In this document: positions 1 to 40,374 of the stretch, one piece after another
Layout: every line of letters starts with the position of its first letter
Position numbering within the stretch: position 1 is the first letter of the stretch
NCBI GenBank assembly: GCA_903916355.1
Contig: CAIWWN010000270.1
Span: 70,127-110,500 of the forward strand
Length of the DNA stretch: 40,374 nucleotides
Direction: 5' to 3'
Origin: an uncultured Burkholderiales bacterium
GTDB taxonomy: Bacteria; Pseudomonadota; Gammaproteobacteria; Burkholderiales; Burkholderiaceae_C
Notes under the pieces: generated by a model
Told to the model about the DNA's origin: nothing
The model's input: the letters and a program-made list of their open reading frames with translations, nothing else
Database searches by the model: none
Position numbers and translations under genes: made by a program

Positions 1-770
1 TCTGTGCGACGTTCAATGTGGCTGATGGTGGCCACATGCAGTCCAGCGGGGTAGACCCCGTCAATGCCGCTGCTGGTGAGCAGGTCGCCCACTTGCACAT
101 CGGCGCCGGGCGGCACAAAGCGCAATTCCAGCGCCCCGTCCGCATGGCCCGGATTGCCAAAAGCCACATTGCGCTCGCCGGTGCGTGCGTTCATGACAGG
201 AATGCTTTGGTCGCGGTCGGTCAGCAGCGTGACTTCACTGACCCAAGGGTAGACGCGGGTGACCTGGCCCAAGATGCCTGAGCCGTCAAGCACCGGCGAA
301 CCTGCCGTAATGCCGCTGGAGGCGCCTTTGTCAATCACCATCCGTTGGCTGTAGGGGTCTGGGGTTTCATAGAGCACTTGAACCGCTTGGGTGCTCACCG
401 GCAGCAGGGGGCGCAAGTCCAGGAGTTTGCGCAGTTGGTCATTTTCAAGTTGCAGCTGCTCCACTTTTTGCTGTTTCAGTGTGTCGAGCGTCAGCTTTTT
501 CTCACTTTGCGCAGCCAAGTCACGTGCTTCTTGCAAAGAAACGAAATAGCTGCCTACATGGTCGGCGGCATGCAAGGGTTGCAATACCAGCCATTGCAAG
601 GGCGTCATGGCCGTGGCCAAGCTGGCGCGCAAGGGGTTGGTGATTTTGAAGCGTTCGTCTGAAACCATCAGCAACACCGCCAACAAGCCAAAAAAAGCCA
701 CTTTGGACAAGGCTGAAGCGCCCTGCCTGAAAAAAGGCGGGGGCGTATGGTCAATCGACTCCAAAGACAT
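1..770 (-). CDS. mreC: Rod shape-determining protein MreC, C-terminus cut by window edge
   Basis: Periplasmic scaffold of the elongasome that links MreB filaments to peptidoglycan synthesis. Reading the minus strand from ATG at 770 gives a start MSLESIDHTPPPFFRQGASA. One membrane segment follows (about residues 20-40, KVAFFGLLAVLLMV). Next comes a coiled-coil-like stretch (SLQEARDLAAQ... through LENDQLRKLL), then the beta-rich MreC core with DKGASSGI, SPVLDGSGILGQV and LTDRDQSIPV. This order is the family pattern. The frame stays open to base 1, so roughly the last part of the protein is missing. It lies 61 bp downstream of mreB on the same strand, the usual mreB-mreC order. Identification is by recognised family sequence; the start is the first ATG before the hydrophobic segment. 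Confidence 0.93.
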   Translation of the reverse strand, partial: MSLESIDHTPPPFFRQGASALSKVAFFGLLAVLLMVSDERFKITNPLRASLATAMTPLQWLVLQPLHAADHVGSYFVSLQEARDLAAQSEKKLTLDTLKQQKVEQLQLENDQLRKLLDLRPLLPVSTQAVQVLYETPDPYSQRMVIDKGASSGITAGSPVLDGSGILGQVTRVYPWVSEVTLLTDRDQSIPVMNARTGERNVAFGNPGHADGALELRFVPPGADVQVGDLLTSSGIDGVYPAGLHVATISHIERRT

Positions 771-831
771 GGGGTGCGTGATCAGGCGGTGAGTGACGGG
801 GCAAGTGGAAATCCACGCACCCGGCCGGGGT

Positions 832-2082
<1,251 letters not shown>

Positions 2083-2382
2083 ATGTCATTGACCTCTCAG
2101 GACATCGACCGCATCGCCAATTTGGCTCGTTTGGAACTCCAACCGGATGAAGCCGAGCGCATGCGGGCCCAAATCAACGGTTTTTTTGGCATCGTCGAAG
2201 CCATGCAGGCGGTGGACACCACGGGCATCGTGCCCATGGCGCACCCCGTGGCCGCCATCCAGGACATCACCTTGCGTCTGCGCCCCGACGTGGCCAGCGA
2301 ACCCAACCAGCGCGACCTGAACCAGCGCAGCGCCCCCGCCGTGGAGCGCGGCTTGTTTTTGGTCCCGAAAGTCATTGAGTAA
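2083..2382 (+). CDS. gatC: Asp/Glu-tRNA amidotransferase subunit C
   Basis: Small subunit that wraps around and stabilises GatA in the GatCAB amidotransferase. That enzyme converts Glu-tRNA(Gln) and/or Asp-tRNA(Asn) to the amidated form in the cytoplasm. The 99-residue product has the family length. It shows the typical [20 protein letters not shown] start and a GIVPMAHPV segment, then a [13 protein letters not shown] stretch near residues 65-77. It is the first gene of gatC-gatA-gatB: the next start is 3 bp after its stop. No strong Shine-Dalgarno is visible, but the start is fixed by family alignment ([15 protein letters not shown]). Confidence 0.96.
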
Positions 2383-2385
2383 GCC

Positions 2386-3846
2386 ATGAGTGATCTGCAC
2401 ACCCTGAGCGTGAAAGTGCTCGCCGAGAGCTTGCGCAGCAAGCAAGTCAGCGCGGTCGAAGTGGCGACGCGCTTTTTGGCGCGCACTGGCGGCAATCCGC
2501 ACAACGCGTTTTTGGACATCGACAGTGAAGTCACGCTGGCCCAGGCCCGCGCGAGTGACGCCAAATTGGCGGACGGCACTGCCGGCCCGCTGGAAGGCGT
2601 GCCGGTGGCCCACAAAGACGTGTTTGTGACGCGTGATTTCGTCACCACCGCCGGCTCCAAAATCCTGCAAGGCTATCGCTCACCGTTTGACGCCACCGTG
2701 GTGCAGCGCTTGGCGCAAGCCGGCATGGTCACCGTGGGCAAGCTCAACTGCGACGAGTTCGCCATGGGCTCGGCCAACGAAAACTCGGCGTATGGCGCCG
2801 TGACCAACCCTTGGGATACCGCCCGCGTGCCCGGCGGCTCGTCGGGCGGCAGCGCTGCGGCCGTGGCTGCGCGCCTGGTGCCTGCGGCCACCGGCACCGA
2901 CACCGGCGGTTCGATCCGCCAACCGGCCAGCTTTTGCGGCATCACCGGCATCAAGCCGACCTATGGCCGCGCCAGCCGCTACGGCATGATCGCCTACGCC
3001 TCCAGCCTGGACCAAGCCGGCCCCATGGCCCGCAGCGCCGAAGACTGCGCATTGTTGCTCAGCGCCATGTGCGGCCCTGACATCGATCGCGACTCGACCT
3101 CGCTGGACATGCCCAGTGAAGACTTCACGGCATCGTTGAACAACTCGATTGAAGGCCTGCGCATTGGCGTACCGAAAGAGTTCTTTGGCGAAGGCCTGCA
3201 CGCTGACGTGCGCGCCGCGCTGGATGCTGCCCTGCGCGAATTCGAAAAGCTCGGCGCCAAGCTGGTGCCCATCAGCCTGCCGCGCACCGAGCTGTCCATT
3301 CCGGTGTACTACATCATTGCCCCGGCCGAAGCCAGCTCCAACTTGAGCCGCTTTGACGGCGTGAAGTTTGGCCACCGCGCCAAGGACTATGTCGACCTGG
3401 TGGACATGTACAAAAAAACCCGCGCAGAAGGCTTTGGCAACGAGGTCAAGCGCCGCATCATGACCGGCGCCTATGTGCTGAGCCACGGCTACTACGACGC
3501 CTACTACCTGCAAGCGCAAAAAATCCGCCGCATGATCGCCGACGACTTTCAAAACGCCTTCAAAGCATGCGATCTGATCGCCGGCCCCGTGGCACCGAGC
3601 GTGGCCTGGAAGTTGGGCGAGAACGCGGGCGACCCGGTGGCCGATTACTTGGCCGACATCTTCACCCTGCCCGCGTCTCTCGCCGGCCTGCCTGGCATGA
3701 GCTTGCCCGCAGGCTTTGGCGCCGGCGGCATGCCCGTGGGCATGCAATTGATTGGCAACTACTTCAAAGAAGCGCAGTTGCTGAACGCCGCGCACCGCTT
3801 GCAGCAAGCCACCGATTTCCACCTTCGCCAGCCGGAGGGCATTTGA
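2386..3846 (+). CDS. gatA: Asp/Glu-tRNA amidotransferase subunit A (amidase)
   Basis: Catalytic glutaminase/amidase subunit of GatCAB. It hydrolyses glutamine and passes ammonia to GatB. The 486-residue length is normal. The amidase-signature Ser-cisSer-Lys triad is visible: Lys77 in VPVAHKDVF, Ser152 in [11 protein letters not shown], and Ser176 in [13 protein letters not shown]. It is followed by the conserved [16 protein letters not shown]. The C-terminal [18 protein letters not shown] is also typical. It sits between gatC (3-bp gap) and gatB (1-bp gap), so translation is probably coupled. A 380-residue open frame on the opposite strand is a shadow of its codon use. Confidence 0.98.
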
Positions 3847-3847
3847 T

Positions 3848-5302
3848 ATGACCGCTAAATTAGTTCAAGGCTACGAAGTCGTCATCGGCTTTGAAACGCA
3901 CACCCAGCTCTCCACACAGAGCAAAATTTTCAGCCGCGCCTCGGTGGCGTTTGGCGCCGAGCCCAACACCCAAGCCTGCGCGGTCGACATGGCCCTGCCC
4001 GGCACCTTGCCGGTGATGAACGTGGGCGCGGTGGAGCGCGCCATCGAGTTCGGCTTGGCGGTGAATTCGCACATTGCCGAGCGCAGCATCTTTGCGCGCA
4101 AAAACTACTTCTACCCCGACCTGCCCAAGGGCTACCAGATCAGCCAGTTCGAGATCCCGGTGGTGCAAGGCGGCGAGGTGTCGTTCTTCATGGAAGAGGG
4201 CAAGGAAACCGTGCGCAAAACCGTGCGGCTGGAGCGTGCCCACCTGGAAGAAGACGCGGGCAAATCGCTGCATGAGGATTTCATTGGTCAGTCTGGCATT
4301 GACCTGAACCGCGCAGGCACGCCGCTGCTGGAGATCGTCACCCAGCCCGACATGCGCTCCAGCGACGAAGCCGTGGCCTACGCCAAAGAGCTGCACAAGA
4401 TCGTCACCTGGGTGGGCATTTGCGACGGCAACATGCAAGAAGGCAGTTTCCGCTGCGACGCCAATGTCTCGGTGCGCAAGCCCGGCCAACCTCTCGGCAC
4501 GCGGCGCGAAATCAAGAACCTGAACAGCTTCAAGTTCATGCAACAAGCCATCGACTACGAAGTGCGCTGGCAGATCGACCAAATTGAAGACGGCCACGCC
4601 ATCCAGCAAGCCACGGTGCTGTTTGACCCCGACACGGGCGAGACACGTGCCATGCGCACCAAGGAAGACGCCGCCGATTACCGCTACTTTCCTGACCCGG
4701 ATCTGCCCCCGCTGGTGATTGGCCGAGACTGGGTGGAGCGCGTGCGCAGTGAAATGGACGAACTGCCCCGCGTGATGGCCGAGCGTTTTGTCAAAGACTA
4801 CGCCCTGCCCGAATACGACGCCACCCAACTGACCCAAAGCAAGACGGTCGCCGCCTACTTTGAAGCCACCGCCAAAGCCTGCGGCCAGGCCAAACTGGCC
4901 AGCAACTGGATCATGGGCGAAGTCTCGCGCCGCTTGAACACCAGCGAAATGAGTATCGAGCAAGCCCCTGTGAGCGCAGCGCAACTGGCCGCCTTGATTG
5001 TCCGCATCAGCGACAACACCATCAGCAACAACGCGGCGCGCCAGGTGTTTGATGCCTTGTGGACCGAAGGAGGAGAGGTCGACGCCGTCATCGAAGCCAA
5101 AGGCCTCAAGCAGATGAATGACACCGGCGAGCTGGAAAAAATCATCGACGAGGTACTGGCTGCTAACCCCAAGAACGTGGAAGAGTTCAAGGCCGGCAAC
5201 ACCAAGGCCCTGAACGGGCTGGTCGGCCCGATCATGAAAGCCAGCAAGGGCAAGGCCAATCCGGGGCAAGTTAACGCCTTGTTGATGAAAAAGCTGGGCT
5301 GA
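3848..5302 (+). CDS. gatB: Asp/Glu-tRNA amidotransferase subunit B
   Basis: Kinase/transamidase subunit of GatCAB. It activates the misacylated aminoacyl-tRNA with ATP and transfers the amide. The 484-residue length is normal. Family motifs run in order: [16 protein letters not shown] at the N-terminus, [19 protein letters not shown] near residue 85, HLEEDAGKS and [14 protein letters not shown] in the kinase-like cradle, and [12 protein letters not shown]. The helical tail ends [20 protein letters not shown] and [20 protein letters not shown], typical of the YqeY-like domain. It starts one base after the gatA stop, completing the operon. Confidence 0.98.
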
Positions 5303-5319
5303 AGGGTTGCGGCTTCCAT

Positions 5320-5808
5320 ATGGCGCTGCTTGATGAACAACTGGTCGAGGAATGGCTGAATCGCCAAAACTTCTTCACGATGCGCGGCATCAAGTGTGGC
5401 GTTGATGAAATCGACCTTTTAGCAATTCGCCCTGCGTCAGAAGGATTTGAATGCTGGCATTTAGAAGTTCAGATCAGCTATCGACCTGTTGGCTACATTG
5501 GTGGTGACACGAGTGCACGCAAACGCACACCGGATGAATTGCAAACCGGTGTCGCCCAATGGGTTGAAAAGAAGTTCACCAGTCCACGCAAGGTTAAACG
5601 GAGAAATGAGGTATTGCATGGGGCCAACTGGCGGAATTTCCTGGTTCATGCGGTTCTGAAAGACGAGGCAGAACTACCCCTTATGCAGCAGTTGGGTGTT
5701 GAACTCATCCCCTATCGGCAGGTCCTGCACGACCTCTGCAAGGACAGCAAAAACAAGAGTTCATCCGCAGCAAGTGGCATTATTGAGATGCTTAATTTCT
5801 TGCAGTGA
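5320..5808 (+). CDS. Hypothetical protein with a PD-(D/E)XK-like core
   Basis: Not a gene I can name. The 162-residue product starts MALLDEQLVEEWLNRQNFF. It then has GVDEIDLLAIRP (about residues 27-38) followed by CWHLEVQISYRP (about 46-57). An Asp on one strand followed by E-x-Q on the next is the layout of PD-(D/E)XK nuclease folds with Gln replacing Lys, so a nuclease or nuclease-derived fold is plausible. The C-terminal half (LMQQLGVELIPYRQVLHDL) resembles a helper strand-helix unit. It starts 17 bp after gatB without a strong ribosome site, so read-through from gatCAB is possible. Base use is less GC-rich than gatB, and ccdAB lies just downstream. Function is inferred from motif pattern only. 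Confidence 0.75.
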   Translation: MALLDEQLVEEWLNRQNFFTMRGIKCGVDEIDLLAIRPASEGFECWHLEVQISYRPVGYIGGDTSARKRTPDELQTGVAQWVEKKFTSPRKVKRRNEVLHGANWRNFLVHAVLKDEAELPLMQQLGVELIPYRQVLHDLCKDSKNKSSSAASGIIEMLNFLQ

Positions 5809-5891
5809 TCTTTTGGGATTAGAGCTACAACCGGTTGACGGGCATGACCTTGGCAAAGCCTATTTGGCGAGACTGCTGAATGAGGGTTAAC

Positions 5892-5916
5892 ATATGCGCA
5901 TATTCACATGCGCATG
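5892..5916. promoter_or_regulatory. Tandem palindromic operator of ccdAB
   Basis: Two perfect palindromes sharing the core ATGCGCAT lie side by side: ATATGCGCATAT at 5892-5903 and CATGCGCATG at 5907-5916, with centres 14 bp apart. They lie immediately upstream of the ccdA start. CcdA antitoxins are ribbon-helix-helix repressors that bind such tandem sites with CcdB as co-repressor. A possible promoter (TTGGCG at 5864-5869, TAACAT at 5888-5893) runs into the first palindrome. That promoter is weak; the palindromes are directly visible. Confidence 0.7.
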
Positions 5917-5925
5917 GAGATCCCT

Positions 5926-6189
5926 ATGCCAGCCACCCACACTGACCGCCGCTTGCGCAATCGAGTGCCCGGCAAACGCGCGACCAATCTGAGCCTGAGC
6001 AGTGATGTGCTGGAGGCTGCAAAACTCCTCGAAATCAACATTTCTCAGGTCTGCGACAACCACCTTCGTGAAGTCGTACGACGTGAGCAGGAACGTAAAT
6101 GGCGCGAGGATCATGCCGATTTCATAGCGGCTTACAACACCACCATCGATGCCGAAGGGCTGCCACTGGATGAATGGAGAAGCTTTTGA
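5926..6189 (+). CDS. ccdA: Antitoxin CcdA
   Basis: Labile antitoxin that neutralises CcdB and represses the pair. The 87-residue product begins MPATHTDRRLRNRVPGKRA. A ribbon-helix-helix N-terminal half follows (ATNLSLSSDVLEAAKLLEIN), and the C-terminus WREDHADFIAAYN...LPLDEWRSF is the toxin-binding tail typical of CcdA. I chose ATG 5926 because GGAG at 5916-5919 sits 6 bases before it; an in-frame ATG at 5908 lies inside the operator palindrome. The stop overlaps the ccdB start by one base (TGATG), the normal coupled arrangement. Confidence 0.92.
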   Translation: MPATHTDRRLRNRVPGKRATNLSLSSDVLEAAKLLEINISQVCDNHLREVVRREQERKWREDHADFIAAYNTTIDAEGLPLDEWRSF

Positions 6190-6506
6190 TGGCACGGTTT
6201 GATGTCTATGCCAACCCGGGCAGCCATGCCGCCACCACGCCCTACCTGCTGGATGTGCAGAGCGACCTGCTCAATGGCTTGGACAGCAGGATGGTGATTC
6301 CGCTGCGCAGTCTCAAGCACTTCCCCAAGGTCAAGCTGTCGCCTCAACTGACGCCGATCTTCGCGATTGAAGGCGAAGAGTACCTGCTGGAAACACCGAA
6401 AATGGGTGCGGTCCCGCAGCGGGTGTTGAAGTCACCTGTGACCTCCCTCGCCCACGCACAAGACCAGATCACCGCCGCGCTGGATTTTTTGTTTCAAGGC
6501 TATTGA
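6189..6506 (+). CDS. ccdB: Toxin CcdB
   Basis: CcdB poisons DNA gyrase by trapping it on cleaved DNA. The 105-residue product has the family hallmarks: ARFDVYANP start, YLLDVQSDLLNGLDSRMVIPL (residues about 19-39), a PIFAIEGEEYLLETPKMGAVP core, and a C-terminal helix TAALDFLFQGY. The start ATG overlaps the ccdA stop; an upstream in-frame ATG at 6174 inside ccdA is rejected. In the F-plasmid toxin the last three residues W-G-I are needed for gyrase poisoning. Here the end is Q-G-Y, keeping only the Gly, so potency or target may differ. Several chromosomal relatives also lack the Trp, so this does not prove inactivation. Confidence 0.93.
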   Translation: MARFDVYANPGSHAATTPYLLDVQSDLLNGLDSRMVIPLRSLKHFPKVKLSPQLTPIFAIEGEEYLLETPKMGAVPQRVLKSPVTSLAHAQDQITAALDFLFQGY

Positions 6507-6515
6507 TCGACCCCT

Positions 6516-7229
6516 ATGAACACATCCACCCTGATCCTCGTTCCAGGCCTGATGTGTGACGAAACCTCTTGGGCCCCCATCCTGCCCGCCTTGTCAGCGC
6601 AGGCCGCCTGTCAAGTGGTGTCGCATGGCGAGGCCGATTCACTCACGCAAATGGCGCAGCAGATTTTGGACAGCGCGCCAGCGCAGTTTGATTTGGCTGG
6701 TCACTCCATGGGCGGGCGCGTGGCCTTGGAGGTGGTACGCATCGCCCCCGAGCGGGTGCGGCGCTTGGCCTTGCTGGGCACCGGTTACCGCGCCAAAGAA
6801 GCCGGCGAGGCGGGGGAAAAAGAAGCCCAAGGCCGCCAGGCCTTGCTGGACCTGGCGCAAAACGACAGCATCCGGGCCATGGCCCTGGCTTGGGTGCAAA
6901 ACATGGTGGCGCCTGCGCGCTTAGCGGATGCCGCGCTGATCGAGGCGATTGTGCAGATGTTCGAGCGCAAATTGGCGGCCATTTTCCAGCGCCAAATCAA
7001 GGCCTTGCTGACGCGCCCTGACGCCACCGAGGTGCTGCGCCAGGTGCGTGTGCCGACCTTAGTGATGGCTGGGGAGTTTGACGCATGGGCTTCGCCGCAA
7101 CAACACCAAGACATAGCGGACCTGATTCCAGCCACCCCAGCGATGCACATGGTGGTCGGTTCAGGCCACATGATGATGATGGAAAAGCCCGACGCCGTGG
7201 CCGCGCTCTTTCTGGACTGGCTGCGCTGA
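6516..7229 (+). CDS. Alpha/beta-fold hydrolase
   Basis: Soluble esterase-like enzyme of unknown substrate. The 237-residue product has the nucleophile elbow GHSMGG with Ser64, a probable acid Asp189 in AGEFDAWASP, and His218 in GSGHMMMMEKP. This completes the catalytic triad in the right order. The oxyanion-side motif LVPGLMCDETSW near residue 10 and a helical cap (about 95-165) are also typical. It starts 10 bp after ccdB and ends 3 bp before the convergent pyrE. There is no terminator-like hairpin in that gap. The neighbourhood does not point to a pathway. Confidence 0.88.
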   Translation: MNTSTLILVPGLMCDETSWAPILPALSAQAACQVVSHGEADSLTQMAQQILDSAPAQFDLAGHSMGGRVALEVVRIAPERVRRLALLGTGYRAKEAGEAGEKEAQGRQALLDLAQNDSIRAMALAWVQNMVAPARLADAALIEAIVQMFERKLAAIFQRQIKALLTRPDATEVLRQVRVPTLVMAGEFDAWASPQQHQDIADLIPATPAMHMVVGSGHMMMMEKPDAVAALFLDWLR

Positions 7230-7232
7230 CGC

Positions 7233-7940
7233 TTAGTTCATAACGCCATACCGCTCGCGGTACGCCTGCGTGCGCGCCAAGTGCTCGCCCATGGCGTTGC
7301 CGGCTTGGGCGCTCAAAAACGTCAGCAAGTCAGACAACTCGGCAATCGCGCACACCTGCATGCCCAGCGTGTTGCGCACGTACTGCACGGCGCTGTAGGG
7401 TACATCTTGGGTCGTGCCGTCGGCCTGTTTTTCGGTCGCCATTTCCTGGCGGTCCAGCGCAATCGCCACCGCGTGCGGTGTGGCGCCAGCGGCTTTAATC
7501 AAAGCGATGGATTCGCGCGCGGCGGTGCCAGCACTCATCACGTCGTCGACGATCAGCACGCGACCTTGCAGCGGCGCGCCCACCAGGCTGCCGCCTTCGC
7601 CGTGGTCTTTGGCTTCTTTGCGGTTATAGGCAAAGGGCACGTTTCGCCCCAGGCGGGCCAGTTCGATGGCTACGGCTGCGCCCAGCGGGATGCCTTTGTA
7701 GGCGGGTCCAAAGATCATGTCGAACTCGATGCCGCTGGCGACCAGGGCTTTTGCATAGAATTGCGCGAGTCGGCCGAGTTTGGCGCCATCGTCAAACAAA
7801 CCCGCGTTGAAAAAGTAAGGGCTCATGCGACCCGCTTTGGTTTTGAATTCACCAAAGCGCAGCACGCCCGATGCCACTGCAAATTGCACAAATTCTTGCG
7901 CCAGCGCGCTTTGATCGGCTGGCGTGTTGCCTGTCACCAT
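7233..7940 (-). CDS. pyrE: Orotate phosphoribosyltransferase
   Basis: Transfers phosphoribosyl from PRPP to orotate to give OMP in de novo pyrimidine synthesis (cytoplasm). The 235-residue product carries GRMSPYFFNAGLF near residue 38 and IFGPAYKGIPLGAAVA near residue 80. The flexible-loop segment YNRKEAKDHGEGG is present, and the PRPP-binding motif RVLIVDDVMSAGTAARES lies near residue 128. The start codon at 7940 is only 11 bp from the divergent xth start. On the minus strand AAGGAAG (complement of 7947-7953) is its Shine-Dalgarno. Its promoter must therefore lie within the 5' part of xth. Confidence 0.98.
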   Translation of the reverse strand: MVTGNTPADQSALAQEFVQFAVASGVLRFGEFKTKAGRMSPYFFNAGLFDDGAKLGRLAQFYAKALVASGIEFDMIFGPAYKGIPLGAAVAIELARLGRNVPFAYNRKEAKDHGEGGSLVGAPLQGRVLIVDDVMSAGTAARESIALIKAAGATPHAVAIALDRQEMATEKQADGTTQDVPYSAVQYVRNTLGMQVCAIAELSDLLTFLSAQAGNAMGEHLARTQAYRERYGVMN

Positions 7941-7951
7941 GGGGAGCTTCC

Positions 7952-8743
7952 TTGTTTAAATTGACCAGCCTGAATCTGAATGGCATCCGTTCTGCCACCA
8001 CCAAGGGGGTAGAGACCTGGATCGAGCAGGTGCACCCCGATTGTATTTGCGTGCAAGAAGTCAAAGCCCAAGCCGCCGATGTGGCGGGCAAGTTCGAGTC
8101 TTTGGCCGGCATGGCCGGCTACTTTCACTTTGCCGAGAAGAAAGGCTACTCCGGCGTGGGCGTGTATTCGCGCCACGAACCCTCTGATGTGGTGGTGGGG
8201 TTTGATGGCGGCGAGTTTGACGCCGAGGGCCGTTATGTGGAGTTGCGCTTTGACACGCCGCAGCACAAGCGCTCCATCATCAGTTGCTACTTTCCGAGCG
8301 GTTCGTCCGGGCCCGAGCGGCAAGAGGCGAAGTTCCGTTTCCTGGCCGGCATGGCCCCGCATTTGGCGGCACTCAAGGTCGAGCGCGACTTTGTGCTGTG
8401 CGGCGACGTGAACATTGCCCACCAGCAGGCGGATTTGAAGAACTGGCGCGGCAACCAAAAAAACAGCGGTTTCTTGCCCGAAGAACGCGCTTGGATGACC
8501 GAGCTGACCACCCAGGGCGGCTTGGTCGATGTGTACCGCCGCCTGCAACCTGAGGCCACCGACGCTTGCTACACCTGGTGGAGCAACCGAGGCCAGGCCT
8601 ACGCCAACAACGTGGGTTGGCGCTTGGACTACCATTTGGCAACGCCGTCCCTGGCCCAGAGCGCGCGCTCGGTGGAAATTTACAAGGGCGAGAAGTTCTC
8701 CGACCACGCACCAATCACGATCGAGTACGCTTTTTCGCTGTGA
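7952..8743 (+). CDS. xth: Exodeoxyribonuclease III (AP endonuclease)
   Basis: Class II AP endonuclease and 3'-5' exonuclease of base excision repair. With a TTG start at 7952 the product is 263 residues. It begins (M)FKLTSLNLNGIRSATTKG, the family start, with metal ligand Glu36 in CVQEVK, the Asp/Asn pair in LCGDVNIAH, and the catalytic His in FSDHAPITIEY at the end. The TTG is preferred because GGGGAG (7941-7946) lies 5 bases before it, whereas an upstream ATG extension would run deep into pyrE. Its last 117 bp are partly repeated at 10656-10770, beyond the ATPase/RloB islet. The tail seen here may therefore be a replacement. Confidence 0.95.
   Translation: MFKLTSLNLNGIRSATTKGVETWIEQVHPDCICVQEVKAQAADVAGKFESLAGMAGYFHFAEKKGYSGVGVYSRHEPSDVVVGFDGGEFDAEGRYVELRFDTPQHKRSIISCYFPSGSSGPERQEAKFRFLAGMAPHLAALKVERDFVLCGDVNIAHQQADLKNWRGNQKNSGFLPEERAWMTELTTQGGLVDVYRRLQPEATDACYTWWSNRGQAYANNVGWRLDYHLATPSLAQSARSVEIYKGEKFSDHAPITIEYAFSL
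8627..8665 (+). repeat. Left copy of a 39-bp direct repeat in the xth 3' end
   Basis: These 39 bases encode DYHLATPSLAQSA near the C-terminus of exonuclease III. They are repeated without a mismatch at 10656-10694, on the far side of the two-gene islet. The two start points are 2029 bp apart. Beyond the block the two sequences diverge sharply to roughly 77% (46 of 60 bases, counted by hand), so its right end looks like a recombination border. Confidence 0.9.
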
Positions 8744-8832
8744 AAGCAGGACGACGGCCTCGCCCCCCTCGCAAAGCGTGGTGGCTCACACTTTCAGTGC
8801 TGACTGCACAAAATTTCATAATAGATCTATGT

Positions 8833-8852
8833 TTCAACAAAATTTTGTTGAA
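8833..8852. promoter_or_regulatory. Perfect 20-bp palindrome upstream of the ATPase/RloB operon
   Basis: TTCAACAAAATTTTGTTGAA is a perfect 20-bp palindrome ending 54 bp before the ATPase start codon. It lies in an AT-rich leader. A CATAAT box at 8817-8822, just upstream, could be a -10, which would put the palindrome around or just after the transcription start. It could be a repressor site or an mRNA hairpin; no regulator gene is next to it. The symmetry is seen directly and the role is inferred. Confidence 0.6.
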
Positions 8853-8906
8853 CATGAAGATTATTATGTGGCATGATGGCCGTTGGCTCAAAGTCAAAGG
8901 CCAACC

Positions 8907-10088
8907 ATGCTTCACTACTACGCATTCAAAAATTTTCAGAGCTTTAGAGAGCGAACCGTTGTCTCCATGGAGATCAACCGGAAAGCGCCACTCCATGGCT
9001 GGCAGGTCACTTCGCGCGCTGGGCATCGGCTGAGCACAGTTTTGGCCGTCATGGGCGCCAACGGGGCCGGTAAGACTGCCGCATTGAAACCACTCGCCTT
9101 TGCCGAGTGGTTTATCGCGCAATCATTCAACGCGCCACCCGAAAGCACTATCCCCCTGGTGCCGCACCTTTTGGGTGGTATCGAGCCCACCGAGATTGAG
9201 TTGGAGGCTGAAGATGACGAGGGTGTGGTTTGGCGTTACGAGCTAATAGCCAATGAACGGCAGGTGCTGCGCGAAGCGCTTTACCGTAAACGCGAGCGCT
9301 TCAATTACGTATTCATTCGTATTCTGGATGCAGTCACAGGCCTTTACTCTATCAAACAGCAGGGCTTTGATTTCAATCCCGCTGAGGCCAGAAAGGTGCG
9401 CTCGAATGCGTCCTTAATCGCCACAGCAGCACAGTATGGAGTCGAACTGGCCCAGAAGATTCGCCGACTCAATTTTGCTAGTAACGTTACCGTTAGCGGA
9501 CGTGCGCACTTTGCTACCCCTCAGCTTACGTATTCTGCCGAGCAGTTTGGCAAGGATGAATTGCTTCGCGCTCAAATGTCTAAACTGCTGTCTTCTTGGG
9601 ACCTAGGCCTGTCCAATGTGATGGTCAAGGACTTCGAGCGCGATCAGGCAGACGGCACCAAACTCAAGACGTGGCTAGCCATTGGGCAGCACAAAGTGAT
9701 TGGCGGTGAGTTCAGCCTGCTGATGGAGCAAGAGTCCAGTGGTACGCAGAGCGCCTTTGTCCTGTTGTCGCGGATACTTCCGGTCCTGAGCTATGGCGGA
9801 TTGGCGCTCCTTGATGAACTAGACAGCGACCTGCATCCCCTCATGATCGAGCCGATCCTGGAATTGTTCGCCAGTCACACCACAAATCCGACCCAGGCTC
9901 AATTGATCTTTACTTGCCATACTCCCGAGGTGCTGGACTTGTTGCAAAAAAGCCAGGTCTTGTTCGTCGAAAAGGTCGACTGCGCCAGTCGCGGCTATCG
10001 TGCGGATGAAATCAAGGGACTACGAAGCGACGACAGCCTGCGCGCCAAATACTTGGCCGGCGCACTAGGCGGCGTACCGCAACTCTGA
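8907..10088 (+). CDS. AAA15/OLD-type ABC ATPase, RloA-like, first gene of a defence-like pair
   Basis: Predicted ATP-driven sensor/effector partner of the next gene. The 393-residue product begins MLHYYAFKNFQSFRERTVVS, the SMC/ABC-like start of COG1106 ATPases. Walker A is GANGAGKT (50-57), the ABC-type signature is ESSGTQ (276-281), Walker B is LALLDELD with Glu304, and the switch His338 lies in FTCHTPEVLD. I chose ATG 8907 because AAAGG lies 6 bases upstream and the family begins here; an in-frame TTG at 8883 is less likely. Its stop overlaps the RloB-like start by one base. Related ATPases pair with RloB or with DUF4435 TOPRIM proteins (PARIS). Codon use is more AT-rich than that of pyrE or xth, suggesting transfer. 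Confidence 0.88.
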   Translation: MLHYYAFKNFQSFRERTVVSMEINRKAPLHGWQVTSRAGHRLSTVLAVMGANGAGKTAALKPLAFAEWFIAQSFNAPPESTIPLVPHLLGGIEPTEIELEAEDDEGVVWRYELIANERQVLREALYRKRERFNYVFIRILDAVTGLYSIKQQGFDFNPAEARKVRSNASLIATAAQYGVELAQKIRRLNFASNVTVSGRAHFATPQLTYSAEQFGKDELLRAQMSKLLSSWDLGLSNVMVKDFERDQADGTKLKTWLAIGQHKVIGGEFSLLMEQESSGTQSAFVLLSRILPVLSYGGLALLDELDSDLHPLMIEPILELFASHTTNPTQAQLIFTCHTPEVLDLLQKSQVLFVEKVDCASRGYRADEIKGLRSDDSLRAKYLAGALGGVPQL

Positions 10089-10606
10089 TGATGCAGCGGA
10101 ACGCCCCTCGTCAGATTCGCCGCACGGTCCTGATCGTTGGCGAGGGCTTGGCTGAGGTCGAGTTCTTAACTCATTTGCGTGCACTCTATACCGCTGGGCA
10201 GCAAGGCTGCCGGTTAACAGTCAAGAACGCTCGCGGGCGCGGTGCAGGCCATGTTGTTAAGCATGCAATTGGTCAACGGGCACAAGCGTCTTATGATCGT
10301 GCCGCAGCTATGCTTGACACAGATACGGACTGGACGGTAGCTACCCAGACGCTCGCCCGGCGCAACAACATCAAGGTGCTCGCGTGCGACCCATGTTTGG
10401 AGGCTTGGCTGCTGCGCTTAGCGGGTGAACGTCTACGTGAAGGTGTCGATGCCGGGGAGGCCAAAGCTCGCTTCGCTGTTCTGTTTGGGGGGGGCGCCCA
10501 CGACAACGGCGTCATAGCGAGACACTTCACACGCGAAGTGCTGGACGCCGCCGCAATCAATGACCCACTTCTAAGCGACCTCTTCGACCTTATATTGAAC
10601 TGGTAG
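10088..10606 (+). CDS. RloB-like TOPRIM-type protein, second gene of the defence-like pair
   Basis: Probable nuclease-type effector. The 172-residue product has LIVGEGLAEVEFL (15-27), where the G-E-G with a following Glu fits the TOPRIM acidic motif. It then has LDTDTDW (76-82) as the D-x-D motif and CDPCLEAWLLRL (100-111), matching the N/D-P-C-x-E-x-W-L-L signature of RloB proteins. It overlaps the ATPase stop by one base (TGATG), so the two are surely co-translated. RloA/RloB genes were first noted in restriction-modification loci; their ATPase-TOPRIM logic resembles PARIS and OLD systems. The length is somewhat short for RloB, yet all motifs are present. Downstream lies the broken xth tail. 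Confidence 0.82.
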   Translation: MMQRNAPRQIRRTVLIVGEGLAEVEFLTHLRALYTAGQQGCRLTVKNARGRGAGHVVKHAIGQRAQASYDRAAAMLDTDTDWTVATQTLARRNNIKVLACDPCLEAWLLRLAGERLREGVDAGEAKARFAVLFGGGAHDNGVIARHFTREVLDAAAINDPLLSDLFDLILNW

Positions 10607-10655
10607 AGCGGTTCCCCCCTGGTGACAGAAGAAAATGTAGGTTTTTTGCCGGATT

Positions 10656-10770
10656 GACTACCATTTGGCAACGCCGTCCCTGGCCCAGAGCGCGTTCCGA
10701 GTCCATCTACAAAGCGCAGAAGTTTTCAGACCACGCACCCATCACCATCGAGTACGAAGGCTTGCTGCAA
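10656..10770 (+). pseudogene. Broken second copy of the exonuclease III 3' end
   Basis: The first 39 bases (10656-10694) are identical to 8627-8665 inside xth. The next about 60 bases encode SIYKAQKFSDHAPITIEY, similar but not identical to SVEIYKGEKFSDHAPITIEY of the intact gene. Two bases are missing around 10695 relative to xth, so the reading frame shifts between the halves. No stop codon follows the conserved end in frame until about 10918. It is therefore a remnant, not a gene. It probably marks the original or the imported xth end left when the ATPase/RloB module was inserted. Confidence 0.85.
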
Positions 10771-10786
10771 CGCACCTCAGTGCCCA

Positions 10787-11524
10787 TCAGTGCCGGGTGT
10801 ACGTCAGCATGCGCCCTTTGTAGGCCGCTTGGCTCAGGTGGCCGAGGCTGGCTTCGATGGCGGGGCGATCGAGCAGCAACTCGTGCAAGTCAAAGCCCAA
10901 AGCCGCCATGTTGCGGTTGAAGTGTGCGCGGTTGCCCCGGTTCGGGTCCACCACCCACACCTCAGCGCCGGGTGCGGCGTGGTTGTCGATGAATTGGGCC
11001 AGCGTGCCCTGTTCATCGCGCTCGTACAAAATGTCGCTGCCCACAATCAAATTGAATTGTCCGGTCAAGGCGATGTCGCTGTTTTGAATCACCGGTTGCG
11101 ACCCCCATTGCCCATGGCGGTAGTCCAACGGCGCCAGGCCATTGAGGCGCAGGTTTTCCAATAAAAATCGGGCAGTCTCGGGGTGGCAATCGCTGGCCGT
11201 CATGTGCGCGCCGCGCCGGTGCCCGACCAGGCTGGACAGGGCCAGGCCGCAGCCGATTTCCAAAATACGCTCCAGCGGGTTGACGGGTCTGAGCGCAATG
11301 CGCTCGGCCAAGCGAGAGCCCGAGGGCCACAACAAGCCAAAGAGTGGCCAGGTGGCCGACGAAATGCCCAGGTGCAGGGCCAGGCCCAAGGGGTCGTGAA
11401 ACTGCTGTTTGTCCAGCAGTGAGCGGATCACCAAGTCATCGACACCGTCAATGTGGAAATTCTCTTGCTTGGTTTGGTAGCCAAGGTCGCTGGCGACAGC
11501 CGATGAAGGAACGGGAGGAAACAA
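10787..11524 (-). CDS. Class I SAM-dependent methyltransferase (METTL21/Methyltransf_16-like)
   Basis: Likely protein- or small-molecule methyltransferase; substrate unknown. The 245-residue product has the SAM-binding motif I ILEIGCGLALSSLVG (about residues 87-101), an acidic end of strand 2 in TASDCHPET, and a later FNLIVGSDILYERD matching the D-x-Y-like motif of the nicotinamide N-methyltransferase-like group. The segment LGISSATWPLFGLLWPSG before motif I also fits that group. It converges on the xth remnant with a gap of about 16 bp. A minus-strand TA remnant lies upstream. Confidence 0.88.
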   Translation of the reverse strand: MFPPVPSSAVASDLGYQTKQENFHIDGVDDLVIRSLLDKQQFHDPLGLALHLGISSATWPLFGLLWPSGSRLAERIALRPVNPLERILEIGCGLALSSLVGHRRGAHMTASDCHPETARFLLENLRLNGLAPLDYRHGQWGSQPVIQNSDIALTGQFNLIVGSDILYERDEQGTLAQFIDNHAAPGAEVWVVDPNRGNRAHFNRNMAALGFDLHELLLDRPAIEASLGHLSQAAYKGRMLTYTRH

Positions 11525-11636
11525 AAGAGCAGTCGTGTCAGCGCAAGGACGCTAGAGTGCTCAGACTGTACGCTTTAAACGTTTGGCCTCTGTCGCGTTA
11601 AGTCAAAGAAACCCTTTTGCAACTGCTCACCCATGC

Positions 11637-11757
11637 TCACGTATCCCAAGGGTTGAAAACAGTGACGCCTGCATTGGCAAAGTCGGACACATTGCGCGTG
11701 ACCACCGTAAAACCATGCTCGATCGCTGTGGCCGCGATCATGGCATCACGCCCACTA
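11637..11757 (-). pseudogene. C-terminal fragment of a VapC-type PIN-domain toxin
   Basis: The minus strand encodes GRDAMIAATAIEHGFTVV and then TRNVSDFANAGVTVFNPWDT followed by a stop at 11637. This is the C-terminal third of VapC PIN ribonucleases, including the Asp of D-A-x-I-A-A-T-A and the T-R-N-x-x-D-F motif. The N-terminal two thirds with the first catalytic Asp are absent: upstream in this frame the sequence is unrelated to PIN. It is therefore a deletion remnant. A different frame immediately upstream holds a 41-codon open frame that may be what is left of its partner. Confidence 0.8.
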
Positions 11758-11880
11758 CGAGGATTTCCAAGCTTCAAAAAACAAGGCCGTTGCATCTTGC
11801 AGATCTTCCACCACGGTGAGAGCCACGCCTTCAAAATTGGCTTTTGCTGGCTTAGGGACTTTTGGCGGGGCAAGTGTCAT
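11755..11880 (-). CDS. Small open frame, possible antitoxin remnant beside the PIN fragment
   Basis: From ATG at 11880 the minus strand reads 41 codons, MTLAPPKVPKPAKANFEGVA then LTVVEDLQDATALFFEAWKS plus a final S, ending at a TAG that overlaps the edge of the PIN fragment. I do not recognise the family. Its position directly before a truncated VapC suggests it could be the front part of an antitoxin or of a fused deletion product. It has no strong Shine-Dalgarno. Whether it is expressed cannot be judged from sequence. Confidence 0.3.
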   Translation of the reverse strand: MTLAPPKVPKPAKANFEGVALTVVEDLQDATALFFEAWKSS

Positions 11881-11913
11881 ACTGGGAAATCTTTACTCCC
11901 CGAAGCATTGATC

Positions 11914-12594
11914 ATGTTGCAGTTTCGTCACCGCCCATATTTCAACGTAGGCCGTCTGAATCCAATCGTGAATTTGGCCAGGCGCGCGATGCTGACTTGC
12001 TTCTTGCTTCTCTCCTTTCCAATGAGCAGTCACGCCACTGAAGAGCCAGACTTCAAGATCGTCCAAACCATCGGCAATGTCGAGGTGCGTGAGTACGCTG
12101 CCTACAGCGTCGCTGAAGTTGTGGTCCCCGGACCAGCAGAGGCAGCGGGCAATTCGGCTTTTCCGATACTGGCGGGCTACATCTTTGGCAAGAACAAGGG
12201 CGAGCGCAAGTTGGCGATGACCGCGCCCGTTACACAATCGCCGACGCCGGTCAAGCTTGAGATGACGGCGCCGGTCACTCAATCGGCAGCCCCAGGTGGA
12301 TTCCTTGTGCAATTTGTACTCCCAAAGGGGGTTACAAGCGACAATGCCCCTGAGCCTGTTGACTCTCGAGTCATTCTGCGCAATATCGCGCCTAGCCGCA
12401 TGGCGGTGATTCGTTATTCAGGTTTTTGGTCAGATGCCAACTACCTCGACCATTTGCAGCAGCTGAGAGCGACGCTGGCGGCCAATGGTCTGCAGCCCAA
12501 GGGTGAGCCCGTGTATTCTCGCTACAACGCACCTTTTACCCCTTGGTTCATGCGGCGAAACGAAATTTGGCTGTATCTTGCCTCGGCGCAGTAA
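11914..12594 (+). CDS. SOUL family heme-binding protein, probably exported
   Basis: SOUL/HBP-type protein of the kind thought to bind heme or tetrapyrroles. From ATG 11914 the product is 226 residues. It includes a hydrophobic stretch MLTCFLLLSFPMSSHA followed by TEEPDFKIVQTIGNVEVREY, so residues up to SHA are probably a signal peptide. The core shows REYAAYSVAEVVVPG, two copies of K-L-x-M-T-A-P-V-T-Q-S about 19 residues apart, and the C-terminal YSRYNAPFTPWFMRRNEIW typical of the family. The start is uncertain: ATG 11989 (MLTCFLLL) would begin right at the hydrophobic region. An open frame extends further upstream, but it covers the PIN remnant antisense and is rejected. Confidence 0.85.
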   Translation: MLQFRHRPYFNVGRLNPIVNLARRAMLTCFLLLSFPMSSHATEEPDFKIVQTIGNVEVREYAAYSVAEVVVPGPAEAAGNSAFPILAGYIFGKNKGERKLAMTAPVTQSPTPVKLEMTAPVTQSAAPGGFLVQFVLPKGVTSDNAPEPVDSRVILRNIAPSRMAVIRYSGFWSDANYLDHLQQLRATLAANGLQPKGEPVYSRYNAPFTPWFMRRNEIWLYLASAQ

Positions 12595-12637
12595 TCGGGG
12601 CATTGGCTATTCATCTCTTTAGTAGTTAACCCCCGAT

Positions 12638-13870
12638 ATGACTCTTTTCTCGCCTCTCACACTGCCCAACGGCACCAGCATTCCCAATCGCATCGTCAAA
12701 GCGGCCATGGAAGAAAACATGTGCGATGCCAACCACGCGCCTTCGGATGCGTTGTTGCGTCTTTACCGGGCTTGGGCTGAGGGTGGTGCTGGGTTGATGT
12801 TGACGGGTAATGTGATGGTGGACCGCCGTGCCATGACGGGACCGGGGGGTGTGGTTCTGGAAGACGACAGCCACTTGGAGCGATTTACGCAATGGGCGAA
12901 AGTGGCGCGCTCGGGCGGTGCCCAGGTGTGGATGCAAATCAGCCATCCGGGTCGTCAAATGATGGCCGCACTGGGGCAAGAAACCTGGTCAGCCTCTGCG
13001 GTGCCCTTGGACATGGGCAAATTATCGAATAAGTTTTCTGTGCCTAAAGCGATGAGCGTTGCGGACATTGAGGAAATTCAGCAGCGTTTTACCCACACAG
13101 CCCAACTGGCCGAAAGGGCAGGGTTCAATGGCGTGCAAATCCATGCAGCCCACGGATACCTGATAAGCCAATTTCTTTCGCCAATTTCAAACAAACGTGA
13201 GGACGCCTGGGGTGGCGGTATCGAGAACCGTGCCCGGCTACTTGTTGATGTTGTCAAAGCTGTGCGGGCCGTGGTGTCGCCGCACTTTGCTGTGGCCGTC
13301 AAGTTGAATTCAGCCGATTTCCAGCGTGGCGGATTCAGCCCGGAGGATGCCCAGCAGGTGGTGCAGTTGCTCAATGCCTTGAACGTCGATGTGGTGGAGT
13401 TGTCTGGTGGCAGCTATGAAGCGCCTGCAATGCAAGGGCAAGCAAGGGACGGTCGAACTTTGGCGCGGGAGGCTTATTTCTTGGAGTTCGCTCAAAGCAT
13501 GATGGCCACGGCACGAATGCCATTGATGCTAACCGGGGGCATTCGCCGCAAAGCCGTTGCGAACAACGTGGTCGATAGCGGCGTTGCGCTGGTCGGCATT
13601 GCGACGGCATTGGCCATCAACCCTTCACTGCCAAATGCATGGCGTTCAGGCCAGGATGTAGCTCCAGAGTTGACGCCCATCGCTTGGAAAAATAAAACAA
13701 TGGCGTCCCTTGCTACGATGGCGCGAGTGAAATATCAGCTCAAGCGTTTGAGCCAGGACAAGACCACAAAAGCCGACATTTCTCCACTGTGGGCGTTAAT
13801 TGCTCAGCAAGTGGTGACGAGTCGACAGGCAAAAAACTATCGCCAGTGGATGTCCGCGCACAGTGCTTAA
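12638..13870 (+). CDS. Old Yellow Enzyme family NADH:flavin oxidoreductase
   Basis: FMN-dependent TIM-barrel ene-reductase or 2,4-dienoyl-CoA-reductase-like enzyme. The 410-residue product starts LFSPLTLPNGTSIPNRIVKA, the family N-terminus. WMQISHPGRQM lies near residue 108, and GFNGVQIHAAHGYLISQFLS (about 162-181) carries the substrate-binding H-x-x-H. SPISNKREDAWGGGIENRAR is the standard flavin-phosphate-side motif, and LMLTGGIRRK follows near residue 300. No C-terminal 4Fe-4S/FAD extension is present, so it is the short single-domain form. It stands alone between the SOUL gene and the convergent higBA pair. Confidence 0.93.
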   Translation: MTLFSPLTLPNGTSIPNRIVKAAMEENMCDANHAPSDALLRLYRAWAEGGAGLMLTGNVMVDRRAMTGPGGVVLEDDSHLERFTQWAKVARSGGAQVWMQISHPGRQMMAALGQETWSASAVPLDMGKLSNKFSVPKAMSVADIEEIQQRFTHTAQLAERAGFNGVQIHAAHGYLISQFLSPISNKREDAWGGGIENRARLLVDVVKAVRAVVSPHFAVAVKLNSADFQRGGFSPEDAQQVVQLLNALNVDVVELSGGSYEAPAMQGQARDGRTLAREAYFLEFAQSMMATARMPLMLTGGIRRKAVANNVVDSGVALVGIATALAINPSLPNAWRSGQDVAPELTPIAWKNKTMASLATMARVKYQLKRLSQDKTTKADISPLWALIAQQVVTSRQAKNYRQWMSAHSA

Positions 13871-13965
13871 TGTTGTGAGGTCCACTGGCATTTCCCCCAT
13901 CAATGAAAGAACGGCGACGGCGCCTTGGTGGCTCCTGTGTCTATGCTTACTTCCTTCATGGAAGG

Positions 13966-14271
13966 TTATGCAGCCATTGCCAACGGTTCAATCTCTTTAA
14001 AAATGGCTTTAGCGCTCAGCTTCTCAGCGACGCGCAGGTCGTATGCGGCCTGCAGATTCAACCAACCTTGGGCCTCGCTGCCGAAATAGCGCTCAAGTCG
14101 CAGGGCTGTGTCTGCTGACACTCCGCGCTTGCCATCAACGATTTCACGCAGCCGCGAATACGGCACATGCAAAGCCAACGACAGGGCATGAACACTGATG
14201 CCCATGGGCTTTATGTAATCCTCCAAGAGAATTTCTCCGGGGTGGACGGGACGCATGCCATTTTTAAACAT
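13966..14271 (-). CDS. higA: Antitoxin HigA
   Basis: Helix-turn-helix antitoxin and autorepressor of the HigBA pair. The product from ATG 14271 is 101 residues. MRPVHPGEILLEDYIKPMGI is the standard HigA (VapI-type) opening, and an XRE-type HTH (SVHALSLALHVPYSRLREIV, then DGKRGVSADTALRLERYF) and a C-terminal helix follow. A GTG three codons upstream is also possible, but the ATG has AGG at a better distance. It follows higB with about 35 bp between stop and start, the toxin-first order that defines higBA. Confidence 0.93.
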   Translation of the reverse strand: MFKNGMRPVHPGEILLEDYIKPMGISVHALSLALHVPYSRLREIVDGKRGVSADTALRLERYFGSEAQGWLNLQAAYDLRVAEKLSAKAIFKEIEPLAMAA

Positions 14272-14306
14272 GATGAACACCTAACTTTCAAATAAAAGCA
14301 CTTGCC

Positions 14307-14576
14307 TCAGTGCGGGTCTTCAATCAACACGTCAAATGGGCCACTCTCGCTCCACTTGAATGTCAACCTCCACTGTCCATTGATTCGCACATGCCAGGCG
14401 CCGTCGTACTCTTTGAGATCATTTCCGGGTGGGGCCTTCATGAAGTTCAAAGAAGGCGCCGCATCGAGCTGAGCCAACTTGCGCTCCGCAACCTTTTTGA
14501 TGTTGGCAAAACGGGCGCATTTACCTGTCTCAAACAACGCTTGCGTGTCAACGCACGAGAAACTCTGAATGGCCAT
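14307..14576 (-). CDS. higB: Toxin HigB (RelE-superfamily mRNA interferase)
   Basis: Ribosome-dependent mRNA interferase. The 89-residue product matches the HigB plasmid-maintenance-killer group end to end. It has AIQSFSCVDTQALFETGK, ARFANIKKVAERKLAQLDAA, the KAPPGNDLKEYDGAWHVRIN stretch, and the catalytic-face strand GQWRLTFKWSESGPFDVLIE. The final Asp-Pro-His ends the protein. The start at 14576 is fixed by this full-length match. No Shine-Dalgarno precedes it, and a good promoter -10 lies only 5 bases upstream, so the transcript may begin at the ATG itself. Confidence 0.93.
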   Translation of the reverse strand: MAIQSFSCVDTQALFETGKCARFANIKKVAERKLAQLDAAPSLNFMKAPPGNDLKEYDGAWHVRINGQWRLTFKWSESGPFDVLIEDPH

Positions 14577-14610
14577 GTTAAATATTAACTGTTAACCGGT
14601 TAGCAGGCAA
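14577..14610 (-). promoter_or_regulatory. higBA promoter with operator palindrome in the spacer
   Basis: Reading the minus strand, TTGCCT (complement of 14605-14610) and TAATAT (complement of 14582-14587) are separated by exactly 17 bp. The spacer contains the perfect palindrome TAACCGGTTA (14593-14602). A second GTTAA-ATA-TTAAC inverted pair spans 14577-14589, covering the -10. This is a strong promoter-plus-operator layout for HigA/HigBA autorepression. Only 5 bases separate the -10 from the higB ATG, predicting a leaderless transcript. The boxes are seen; regulation is inferred. Confidence 0.72.
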
Positions 14611-14644
14611 CTGTTTTTTGAGGCTTTTTCAGTGAACTACACAT

Positions 14645-15313
14645 TTAAGCAAGGGCATAGTCGAGATGCCCAGTTTTCACGTAGATGATGGCGCCTTCGG
14701 ATTTCGTAAACGGCGCATGCCTGCTGTACCGAGGACTGCGTATCCAAGTGCCGGCACCGTAGGAGCTGTGTTCATCATGGAAAACTCCCTCTAAAACCAG
14801 TATCTCTTCACCGCCTGGGTGCACATGGGGATTGAAGATGGTGTTCGGCGCCCAGCGAACAAGGGCGCAACCAACGCCATCAAACTCATGTAGCGGCATG
14901 ACGGACAGGCCAGGAACCATGCCGGGATACCAGGCGGCTGTTTGGGTATCGATCCGAATGGTGGCGAGATCCTCGGGGTGAAACTGCCTGAGCTTCACAA
15001 ACAGAGTGCAGCCCTGGGTTGAATAAGGGGCGTGGTGACTGCCTGGTGGATTGCGAATGTAAGTGCCGGCGGGGTAGGTGCCGTTTTCGTCTGCAAAGAC
15101 GCCATCGAGGACCAATATCTCTTCACCGGCGCCGTGCGCATGGGAGGTAAATGCACTGTTGGCTTCGTACTTGACGATGGTGCTGGCCCGGGCGACCTCG
15201 TCCCCGATGCGGTCCAGCGGCTTTCGGGAGATGCCTGGCACCGGCGATGCCTCCCAAGAAACTGCGTGGGTATTGATCACGGCTTTGAGGCTGAAATCCG
15301 AATTTACGTTCAT
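14645..15313 (-). CDS. Double-cupin protein (ChrR-type cupin domains)
   Basis: Bicupin of unknown activity. The 222-residue product from ATG 15313 (MNVNSDFSLKAVINT) has two tandem cupin modules. The first holds HAHGAGEEILVLDGVF and later PPGSHHAPYS; the second holds HVHPGGEEILVLEGVF and SPRYSRHAPF. The His-x-His...Glu...His sets can bind a metal in each. The two modules are clearly an internal duplication. The group resembles the metal-binding cupin of ChrR anti-sigma factors, but no anti-sigma zinc domain is present. A 16-codon N-terminal extension to a GTG at 15361 is possible. It lies upstream of higBA on the same strand but has its own context. Confidence 0.85.
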   Translation of the reverse strand: MNVNSDFSLKAVINTHAVSWEASPVPGISRKPLDRIGDEVARASTIVKYEANSAFTSHAHGAGEEILVLDGVFADENGTYPAGTYIRNPPGSHHAPYSTQGCTLFVKLRQFHPEDLATIRIDTQTAAWYPGMVPGLSVMPLHEFDGVGCALVRWAPNTIFNPHVHPGGEEILVLEGVFHDEHSSYGAGTWIRSPRYSRHAPFTKSEGAIIYVKTGHLDYALA

Positions 15314-15651
15314 GTCGTTTTTTCTGAGACGGGAAATCGATTGAAGAAGCGTTGCAGCCACGTGTTGGCTAACTCAGGATGGGCGTTTGAACCTTGTGAC
15401 GTCACCCTGCTGCGCAATGCAGCGATGAACTTGGGTCGCACACTGCCAGCTTGAATAATTGTGTCTCGCCCTGAAAAGTAATATTTTCAGTGTCCCAAAT
15501 ACGGGTGGCTGTAATTTTTTGAACCTCAGTGGTATTTTACAAAAAACCGTCTTATTGGAAGGCGCACCAATTTGGCGCCTTAATCGGCGCGACAGCGCTT
15601 TTGTGTCGATAAAGTGGAGCCAAATTCATAAAAGTGAGGCTCGAATCGGAA

Positions 15652-15669
15652 TTCGAAACATTGTTATCA
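15652..15669 (+). repeat. 18-bp direct repeat, copy 1
   Basis: TTCGAAACATTGTTATCA; copy 2 differs at a single base and starts exactly 80 bp downstream. Copy 1 is also the left half of an inverted TTCGAAA/TTTCGAA pair whose right half is at 15673-15679. Confidence 0.85.
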
Positions 15670-15731
15670 TGATTTCGAAGATAAAGAAAAGCACTTTCTC
15701 TTGTCGAAAATTCTTATACAAATCAACGCGT

Positions 15732-15749
15732 TTCGAAACATTGTTAACA
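15732..15749 (+). repeat. 18-bp direct repeat, copy 2
   Basis: TTCGAAACATTGTTAACA, 17 of 18 bases identical to 15652-15669. It ends 18 bp before the start codon of the metallo-hydrolase, so it may be a regulatory site for that gene or the scar of a duplication. Confidence 0.85.
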
Positions 15750-15767
15750 GGCCCCACCTCCCCTCCT

Positions 15768-16406
15768 ATGCTTCAGTACCAAACCATTCCTGTGACCCCG
15801 TTCCAACAAAATTCCTCCTTGGTGTGGGACGACGTCACAAAACAAGCGGCCGTGATCGACCCCGGTGGTGATTTGCATTTGCTGCTGGGTGCGGTGGTCG
15901 AGTTGGGTTTGAAGCTGGAGCAAATTTGGATCACCCATGCCCATGTGGATCACGCCGCGGCAACGGCGGAACTGGCCGAGCGGTTGCAGTTGCCGATTGT
16001 GGGCCCGCATCCTGCCGATCAGTTTTGGATCGATGGCCTGCCCCAAGCCGCGGCCATGTACGGCTTTCCGCCAGCGCAGGCTTTCAAGCCGACTCGTTGG
16101 CTGGCGGATGGCGACAAGGTGACGCTGGGGGCGCACACCTTGCAGGTCCGCCATTGCCCAGGCCATACACCAGGCCATGTGGTGTTTTACTCATCCGAGA
16201 TCAAGCGCGCATTTGTCGGTGACGTGCTGTTTGCCGGCAGCATTGGCCGCACGGATTTTCCGCAAGGCAATCACCAGGACTTGATTGACAGCATCACCCA
16301 GCGTTTGTGGCCCATGGGCAATGACACGGTGTTCATTTCGGGTCATGGCCCGGAGAGCACGTTTGGTCGCGAGCGCCAGTCCAACCCGTATGTGGGTGGG
16401 ACTTGA
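15768..16406 (+). CDS. Metallo-beta-lactamase-fold hydrolase (glyoxalase II-like, YcbL type)
   Basis: Zinc-dependent hydrolase, possibly a type II glyoxalase that cleaves S-lactoylglutathione. The 212-residue product from ATG 15768 starts MLQYQTIPVTPFQQNSSLVW. It carries the H-x-H-x-D-H motif THAHVDHAA (His57, His59, Asp61, His62). It also has the metal ligands in CPGHTPGHVVF and FVGDVLFAGSIGR, and a final ISGHGPESTFGRER. Length and motif spacing fit the short YcbL-like group rather than the longer GloB. There is no Shine-Dalgarno in front of the ATG; an upstream in-frame extension has no family similarity and is rejected. It converges on the M48 gene with 23 bp between. Confidence 0.93.
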   Translation: MLQYQTIPVTPFQQNSSLVWDDVTKQAAVIDPGGDLHLLLGAVVELGLKLEQIWITHAHVDHAAATAELAERLQLPIVGPHPADQFWIDGLPQAAAMYGFPPAQAFKPTRWLADGDKVTLGAHTLQVRHCPGHTPGHVVFYSSEIKRAFVGDVLFAGSIGRTDFPQGNHQDLIDSITQRLWPMGNDTVFISGHGPESTFGRERQSNPYVGGT

Positions 16407-16429
16407 AGCGGGGTGCCTGAATCGAATGT

Positions 16430-17308
16430 TCAGCCCTGCTTGGCTTGCTCGTAAAGGTGTTGCACCTTGGGCAAGTTGGCTTGGAGCTCTTGAATGCGGT
16501 TGCTGCCGCTGGGGTGGGTCGACAGAAAAGACGGGCTGCCATTGCCATTGGCACCGAGCATCTTTTTCCATAAGTTGACGCTGGCCTCGGGCCAGAAGCC
16601 GCCGCGTGCGGCGATCTCAAGTCCCACCAAATCGGCTTCGGTCTCGTCGTCGCGGCTGTACTTGAGCGTCAACAACTGCGTGCCCAGGTTGGCCGCCACA
16701 TCCCCCAACTGACCCAGCCCCAGCAAGGTGGACGCCACGGACAGGCCGATGCTGGTGACCTTGGACTTGGCCAAACGCTCACGCGCATGCTCGCGCAGGG
16801 CGTGCGCCATTTCGTGGCCCATGATCATGGCGATCTCATCGTCGGTGAGCTGAAGCTGGTCCAGGATGCCGGTGTAAAACGCGATTTTGCCGCCGGGCAT
16901 GCACCAGGCATTGAGCTGTTTGCTGCCAATCAAGTTCACTTCCCAGCGCCATTCGGCCACGCGGGGATTCCACTGCGCGGTAAACGGAATCAAGCGCCGA
17001 GCAATGCCGTGCAAGCGCTTGAGTTGCGGATGATCGTTGGGGGCCAGCGCATTTTTCGACTTGGCCTCTGTCAGCACTTGGCTGTACTGCTGCTTGGCCG
17101 AGGCTTCCATTTGCTCGGCCGGCACCAAGGTGCGCACGCTGGAGGCGCTGCCCACATCGACTTGGGCCAAGACGGGCGCAGCTGCTGCGGCACCGGCGGC
17201 CAGCAAAAATCCTCGGCGCGGGTGCCAACGGTTCTCCGTGGGCGCGGTTGACGTGAGTTGCGCTGAGGCACTTTCGGAGGATGTTTTGAGGTCGCAAAGG
17301 AAACACAT
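16430..17308 (-). CDS. M48 family metalloprotease, exported (LoiP/YggG-like)
   Basis: Periplasmic zinc protease of the quality-control type. In the 292-residue product a twin-arginine-like signal PRRGFLLAAGAAAAAPVLAQ (about 30-49) precedes the mature part. The zinc motif is HEMAH (His165, Glu166, His169) followed by ALREHARERL. The third ligand is probably in DDETEADLVGLE (Glu224). The family segments NAWCMPGGKIAFYTGIL and PSFLSTHPSGSNRIQELQAN are present. An N-terminal stretch before the signal (MCFLCDLKTS...) makes the start slightly uncertain. The Tat-like signal suggests export in folded form, which is my inference. It is divergent from the AmpG-like gene. Confidence 0.92.
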   Translation of the reverse strand: MCFLCDLKTSSESASAQLTSTAPTENRWHPRRGFLLAAGAAAAAPVLAQVDVGSASSVRTLVPAEQMEASAKQQYSQVLTEAKSKNALAPNDHPQLKRLHGIARRLIPFTAQWNPRVAEWRWEVNLIGSKQLNAWCMPGGKIAFYTGILDQLQLTDDEIAMIMGHEMAHALREHARERLAKSKVTSIGLSVASTLLGLGQLGDVAANLGTQLLTLKYSRDDETEADLVGLEIAARGGFWPEASVNLWKKMLGANGNGSPSFLSTHPSGSNRIQELQANLPKVQHLYEQAKQG

Positions 17309-17365
17309 GGTGCGCCCATAATAATCGCAAAGTAATACATTGTTGCGCGTGGGTTTGTAACTGCA

Positions 17366-17385
17366 GGCCCTGGATAATCAGGGCC
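17366..17385 (+). promoter_or_regulatory. Hairpin abutting the AmpG-like start codon
   Basis: GGCCCTG-GATAAT-CAGGGCC forms a perfect 7-bp stem with a 6-base loop that ends on the base just before the ATG at 17386. The loop equals a -10-like GATAAT. It may act as a translation-start hairpin, or the loop may be a -10 of a near-leaderless promoter. No -35 at the right distance was found. Confidence 0.4.
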
Positions 17386-18765
17386 ATGACCGAGTCGTCC
17401 GCCTTACCCCCCGAACCCGCCAACAGTTCCCTTGTGGCGCGCCCCACCTCTTGGCTGGCATCGCTTCGGGTCTACCTTCAACCTGCCAGTTTGCGCATGT
17501 TGTCGCTGGGCTTTTCGGCCGGCTTGCCGCTGCTCTTGGTGCTGGGCACTTTGAGCTTTCGCCTGCGCGAGGCGGGGATTGACCGCAGCACGATCGGGCA
17601 TTTGAGTTGGGTGGGCCTGGCCTATGGCTTCAAATGGGTTTGGGCGCCCTTGGTGGACCGGATGCCCTTGCCTTTACTGACCCGCTGGCTCGGGCGCCGG
17701 CGCAGTTGGTTGTTGCTTTCGCAAGTGGTCATTATGGCCGCCTTGCTGGGCATGGCCTGGTGTGATCCCAGTCAGAGCTTGGAACCCATCGTGTGGTGCG
17801 CCCTGGCGGTGGCCTTTGCCTCGGCCACGCAAGACATTGCCCTGGATGCTTTTCGCATCGAGTCGGCCGATGCCACACAGCAAGCCGCATTGGCGGCCAG
17901 TTACCAAACGGGCTACCGCCTGGCCATGATCTGGGCCGGCGCTGGGGTGTTGTGGGTGGCGGCTTGGGTGCAGGGGCCACAGGTTTCAGGCTACCAACAT
18001 GCGGCCTGGGCGGCGGCTTACACCACCATGGCGCTCAGCATGTTGACCGGCATGCTCACCGTGTTGTTCTCGCATGAGCCCGTGGCCGCGCCCCTGCCGC
18101 CGGCACGTAATGCGCGTGAATGGTTGCAGGGTGCGCTGGTCGATCCGTTTGCCGACTTTTTACGTCGCTACGGCTGGCAGGCGGTGCTGATTTTGTTGCT
18201 GATTGCGACCTACCGCATCAGCGACGTGGTGATGGGCATCATGGCCAATCCGTTTTATGTGGACATGGGTTACACCAAAGACGAGGTGGCCACGGTAACC
18301 AAGGTGTATGGCGTGATCATGACCTTGGTGGGGGCTTTTGTCGGCGGCGTGTTGTCCATGCGCTTTGGCGTGATGCGTATTTTGCTGCTGGGCGCGGTGC
18401 TCAGTGCGGCCAGCAATGTGTTGTTTGCTTGGTTGAGTGGCGTGGGCCACGACGTGACGTCGTTGGTGCTGGTCGTGTCCGCCGACAACCTGTCCAGCGG
18501 CATTGCATCGGCCGCGTTCATCGCGTATTTGTCGTCGCTCACCAACGTCAGCTACTCGGCGACGCAATACGCCTTGCTCAGTTCCATGATGTTGCTCTTG
18601 CCCAAGTTCATTGCCGGCTTCTCGGGGGACTACGTCAACGCGCATGGCTATGCGTCTTTCTTTATCTCGACGGCTTGGTTGGGGGTGCCGGTGCTGTTGT
18701 TGGTGGTTTTGGCGGGGCGATCAGCTAAGGGCTTGGGTCAAGCTGATACGTCGCAAAAGCGCTGA
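17386..18765 (+). CDS. ampG: AmpG-like permease (PAT/MFS superfamily)
   Basis: Inner-membrane transporter of the AmpG group, which imports GlcNAc-anhydro-MurNAc muropeptides for cell-wall recycling. The 459-residue product has at least ten hydrophobic helices. It shows the AmpG-type sequences SLGFSAGLPLLLVLGTLSF, GLAYGFKWVWAPLVDRMPLP, GRRRSWLLLSQ, ASATQDIALDAFRIESAD and SYQTGYRLAMIWAGAG in the N-terminal half, and YRISDVVMGIMANPFYVDMG in the second half. The start is the first ATG with no visible Shine-Dalgarno, directly after a hairpin. Whether it carries muropeptides or another substrate cannot be told; no ampD or nagZ is nearby. Confidence 0.85.
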   Translation: MTESSALPPEPANSSLVARPTSWLASLRVYLQPASLRMLSLGFSAGLPLLLVLGTLSFRLREAGIDRSTIGHLSWVGLAYGFKWVWAPLVDRMPLPLLTRWLGRRRSWLLLSQVVIMAALLGMAWCDPSQSLEPIVWCALAVAFASATQDIALDAFRIESADATQQAALAASYQTGYRLAMIWAGAGVLWVAAWVQGPQVSGYQHAAWAAAYTTMALSMLTGMLTVLFSHEPVAAPLPPARNAREWLQGALVDPFADFLRRYGWQAVLILLLIATYRISDVVMGIMANPFYVDMGYTKDEVATVTKVYGVIMTLVGAFVGGVLSMRFGVMRILLLGAVLSAASNVLFAWLSGVGHDVTSLVLVVSADNLSSGIASAAFIAYLSSLTNVSYSATQYALLSSMMLLLPKFIAGFSGDYVNAHGYASFFISTAWLGVPVLLLVVLAGRSAKGLGQADTSQKR

Positions 18766-18793
18766 AGAGCTTTACCCAACTTTACGGCCGCTT

Positions 18794-18821
18794 GATGCCC
18801 CGTGCGCATCACTCGGGCATC
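18794..18821. terminator. Hairpin between the AmpG-like gene and the response regulator
   Basis: GATGCCC (18794-18800) and GGGCATC (18815-18821) form a perfect 7-bp stem around a 14-base loop, about 28 bp after the permease stop. There is no T-run after it, so it is a weak terminator candidate. It could equally be an operator for the downstream two-component genes. Confidence 0.35.
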
Positions 18822-18858
18822 ATGTTGAAAGAGTAGATAACCCGAAGGACGGTTGCGC

Positions 18859-19563
18859 ATGAGCGGCACATTGCTATTGATTGAGGACGATCTGCGCTTG
18901 GCCCAGATGGTGGCCGAGTATTTGCGCCAAGCGGGTTTCAGCTGTGAGCATGCGGGCGATGGCCAATCGGGCTTGACGCGTGTGCAAGCCGGTGGCGTGG
19001 ATTTGGTGGTGCTGGATTTGATGCTGCCTGACATGGATGGACTGCAGGTCTGCCAGCGCATTCGGGGGTTCCCAGGCGCGGTCAGTCAGGTGCCGGTGCT
19101 CATGCTCACGGCCAAGGGCGACCCGATGGACCGCATCATTGGCCTGGAGTTGGGCGCCGATGACTATTTACCCAAGCCCTTTGAACCGCGCGAATTGCTG
19201 GCGCGCATCAAAGCCATCTTGCGCCGCAAGCCAGGCGAGGCGGCTGAAGCGAAGTCGCACCTGAGCTTTGGCTCGCTGGAGATTGACCGCGATGCGCGGC
19301 AAGTGTCGGTGCACGGCGCCTTGTGTGATCTGACCTCGTACCAGTTTGATTTGCTGGTGGCCCTGGCCGAGCGCGCGGGCCGTGTCTTGACCCGCGATCA
19401 AATCATGGAAGCGGTGCGTGGCCGGGAACTGGAGGCGTTTGACCGGTCCATTGATGTGCACATGGGGCGCATCCGCGCCGCCATCGAGGTGGACCCGAAA
19501 GAGCCGAAACGCATTTTGACGGTGCGTGGCGTGGGCTACGTGTTTGCCAAACAACAGGACTGA
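18859..19563 (+). CDS. OmpR/PhoB-type response regulator
   Basis: Transcription regulator phosphorylated by the adjacent kinase. The 234-residue product has a receiver domain with acidic pair Glu9-Asp10, phosphoacceptor Asp53 in VVLDLMLPDMDG, the Thr in MLTAKG and Lys in PKPFEP. A winged-helix DNA-binding domain follows (TSYQFDLLVALAERAGRVLT...DVHMGRIRAAIE...ILTVRGVGYVF). ATG 18859 is preferred over an in-frame TTG at 18853 because GAAGGA lies 9 bases upstream of it. The kinase starts 5 bp after its stop. The regulon is unknown. Confidence 0.96.
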   Translation: MSGTLLLIEDDLRLAQMVAEYLRQAGFSCEHAGDGQSGLTRVQAGGVDLVVLDLMLPDMDGLQVCQRIRGFPGAVSQVPVLMLTAKGDPMDRIIGLELGADDYLPKPFEPRELLARIKAILRRKPGEAAEAKSHLSFGSLEIDRDARQVSVHGALCDLTSYQFDLLVALAERAGRVLTRDQIMEAVRGRELEAFDRSIDVHMGRIRAAIEVDPKEPKRILTVRGVGYVFAKQQD

Positions 19564-19567
19564 GCGC

Positions 19568-20833
19568 ATGACGCTGCGCACCGCATTTTCTAAACGTTTG
19601 TACTTGCGCATTTGGTTGGCAGTGGTGCTGGGCGTGGCGGTGTTGATGCTGTTGGTGGGCTGGTTTTGGCGCTTGGCCGAGCAGCACAACAGCTTTCACT
19701 CGGCCGCGCGTGAGGTGATTGTGCGCAATGCGGCAGGCGAGGTCATTGGCAACAGCCCGGCGCTGGCGCAGCGCGGGCGGGGCGTGGAGTTTGAACTGCA
19801 GTTGCCCAGCGGGGAAACGCTGCAAATCCAAGTGCCTTTTCCTCGGCCACCGCGGCCCATAGGTGAGCGTGAAGGCTTCAACGGCCATGACCACTCAGCG
19901 CACCCCACTGCACCGTGGTGGGCACGCCCGCCATTTGGATTTTTGTGGATGCTGGCCTTGGTGGGCTTGGCCGCCGCACTGGGCGTGTACCCGATTCTGC
20001 GGCGTCTCACACAACGCCTGGAAACCCTGCAACGCGGCGTTCAGCAATGGGGCGACGGCGACTTGAGCGTGCGCGTGCCCGTGAACGGGCAGGACGAGGT
20101 GGCCGATTTGTCAGCGCGCTTCAACGATGCCGCGCAGCGCATTGAAAACCTGCTGGCTGCGCAGCGCGCCTTGCTGGCGTCGCAAAAATCATTGCTCGCC
20201 AATGCTTCGCACGAATTGCGCTCGCCGTTGGCGCGCATCCGCATGGGGTTGGAGTTCATCGGCGGTGAATCCACGGCCGCGAAAGATGAGATCGCCCGCA
20301 ATATTGCAGAGCTGGATCAACTGGTGGAGGAAATTCTGCTGGCCAGCCGCTTGGACGCCAAAGAGGCGGATATTGGGACCTTGGAGTCGGTGGACCTGAT
20401 TGGCCTGTGCGCCGAAGAGTGCGCCCGCATGGGCGCGGTGCTGCACTTGCCCGAGGGCGTGCAGTCGATTGAAATGCCCGGCGTCGCCAAACTGCTGCGC
20501 CGCATGGTGCGCAACCTGCTGGAGAACGCAAAACGCTATGGCGGCGAGTCGGGCCTGGGCATTGAGCTGGCTTTGACGCAAAACGCAGACCACATTGGCA
20601 TCCGCGTGTCCGACCACGGGCCAGGCGTGCCGGCGCAATTCAGAGAGCGCATCTTTGAGCCGTTTTACCGCCTGCCCGGCGCCAGCGAGCGCACCGGCGG
20701 CGTGGGGCTCGGGCTGGCGCTGGTCAAGTCGATTGCCGAGCGGCATGGGGGGCGGGTGAGTTGTGAGGACCGGGCGGCTGGGGCTGGTGCGAGTTTTGTC
20801 TTGATATTTGCGCTACAGGAGCCATCGGTTTAA
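19568..20833 (+). CDS. Membrane sensor histidine kinase
   Basis: Cognate kinase of the preceding regulator. The 421-residue product has TM1 at about residues 13-33, a periplasmic domain to about 120, and TM2 at about 122-141. HAMP follows (TQRLETLQRGVQQWGDGDLS), then HisKA with His215 in NASHELRSPLAR. The HATPase domain has the N-box (RNLLENAKRYGG), G1 box (VSDHGPGVP), F box (IFEPFYRLPG) and G2 box (GVGLGLALVKSI). Just before TM2 the periplasmic part holds GHDHSAH (His107, His109, His112), a possible metal or pH sensing patch. The layout resembles RstB/CpxA-type kinases. The start is the ATG 5 bp after the regulator stop. Confidence 0.96.
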   Translation: MTLRTAFSKRLYLRIWLAVVLGVAVLMLLVGWFWRLAEQHNSFHSAAREVIVRNAAGEVIGNSPALAQRGRGVEFELQLPSGETLQIQVPFPRPPRPIGEREGFNGHDHSAHPTAPWWARPPFGFLWMLALVGLAAALGVYPILRRLTQRLETLQRGVQQWGDGDLSVRVPVNGQDEVADLSARFNDAAQRIENLLAAQRALLASQKSLLANASHELRSPLARIRMGLEFIGGESTAAKDEIARNIAELDQLVEEILLASRLDAKEADIGTLESVDLIGLCAEECARMGAVLHLPEGVQSIEMPGVAKLLRRMVRNLLENAKRYGGESGLGIELALTQNADHIGIRVSDHGPGVPAQFRERIFEPFYRLPGASERTGGVGLGLALVKSIAERHGGRVSCEDRAAGAGASFVLIFALQEPSV

Positions 20834-20851
20834 CTTTCTACAATCCCAAGG

Positions 20852-22009
20852 ATGGACCACCTACATCCGGCGTTTGCACTGGCTTTATTTGTCGAAGCAT
20901 TTCTTGTGCTGCATGTCATACGCCGATGGATCCGAATTGAATTGATCCCAGGCCGTTCATCCACCATCGATGGCTTGCGAGGATTTTTGGCTTTTGGTGT
21001 TTTCGTGCATCACGCCGCCATCTGGTACGTATTCCTCAAGACGGGGTCCTGGGTCGTGCCCGAATCACGGCTTTACAGCCAATTGGGACAAGCCACCGTC
21101 ACCTTATTTTTCATGATCACGGGATTCCTCTTCTACAGCAAAGTGCTGGAGAGTCGGGAAAAGCCCATCGATTGGTTGCGCCTGTATGTGTCTCGTTGCT
21201 TGCGCATATTGCCCCTTTATGTGGCGATCTTGATTTTCGCCGCCCTGTTGATTGCGCTGATTCGTTACAGCGGATGGGTGTCCCCCATGGTGGCGCCATG
21301 GCATCAAAAGTCTTTGGTCGGTTTGATCACCGCGGGGGTGACGTGGACCTTGAGTTACGATTGGAAGTTTTATTACGCCTTGCCTTTGCTTGCCCTGACT
21401 GTGGGGCGTGTACCGTGGCGATGGTTGGTTTTTTCATTGTCGATGCTGGCGATCTCCGGGATAACGAAGGCGTTGGACATCCATGCCTGTGCTTTTGTCG
21501 GCGGCATTGCGGCGGCCTTGCTCGGTCAAGTCGCCGCCTGGCGACGCTTTGCGCGATCAGCTTGGGGGAGTGCAGGGGCGTTGCTGACGCTCGCTTGCGC
21601 TGTTGCGGGATTTGACACGGCAGATGTTGTCGCCCCCTTGGTTTTCATGGCGATGTCCTTTGCCTTGATTGCCAACGGGGCTGGGATGTGGGGGCTGCTT
21701 GAAACGGCGCTGCCGCGAATTTTTGGGGAAATGACGTACAGCATTTATTTGCTGCATGGGCCGTTGTTGTTTGTCGCGTTCTACTTTGTACTCGGGTTTG
21801 ACCTGGGGGCCAACTTAAACCCGATGCAACATTGGGGTGTGATCGCCCTTTTGGTGCCCATCGTTTTGGCTGTTTCGGCATTTTCCTACATCAATCTAGA
21901 GGCACCATGCATGCGCAAGGTGTCAAATTGCCAAGCCTATTTGAATAAAGTCGGGATTTTAATTTCGGTGTGGAATGGGAAATTGGCAAAAAGATTCCGT
22001 AAATCTTGA
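20852..22009 (+). CDS. Acyltransferase 3 family membrane protein
   Basis: Integral membrane acyltransferase of the type that O-acetylates surface polysaccharides. The 385-residue product has about ten hydrophobic segments. It shows the family opening STIDGLRGFLAFGVFVHHAA (catalytic-type His in the F-V-H-H segment), TLFFMITGFLFYSKVLE, and YVSRCLRILPLYV with the conserved Arg. Near the end it has FGEMTYSIYLLHGPLLFVAF. It has no C-terminal SGNH domain, unlike the next gene. It begins 18 bp after the kinase stop and precedes the second acyltransferase by 60 bp of AT-rich sequence. Confidence 0.92.
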   Translation: MDHLHPAFALALFVEAFLVLHVIRRWIRIELIPGRSSTIDGLRGFLAFGVFVHHAAIWYVFLKTGSWVVPESRLYSQLGQATVTLFFMITGFLFYSKVLESREKPIDWLRLYVSRCLRILPLYVAILIFAALLIALIRYSGWVSPMVAPWHQKSLVGLITAGVTWTLSYDWKFYYALPLLALTVGRVPWRWLVFSLSMLAISGITKALDIHACAFVGGIAAALLGQVAAWRRFARSAWGSAGALLTLACAVAGFDTADVVAPLVFMAMSFALIANGAGMWGLLETALPRIFGEMTYSIYLLHGPLLFVAFYFVLGFDLGANLNPMQHWGVIALLVPIVLAVSAFSYINLEAPCMRKVSNCQAYLNKVGILISVWNGKLAKRFRKS

Positions 22010-22069
22010 AATTCAAAATATAAGTTAATTTAATACCACATAGACCTGAAGTCAATTGAAAATAAACAC

Positions 22070-24076
22070 ATGAATCAAATGGGGGCACATTTAAGTTTTC
22101 GAGCCGATATCAATGGATTAAGGGCGTGGGCAGTTGCAGCTGTGGTGTTATACCATTTTGGAATTTGGGGCTTTGGGGCTGGATTTATCGGTGTAGATAT
22201 ATTTTTTGTCATTTCAGGATTTTTAATGACGCACTTGATTTGTCAAGGGTTGAAAAAATCAGGGCGAAATTATTCAATAGCCAAATTTTATATGGCACGC
22301 GTCCGGCGCATCATGCCGGCTTTGATTGTCATGTGCATTTTTCTCTTGGTGATGGGGTGGTGGATGCTCCCACCGCCTGATTACAAAAGACTGGGTGATC
22401 ACGTCGCATTGAGCCTTATTTTTATTTCAAATTTTAAATATTTGAATGAATCGGGTTATTTTGATGCAGAGGCACATGAAAAATGGCTCTTGCATACCTG
22501 GTCACTCTCAGTGGAGTGGCAATTTTATTTATTATTTCCGCTCCTCCTTTTATTGGTTTGGCGAATTCGACCTCGTATTTCCAGCTTGAAAATTGCCATC
22601 ATTTTCTTCGGGCTGCTGTCTTTGATGTATTGTTTGTATAAAACACCTTTGGATTCAACCCATGCATTTTATTTATTGAACTCAAGAGCATGGGAAATGC
22701 TTGCCGGCGGCCTGTGTGCCATTTATAAGAGCGAAGGAATTATTTTACCGAGAAGAAAGGCGATTGCCGAAAGCGCGGGGTTTTTGCTTTTGGTCGGATC
22801 TTTGGTCTTTACGCATGCGTCTGATCCATGGCCTGGCTGGCGTGCCCTTTTGCCAGTGCTCGGTAGCGTACTGATTCTGCTGGCGAATGCCAAAGCCTCA
22901 CCTTTGACATCCATTAAGCCATTGCAATGGTTGGGTGACCGTTCTTATTCAATTTATCTCTGGCATTGGCCCTTTGTCGTAGGGATTTATTACTGCGGTT
23001 GGCATCATCAATTAGGGGTGCAGTGTGCGGGCTTGGTATTGACCTTGATTTTGGGTATGGCCTCTTACCGATGGGTCGAGCAGGGCAGTCGTCATTATTT
23101 AAGTCACTTCCCCGAGAAATATGGTTTGCGGGTTATTTTGGCGGTGGCGGGACTCACATTTACAGGGGCTGGAGTCGTAATTTGGGAAAAAGGTTGGTCA
23201 GGGCGTATTGACTCACGCAGTGAGCTGGCGGCCGCTGAAGCCATGAACAAGAACCCAAGGTATAAACAATGCCATACAGAGGCTGGAATCAGTTCACCTG
23301 ATTGCATGTATGGCGGCTCCCAATTGCGCGCGATTGTCCTGGGGGACAGTCATGCGAATGCCGTAATTACCGCTGTGGCTGATGCTGCAACCACTGTGGA
23401 TAAATCAGCTGGCGTCTTGGAATGGACTTACAGTGCTTGCCCCGTGCTCCAGGGTGTGCAAATTAACTTTGGGCTGCTGCCACAAAGCCATCAGTGTGGA
23501 AACTATATAAGCGCCCTGCTTGAGCGATTAAAGTATGAGCACTTGGGCGTACCGGTCATTATCATCAACCGATGGGCGCAATACGCCTATGGTCGAAATG
23601 AGAGTCTCAAAGAGGTCGGTCAGCCGTGGGTTAATTTTGGCCAAACCGCTGATGAGGCCACACCTGAGTTTTTGACCGAATTCACCTCGCGCATGATCAC
23701 GACAGCTTGTGAGATTGGTAAAACGCGAAAAGTGTACATGGTTAAACCCATTCCTGAGATGGGTATGAATGTGCCTCAAAAGGTTGCCAGGAGCTTCATT
23801 TGGGGGGGCGAAGTGGATGTAAAAATTCCGCTGCCGGACTACATGAAGCGTCAAGATAGGATCTTAGATGCCCTGAATCGAGCGCACTCTGAATGTGGAA
23901 TTGAAATTCTGGACCCGCTTCCCTATCTGTGTTGGGACCAGTTTTGTCATGGCGCTTGGATGGGACGGCCGCTGTACCACGATGACGACCATTTGAGTGA
24001 ATATGGTAATCGCCGTCTGAAGCCTATTTTTGCGCCAATTTTTCAATCGGTTGTGAAGTCGCCCTCAGAGAAATAA
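22070..24076 (+). CDS. O-acyltransferase with fused SGNH domain (OafA/YrhL type)
   Basis: Membrane acyltransferase joined to an outer SGNH hydrolase-like domain, the OafA/OatA plan, which acetylates O-antigen or other glycans. The 668-residue product opens FRADINGLRAWAVAAVVLYH and has GVDIFFVISGFLMTHLI, ARVRRIMPALIVM and WSLSVEWQFYLLFPLLLLL in the acyltransferase-3 half (to about 360). The SGNH half has the nucleophile GDSHANAV near residue 425 and YHDDDHLSEYGNRR near 640. The product is full length. It uses many more A/T-ending codons than its upstream neighbours, suggesting transfer. Its 3' end overlaps the convergent glycosyltransferase gene by 12 bp. Confidence 0.94.
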   Translation: MNQMGAHLSFRADINGLRAWAVAAVVLYHFGIWGFGAGFIGVDIFFVISGFLMTHLICQGLKKSGRNYSIAKFYMARVRRIMPALIVMCIFLLVMGWWMLPPPDYKRLGDHVALSLIFISNFKYLNESGYFDAEAHEKWLLHTWSLSVEWQFYLLFPLLLLLVWRIRPRISSLKIAIIFFGLLSLMYCLYKTPLDSTHAFYLLNSRAWEMLAGGLCAIYKSEGIILPRRKAIAESAGFLLLVGSLVFTHASDPWPGWRALLPVLGSVLILLANAKASPLTSIKPLQWLGDRSYSIYLWHWPFVVGIYYCGWHHQLGVQCAGLVLTLILGMASYRWVEQGSRHYLSHFPEKYGLRVILAVAGLTFTGAGVVIWEKGWSGRIDSRSELAAAEAMNKNPRYKQCHTEAGISSPDCMYGGSQLRAIVLGDSHANAVITAVADAATTVDKSAGVLEWTYSACPVLQGVQINFGLLPQSHQCGNYISALLERLKYEHLGVPVIIINRWAQYAYGRNESLKEVGQPWVNFGQTADEATPEFLTEFTSRMITTACEIGKTRKVYMVKPIPEMGMNVPQKVARSFIWGGEVDVKIPLPDYMKRQDRILDALNRAHSECGIEILDPLPYLCWDQFCHGAWMGRPLYHDDDHLSEYGNRRLKPIFAPIFQSVVKSPSEK

Positions 24077-24763
24077 ACTTTTTAATTTCTTTTTCAATAG
24101 ATTCAGCCCGGTGGGATGGGCCGCACTTGCGCTGACACTTTGATCCAGCCCAATGTGACTGCAGCTACCAGGTTCCATATAGGCTGTAAAACGCCCTTTG
24201 GCTCTGAGGGCTCTTGAAACATGCCGTTCTTTTTTGAACCCAGAAAACCCATTGAATTGCCGCCATAAGTCAAGCGATGCCAAATGCGGGTTGAAGGTAT
24301 AGCCATGCCACTGGGGGTGTATTTTGTCTAAGCGTGCATATTCGAATTCACCTGTTTGGTGATGTTCAACTTTGCTGAGATCTTCTTCAGAAAGATGGAA
24401 GTCAATGACTTTTCGAAAGCAAACTTGGCTGATTTCAGGTTTCTGTGTGAGCAGGCTGATCGCGCCCACAACATTCAAGTCATTGTTGAACTCCCAATCA
24501 TCCTCGCAGTGCATCACATAGGGCGTTGATACCTGACGGTACATGTAGTCAACTGCCGCATGATGTCCTAATTGTTCGCGCAAGCTGATCAGTTTGCCTT
24601 TCGGGCAAACGCGCTGGAATGCTTCATTGGTTTCTGGATCACGAAAATCATTGATGGCGATGACTTCGAAGAAATCGACCAAGGGCAAGAGACTTTGCAG
24701 GGTTTTTTCAAGTAAATCGGGTCGCCTGCCCATGGTCAAGCACAACGTTATCTGCGAGTTCAT
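24065..24763 (-). CDS. Glycosyltransferase, GT2-like
   Basis: Probable polysaccharide glycosyltransferase. The 232-residue product from ATG 24763 begins MNSQITLCLTMGRRPDLLEK and has a GT-A-like nucleotide-binding half, FFEVIAINDFRDPETNEAFQ. A D-D pair in VMHCEDDWEFNND may be the metal-binding D-x-D-type motif. The second half (HPQWHGYTFNPHLASLDLWR) looks like an acceptor-binding region. The ATG overlaps the upstream methyltransferase stop as ATGA, so I prefer it to a TTG at 24811 inside that gene. Sugar and linkage are unknown. Confidence 0.82.
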   Translation of the reverse strand: MNSQITLCLTMGRRPDLLEKTLQSLLPLVDFFEVIAINDFRDPETNEAFQRVCPKGKLISLREQLGHHAAVDYMYRQVSTPYVMHCEDDWEFNNDLNVVGAISLLTQKPEISQVCFRKVIDFHLSEEDLSKVEHHQTGEFEYARLDKIHPQWHGYTFNPHLASLDLWRQFNGFSGFKKERHVSRALRAKGRFTAYMEPGSCSHIGLDQSVSASAAHPTGLNLLKKKLKSLFL

Positions 24764-25635
24764 GCTGCGCTGGCGAGTTGAGAGTTGATACAGAAAAAAT
24801 CCTGTTGCCAATACAGCGGATCGGTTGCCCGAGATGAGAGTGCATGCAAATCTGCTGGCGTCAGAATTTTTAATTTATCTTCTTCAATTTCATAAATGTC
24901 GAATCCGGCTTCCTGAAGCAGTTCGAAGAATTGGGATTTTTTGTATCCCGAAGCCTCTATAAAAGCCGGAGAATATTCTGCCAATATCAATTTACAGCGA
25001 CGCAACGTTTCTCGTCCACCGAGGAATGCGGCCACCTCGAAACCTTCGATGTCTATTTTCAAAAGATCAATCAGACCCGCATGGTCTTTCAGTACATCGT
25101 CTAACCGACGTATTTGAACTGTTTGCGCGTTATCCTTGTTAATGTGAGGCAAATCTACAAGTGAGTGCATTCCGGGATTCGTGTCCGGTGCGTGACCTAA
25201 CAAAACCTCTCCATGGGATTCGCCAACTGCAATTTGAATCGCTTCAATGTTCGCTGCCGAATTCAAATTTTTATTATGAGAAAGTAACTCGAAATTTTTC
25301 TGATCAGGTTCAAAAGATATTATTTGACCGGTGGCGCCTGCAAATTTACTGAAAATAAGAGAGTACCAGCCGAAATTAGCGCCGACATCAATGAACAGAC
25401 CGCCCTGGTCCAGCTTGAAGCGTTTGAGTAAAAAGTCGAGGCTGTCAGGTTCATAGACCCTGTATTTGCTCAAGTGCCAGCTGAAGATCGTATTGGACGG
25501 AACTTTGAACGACAGGTTCAGTTTGGGTATATAGAAACTAGAGAATGTGCGGCGCAGAATAACGACTTCGGCCCAGTGCCTCATTCCCCTGAGTGCTGTA
25601 AAGAGGTTTCTTTTCTTTTTATGTTGATTTTTCAT
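24760..25635 (-). CDS. FkbM family methyltransferase
   Basis: SAM-dependent O-methyltransferase of the FkbM group, often found in polysaccharide loci where it methylates sugars. The 291-residue product has GGLFIDVGANFGWYSLIFSK (SAM motif I, about residues 78-97), IISFEPDQKNFELL with the acidic strand-2 end, and LIDLLKIDIEGFEVAAFLGG, the K-I-D-I-E-G signature. ILAEYSPAFIEASGYKKSQF follows. The C-terminal part ends QQDFFCINSQLASAA. It overlaps the following glycosyltransferase by 4 bp. Codon use is distinctly AT-rich for this window. The start MKNQHKKKRNLFTALRG is basic, fitting membrane-near placement. Confidence 0.93.
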   Translation of the reverse strand: MKNQHKKKRNLFTALRGMRHWAEVVILRRTFSSFYIPKLNLSFKVPSNTIFSWHLSKYRVYEPDSLDFLLKRFKLDQGGLFIDVGANFGWYSLIFSKFAGATGQIISFEPDQKNFELLSHNKNLNSAANIEAIQIAVGESHGEVLLGHAPDTNPGMHSLVDLPHINKDNAQTVQIRRLDDVLKDHAGLIDLLKIDIEGFEVAAFLGGRETLRRCKLILAEYSPAFIEASGYKKSQFFELLQEAGFDIYEIEEDKLKILTPADLHALSSRATDPLYWQQDFFCINSQLASAA

Positions 25636-25670
25636 GGTGTGCCAACGCGCCGTGAAGTGAATGGTTAACC

Positions 25671-26456
25671 CTATGACCGCTTGGCTGTTTCATTCAATGT
25701 GTTTCTATCGTAATGCAACATGGCATAACGGAAAAAGCATTCCAGCGCAATGAAGAAGCAAAACAAGAATCCTTCGGCACCGCATAAAAAACCACGTCTG
25801 AAAAAGTACAGCTGAATAAAACTGTTCAGTGCCGATGCAAAGCCGCGCAGGACCCCGCCGCGCTTGCCTTTTTCAGCCCTTTTGGCCGCCCCCAATTGCG
25901 CGTATTGGGCCAGCTTTTGCAAGCTGCCATACACCGTTTCGCGGGAGTAATGCCACAGGCGATGTTTGAATTTACGCACCGGGGTTTGCGGATTTTTCAA
26001 AATGGCTTTTTCGTGCACCAGGCCTTCAAAGCGCAGCAAATTGGCCATGGGAAACATGCGTTGCACGCCGCCAGTGGTCTTCATCAAGGTCAGTGGTTTG
26101 CCGTAAGCCACTTGGTTCCAAAGCACCTCCCAAGTCAGTTGCGCTTGCGATTGCACGGCGGCTTGAATTTCTGTGGCCAGTTCGGCGGGGATTTGCTCGT
26201 CCGCATCTAAAAAGAAAATGTAGTCGGCGCTGCAATGCGCAATCAAACGGTTGCGCTGCTCGGCGAACCCTTGCCAATCGGTGTGGCTGTGGACTTGCGC
26301 ACCCAGACTTTGCGCCAGGGCCACGGTGCCATCTTTGCTGCCGCTGTCCACCACCACGATCTGGTCCGCAAAATGAGCGCTTTGGATGCACTGCGCAATT
26401 CGGCGTTCTTCGTTCATCGTCAAAATGGCGATGCACAAGGTGGGTTTTGGGCTCAT
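25671..26456 (-). CDS. Glycosyltransferase family 2 (WaaE/KdtX-like)
   Basis: Likely LPS-core glycosyltransferase. The 261-residue product from ATG 26456 has the GT2 start LCIAILTMNEERRIAQCIQS, QIVVVDSGSKDGTVALAQSL, and YIFFLDADEQIP with the D-x-D motif. The later segment MKTTGGVQRMFPMANLLRFE, then GLVHEKAI, is typical of the WaaE-like group that adds glucose to the LPS inner core. The C-terminus LYFFRRGFLCGAEGFLFCFF is hydrophobic and membrane-bound. ATG 26456 overlaps the stop of the next upstream gene (ATGA). Higher GC than its downstream neighbours suggests it belongs to the older part of the locus. Confidence 0.92.
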   Translation of the reverse strand: MSPKPTLCIAILTMNEERRIAQCIQSAHFADQIVVVDSGSKDGTVALAQSLGAQVHSHTDWQGFAEQRNRLIAHCSADYIFFLDADEQIPAELATEIQAAVQSQAQLTWEVLWNQVAYGKPLTLMKTTGGVQRMFPMANLLRFEGLVHEKAILKNPQTPVRKFKHRLWHYSRETVYGSLQKLAQYAQLGAAKRAEKGKRGGVLRGFASALNSFIQLYFFRRGFLCGAEGFLFCFFIALECFFRYAMLHYDRNTLNETAKRS

Positions 26457-27361
26457 CGAGCGCTCCAATCGAACAAGCCACGCCAGCGGCCCACCATGCG
26501 GGCGATCAGGCGAGGCGATGGGATCAATACGCGCAATACCAAGGCCAAGGTGGTTTCAACCAGCAGCTGACGCCGCTGGGCCGTGGCGATGGCGGTGCTT
26601 TGGTGCTTGCGTGCGAAGATGAGTTTGGACTGCGCATGGTGGTAGCCGCGCAGGTACTCGCTGCGCCATGGGCTTTTGCCGCGCACAGAGCCGCGAGATT
26701 TATGCAGCGCGGTGTGCACCGGGTCGATGACCATGGGCAGGCGCGCCTGGAACAGGCGCAGACACAGATCATCGTCTTCGTAGTACAAAAAGAACTGTTC
26801 GTCAAAGTAGCCGCAGCGTGCAAAAGCTGCGCACCTGAACAGCATGGCGGCACCACACACAAAGCCCACGCAGGCGGGGCCTTCTTGAACGCCTGGGCCT
26901 TTGCTCTTCCACATCAGGTGCGGCCAACGGTAGTTGATGTCGGCTTGCCCGTTCGCTTGCAACAGCTGCGGCGCAATGAGGGCTGCCTCAGGATAGGTGT
27001 TCGCCGTGGCCAAGAGACCCAAGACAGAATCGCTGGTGATTTCGCAGTCAGGGTTGAGCAGCAGGGCAAAAGGTGTGGTGACCCGCGCCAAGGCGTGGTT
27101 GTTGGCCGCGCCAAAGCCTAAGTTATTGGGCAGGGCCAATACCTGAGCTTGTGGCAGGTACTGCGGCGTCATTTGCGCGCCGCCATCATCGCTGCCGTTA
27201 TCGACAACGATGATGTGTTCGAATTTTTCTAAACTGGTTTGCAGCGCTGGCAAACAGTGCGCGCTGTTGAAGGTCACAACGATGACCGTGACCTGATCCA
27301 GCGCAGCGACTGGGTGAGCGGGTCCAGGTGACAACTCAGTGGCCGTGCGCAACAACCTCAC
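26453..27361 (-). CDS. Glycosyltransferase family 2 (rhamnosyltransferase-like)
   Basis: GT2 enzyme of the dTDP-rhamnosyltransferase-like group (COG1216). The 302-residue product has VTVIVVTFNSAHCLPALQTS, HIIVVDNGSDDGG, NNLGFGAANNHAL and LLLNPDCEI with the D-x-D-like pair. FVCGAAMLFRCAAFARCGYF and DEQFFLYYEDDDLCLRL complete the signature. The start is uncertain: GTG 27361 lies inside the upstream zinc-finger gene (26-bp overlap), while a TTG at 27334 lies just after that gene's stop. The end overlaps the WaaE-like start by 4 bp, so the two glycosyltransferases are translationally coupled. Confidence 0.92.
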   Translation of the reverse strand: MRLLRTATELSPGPAHPVAALDQVTVIVVTFNSAHCLPALQTSLEKFEHIIVVDNGSDDGGAQMTPQYLPQAQVLALPNNLGFGAANNHALARVTTPFALLLNPDCEITSDSVLGLLATANTYPEAALIAPQLLQANGQADINYRWPHLMWKSKGPGVQEGPACVGFVCGAAMLFRCAAFARCGYFDEQFFLYYEDDDLCLRLFQARLPMVIDPVHTALHKSRGSVRGKSPWRSEYLRGYHHAQSKLIFARKHQSTAIATAQRRQLLVETTLALVLRVLIPSPRLIARMVGRWRGLFDWSAR

Positions 27362-27539
27362 CCGCCTTGAGTTGGTAAACCGTGCCGCAATACGGGCATT
27401 TGGCCGAGCCGGTTTTGGCCACGTCCAGGTACACCTTAGGGTGGGTGTTCCAGAGTTTCATGTCGGCTTGGGGGCTAGGACAAAACACGCCGCCTTGGGC
27501 GTTCAGGTCTTTGGCCAGCAGTTCAATCGCGTTGCTCAT
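27336..27539 (-). CDS. Zinc-finger CHCC-domain protein (NDUFS6-like)
   Basis: Small zinc-binding protein. The 67-residue product has the C-H-C-C ligands of the zf-CHCC family: Cys20 in VFCPSP, His33 in WNTHPKVYL, and Cys48 and Cys51 in AKCPYCGTVYQL. In mitochondria this domain is the NDUFS6 subunit of complex I. In bacteria the role is not settled. It lies 10 bp downstream of ilvE on the same strand and overlaps the GTG-started glycosyltransferase, so all three are probably in one transcript. Confidence 0.94.
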   Translation of the reverse strand: MSNAIELLAKDLNAQGGVFCPSPQADMKLWNTHPKVYLDVAKTGSAKCPYCGTVYQLKAGEVVAHGH

Positions 27540-27549
27540 TGGAATCTCC

Positions 27550-28488
27550 TCAAACCTGGGTCAGCCAATGGGCGTATTTGGGGTTGCGGCCGTTGACGAT
27601 GTCAAAGAACGCAGACTGGATTTTTTCGGTGATCGGGCCGCGGCTACCGGCGCCTAATTCGATGCGGTCGAGTTCGCGGATCGGCGTGACTTCAGCGGCC
27701 GTGCCGGTGAAGAAGGCTTCGTCAGAGATGTACACCTCGTCGCGGGTGATGCGCTTTTGCACGATTTCCAAGCCCAAATCTTTGGCGATGTGGAACACGG
27801 TGTTGCGGGTGATGCCGTTCAAGGCGCCGGCCGACAAGTCAGGCGTGTAGATCACGCCGTCTTTGATCACAAAGATGTTTTCGCCCGCGCCTTCAGACAC
27901 AAAGCCCGAGGTGTCGAGCAGCAAGGCTTCGTCGTAGCCCTCGTCGGTCACTTCCATGTTGGCCAAGATGGAGTTGGTGTAATTGCTCACCGCCTTGGCT
28001 TGCGTCATGGTGATGTTGACGTGGTGACGGGTGTAGCTGGAGGTCTTGACGCGGATGCCGCGCTTCATGCCTTCTTCGCCCAGGTAGGCACCCCAGGTCC
28101 AGGCCGCCACCATCAAGTGGATGGTGTTGCCCTTGGGCGAGACGCCCAATTTTTTATCGCCAATCCAGGTCAGCGGACGGATGTAACCGGACTCCAAATT
28201 GTTTTCACGTACCACGGCGCGCTGGGCTTCGTTGACCTGCTCTTTGGTGAACGGGATCGCCATGCGCAAGATCTTGGCGCTGTTGAACAGCCGGTCAGTG
28301 TGCTCTTGCATACGGAAGATGGCCGTGCCTTGCTCGGTTTTGTAAGCGCGCACGCCTTCAAAAGCGCCGCAACCGTAGTGCAGGGTGTGGCTCAGCACGT
28401 GGATCTTGGCATCGCGCCAATCGACCATCTGGCCGTCCATCCAGATTTTGCCGTCACGGTCTGACATAGAAGGAATAACGACGCTCAT
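27550..28488 (-). CDS. ilvE: Branched-chain amino acid aminotransferase
   Basis: PLP enzyme for the last step of Val, Leu and Ile synthesis. The 312-residue product from ATG 28488 has class IV aminotransferase marks: TLHYGCGAFEGVRAYKTEQG near residue 40, the PLP Lys165 in TMTQAKAVSNYTNS, and DEALLLDTSGFVSEGAGENI. FTGTAAEVTPIRELD is present near the C-terminus. Two ATGs are adjacent; the second is chosen because AAGGA lies 6 bases before it, but the first (28491) cannot be excluded. The upstream region has a palindrome ATTGCAATGCAAT at 28508-28520 that may be a regulatory site. Confidence 0.97.
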   Translation of the reverse strand: MSVVIPSMSDRDGKIWMDGQMVDWRDAKIHVLSHTLHYGCGAFEGVRAYKTEQGTAIFRMQEHTDRLFNSAKILRMAIPFTKEQVNEAQRAVVRENNLESGYIRPLTWIGDKKLGVSPKGNTIHLMVAAWTWGAYLGEEGMKRGIRVKTSSYTRHHVNITMTQAKAVSNYTNSILANMEVTDEGYDEALLLDTSGFVSEGAGENIFVIKDGVIYTPDLSAGALNGITRNTVFHIAKDLGLEIVQKRITRDEVYISDEAFFTGTAAEVTPIRELDRIELGAGSRGPITEKIQSAFFDIVNGRNPKYAHWLTQV

Positions 28489-28507
28489 CATGTGTCCTTA
28501 ATTTGGG

Positions 28508-28520
28508 ATTGCAATGCAAT
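28508..28520. promoter_or_regulatory. Palindrome upstream of ilvE
   Basis: ATTGCAATGCAAT is a perfect 13-bp odd palindrome, about 20 bp upstream of the ilvE start in the likely promoter region. It could be a regulator site; nothing next to it names the regulator. Confidence 0.35.
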
Positions 28521-28587
28521 GTGCATAAAAGTGGATTTTACGGTCTGCGGACGCGCTTGTTGATACCCGGCCTGTCCCCAGCGGGAA

Positions 28588-28998
28588 TTATTCGGGGGCA
28601 TCGTCATCTGGCGCGGGGCGTTCCAAGACCCATTCGCTGAGCTTGCCCGACACAAAAGTGCAGGTCACATGCGATTGCCCCGCATCCGACCACCTGAACA
28701 CTTCAGGTTGCGCGTCTTTCTCGCTCTGCAGTTGACCCAGGGCGCGGGTCATGGCGATCACGTGCATCAAATTCACGCCCTTCTTCAGTTTGGCGTTCAG
28801 CATGACGGCGCTGGCCACGCTGCCTACAGGGCGGTTGGTGGCGCGTTTGAGCACGGTCAGCACGCGGGTGAAGTGCAGCAAAATCCACATCACCAAGCCG
28901 CTGGCCACCAGGGCGATGCCCGGCCATTGGTAAGCGCGCCAGGCGCCCACGGTCAGGGCAATGCAGGCCACGGGAATCAAAATACGGTTGAAATTCAT
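28588..28998 (-). CDS. Small membrane protein of unknown function
   Basis: I cannot name the family. The 136-residue product begins MNFNRILIPVACIALTVGAW, a membrane segment. A second follows (WPGIALVASGLVMWILLHF), and then a soluble tail has KRATNRPVGSVASAVMLNAK, LQSEKDAQPEVFRWSDAGQS and HVTCTFVSGKLSEWVLERP. A two-helix membrane anchor with a cytoplasmic domain is the likely layout. It lies 41 bp downstream of radA on the same strand and 99 bp upstream of ilvE, so it may be the last gene of the radA transcript. Confidence 0.8.
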   Translation of the reverse strand: MNFNRILIPVACIALTVGAWRAYQWPGIALVASGLVMWILLHFTRVLTVLKRATNRPVGSVASAVMLNAKLKKGVNLMHVIAMTRALGQLQSEKDAQPEVFRWSDAGQSHVTCTFVSGKLSEWVLERPAPDDDAPE

Positions 28999-29039
28999 GG
29001 CGTTATTGTCGGGCTTTATGGGTCAGGCTTTTTTGCGGC

Positions 29040-30425
29040 TCAGCTTAGGCTGCGCACCAGCTCCATGGCTTCTTCGATGCGCTCGACCGGATGGATGGTC
29101 AAACCCTCAAACGACTTGTCGTTTTTCTTGGGCGCATTGGCTTTGGGCACGATGGCGACTTGAAAGCCCAGTTTGGCCGCTTCTTTCAGGCGCTCCTGCC
29201 CACGCGGCGCGGGGCGCACCTCACCGGCCAAGCCGACTTCGCCAAAGGCAATAAAGCCTTTGGGCAAGGCCTTGCCCCTCAGGCTGGAGGTGATCGCCAG
29301 CATGACAGCCAAGTCGGCCGCCGGTTCGCTGATGCGCACGCCGCCCACTGCGTTGACAAACACATCTTGGTCCATGCAGGCCACGCCCGCATGCCGGTGC
29401 AGTACCGCCAGCAACATGGCCAAGCGGTCACGGTCCAAACCCACCGACAAGCGGCGCGGGCTCGGGCCGCCGCTGTCGACCAAGGCTTGGATTTCCACCA
29501 GCAGCGGACGCGTGCCTTCCAAAGTCACCATCACGCAGCTGCCGGGCACGGGTTCGCTGTGCTGGCTCAAAAAGATGGCGCTGGGGTTGCTCACGCCCTT
29601 CAGGCCTTTTTCGGTCATGGCGAACACGCCGATCTCGTTCACCGCGCCAAAACGGTTCTTGATGGCGCGGATCAGGCGAAAGTTCGAGTGCGTGTCGCCC
29701 TCAAAGTACAGCACCGTGTCCACCATGTGTTCCAGCACGCGTGGGCCGGCCAGGGCGCCTTCTTTGGTCACGTGACCGACCAGAACGATGGTGATACCGG
29801 TGGATTTGGCAATCCGCGTCAAATGCGCCGCGCATTCGCGCACCTGCGCCACCGAGCCGGGGGCCGAGGTCAATTGGTCTGAGTACACCGTCTGAATCGA
29901 GTCGATGACAGCGATGCCGGGCTGGCGCGCTTGCAGGGTGTGCAGAATCTTTTCCAGTTGGATCTCGGGCAGCACCGCCACCTGGCTTGCCACCAGGCCC
30001 AAGCGCCGTGAGCGCAGGGCCACTTGTGCGCCACTCTCTTCGCCCGTCACATACAAGGTGTTCATGCCGCTGCGCTGTAACGCATCCACCGCTTGCAAAA
30101 GCAAGGTCGATTTACCGATGCCGGGGTCGCCGCCCATCAGCACCACACCGCCTGCCACCATACCGCCGCCCAACACCCGGTCCAGCTCGTCAATGCCGGT
30201 CGTGTGGCGTTCAAAGTCGGCCGCTTCGATCTCAGACAAGGGCAAAACGGCCGAGGTGGGCGCTAACGAAGCGTGTGCTGAGCCAAAGCGGTTTTTGCCG
30301 GCCGCTGGTTCGGCCGAACCTTCGATCAAGCTGTTCCAAGCCTCGCAACTGGGGCACTTGCCCATCCAGCGCGCGCTGGTGCCGCCACATTCGGTGCAGG
30401 TGAAAATTGATTTGTCTTTGGCCAT
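29040..30425 (-). CDS. radA: DNA repair protein RadA
   Basis: RecA-like branch-migration helicase for recombinational repair. The 461-residue length is normal. Domains in order: an N-terminal C4 zinc finger (FTCTECGGTSARWMGKCPSC), Walker A GGDPGIGKSTLLLQ (about residue 98), and ESGAQVALRSRRLG. Walker B is in IAVIDSIQTVY, the RadA-specific KNRFG motif is in IRAIKNRFGAVNEIGVF, and a C-terminal Lon-like domain follows (DVFVNAVGGVRISEPAADLA, PKGFIAFGEVGLAGEVRPAP). It follows the nitronate monooxygenase gene by 35 bp. Confidence 0.98.
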   Translation of the reverse strand: MAKDKSIFTCTECGGTSARWMGKCPSCEAWNSLIEGSAEPAAGKNRFGSAHASLAPTSAVLPLSEIEAADFERHTTGIDELDRVLGGGMVAGGVVLMGGDPGIGKSTLLLQAVDALQRSGMNTLYVTGEESGAQVALRSRRLGLVASQVAVLPEIQLEKILHTLQARQPGIAVIDSIQTVYSDQLTSAPGSVAQVRECAAHLTRIAKSTGITIVLVGHVTKEGALAGPRVLEHMVDTVLYFEGDTHSNFRLIRAIKNRFGAVNEIGVFAMTEKGLKGVSNPSAIFLSQHSEPVPGSCVMVTLEGTRPLLVEIQALVDSGGPSPRRLSVGLDRDRLAMLLAVLHRHAGVACMDQDVFVNAVGGVRISEPAADLAVMLAITSSLRGKALPKGFIAFGEVGLAGEVRPAPRGQERLKEAAKLGFQVAIVPKANAPKKNDKSFEGLTIHPVERIEEAMELVRSLS

Positions 30426-30460
30426 AAGCCCTCAAGTGTGCATGATGAGTCGCGTGGGAT

Positions 30461-31516
30461 TCAGGCAGGACCGCGATGCCATTGGCGAATAATGCCCCGT
30501 GTGATTTCGGCTGCCGATGCTGCGCGCAATGAAGACAGGTTCTGACCTGCCCATAACGGCGTGAAGTCGGTGTGCCCCAGTGCTTCTGCGGCCGTACGCA
30601 AGGGGGCAATGGCCAAGGTTGCCAGCGGAAAGGTCGGCAGGCCCTGGCGCAGGGGTCCGAGTTCGCGCATCACGCGGTTCATCAAACCCCTTGCCGGGCG
30701 ACCGGTGAACAGATTCGTTAAAGCCGTGTGGGGCGCCACACTTGAAAGCAGCTGGGCGCGATGCAAAGGGCTGGTCGTGGCCTCGTGGCTGCACAAATAG
30801 GCCGAACCCATTTGCACGCCAGCCGCGCCCAATGCCGTCGCCGCCATAGCCCCTTGACCGCAGGCGATGCCGCCGGCGGCAATCACCGGAAGTTGCACCG
30901 CCTGCACCACCTGGGGCAGCAAGGCGAAGGTGCCGGACTGCTGGCCCAGGTCGTCACTCAAAAACATCCCCCGGTGTCCGCCCGCTTCCAGGCCTTGCGC
31001 AATCACCGCGTCGGCGCCGTGCGCTTGCAGCCATTGCGCTTCAGCCACGGTGGTGGCCGAGGACAGCACCAGGCTGCCCCAGCTTTTAACTCGGGCCAGC
31101 AAGTCCGGCGCGGGCAAGCCAAAGTGAAAGCTCACGACGGCGGGCTTGAAGGCTTGCAGCACATCGGCCATGGCGTGGTTGAACGGGACCCTTGCCGGGC
31201 TGGAGGGCACGGCCTGGATGTCCACACCCCACTCGGCGTAATAGGGGGCCAGCAACTGGCGCCAAGCCGCTTCGGCGGCTGCGTCTGGCACGGGTGTGGC
31301 GTGGCAAAAGAAGTTGACATTGAATGCGCGTGACGTGGCTTGGGTCAAGGCGCTCAACGCGGTCGCCAGCGCGTCGGGGCTGAGCATGGCGGCGGGCAGG
31401 GAGCCCAGGCCACCGGCTTCGCACACGGCTGCAGCCAGGCGATGGTCTTGCACCCCTGCCATGGGGGCCTGAATCAAAGGGGCTTGCAGGCCTAAGTGAG
31501 CACACAGGTCAATCAT
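30461..31516 (-). CDS. Nitronate monooxygenase-like flavoprotein
   Basis: FMN-dependent TIM-barrel enzyme of the NMO/2-nitropropane dioxygenase family. It probably oxidises nitronates such as propionate 3-nitronate. The 351-residue product has LQAPLIQAPMAGVQDHRLAA at the start, AGGLGSLPAAML, and HGADAVIAQGLEAGGHRG with the conserved His. The flavin-phosphate loop is in LPVIAAGGIACGQGAMAATA, and LGAAGVQMGSAYLCSHEAT completes the core. It starts 7 bp after the end of the hybrid kinase gene, so it may be co-transcribed with it and radA. Confidence 0.92.
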   Translation of the reverse strand: MIDLCAHLGLQAPLIQAPMAGVQDHRLAAAVCEAGGLGSLPAAMLSPDALATALSALTQATSRAFNVNFFCHATPVPDAAAEAAWRQLLAPYYAEWGVDIQAVPSSPARVPFNHAMADVLQAFKPAVVSFHFGLPAPDLLARVKSWGSLVLSSATTVAEAQWLQAHGADAVIAQGLEAGGHRGMFLSDDLGQQSGTFALLPQVVQAVQLPVIAAGGIACGQGAMAATALGAAGVQMGSAYLCSHEATTSPLHRAQLLSSVAPHTALTNLFTGRPARGLMNRVMRELGPLRQGLPTFPLATLAIAPLRTAAEALGHTDFTPLWAGQNLSSLRAASAAEITRGIIRQWHRGPA

Positions 31517-31523
31517 GACCTGA

Positions 31524-34205
31524 CTATAGCCGCGCTTGTCCCTGGGGATTGAGGCGTTGGATTTCGGATGTGAGCGCCTCTAAAGAAATCGGCTTGGACA
31601 CATAACCATCCATGCCTGAGGCCAGATACAGCTCACGGTCACCCTTGAGGGCATTGGCGGTCACGGCAATGATGGGTGTGGGTAACAAGCCGTTCTTTTT
31701 TTCAACGTCACGCATGAGTTGCGTAGCTTCAATGCCGCCCATTTCCGGCATCTGAATGTCCATCAAAATCAGTTCAAACGAACTGCTGTTGAACGCCTCG
31801 ACTGCCTCCAGACCGTTGTTGGCCAGAGTGACTTCGTAGCCCATGCGGTGGAGCAAAATGGTTTCGAGGGTTTGGTTGATGGGCGTGTCTTCAACCAGCA
31901 AGACGCGGCGTACAGTGTCGCCACAAGGGGGTGTTTGAGAGGCCAGCGTGTCCCCCTTCCGCAGGACGCTCTTGCCCTCGCGTTGCTGGTTGAGCACGGC
32001 GATCAGCTCATGCGGGTCCACCGGTTTGATCAAGAAACTTTGAATCTGCAGACGCTTCAATTCTTCGGCGCTGATTTGCTCACTGAGTGCACCCATCATG
32101 ATGATGGCCAGGTCATCCGCAGAGCGCAGTTTACGCATTTGCGCCGCCAAGGCATAACCGTCAATATCGGGCATGTCCACGTCAATCAATGCAAACTGCG
32201 CTTGCATCAGTTGCGGAATATGCAGGGCGTGAGCCGCGCTGTCGCTGGCGAGCACATGCAAGCCCGCGGACCTCAGCCGTTGCGTCAAGATCAAGCGACT
32301 GCGCGCGTTGTCCTCCACCACCAGGGCCATTTTCCCGGCCAGTTGAGGGTGCAGTTGGTGGTTCAGAACAGGGGGGGACAGCGCATGTTGCAACTGGATG
32401 TGGAAGCTGAAGGTGCTGCCCTGCCCCAACTGACTGCTCACATGGATGTCGCCGCCCATCATTCGCACCAAATTGCGGCTGATGGCCAGCCCCAGCCCGG
32501 AGCCGCCAAAGCGCCTGGCCGTGCTGGAATCGGCTTGGGTGAACACTTCAAAGATCAGGGCTTGCATGTCTTGCGAAATGCCAATGCCGGTGTCCTGAAT
32601 TTGAATCGCCAGCCACACCCCTTGGTCATTCGGTGGCGGATGTACGCAGGCAACATCCAAAACGATCTCGCCATGCGCGGTGAACTTGATGGCATTGCCC
32701 AATAAATTGGTGAGAATTTGCTGCAAACGCAAAGGATCGCCCACCACCAAGTCGGGCACATCGGACGCCATGTCGCACACCAGTTCCAGTTTTTTCTCGC
32801 TTGCGCGCAAGGACAGTGTGCGGGTGGCCTGGCGAATCAGGCCATGCAAAGAAAATTCGTGCGGATCGAGTTGCAGTTTTCGCGCTTCAATTTTTGAAAA
32901 ATCCAAAATGTCGTTGATCACCGCAACCAGTGAGTTGGCCGAAGCGGCCACCATCTCCAGGTAGCTGCGCTGCTCTGCGGTCATGCGCGTTTGCAAACAC
33001 AACTCGGTCATGCCCAAAATGCCATTCATGGGCGTGCGGATTTCGTGACTCATGTTGGCCAAGAAATGGCTCTTGGAGGCGTTGGCCGCTTGCGCCGCAT
33101 CGCGTGCCAGGGCCAAATCTTTTTCGGCATTGGTGCGGGCTTCGACAAAGGCGTTGAAGGCCTGAATCACGGTTTTGATTTCCTTTCCACCCAGCTCCAC
33201 GATGGGCGCAACGACTTGGCCCTGTTGCATATGCTCAGCGGTGTCGTGCATGGCCTGCGCCAACTCCTGCAGGGGTTGAATCAGTCTGGAGACAAAGCCC
33301 CAAATCAAAGGCAACAGGGTCAGCATCAGCAACAAGGTGACCAGCAGCATGCGCTCTGACAGATCGGCAATCGGCGCAAAGGCTTCAGCAGAGGGAATGA
33401 CGGAGGCCACAATCCAATCGGTTGATTTCAAGCGTTTGAAAGTGAACAAGCCTTCCAGGCCCCGGTAGTTGACGCCCTCTTGCGTGCCTTCAAAACCTTT
33501 AAAAGCATTTTCAAGAGGGATATTGGTCCGACCTTCTGGAATGGTTTGCAAGATCAAACTCGGGTCCGGGTGTGCAATGCGTACGCGCTCTTTGGTGACG
33601 ATGTAGTAATAACCGGCTTCGCCGTTTTTACGGGTGGCGATCGCGCCGAGCAAGTTGGGTTTGTACAGGTTCAGAACCCCACCCAAGATGCCCACCAATT
33701 TTTTGTCGTGATTCAAAATGGGCGAGGCCACAACGACGATGGGTTGCTTTGTGGCTTTGCCCAGGATGGGCTTGGAAATGACGGTGTGACCCGTGGCGAT
33801 CACCCCCTGGATGTAGTCGCGCGAGGACATGTCCAAGGTGCGCCGCCCGGGTTTTTGCGGCCAATCCACCAACAAGGTGCCTTTGTCGTCAAACACGTAC
33901 AGATCGTCGTAGACCGAAAGCAGGGCGTGCTCGCGTTGCAGTAATTTTTCCAATTGGCCCAAGTCATTCATCTGACCGACCGGCAGGTTCAGGCCCACAT
34001 TGGCGAGCATGGCCATGCTGTCTTGCAGTCGCTCATCCAGGTGCTCGGTCAACTCACTCAATTGCTTGTATTCGTGCTTTTCGATACGTTGCACGATGTC
34101 GCTGCGCAACACGTAGAACTGCAACAGCAACTGCGCCAGCAGCAACACAATTCCCATGGCAATGGCACTCAGGGCGAGTTGAATTTTGATGCTGAGGTGT
34201 TTCAT
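31524..34205 (-). CDS. Hybrid sensor histidine kinase with periplasmic Cache domain and two receivers
   Basis: Membrane signal kinase of the BarA-like hybrid type. The 893-residue product from ATG 34205 has TM1 (about 10-33), a double-Cache-like periplasmic sensor (about 35-285, with VYDDLYVFDDKGTLLVDWP and RDYIQGVIATGHTVISKPIL), TM2 (about 286-304) and HAMP. HisKA has His387 in LANMSHEIRTPMNG; the HATPase domain has N-box TNLLGNAIKFTAHG, G1 DTGIGI and G2 GGSGLGLAIS. REC1 contains LVVEDNARSR and IDVDMPDIDG; REC2 contains LLVEDTPINQ, LILMDIQMPEMGG and VSKPISLEAL. No Hpt domain is present. A TTG 13 codons upstream is possible. The adjacent hpa operon is divergent, but a link is unproven. Confidence 0.95.
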   Translation of the reverse strand: MKHLSIKIQLALSAIAMGIVLLLAQLLLQFYVLRSDIVQRIEKHEYKQLSELTEHLDERLQDSMAMLANVGLNLPVGQMNDLGQLEKLLQREHALLSVYDDLYVFDDKGTLLVDWPQKPGRRTLDMSSRDYIQGVIATGHTVISKPILGKATKQPIVVVASPILNHDKKLVGILGGVLNLYKPNLLGAIATRKNGEAGYYYIVTKERVRIAHPDPSLILQTIPEGRTNIPLENAFKGFEGTQEGVNYRGLEGLFTFKRLKSTDWIVASVIPSAEAFAPIADLSERMLLVTLLLMLTLLPLIWGFVSRLIQPLQELAQAMHDTAEHMQQGQVVAPIVELGGKEIKTVIQAFNAFVEARTNAEKDLALARDAAQAANASKSHFLANMSHEIRTPMNGILGMTELCLQTRMTAEQRSYLEMVAASANSLVAVINDILDFSKIEARKLQLDPHEFSLHGLIRQATRTLSLRASEKKLELVCDMASDVPDLVVGDPLRLQQILTNLLGNAIKFTAHGEIVLDVACVHPPPNDQGVWLAIQIQDTGIGISQDMQALIFEVFTQADSSTARRFGGSGLGLAISRNLVRMMGGDIHVSSQLGQGSTFSFHIQLQHALSPPVLNHQLHPQLAGKMALVVEDNARSRLILTQRLRSAGLHVLASDSAAHALHIPQLMQAQFALIDVDMPDIDGYALAAQMRKLRSADDLAIIMMGALSEQISAEELKRLQIQSFLIKPVDPHELIAVLNQQREGKSVLRKGDTLASQTPPCGDTVRRVLLVEDTPINQTLETILLHRMGYEVTLANNGLEAVEAFNSSSFELILMDIQMPEMGGIEATQLMRDVEKKNGLLPTPIIAVTANALKGDRELYLASGMDGYVSKPISLEALTSEIQRLNPQGQARL

Positions 34206-34418
34206 GATGGGCAAGCGCAGAGCGCCAGAATGTGCCGGTCGCAAGCCGAGCCAAGGACATAAATGATGTGTATAGAGTCAAATTTTAGGTCTTAAATCAA
34301 TTTATTGAGCTCTTATGTATCTGTTCATACAAGATGAAGGCATTTTTGCTCTACGGGACTGCACTCAGGGGTAAACCCTAGATTCGGGTGCTTGTAATTC
34401 ATTTAACATGTTAAATAA
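34206..34418. promoter_or_regulatory. Divergent kinase / hpaR intergenic region
   Basis: This 213-bp AT-rich gap should hold the promoters for the hybrid kinase (leftward) and the hpa operon (rightward). The clear site is the palindrome at 34401-34416 listed separately. Nothing else with good -35/-10 spacing stood out by eye. Confidence 0.45.
34401..34416. promoter_or_regulatory. Probable HpaR operator
   Basis: ATTTAACATGTTAAAT is a perfect 16-bp palindrome, extended by further matching bases beyond one mismatch on each side (TT at 34398-34399, AA at 34418-34419). It ends 2 bp before the hpaR ATG. MarR-family regulators bind such sites as dimers, so this is the likely autoregulatory operator controlling the whole hpa operon. 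There is no Shine-Dalgarno before hpaR: the operator occupies that space. Confidence 0.7.
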
Positions 34419-34895
34419 ATGAAGCACGCCCAACCTTTCGTCCACCGCAACCTGCCTCGCTTGCTCTTGCAAGCGCGTGAGGCCGTGATGGTGCACACAC
34501 GGCCCAGCTTGCGGGACCATGGTTTGTCGGACCAACAATGGCGCGTATTGCGCGTTCTAGGCGAGCATGCCGAGGAAGCTGAGGGCATTGAAACCGGTCG
34601 CGTGGCGCGCGAGGCGTTCTTGCTCGGCCCCAGTCTCACGGGCGTGCTGGCGCGTATGGAGCGCGATGGCCTGATTACCCGTGCGCGTTGCCCGCAAGAC
34701 GCACGCCGCACCGTGGTGCGCGCCACCGAGGCCGGGCTGACCAAAGTGCAGGCCTTGTCGCAGACCATTGAGGCGCACTACGCGTGGATGGAGCAACAAC
34801 TGGGCAAGGCCCATTTGAAAGCTTTGTACGAGTTGCTGGACGGCATGATCGCGCTCGAGGCGGTGGCCCCAGAGACAGACATTGAAGAGGAATAA
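34419..34895 (+). CDS. hpaR: MarR-family repressor of homoprotocatechuate degradation
   Basis: Represses the hpa meta-cleavage operon and is released by the aromatic substrate. The 158-residue product has the HpaR pattern LLLQAREAVMVHTRPSLRDH, GLSDQQWRVLRVLGEH, a winged helix-turn-helix (IETGRVAREAFLLGPSLTGV, LARMERDGLITRARCPQD), and the wing ARRTVVRATEAGLT. A C-terminal acidic tail ends it. It is the first gene of the operon, with hpaG1 3 bp after its stop and a palindromic operator in front. Position and sequence agree on the assignment. Confidence 0.93.
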   Translation: MKHAQPFVHRNLPRLLLQAREAVMVHTRPSLRDHGLSDQQWRVLRVLGEHAEEAEGIETGRVAREAFLLGPSLTGVLARMERDGLITRARCPQDARRTVVRATEAGLTKVQALSQTIEAHYAWMEQQLGKAHLKALYELLDGMIALEAVAPETDIEEE

Positions 34896-34898
34896 GTC

Positions 34899-35564
34899 AT
34901 GACCCTGATCCGAACCCCAAAGACCCCCTGGCAACCCCAGGGCACGGTCTATGGCCCTTTGCTCAATTTCCGCCGGGAGTGGGACCTGTGGGCACCGCGC
35001 ATGACGCAAGACCCCTACAAGGCCGCGCCCCAAGCGCCCGTGCTGTATGTGAAAAGCGCCAATACCTTCAACGCCAGCCGCGAGTTGGTTTTGCAAGACG
35101 GCATCGCCGAGGTTGACATCGGCGCCACCCTGGGCCTGGTCGTGGGTGTGGATGGGCAACCTGAATCTGTCGTGTTGATCAACGACTGGGCTGTGCCTCA
35201 CGCCAGTTACTACCGCCCGCCGGTCAAGTTCCGTTGCCGTGACGGCTACTTGGGCCTGGGCACGCTACGCCCTTGGGCCGACCTGGACGTCAACGACTTG
35301 CGCTTGCGCGTGACGCTGAACGGGGTTGTCGTGCAGACCGTGGACTTTTCACAATTGAAGCGCCCACTTGCGCAGCTGTTGGTTGATGTGGCTGAATTCA
35401 TGAGCCTGCAAGCGGGTGATGTGCTGATGCTGGGGACGGACTGCCTGGAGGATGGAACGCGCCCACGCGCCCGCGTCGGCGACACCGTGCGCATCGAAGC
35501 CGCAGGCTTTGCGCCCTTGAGCCAAACCCTCATTTCAGCCTTGAACACCGGAGGTGCTGCATGA
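34899..35564 (+). CDS. hpaG1: 5-oxopent-3-ene-1,2,5-tricarboxylate decarboxylase, HpaG1 half
   Basis: Fumarylacetoacetate-hydrolase-fold enzyme. In E. coli HpaG is one two-domain protein doing OPET decarboxylation and HHDD isomerisation; here the halves are separate genes. The 221-residue product has GTVYGPLLNFRREWDLW, VLYVKSANTFNASRELVLQD, and AEVDIGATLGLVVGVDGQ. RPPVKFRCRDGYLGLGTLRP carries the ligand-binding region, and FMSLQAGDVLMLGTDCLEDG gives the C-terminal family signature. It follows hpaR by 3 bp and overlaps hpaG2 by 4 bp (ATGA). Confidence 0.9.
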   Translation: MTLIRTPKTPWQPQGTVYGPLLNFRREWDLWAPRMTQDPYKAAPQAPVLYVKSANTFNASRELVLQDGIAEVDIGATLGLVVGVDGQPESVVLINDWAVPHASYYRPPVKFRCRDGYLGLGTLRPWADLDVNDLRLRVTLNGVVVQTVDFSQLKRPLAQLLVDVAEFMSLQAGDVLMLGTDCLEDGTRPRARVGDTVRIEAAGFAPLSQTLISALNTGGAA

Positions 35565-36322
35565 AACACGCCCGCATTGCCTGGGCCGGTGCCCTGCACG
35601 ACGCTGTCGAGTGCGAAGGTCAACTGTTGTTGACCCGCAGTCCGCACGCGGGCCGCTTGCTGAGTTTTGACGAGGTGGTATGGCTGCCGCCTTTGGCGCC
35701 TGTCGCGCAAGCACGCACCGTGATCGCTTTGGGCCTGAACTACGCTGACCACGCCAAAGAGCTGGCTTTCAAAGCCCCCGAAGAACCGCTGGCCTTCATG
35801 AAGGGCGAGGCGGCCTTCATAGGTCACCGTGCGCTCACACGTCGCCCGGCCACGGTGAAGAACATGCACTACGAGTGCGAACTGACCGTGGTGATCGGTC
35901 GCACCGCGCGGCATGTGAAGAAAGCCGATGCCTATGACTTCATCGCCGGTTACAGCGTGGCCAACGATTACGCCATTCGCGACTATCTGGAAAATTGGTA
36001 CCGCCCCAATCTGCGCGTGAAAAACCGCGACACCTGCACGCCGATCGGCCCTTGGCGGGTCGATGCCGCCGATGTACCCGAGCCCATGGCATTGGCGCTG
36101 CAAACCACCGTCAACGGCCAAGTCACGCAAAGCGGCAACACCCGCGACATGATTTTTGATGTGCCCACGCTGATTGAATATTTCAGCAACTTCATGACCC
36201 TGCAGCCGGGCGACGTGATCCTCACCGGCACGCCCGACGGCGTGGTGGACTGCCAGCCGGGCGACGTCGTGGTCACCGAAATCGAGGGCCTGGGCGCTCT
36301 GGTCAATACCATTACTTTGTAG
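35561..36322 (+). CDS. hpaG2: 2-hydroxyhepta-2,4-diene-1,7-dioate isomerase, HpaG2 half
   Basis: Second half of the HpaG function, an FAH-fold metal enzyme. The 253-residue product has TVIALGLNYADHAKELAFKA and LAFMKGEAAFIGHRALTRR, then the metal-binding HYECELTVVIGRTARHVKKA with E-x-E. YDFIAGYSVANDYAIRDYLE, and FMTLQPGDVILTGTPDGVVD then VVVTEIEGLGALVNTI at the end complete the family pattern. It overlaps hpaG1 by 4 bp. Its stop codon lies inside the left arm of a REP-like inverted repeat, so the mRNA end of this gene is highly structured. Confidence 0.94.
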   Translation: MKHARIAWAGALHDAVECEGQLLLTRSPHAGRLLSFDEVVWLPPLAPVAQARTVIALGLNYADHAKELAFKAPEEPLAFMKGEAAFIGHRALTRRPATVKNMHYECELTVVIGRTARHVKKADAYDFIAGYSVANDYAIRDYLENWYRPNLRVKNRDTCTPIGPWRVDAADVPEPMALALQTTVNGQVTQSGNTRDMIFDVPTLIEYFSNFMTLQPGDVILTGTPDGVVDCQPGDVVVTEIEGLGALVNTITL

Positions 36323-36386
36323 GCGCCTACCTGTGGGCGATGGATGGCAAACACAAGCCCATCGCCTGCGGGCAGGCCCCTACAAA
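36316..36386. repeat. REP-like imperfect inverted repeat in the hpa operon
   Basis: Left arm 36316-36343 and right arm 36359-36386 are reverse complements at 23 of 28 positions, with a 15-base loop. Each arm resembles the GTAGG...GGCGATG class of bacterial REP sequences. A related copy starts at 40324 near the window end (20 of 24 bases the same in the left arm). It sits between hpaG2 and hpaE and could stabilise upstream mRNA or damp read-through. No T-run follows, so a classical terminator is unlikely. Confidence 0.8.
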
Positions 36387-36404
36387 AAACAAGAAGGAAT
36401 TCAG

Positions 36405-37877
36405 ATGAAAAAAATCAATCACCTCATCAATGGCCAGTCCGTGGCTGGCACGGATTACTTTGAAACCGTCAACCCCGCGACGCAGCAGGTGCTGGCGGAG
36501 GTCGCCTCAGGCGGCTTGCTGCAGGTCAACTTGGCCGTGGCCGCCGCCAAAGCCGCCTTCCCAAAGTGGGCCGCCACTCCTGCAACCGAGCGCGCCAAGG
36601 TCATGCGCAAGCTCGGCGAGTTGATTGCCCAACATGTTCCTGACATCGCCGAGACCGAAACCCGCGACTGTGGCCAGACCATCAGCCAGACGGGCAAGCA
36701 ACTGGTGCCGCGCGCGGCCGACAACTTTCATTACTTTGCCGAGATGTGCACCCGTGTGGACGGCCACACCTACCCCACGCCCACCCACCTGAACTACACG
36801 CTGTTCCATCCAGTTGGCGTGTGTGCACTGATCTCGCCGTGGAACGTGCCCTTCATGACCGCCACTTGGAAAGTGGCACCCTGCCTGGCTTTCGGCAACA
36901 CCGCCGTGCTGAAAATGAGCGAGCTCTCGCCCCTGAGCGCCGCACGTTTGGGTGAATTGGCGTTGGAAGCAGGCGTACCTCCCGGCGTGTTGAATCTGGT
37001 GCACGGCTACGGCAGACAAGCCGGCGAGCCGCTGGTGGCGCACCCCGACGTGCGCGCCATCAGTTTTACCGGCTCGACCGCCACCGGTAACCGCATCGTT
37101 CAAGCGGCGGGACTGAAAAAGTTCAGCATGGAGCTGGGCGGAAAATCACCTTTCGTGATTTTTGAAGATGCCGACTTGGACCGCGCACTGGACGCCGCCC
37201 TCTTCATGATCTTCAGCAACAACGGCGAGCGCTGCACCGCCGGCAGCCGCATCCTGGTGCAGCAAAGCATCTATGCCGACTTTGCCGCGAAGTTTGCCGA
37301 ACGTGCCAAACGCATCACCGTGGGCGATCCGCTGAACGAGTCAACCATCGTCGGCCCCATGATCTCGCAAGCGCACTTGGCCAAGGTGCGCAGCTACATC
37401 GAACTCGGCCCGAAAGAAGGCGCCACGCTGCTGTGCGGCGGCCTGGACCGGCCGAGCTATGCGCCTGAATTGACGGGTGTCTTGCAAAAAGGCAACTTCG
37501 TTTGGCCCACCGTGTTTGCCGATGTAGATAACCGCATGCGCATCGCCCAAGAAGAAATCTTTGGGCCTGTAGCCTGTTTGATTCCGTTCAAAGACGAAGC
37601 GCATGCGATTGCGTTGGCCAACGACATTCAGTATGGTTTGTCGAGCTACGTGTGGACCGAGAACATTGGCAAGGCGCACCGCGTGGCCGCCGCGGTGGAG
37701 GCGGGCATGTGCTTTGTCAACAGCCAAAACGTGCGCGACCTGCGCCAACCCTTTGGCGGCACCAAGGCCAGTGGCACCGGGCGTGAAGGCGGTACCTGGA
37801 GCTACGAAGTTTTTTGCGAACCGAAAAACGTGGCGGTGTCCATGGGGTCACACCATATTCCGCATTGGGGCCTGTGA
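36405..37877 (+). CDS. hpaE: 5-carboxymethyl-2-hydroxymuconate semialdehyde dehydrogenase
   Basis: NAD-dependent dehydrogenase for the second step after ring cleavage. The 490-residue product has the aldehyde dehydrogenase marks PWNVPFMTATWKVAPCLAFG, FTGSTATGNRIVQ, the general base Glu243 in MELGGKSPF, and the nucleophile Cys277 in NNGERCTAGS. EEIFGPVACLIPF and PFGGTKASGTGREGG are at the end. ATG 36405 (MKKINHLINGQSVAGTD) is chosen, with AGAAGGA about 7 bases upstream; a longer frame to 36333 would run into the REP-like repeat. It is followed after 2 bp by the solute-binding protein gene. Confidence 0.95.
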   Translation: MKKINHLINGQSVAGTDYFETVNPATQQVLAEVASGGLLQVNLAVAAAKAAFPKWAATPATERAKVMRKLGELIAQHVPDIAETETRDCGQTISQTGKQLVPRAADNFHYFAEMCTRVDGHTYPTPTHLNYTLFHPVGVCALISPWNVPFMTATWKVAPCLAFGNTAVLKMSELSPLSAARLGELALEAGVPPGVLNLVHGYGRQAGEPLVAHPDVRAISFTGSTATGNRIVQAAGLKKFSMELGGKSPFVIFEDADLDRALDAALFMIFSNNGERCTAGSRILVQQSIYADFAAKFAERAKRITVGDPLNESTIVGPMISQAHLAKVRSYIELGPKEGATLLCGGLDRPSYAPELTGVLQKGNFVWPTVFADVDNRMRIAQEEIFGPVACLIPFKDEAHAIALANDIQYGLSSYVWTENIGKAHRVAAAVEAGMCFVNSQNVRDLRQPFGGTKASGTGREGGTWSYEVFCEPKNVAVSMGSHHIPHWGL

Positions 37878-37879
37878 AC

Positions 37880-38866
37880 ATGCAACGCCGCGAGATCTTG
37901 CTGGGCGCTGTGGGGGTGGCGCTGCCCTGGGCCATTCCAGCTCAGACGCCATCTCAAAGTCAGGCGCAAGCCTGGCCAGCGAAGCCGATTCGCTGGATCG
38001 TGCCTTTTGCGCCTGGCGGCACCACCGATGTGGTGACGCGTCTGGTCGCGGTGGAGTTGACCCGTTCCCTTGGCCAAGCGGTGGTCGTCGACAACAAGCC
38101 CGGCGCCGGCACGGTGCTGGGTGTGGATCTGGCGGCCAAGTCGCCAGCGGATGGCTACACCCTGGTCACGGTGGCCAACAGCTTTTGCGTCAACCAAACC
38201 TTGGTCAAAAACCTGCCCTATGACGGACTGCGCGATCTGCGTCCTGTGGCCCTGATGGGCATGTCGGAGCATGTGCTGGTCACGCACCCTGGCAGCGGCC
38301 TCAAGACGCTGGCCAATGTGATTGCCGCGGCGAAGAAGCAGCCGGGCAAGCTCAGCTATGCCTCGTTCGGCGCCGGCACTTCGGCGCACCTGGCCGGTGC
38401 CATGCTCGAAGCACAGTCCGGCATCGAGATGATCCATGTGCCCTACAAGGGTCAGGCCCCAGCGCTCAACGATGTGATCGGTGGGCAAGTGACGGTGATG
38501 TTTGGCAATTGGCCCGAATTTCGCCAGCACGTGCACAGCGGCAAGCTGGTGGCTTTGGGTATGGCCACAGCCAAACGCTCACTGCTGGCGCCGCAAATTC
38601 CAACCCTGGCCGAGCAAGGTCAGGCCATCGAGTCCAACTCATGGAATGGCGCTTTGGTGCGCAGCGGCACGCCCGATGCCGTGGTGCTCAAACTCCATGC
38701 CGAAATCAACAAGGCCTTGCAGGCGCCTGCGGTGATGCAAGCTTTTCAAGAGGGCGGCATCGCCTCCTTGGCCGGCACCCCCGAGCGCTTTGCGGCGTTC
38801 ATCCGCAGCGAGACTGAAAAATATGCGCAGGTGATCCGCAAAGCGGGCATCACCTCAGAGAGCTGA
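37880..38866 (+). CDS. Bug/TctC family periplasmic solute-binding protein
   Basis: Periplasmic binding protein of the tripartite tricarboxylate transporter type, without membrane partners in the window. The 328-residue product has MQRREILLGAVGVALPWAIP as a Tat-like or Sec signal. It then shows the Bug core WPAKPIRWIVPFAPGGTTDV, NKPGAGTVLGVDLAAKSPAD, LSYASFGAGTSAHLAGAML and VPYKGQAPALNDVIGGQV, ending with a helix typical of the family. It starts 2 bp after hpaE, so it belongs to the hpa operon and most likely binds an aromatic acid or an intermediate-like carboxylate; ligand is inferred from context only. Confidence 0.93.
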   Translation: MQRREILLGAVGVALPWAIPAQTPSQSQAQAWPAKPIRWIVPFAPGGTTDVVTRLVAVELTRSLGQAVVVDNKPGAGTVLGVDLAAKSPADGYTLVTVANSFCVNQTLVKNLPYDGLRDLRPVALMGMSEHVLVTHPGSGLKTLANVIAAAKKQPGKLSYASFGAGTSAHLAGAMLEAQSGIEMIHVPYKGQAPALNDVIGGQVTVMFGNWPEFRQHVHSGKLVALGMATAKRSLLAPQIPTLAEQGQAIESNSWNGALVRSGTPDAVVLKLHAEINKALQAPAVMQAFQEGGIASLAGTPERFAAFIRSETEKYAQVIRKAGITSES

Positions 38867-38878
38867 AAAGGAAACATC

Positions 38879-38920
38879 ATGTCCCAAACCACCCACCTCA
38901 GGAGTGCGCACCATGGGTAA
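38879..38920 (+). CDS. 13-codon leader open frame overlapping hpaD start
   Basis: ATG 38879 is preceded by AAAGGAAA at a good distance and encodes MSQTTHLRSAHHG. Its TAA stop (38918-38920) lies 5 bases past the hpaD ATG at 38913. The better ribosome site in this gap belongs to this small frame; hpaD itself has CAGGAG at 38899-38904, inside the small frame. It may be a coupling leader that delivers ribosomes to hpaD, or the relic of an alternative start. Confidence 0.4.
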   Translation: MSQTTHLRSAHHG

Positions 38921-39836
38921 GCTCGCCCTCGCCGCCAAGATCACACACGTGCCCAGCATGTACCTGAGCGAAATCCCGGGCCCGCGTTTTGGCACGCGGC
39001 AAAACGCGATCGATGGCCACAAAGAAATCAGCCGCCGTTGCCGCGAAATGGGCGTGGACACGCTGGTGGTGTTTGACACGCATTGGCTGGTCAACGCCAG
39101 CTACCACATCAACTGCGGGCCGCACTTCAAGGGTGTGTACACCAGCAACGAGTTGCCGCATTTCATCAGCAACATGGCCTTCGAGTCGCCTGGCAACCCC
39201 GCGCTGGGCCATGTGCTGGCGAAGGTGTGCAACGACTACGGCGTGGAAACCCTGGCCCATGACGCCACCACCTTGCAGCCCGAATACGGCACGCTGGTGC
39301 CCCTGCGCTACATGAATGAAGACCAGCATTTCAAGGTGGTGTCGGTGTCGGCGTTGTGCACTTCGCATTACTTGAACGACAGCGCCCGTCTGGGCTGGGC
39401 GATGCGCGAAGCGGTTGAAAAACACTACGACGGCAAGGTGGCTTTTTTGGCCAGTGGCTCATTGAGTCACCGCTTTGCGCAAAACGGTTTGGCGCCTGAA
39501 TTTGCGCACAAGATTTGGAGTCCATTTTTAGAAAAACTCGATGAGCAGGTGCTGCGCATGTGGGCTCAGCGCGAGTGGAAAGACTTTTGCGAAATGCTTC
39601 CCGAGTACGCCAGCAAGGGCCATGGCGAAGGCTTTATGCATGACACCGCCATGCTGATGGGCGCCCTCGGGTGGACCGATTACGATGGCGGCGTGGAGCT
39701 GGTCACGCCCTACTTCGGCGCTTCGGGCACCGGCCAGTTGAATGCAATTTTTGAAGTCACGCCGCAAACCGGTCTGCACATCCCCTCGGCGCAAGCCAGT
39801 GCGGCAGCGGGGTTCCAAAATGTATCGCGCCTGTAG
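38913..39836 (+). CDS. hpaD: 3,4-dihydroxyphenylacetate 2,3-dioxygenase
   Basis: Extradiol ring-cleavage enzyme for homoprotocatechuate, class III (LigB-like) with Fe(II). The 307-residue product has MGKLALAAKITHVPSMYLSE with a candidate metal His12. DTLVVFDTHWLVNASYHINC holds the second, HINCGPHFKGVYTSNELPHF follows, and FLASGSLSHRFAQNG near residue 190 carries a further conserved His. The length and motifs match the LigB-type HpaD of enterobacteria and betaproteobacteria. ATG 38913 is chosen over a GTG at 38904 for spacing to CAGGAG. It lies between the Bug gene and hpaF. Confidence 0.94.
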   Translation: MGKLALAAKITHVPSMYLSEIPGPRFGTRQNAIDGHKEISRRCREMGVDTLVVFDTHWLVNASYHINCGPHFKGVYTSNELPHFISNMAFESPGNPALGHVLAKVCNDYGVETLAHDATTLQPEYGTLVPLRYMNEDQHFKVVSVSALCTSHYLNDSARLGWAMREAVEKHYDGKVAFLASGSLSHRFAQNGLAPEFAHKIWSPFLEKLDEQVLRMWAQREWKDFCEMLPEYASKGHGEGFMHDTAMLMGALGWTDYDGGVELVTPYFGASGTGQLNAIFEVTPQTGLHIPSAQASAAAGFQNVSRL

Positions 39837-39857
39837 TTGCGTCTGGAAAGATTTGCC

Positions 39858-40289
39858 ATGCCCCATCTTGTGATTTTGTACACCGCTCAGCTGGATGCTG
39901 AAGTCAATATGACCACCCTGTGCCGTCAGATGGCCAATGCCATGCTGACGGTGAAAGACGAAGACGGCAAACAGGTGTTCCCCACGGGGGGCACCCGTGT
40001 GCTGGCTTACCCGGCGCCACATTACGCGGTGGCGGACGGCGGCGCGGCCGGTCTTGCAGAAGGAGGCAATGGCGACTACGCTTTCGTGTACCTGAATGTG
40101 CGCATGGGCCGGGGCCGCAGCCCCGCCACCCAGCAGCGCGCCGGGCAGACGCTGAGCGATGTGGCGCAAGCCTTCTTTGCTCCCGTTTTGGCGCAGCGCC
40201 ATATCGGCATCACGCTGCAGATTGACGAAGGCCCCGAAGTGTTTGACGCCAAACACAGCAACTTGCATCCTCTCTTCAACAAGGCCTGA
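39858..40289 (+). CDS. hpaF: 5-carboxymethyl-2-hydroxymuconate delta-isomerase
   Basis: Tautomerase-like isomerase acting on the dehydrogenase product. The 143-residue product starts MPHLVILYTAQLDAEVNMTT; after Met removal Pro1 would be the catalytic base, as in this family. The segments KQVFPTGGTRVLAYPAPHYA, YAFVYLNVRMGRGRSPATQQ and LQIDEGPEVFDAKHSNLHPL match CHMI proteins. An upstream in-frame start at 39837 is rejected because it would place seven residues before the needed Pro; GGAAAG lies 7 bases before ATG 39858. It is the last complete hpa gene here. hpaH and transporters would be expected beyond the window. Confidence 0.94.
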   Translation: MPHLVILYTAQLDAEVNMTTLCRQMANAMLTVKDEDGKQVFPTGGTRVLAYPAPHYAVADGGAAGLAEGGNGDYAFVYLNVRMGRGRSPATQQRAGQTLSDVAQAFFAPVLAQRHIGITLQIDEGPEVFDAKHSNLHPLFNKA

Positions 40290-40323
40290 TATGCGCTGGC
40301 ATCGTGTCTCTCTGTCTTTCTCG

Positions 40324-40374
40324 GTAGGCGCCAGCCTGCTGGCGATGCTTTCGGACTTGAACAACCATCGCCAG
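40324..40374. repeat. Second REP-like repeat, cut by window end
   Basis: The left arm 40324-40347 shares 20 of 24 bases with the REP-like arm at 36319-36342 and itself folds as CGCCAGC-CT-GCTGGCG (40329-40344). The start of a right arm is visible: CATCGCCAG (40366-40374) is the exact reverse complement of CTGGCGATG (40339-40347). The window ends inside it. An ATG-started frame from 40291 runs through the repeat, but I do not consider it a gene. Confidence 0.75.

Follow-up and report, generated by a model that had tools for sequence, protein, structure and literature searches.

The 3′ end of the exonuclease III gene xth as a probable attachment site for small mobile cassettes apparently devoid of a recombinase

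The xth locus of the window and its cargo

The window, a stretch of 40,374 nucleotides from an uncultured Burkholderiales bacterium (genome G000), contains a gene of the exonuclease III family, xth (7952..8743; PF03372, TTG start assumed), followed by two cargo genes and a second xth 3′ end; unless stated otherwise, features lie on the forward strand. As described in the first-pass annotation, a 39-bp block of xth, GACTACCATTTGGC...AGCGCG (8627-8665), has a second, mismatch-free copy at 10656-10694. The copies are 2,029 bp apart, and extended upstream by ten bases they match at 92% over 49 positions. Beyond the block, a gap-free alignment of 8660-8729 with 10687-10756 confirmed both the previously estimated identity of 77% and the two encoded tail ends, SVEIYKGEK on the intact gene and SESIYKAQK downstream. 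The registers of the two copies (offset 2029 versus 2027) are 2 nt apart, which places the frameshift of the downstream tail at the block edge, and since the stop codon TAA of the related locus L006 reads CAA in the window, the stop of this tail is gone. Hence, it is indeed frameshifted and stopless. Searching the genome itself with 401 bp of the xth end gave matches only at the two tail places and a self-palindrome.

The origin of the two tails was deduced from relatives with an empty site. While the upstream part of xth in G000 is 89-90% identical to the closest relatives, the tail joined to it reaches 65%. The displaced tail (10695..10760) shows 87% identity with L006 and 80% with L112. Judged by these identities, the broken downstream tail is native and the tail on the intact xth is foreign, an assignment that corrects the earlier proposal of tail replacement at the xth 3′ end, which otherwise stands. 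The window xth appears to be chimeric, native up to the left copy of a putative crossover core GACTACCA (8627..8634, codons D-Y-H) and foreign from there to the stop (8635..8743); a switch at about 8665 is less likely. The core was placed by the mapping of switches in other lineages, with which G000 is compatible, and the tail by its identity to relatives; from about 8714 on, the tail is common with an islet of another genus (G338). The right copy of the core is located at 10656..10663. Delimited by the block match, the ORFs, the comparison with G338 and a PF00589 search, the islet measures 2,029 bp from core to core (8629..10657) and is devoid of a recombinase ORF. The remainder of the 39-bp block (10664..10694), the same as in the left copy, differs by eight substitutions and a 2-nt gap from each of L006 and L112. 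It is probably of the islet type, a trace of conversion or recombination, although it could be a variant of native sequence. A methyltransferase-like gene on the reverse strand (10787..11524; weak Pfam matches under the cut-off) follows, which directly adjoins xth in the empty-site relatives.

ORF, PADLOC and Pfam analyses verified that solely an ATPase gene and an RloB-like gene lie between the tails. The AbiLi-like AAA ATPase (8907..10088; PADLOC AbiLi PDLC02335, 2.4e-68; PF13304) was taken to start with the ATG at 8907, the mechanical ORF beginning with a TTG at 8883. The RloB/AbiLii-like gene (10088..10606; PADLOC AbiLii PDLC02338, 1.3e-9; PF13707 with 31.9 bits at a cut-off of 31.5) has a 1-nt overlap with the stop of the ATPase gene. 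An AbiLi-type ATPase and an AbiLii/RloB partner thus share one operon, the combination by which AbiL is recognized. In a comparison with solved structures, the ATPase gave weak sequence matches and the RloB-like protein none. The RloB, AbiLii and OLD-type TOPRIM domains are linked in PMC10440598. The window pair resembles both AbiL (AbiLi/AbiLii) and PARIS (AriAB) in its two-gene architecture of an ATPase and an RloB/TOPRIM-type protein. It differs from PARIS, as the AriA profile gave a weaker match to the ATPase (6.6e-26) and the effector AriB was absent among the three families matching the second gene (PADLOC, E up to 0.1). On sequence grounds, the cargo is most likely an AbiL-type ATPase/RloB pair mediating abortive-infection phage defence. 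Upstream of the ATPase gene, a longer inverted repeat encloses a perfect 20-bp palindrome (8833..8852). Where one arm has changed in G338, the other carries a compensating change; the z values of the RNA fold were -1.82 and -1.81.

Empty sites, a shared islet and varied cargo

Strains without the insert, whose existence an integration event would predict, were found: in G043 and G015, the two closest relatives sampled, xth directly adjoins the methyltransferase gene. Neither the ATPase nor the RloB gene was detected near xth at any of 29 other loci of the genus (flanks of at most 1.5 kb). G338, which belongs to a different genus, possesses the same islet in xth and likewise a displaced xth tail behind it. 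The islets are identical at 1,894 of 1,936 aligned nt (97.8%), compared to 512 of 687 nt (75%) for upstream xth. This identity begins only about 75 to 80 nt past the core, and the xth-joined tail of G338 is close to that of its congener G460 (63 of 74 nt), indicating that the junction in G338 is not at the core. Such mosaic tails suggest that homologous exchange also acts.

Within the family, an extra xth tail on the same strand, 0.1 to 11 kb behind xth, was identified in 16 of 399 genomes, the 16 representing 14 genera. Together with one weak case, these make up 17 islet genomes, taken from 28 genomes with multiple matches. The remaining 11 were left out. Seven of them (G137, G208, G228, G297, G311, G391 and G438) have a weak second match that is distant or on a different contig and was read as a paralogue. 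In G361 the two strong matches fall on separate contigs, the copies in G126 and G267 are located at contig ends, and G348 has a decayed tail on a different contig. The presence of other cargo at the same point, a further expectation of the first-pass annotation, was demonstrated in other genera. Apart from AbiL, the islets contain CcdAB (at xth in three genera), a type II restriction-modification system, PDC-M21, a beta-lactamase-fold protein and metabolic genes (G174, G185, G232, G125, G171 and G473 not included). Two cassettes are present in G387, and weak tail remnants of further cassettes in G171 and G467.

Compared with the xth-joined tail, an extra tail is the better fit to the closest sampled relative in 12 of the 17 genomes with an islet; the opposite holds for the other five (G174, G185, G232, G249 and G308). 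Most extra tails start at the same codons, behind a common motif which is not part of xth. A second, full xth gene cut down by deletion is therefore unlikely.

Junctions and the search for a recombinase

In the window, this right-end motif reads GTAGGTTTTTTG (10637..10648; consensus GTGGGTTTTTTG) and is followed by a 9-nt spacer (10649-10657). Fourteen of 20 right ends agree with the consensus in 9 or more of its 12 positions, at a distance of 9 nt from the core; the exceptions are G112, G174, G185, G232, the first end of G467 and the second of G171. The motif reached 9.48 bits over all 20 right ends, compared to a maximum of 3.91 in 2,000 anchored random draws, and to 18.23 bits (random maximum 6.68) for 12 right ends picked by eye. 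The motif is common to islets with unrelated cargo in 10 genera (12 ends), the DNA just upstream not being conserved. Allowing at most one mismatch, 8 of 10 matches in 80 genomes lie at islet right ends; with two mismatches the total of 21 is hardly more than the 16 of the reversed control. Those of the matches off xth that were inspected, in G092 and G308 (contig C121), are situated among ordinary genes.

At the left end, the switch from native to foreign sequence maps to GACTACCA in three lineages (G430, G387 and G159), while that of G000 is compatible with it: as its left and right copies remain identical over the 31 nt that follow the core, the left switch could also be at 8666. The islets are flanked by attL-/attR-like repeats of the target gene end.

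The earlier statement that the islet lacks an integrase was upheld by the ORFs of the window and by a search for tyrosine recombinases (PF00589, E up to 1e-8), which gave no match inside the islets of the 13 islet genomes (of 17) searched. A recombinase regex including the serine type (without positive control), applied to the DNA downstream of the loci gathered earlier and not to the islet loci gathered later, produced two weak hits (L114 and L184) which by eye are not integrases. No integrase-bearing element with the same att site was found in the part of this one family's genomes covered. A free form of the cassettes was not found in viral, phage and plasmid collections. The motif had no hit in viral_contigs, where the tail profile matched one full-length xth, and the window tail had no match in the plasmid collection. 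The G387 tail matched two phage records annotated as xthA and ten plasmid-collection records, four annotated as exodeoxyribonuclease III and six with no feature at the place. A pattern hit in G574 was rejected as a free form because it lies inside an ordinary ORF. In the portions of the open-licence literature searched, no description of xth as an integration site was found.

Mode of insertion and comparison with known systems

The empty sites, the shared islet, the varied cargo, the end motif, the switch at the core and the lack of a tyrosine-recombinase match in the islets of 13 genomes together support the proposal of an integration hotspot at the xth 3′ end. It is probable, at roughly 70%, that small mobile cassettes apparently devoid of a recombinase use it as their attachment site and replace the xth tail. 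Speaking against this are the failure to find a recombinase, or a free form in the collections searched, the G338 junction away from the core, the alternative left switch in G000, the six right ends without the motif, the five genomes whose xth-joined tail fits the relative better, and the small excess of motif matches over the control at two mismatches. These cassettes are apparently akin to cis-mobilizable elements, with homologous exchange acting as well. A cassette would consist of a replacement xth tail, the cargo and the end site GTGGGTTTTTTG-N9-CTACCA. It would recombine with the host xth inside GACTACCA, at the codons of a conserved D-Y pair, whereupon xth would comprise its native 5′ part and the cassette tail, the reading frame being kept open. 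As each cassette would bring a spare gene end, the repair gene would remain whole. The native tail would be pushed downstream of the cargo, free to decay there, and more cassettes could join at the same place. Presumably, the process depends on a trans-acting, site-specific recombinase (perhaps of the tyrosine type), passes through a circular form and is followed by homologous exchange between tails.

As a sub-case of this explanation, the islets could derive from or depend on integrase-bearing islands with xth as attB, being either CIME-like decay products or satellites, with the helper outside the sample. Tail replacement and tandem arrangement fit the behaviour of CIMEs as outlined in PMC5704250, and the absence of integrases from islets in the 13 genomes searched is also in favour. 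However, apart from a broken integron-type integrase in G308, no integrase-bearing island was detected beside xth (regex regions; PF00589 in 13 genomes). This sub-case is a serious possibility, though not the one to be expected.

It is rather unlikely that the islets spread without any recombinase, through uptake of DNA followed by homologous recombination in which xth and its tails act as homology arms, all right ends descending from one ancestral islet whose cargo was swapped. The mosaic tail of G338, the 39-bp tract in G000, the xth homology on both sides of the islet and the missing recombinase gene (window ORFs, 13 genomes) would be in line with this. But islets with unrelated cargo have the end motif in common while the adjoining upstream DNA is unconserved, and in three lineages, whose upstream xth is still native, the left switches map to one and the same 8-bp segment.

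An integron integrase moving cassettes to xth as a secondary site is very improbable. Such integrases are common in the family, the cargo is cassette-like, and the broken integrase of G308 lies just upstream of xth, a situation seen at no other xth locus examined. However, integron integrases occur in 9 of 17 islet genomes and in 34 of 63 others searched, with none in G000 at the limit used. As they are not enriched in islet genomes, the idea was dropped. In addition, the integron core consensus is GTTRRRY, and no core of this type was seen by eye at the junctions. Least probable and disfavoured is a tandem duplication of xth with loss of most of one copy, since, even if the extra tails are xth-derived, in the same orientation and, in G249 and G396 only, very similar to their counterparts, most of them share start codons behind a non-xth motif, the xth-joined tail is foreign in G000, G430 and G387, and the same islet occurs in two genera.

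If the attachment-site reading is correct, xth represents a new hotspot: the sequence following it can be scanned for defence, toxin-antitoxin and other cargo, and the end motif is usable for annotation. As each insertion would restore the frame of a DNA-repair gene, the end of a housekeeping gene could act as a landing site. It also raises a directly testable question, namely which recombinase moves cassettes bearing none.

Known systems share some of these features. In PMC5704250, CIMEs are described as DNA without integration genes between attL-/attR-like repeats that include the target gene end, and as capable of tandem accretion. The xth islets resemble CIMEs at ICE/IME sites in their repeats holding the target gene end, the lack of own integration genes and tandem accretion. 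They differ in their target, in their sometimes very short length, in the conserved motif found on one side only and in that no integrase-bearing relative was found at the site. The elements e14 and P21, for example, integrate at icd and rebuild the 3′ end of this protein-coding gene, and like them the xth cassettes have a crossover inside the gene and carry a replacement 3′ end. However, e14 and P21 bear an integrase, whereas none was found in the xth islets. Integron gene cassettes are small modules of few genes, often toxin-antitoxin or defence genes, without their own recombinase. The xth cassettes are similar small modular units, but their attachment site lies inside a housekeeping gene, an attC-type core was not seen by eye and integron integrases are not enriched in their hosts. 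It is quite possible, and proposed here tentatively, that they constitute an integron-like cassette system not previously described. Such minimal cassettes, lacking a recombinase, would have an end site of their own, GTGGGTTTTTTG-N9-CTACCA, would attach at the conserved D-Y codons of exonuclease III, would provide the gene with a functional end and would be carried across many genera by a recombinase acting in trans.

The two xth tails of the window and a comparison with relatives

The first-pass annotation had placed the 3′ end of xth (7952..8743, plus strand) twice around a two-gene islet (8629..10657), which was confirmed base for base. The block GACTACCATTTGGC...AGCGCG at 8627-8665 recurs at 10656-10694, the tails beyond it are 77% identical, and between them lie only the genes for an AbiLi-like ATPase (8907..10088) and an AbiLii/RloB protein (10088..10606). 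Judged by sequence, the two genes most likely provide abortive infection of the AbiL type; PMC10440598 links RloB, AbiLii and OLD-type TOPRIM nucleases. Upstream of the ATPase gene, a perfect 20-bp palindrome (8833-8852) within a longer inverted repeat is possibly an operator or attenuator. A separate CcdB-family gene (PF01845; 6174-6503) lies outside the islet, approximately 1.4 kb upstream of xth. The downstream tail is 2 nt out of register with the upstream copy at the block edge and has lost its stop (CAA, compared to TAA in the relative G015, locus L006). A 401-bp query of the xth end matched, within its own genome, both tails and itself as a palindrome, nothing else.

Within the genus, xth was detected in 54 of 60 genomes searched, and loci were obtained for 30, including that of the window, which is G000:C270:70127-110500. 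Neither the ATPase nor the RloB gene was present near xth at the 29 other loci (flank of up to 1.5 kb), while the methyltransferase-like gene located 3′ of the window islet was found at 21 of them. Islet-free sites were seen in G043 (L005/L112) and G015 (L006), the two closest relatives within the sample, where xth runs straight into this gene. Compared with these relatives, the window's broken downstream tail shows 80-87% identity, whereas the tail of the intact xth reaches 65% and xth upstream of the core 89-90%. Thus, the host's own tail is the displaced one, and the tail now joined to xth is foreign. ATPase homologues (E ≤1e-10) occurred in 11 of 90 genus genomes including the window's own, G000, the next best with 48% identity.

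The xth end of the window and its flank match G338 (genus g62) at 87%. The corresponding record, CAIMSP010000068.1 of MAG LinL3_bin-0240 (L076), holds the islet in the order own xth, ATPase (99% at the amino acid level), RloB (97%) and second xth tail. Between G338 and the window islet, 1,894 of 1,936 aligned nucleotides are identical, compared to 512 of 687 in the upstream xth, which is horizontal transfer with the end of xth as the target in both genomes. The G338 islet retains the palindrome with a compensating change. The ATPase gene (393 codons) shows 14 synonymous and 3 non-synonymous differences but the RloB gene (172 codons) 6 of each, so selection is plain on the former and not on the latter.

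Islets and cargo across the family

A profile alignment of xth tails (A1) was run against 399 genomes of one bacterial family, many of them draft assemblies or MAGs. It detected a tail in 381 and more than one in 28. Sixteen of these 28, representing 14 genera, possess, behind xth, an extra tail that shares its strand and contig (G000, G112, G125, G159, G165, G171, G174, G185, G249, G308, G338, G387, G396, G430, G467 and G473), G232 has a weak one, and the remaining 11 were left out of the islet count. Sixteen is a lower bound, because a limited number of candidates was scored in each genome and fragmented assemblies are numerous. In G126 (L271/L272) and G267 (L269/L270), near-identical xth ends, in G267 with different DNA past the stop, lie at two contig ends per genome, possibly because the assembly broke where xth ends are duplicated. 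Extra tails lie between 125 bp (G473) and 11.1 kb (G387, second extra tail) beyond the xth stop. The G473 islet (L251, G473:C42), with about 125 bp up to the second tail and a perfect right-end motif, is apparently an empty cassette.

The cargo at this point varies. While G338 shares that of G000, G159 carries a CcdA/CcdB-type pair (CcdB PF01845, 2.9e-24), to which a pair behind the second tail of G467 (77% and 86% amino acid identity) and a copy that follows the last G387 tail detected (CcdB 79%, CcdA partial) are related. G467 also harbors genes resembling YefM/RelE and ParE/RHH pairs (by eye). Further islets contain a C5 DNA methylase with an EcoO109I-like restriction enzyme (G165), the candidate defence pair PDC-M21A/B (G308; 8e-37, 3e-65), an AAA_16 ATPase (G112), a beta-lactamase-fold protein (PF00144) as single long cargo ORF (G430; L254, G430:C27) and a related protein in both G249 and G396. 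The two islets of G387 carry genes that, judged by eye, are of the redox, hydrolase, transporter, methyltransferase and regulator types.

Crossover point and right end

In alignments with relatives, xth of G430, G387 and G159 (upstream identity 93%, 92% and 92%) switches from native to foreign inside GACTACCA, and the right copy turns native there as well. The G000 alignment is consistent with this switch, as its differences from relatives start right after GACTACCA; because the following 31 nt are common to both copies, the left switch might also lie at 8666. Those 31 nt of the right copy differ from each relative by 8 substitutions and a 2-nt gap. Together with the 2-nt slip at AGCGCG, their identity was read as conversion or recombination between the copies, a native variant being another possibility. 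In 12 of the 17 islet genomes, an extra tail was a better fit to the closest relative compared than the xth-joined tail was; in five (G174, G185, G232, G249, G308), the reverse held. Margins were small in G338, G396 and G171, and for some genomes the closest relative compared was distant or itself an islet genome.

The displaced tails are directly preceded by a common sequence comprising GTGGGTTTTTTG, 9 nt (weak consensus YCGCATTGA) and CTACCA. A first test on 12 of 20 right ends, picked by eye after inspection, gave 18.23 bits over the 12 best columns, compared to at most 6.1 in 2,000 random draws. It omitted G338 (same element), G112, G174, G185, G232, G396, the first right end of G467 and the second of G171. 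Because such a choice favours the motif, all 20 right ends were retested against random sites that were likewise anchored on CTACCA, giving 9.48 bits compared to a random maximum of 3.91, with none of 2,000 draws reaching the value. Fourteen right ends matched the 12-mer at ≥9 positions, six did not. Throughout 80 genomes (17 with islets, 63 others), the pattern with ≤2 mismatches matched 21 times and its reversed control 16 times; 11 of these 21 matches, and 8 of the 10 with ≤1 mismatch, sit at islet right ends. Native xth reads GTGGGNTGGCGNCTGGACTACCA at the motif position, so the end site looks xth-like on both sides, with a centre that is different and 4 nt longer.

A possible route of insertion

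Empty sites, the foreign xth-joined tail and the varied cargo support the earlier proposal of insertion at the xth 3′ end with tail replacement, which would make this end a hotspot. A cassette, perhaps circular and with its own xth end, would enter the host gene by recombination within GACTACCA. The D-Y codons at the core are invariant in all 15 rows of A1, and their conservation may make the site available in many hosts. The cassette tail, including the SDHAP motif, would complete the xth reading frame, after which the displaced native tail could decay, as it has in the window.

The shortness of the crossover and the preference for a gene end lead us to infer a tyrosine-type recombinase. The window islet contains no recombinase ORF, and the PF00589 matches in 13 islet genomes all lie outside the islets. 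Among these 13, a match next to xth was limited to G308, where a broken integron-type integrase precedes the gene. This integrase (L268, G308:C174:311-1154), interrupted by stops and a frameshift, is the immediate upstream neighbour of xth and has the same orientation; pyrE was found in this position in 13 of the 16 other islet genomes. Integron integrases (TIGR02249, E ≤1e-30) were detected in 43 of 80 family genomes, 38 over the curated cut-off, and in none of 14 control genomes; with 9 of 17 islet genomes compared to 34 of 63 others, they are not associated with the islets. No free form of an islet was recognized in viral contigs (searched with the motif and the tail profile), in phages (G387 tail) or in plasmids (window and G387 tails).

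Alternatively, the islets might spread by homologous exchange without a recombinase. The first 74 nt of the G338 xth-joined tail resemble its own genus (63/74 with G460) and the sequence common to G338 and the window islet begins near 8714, a mosaic indicating that homologous exchange between tails also occurs. Hence this explanation keeps weight, and the 31-nt identity past the core in G000 likewise favours it.

In kind, the islets come closest to CIMEs and to elements which supply their target gene with a restored 3′ end. New in comparison with both are xth as the target, how small the islets are, the end site that they share and the lack of a known helper.
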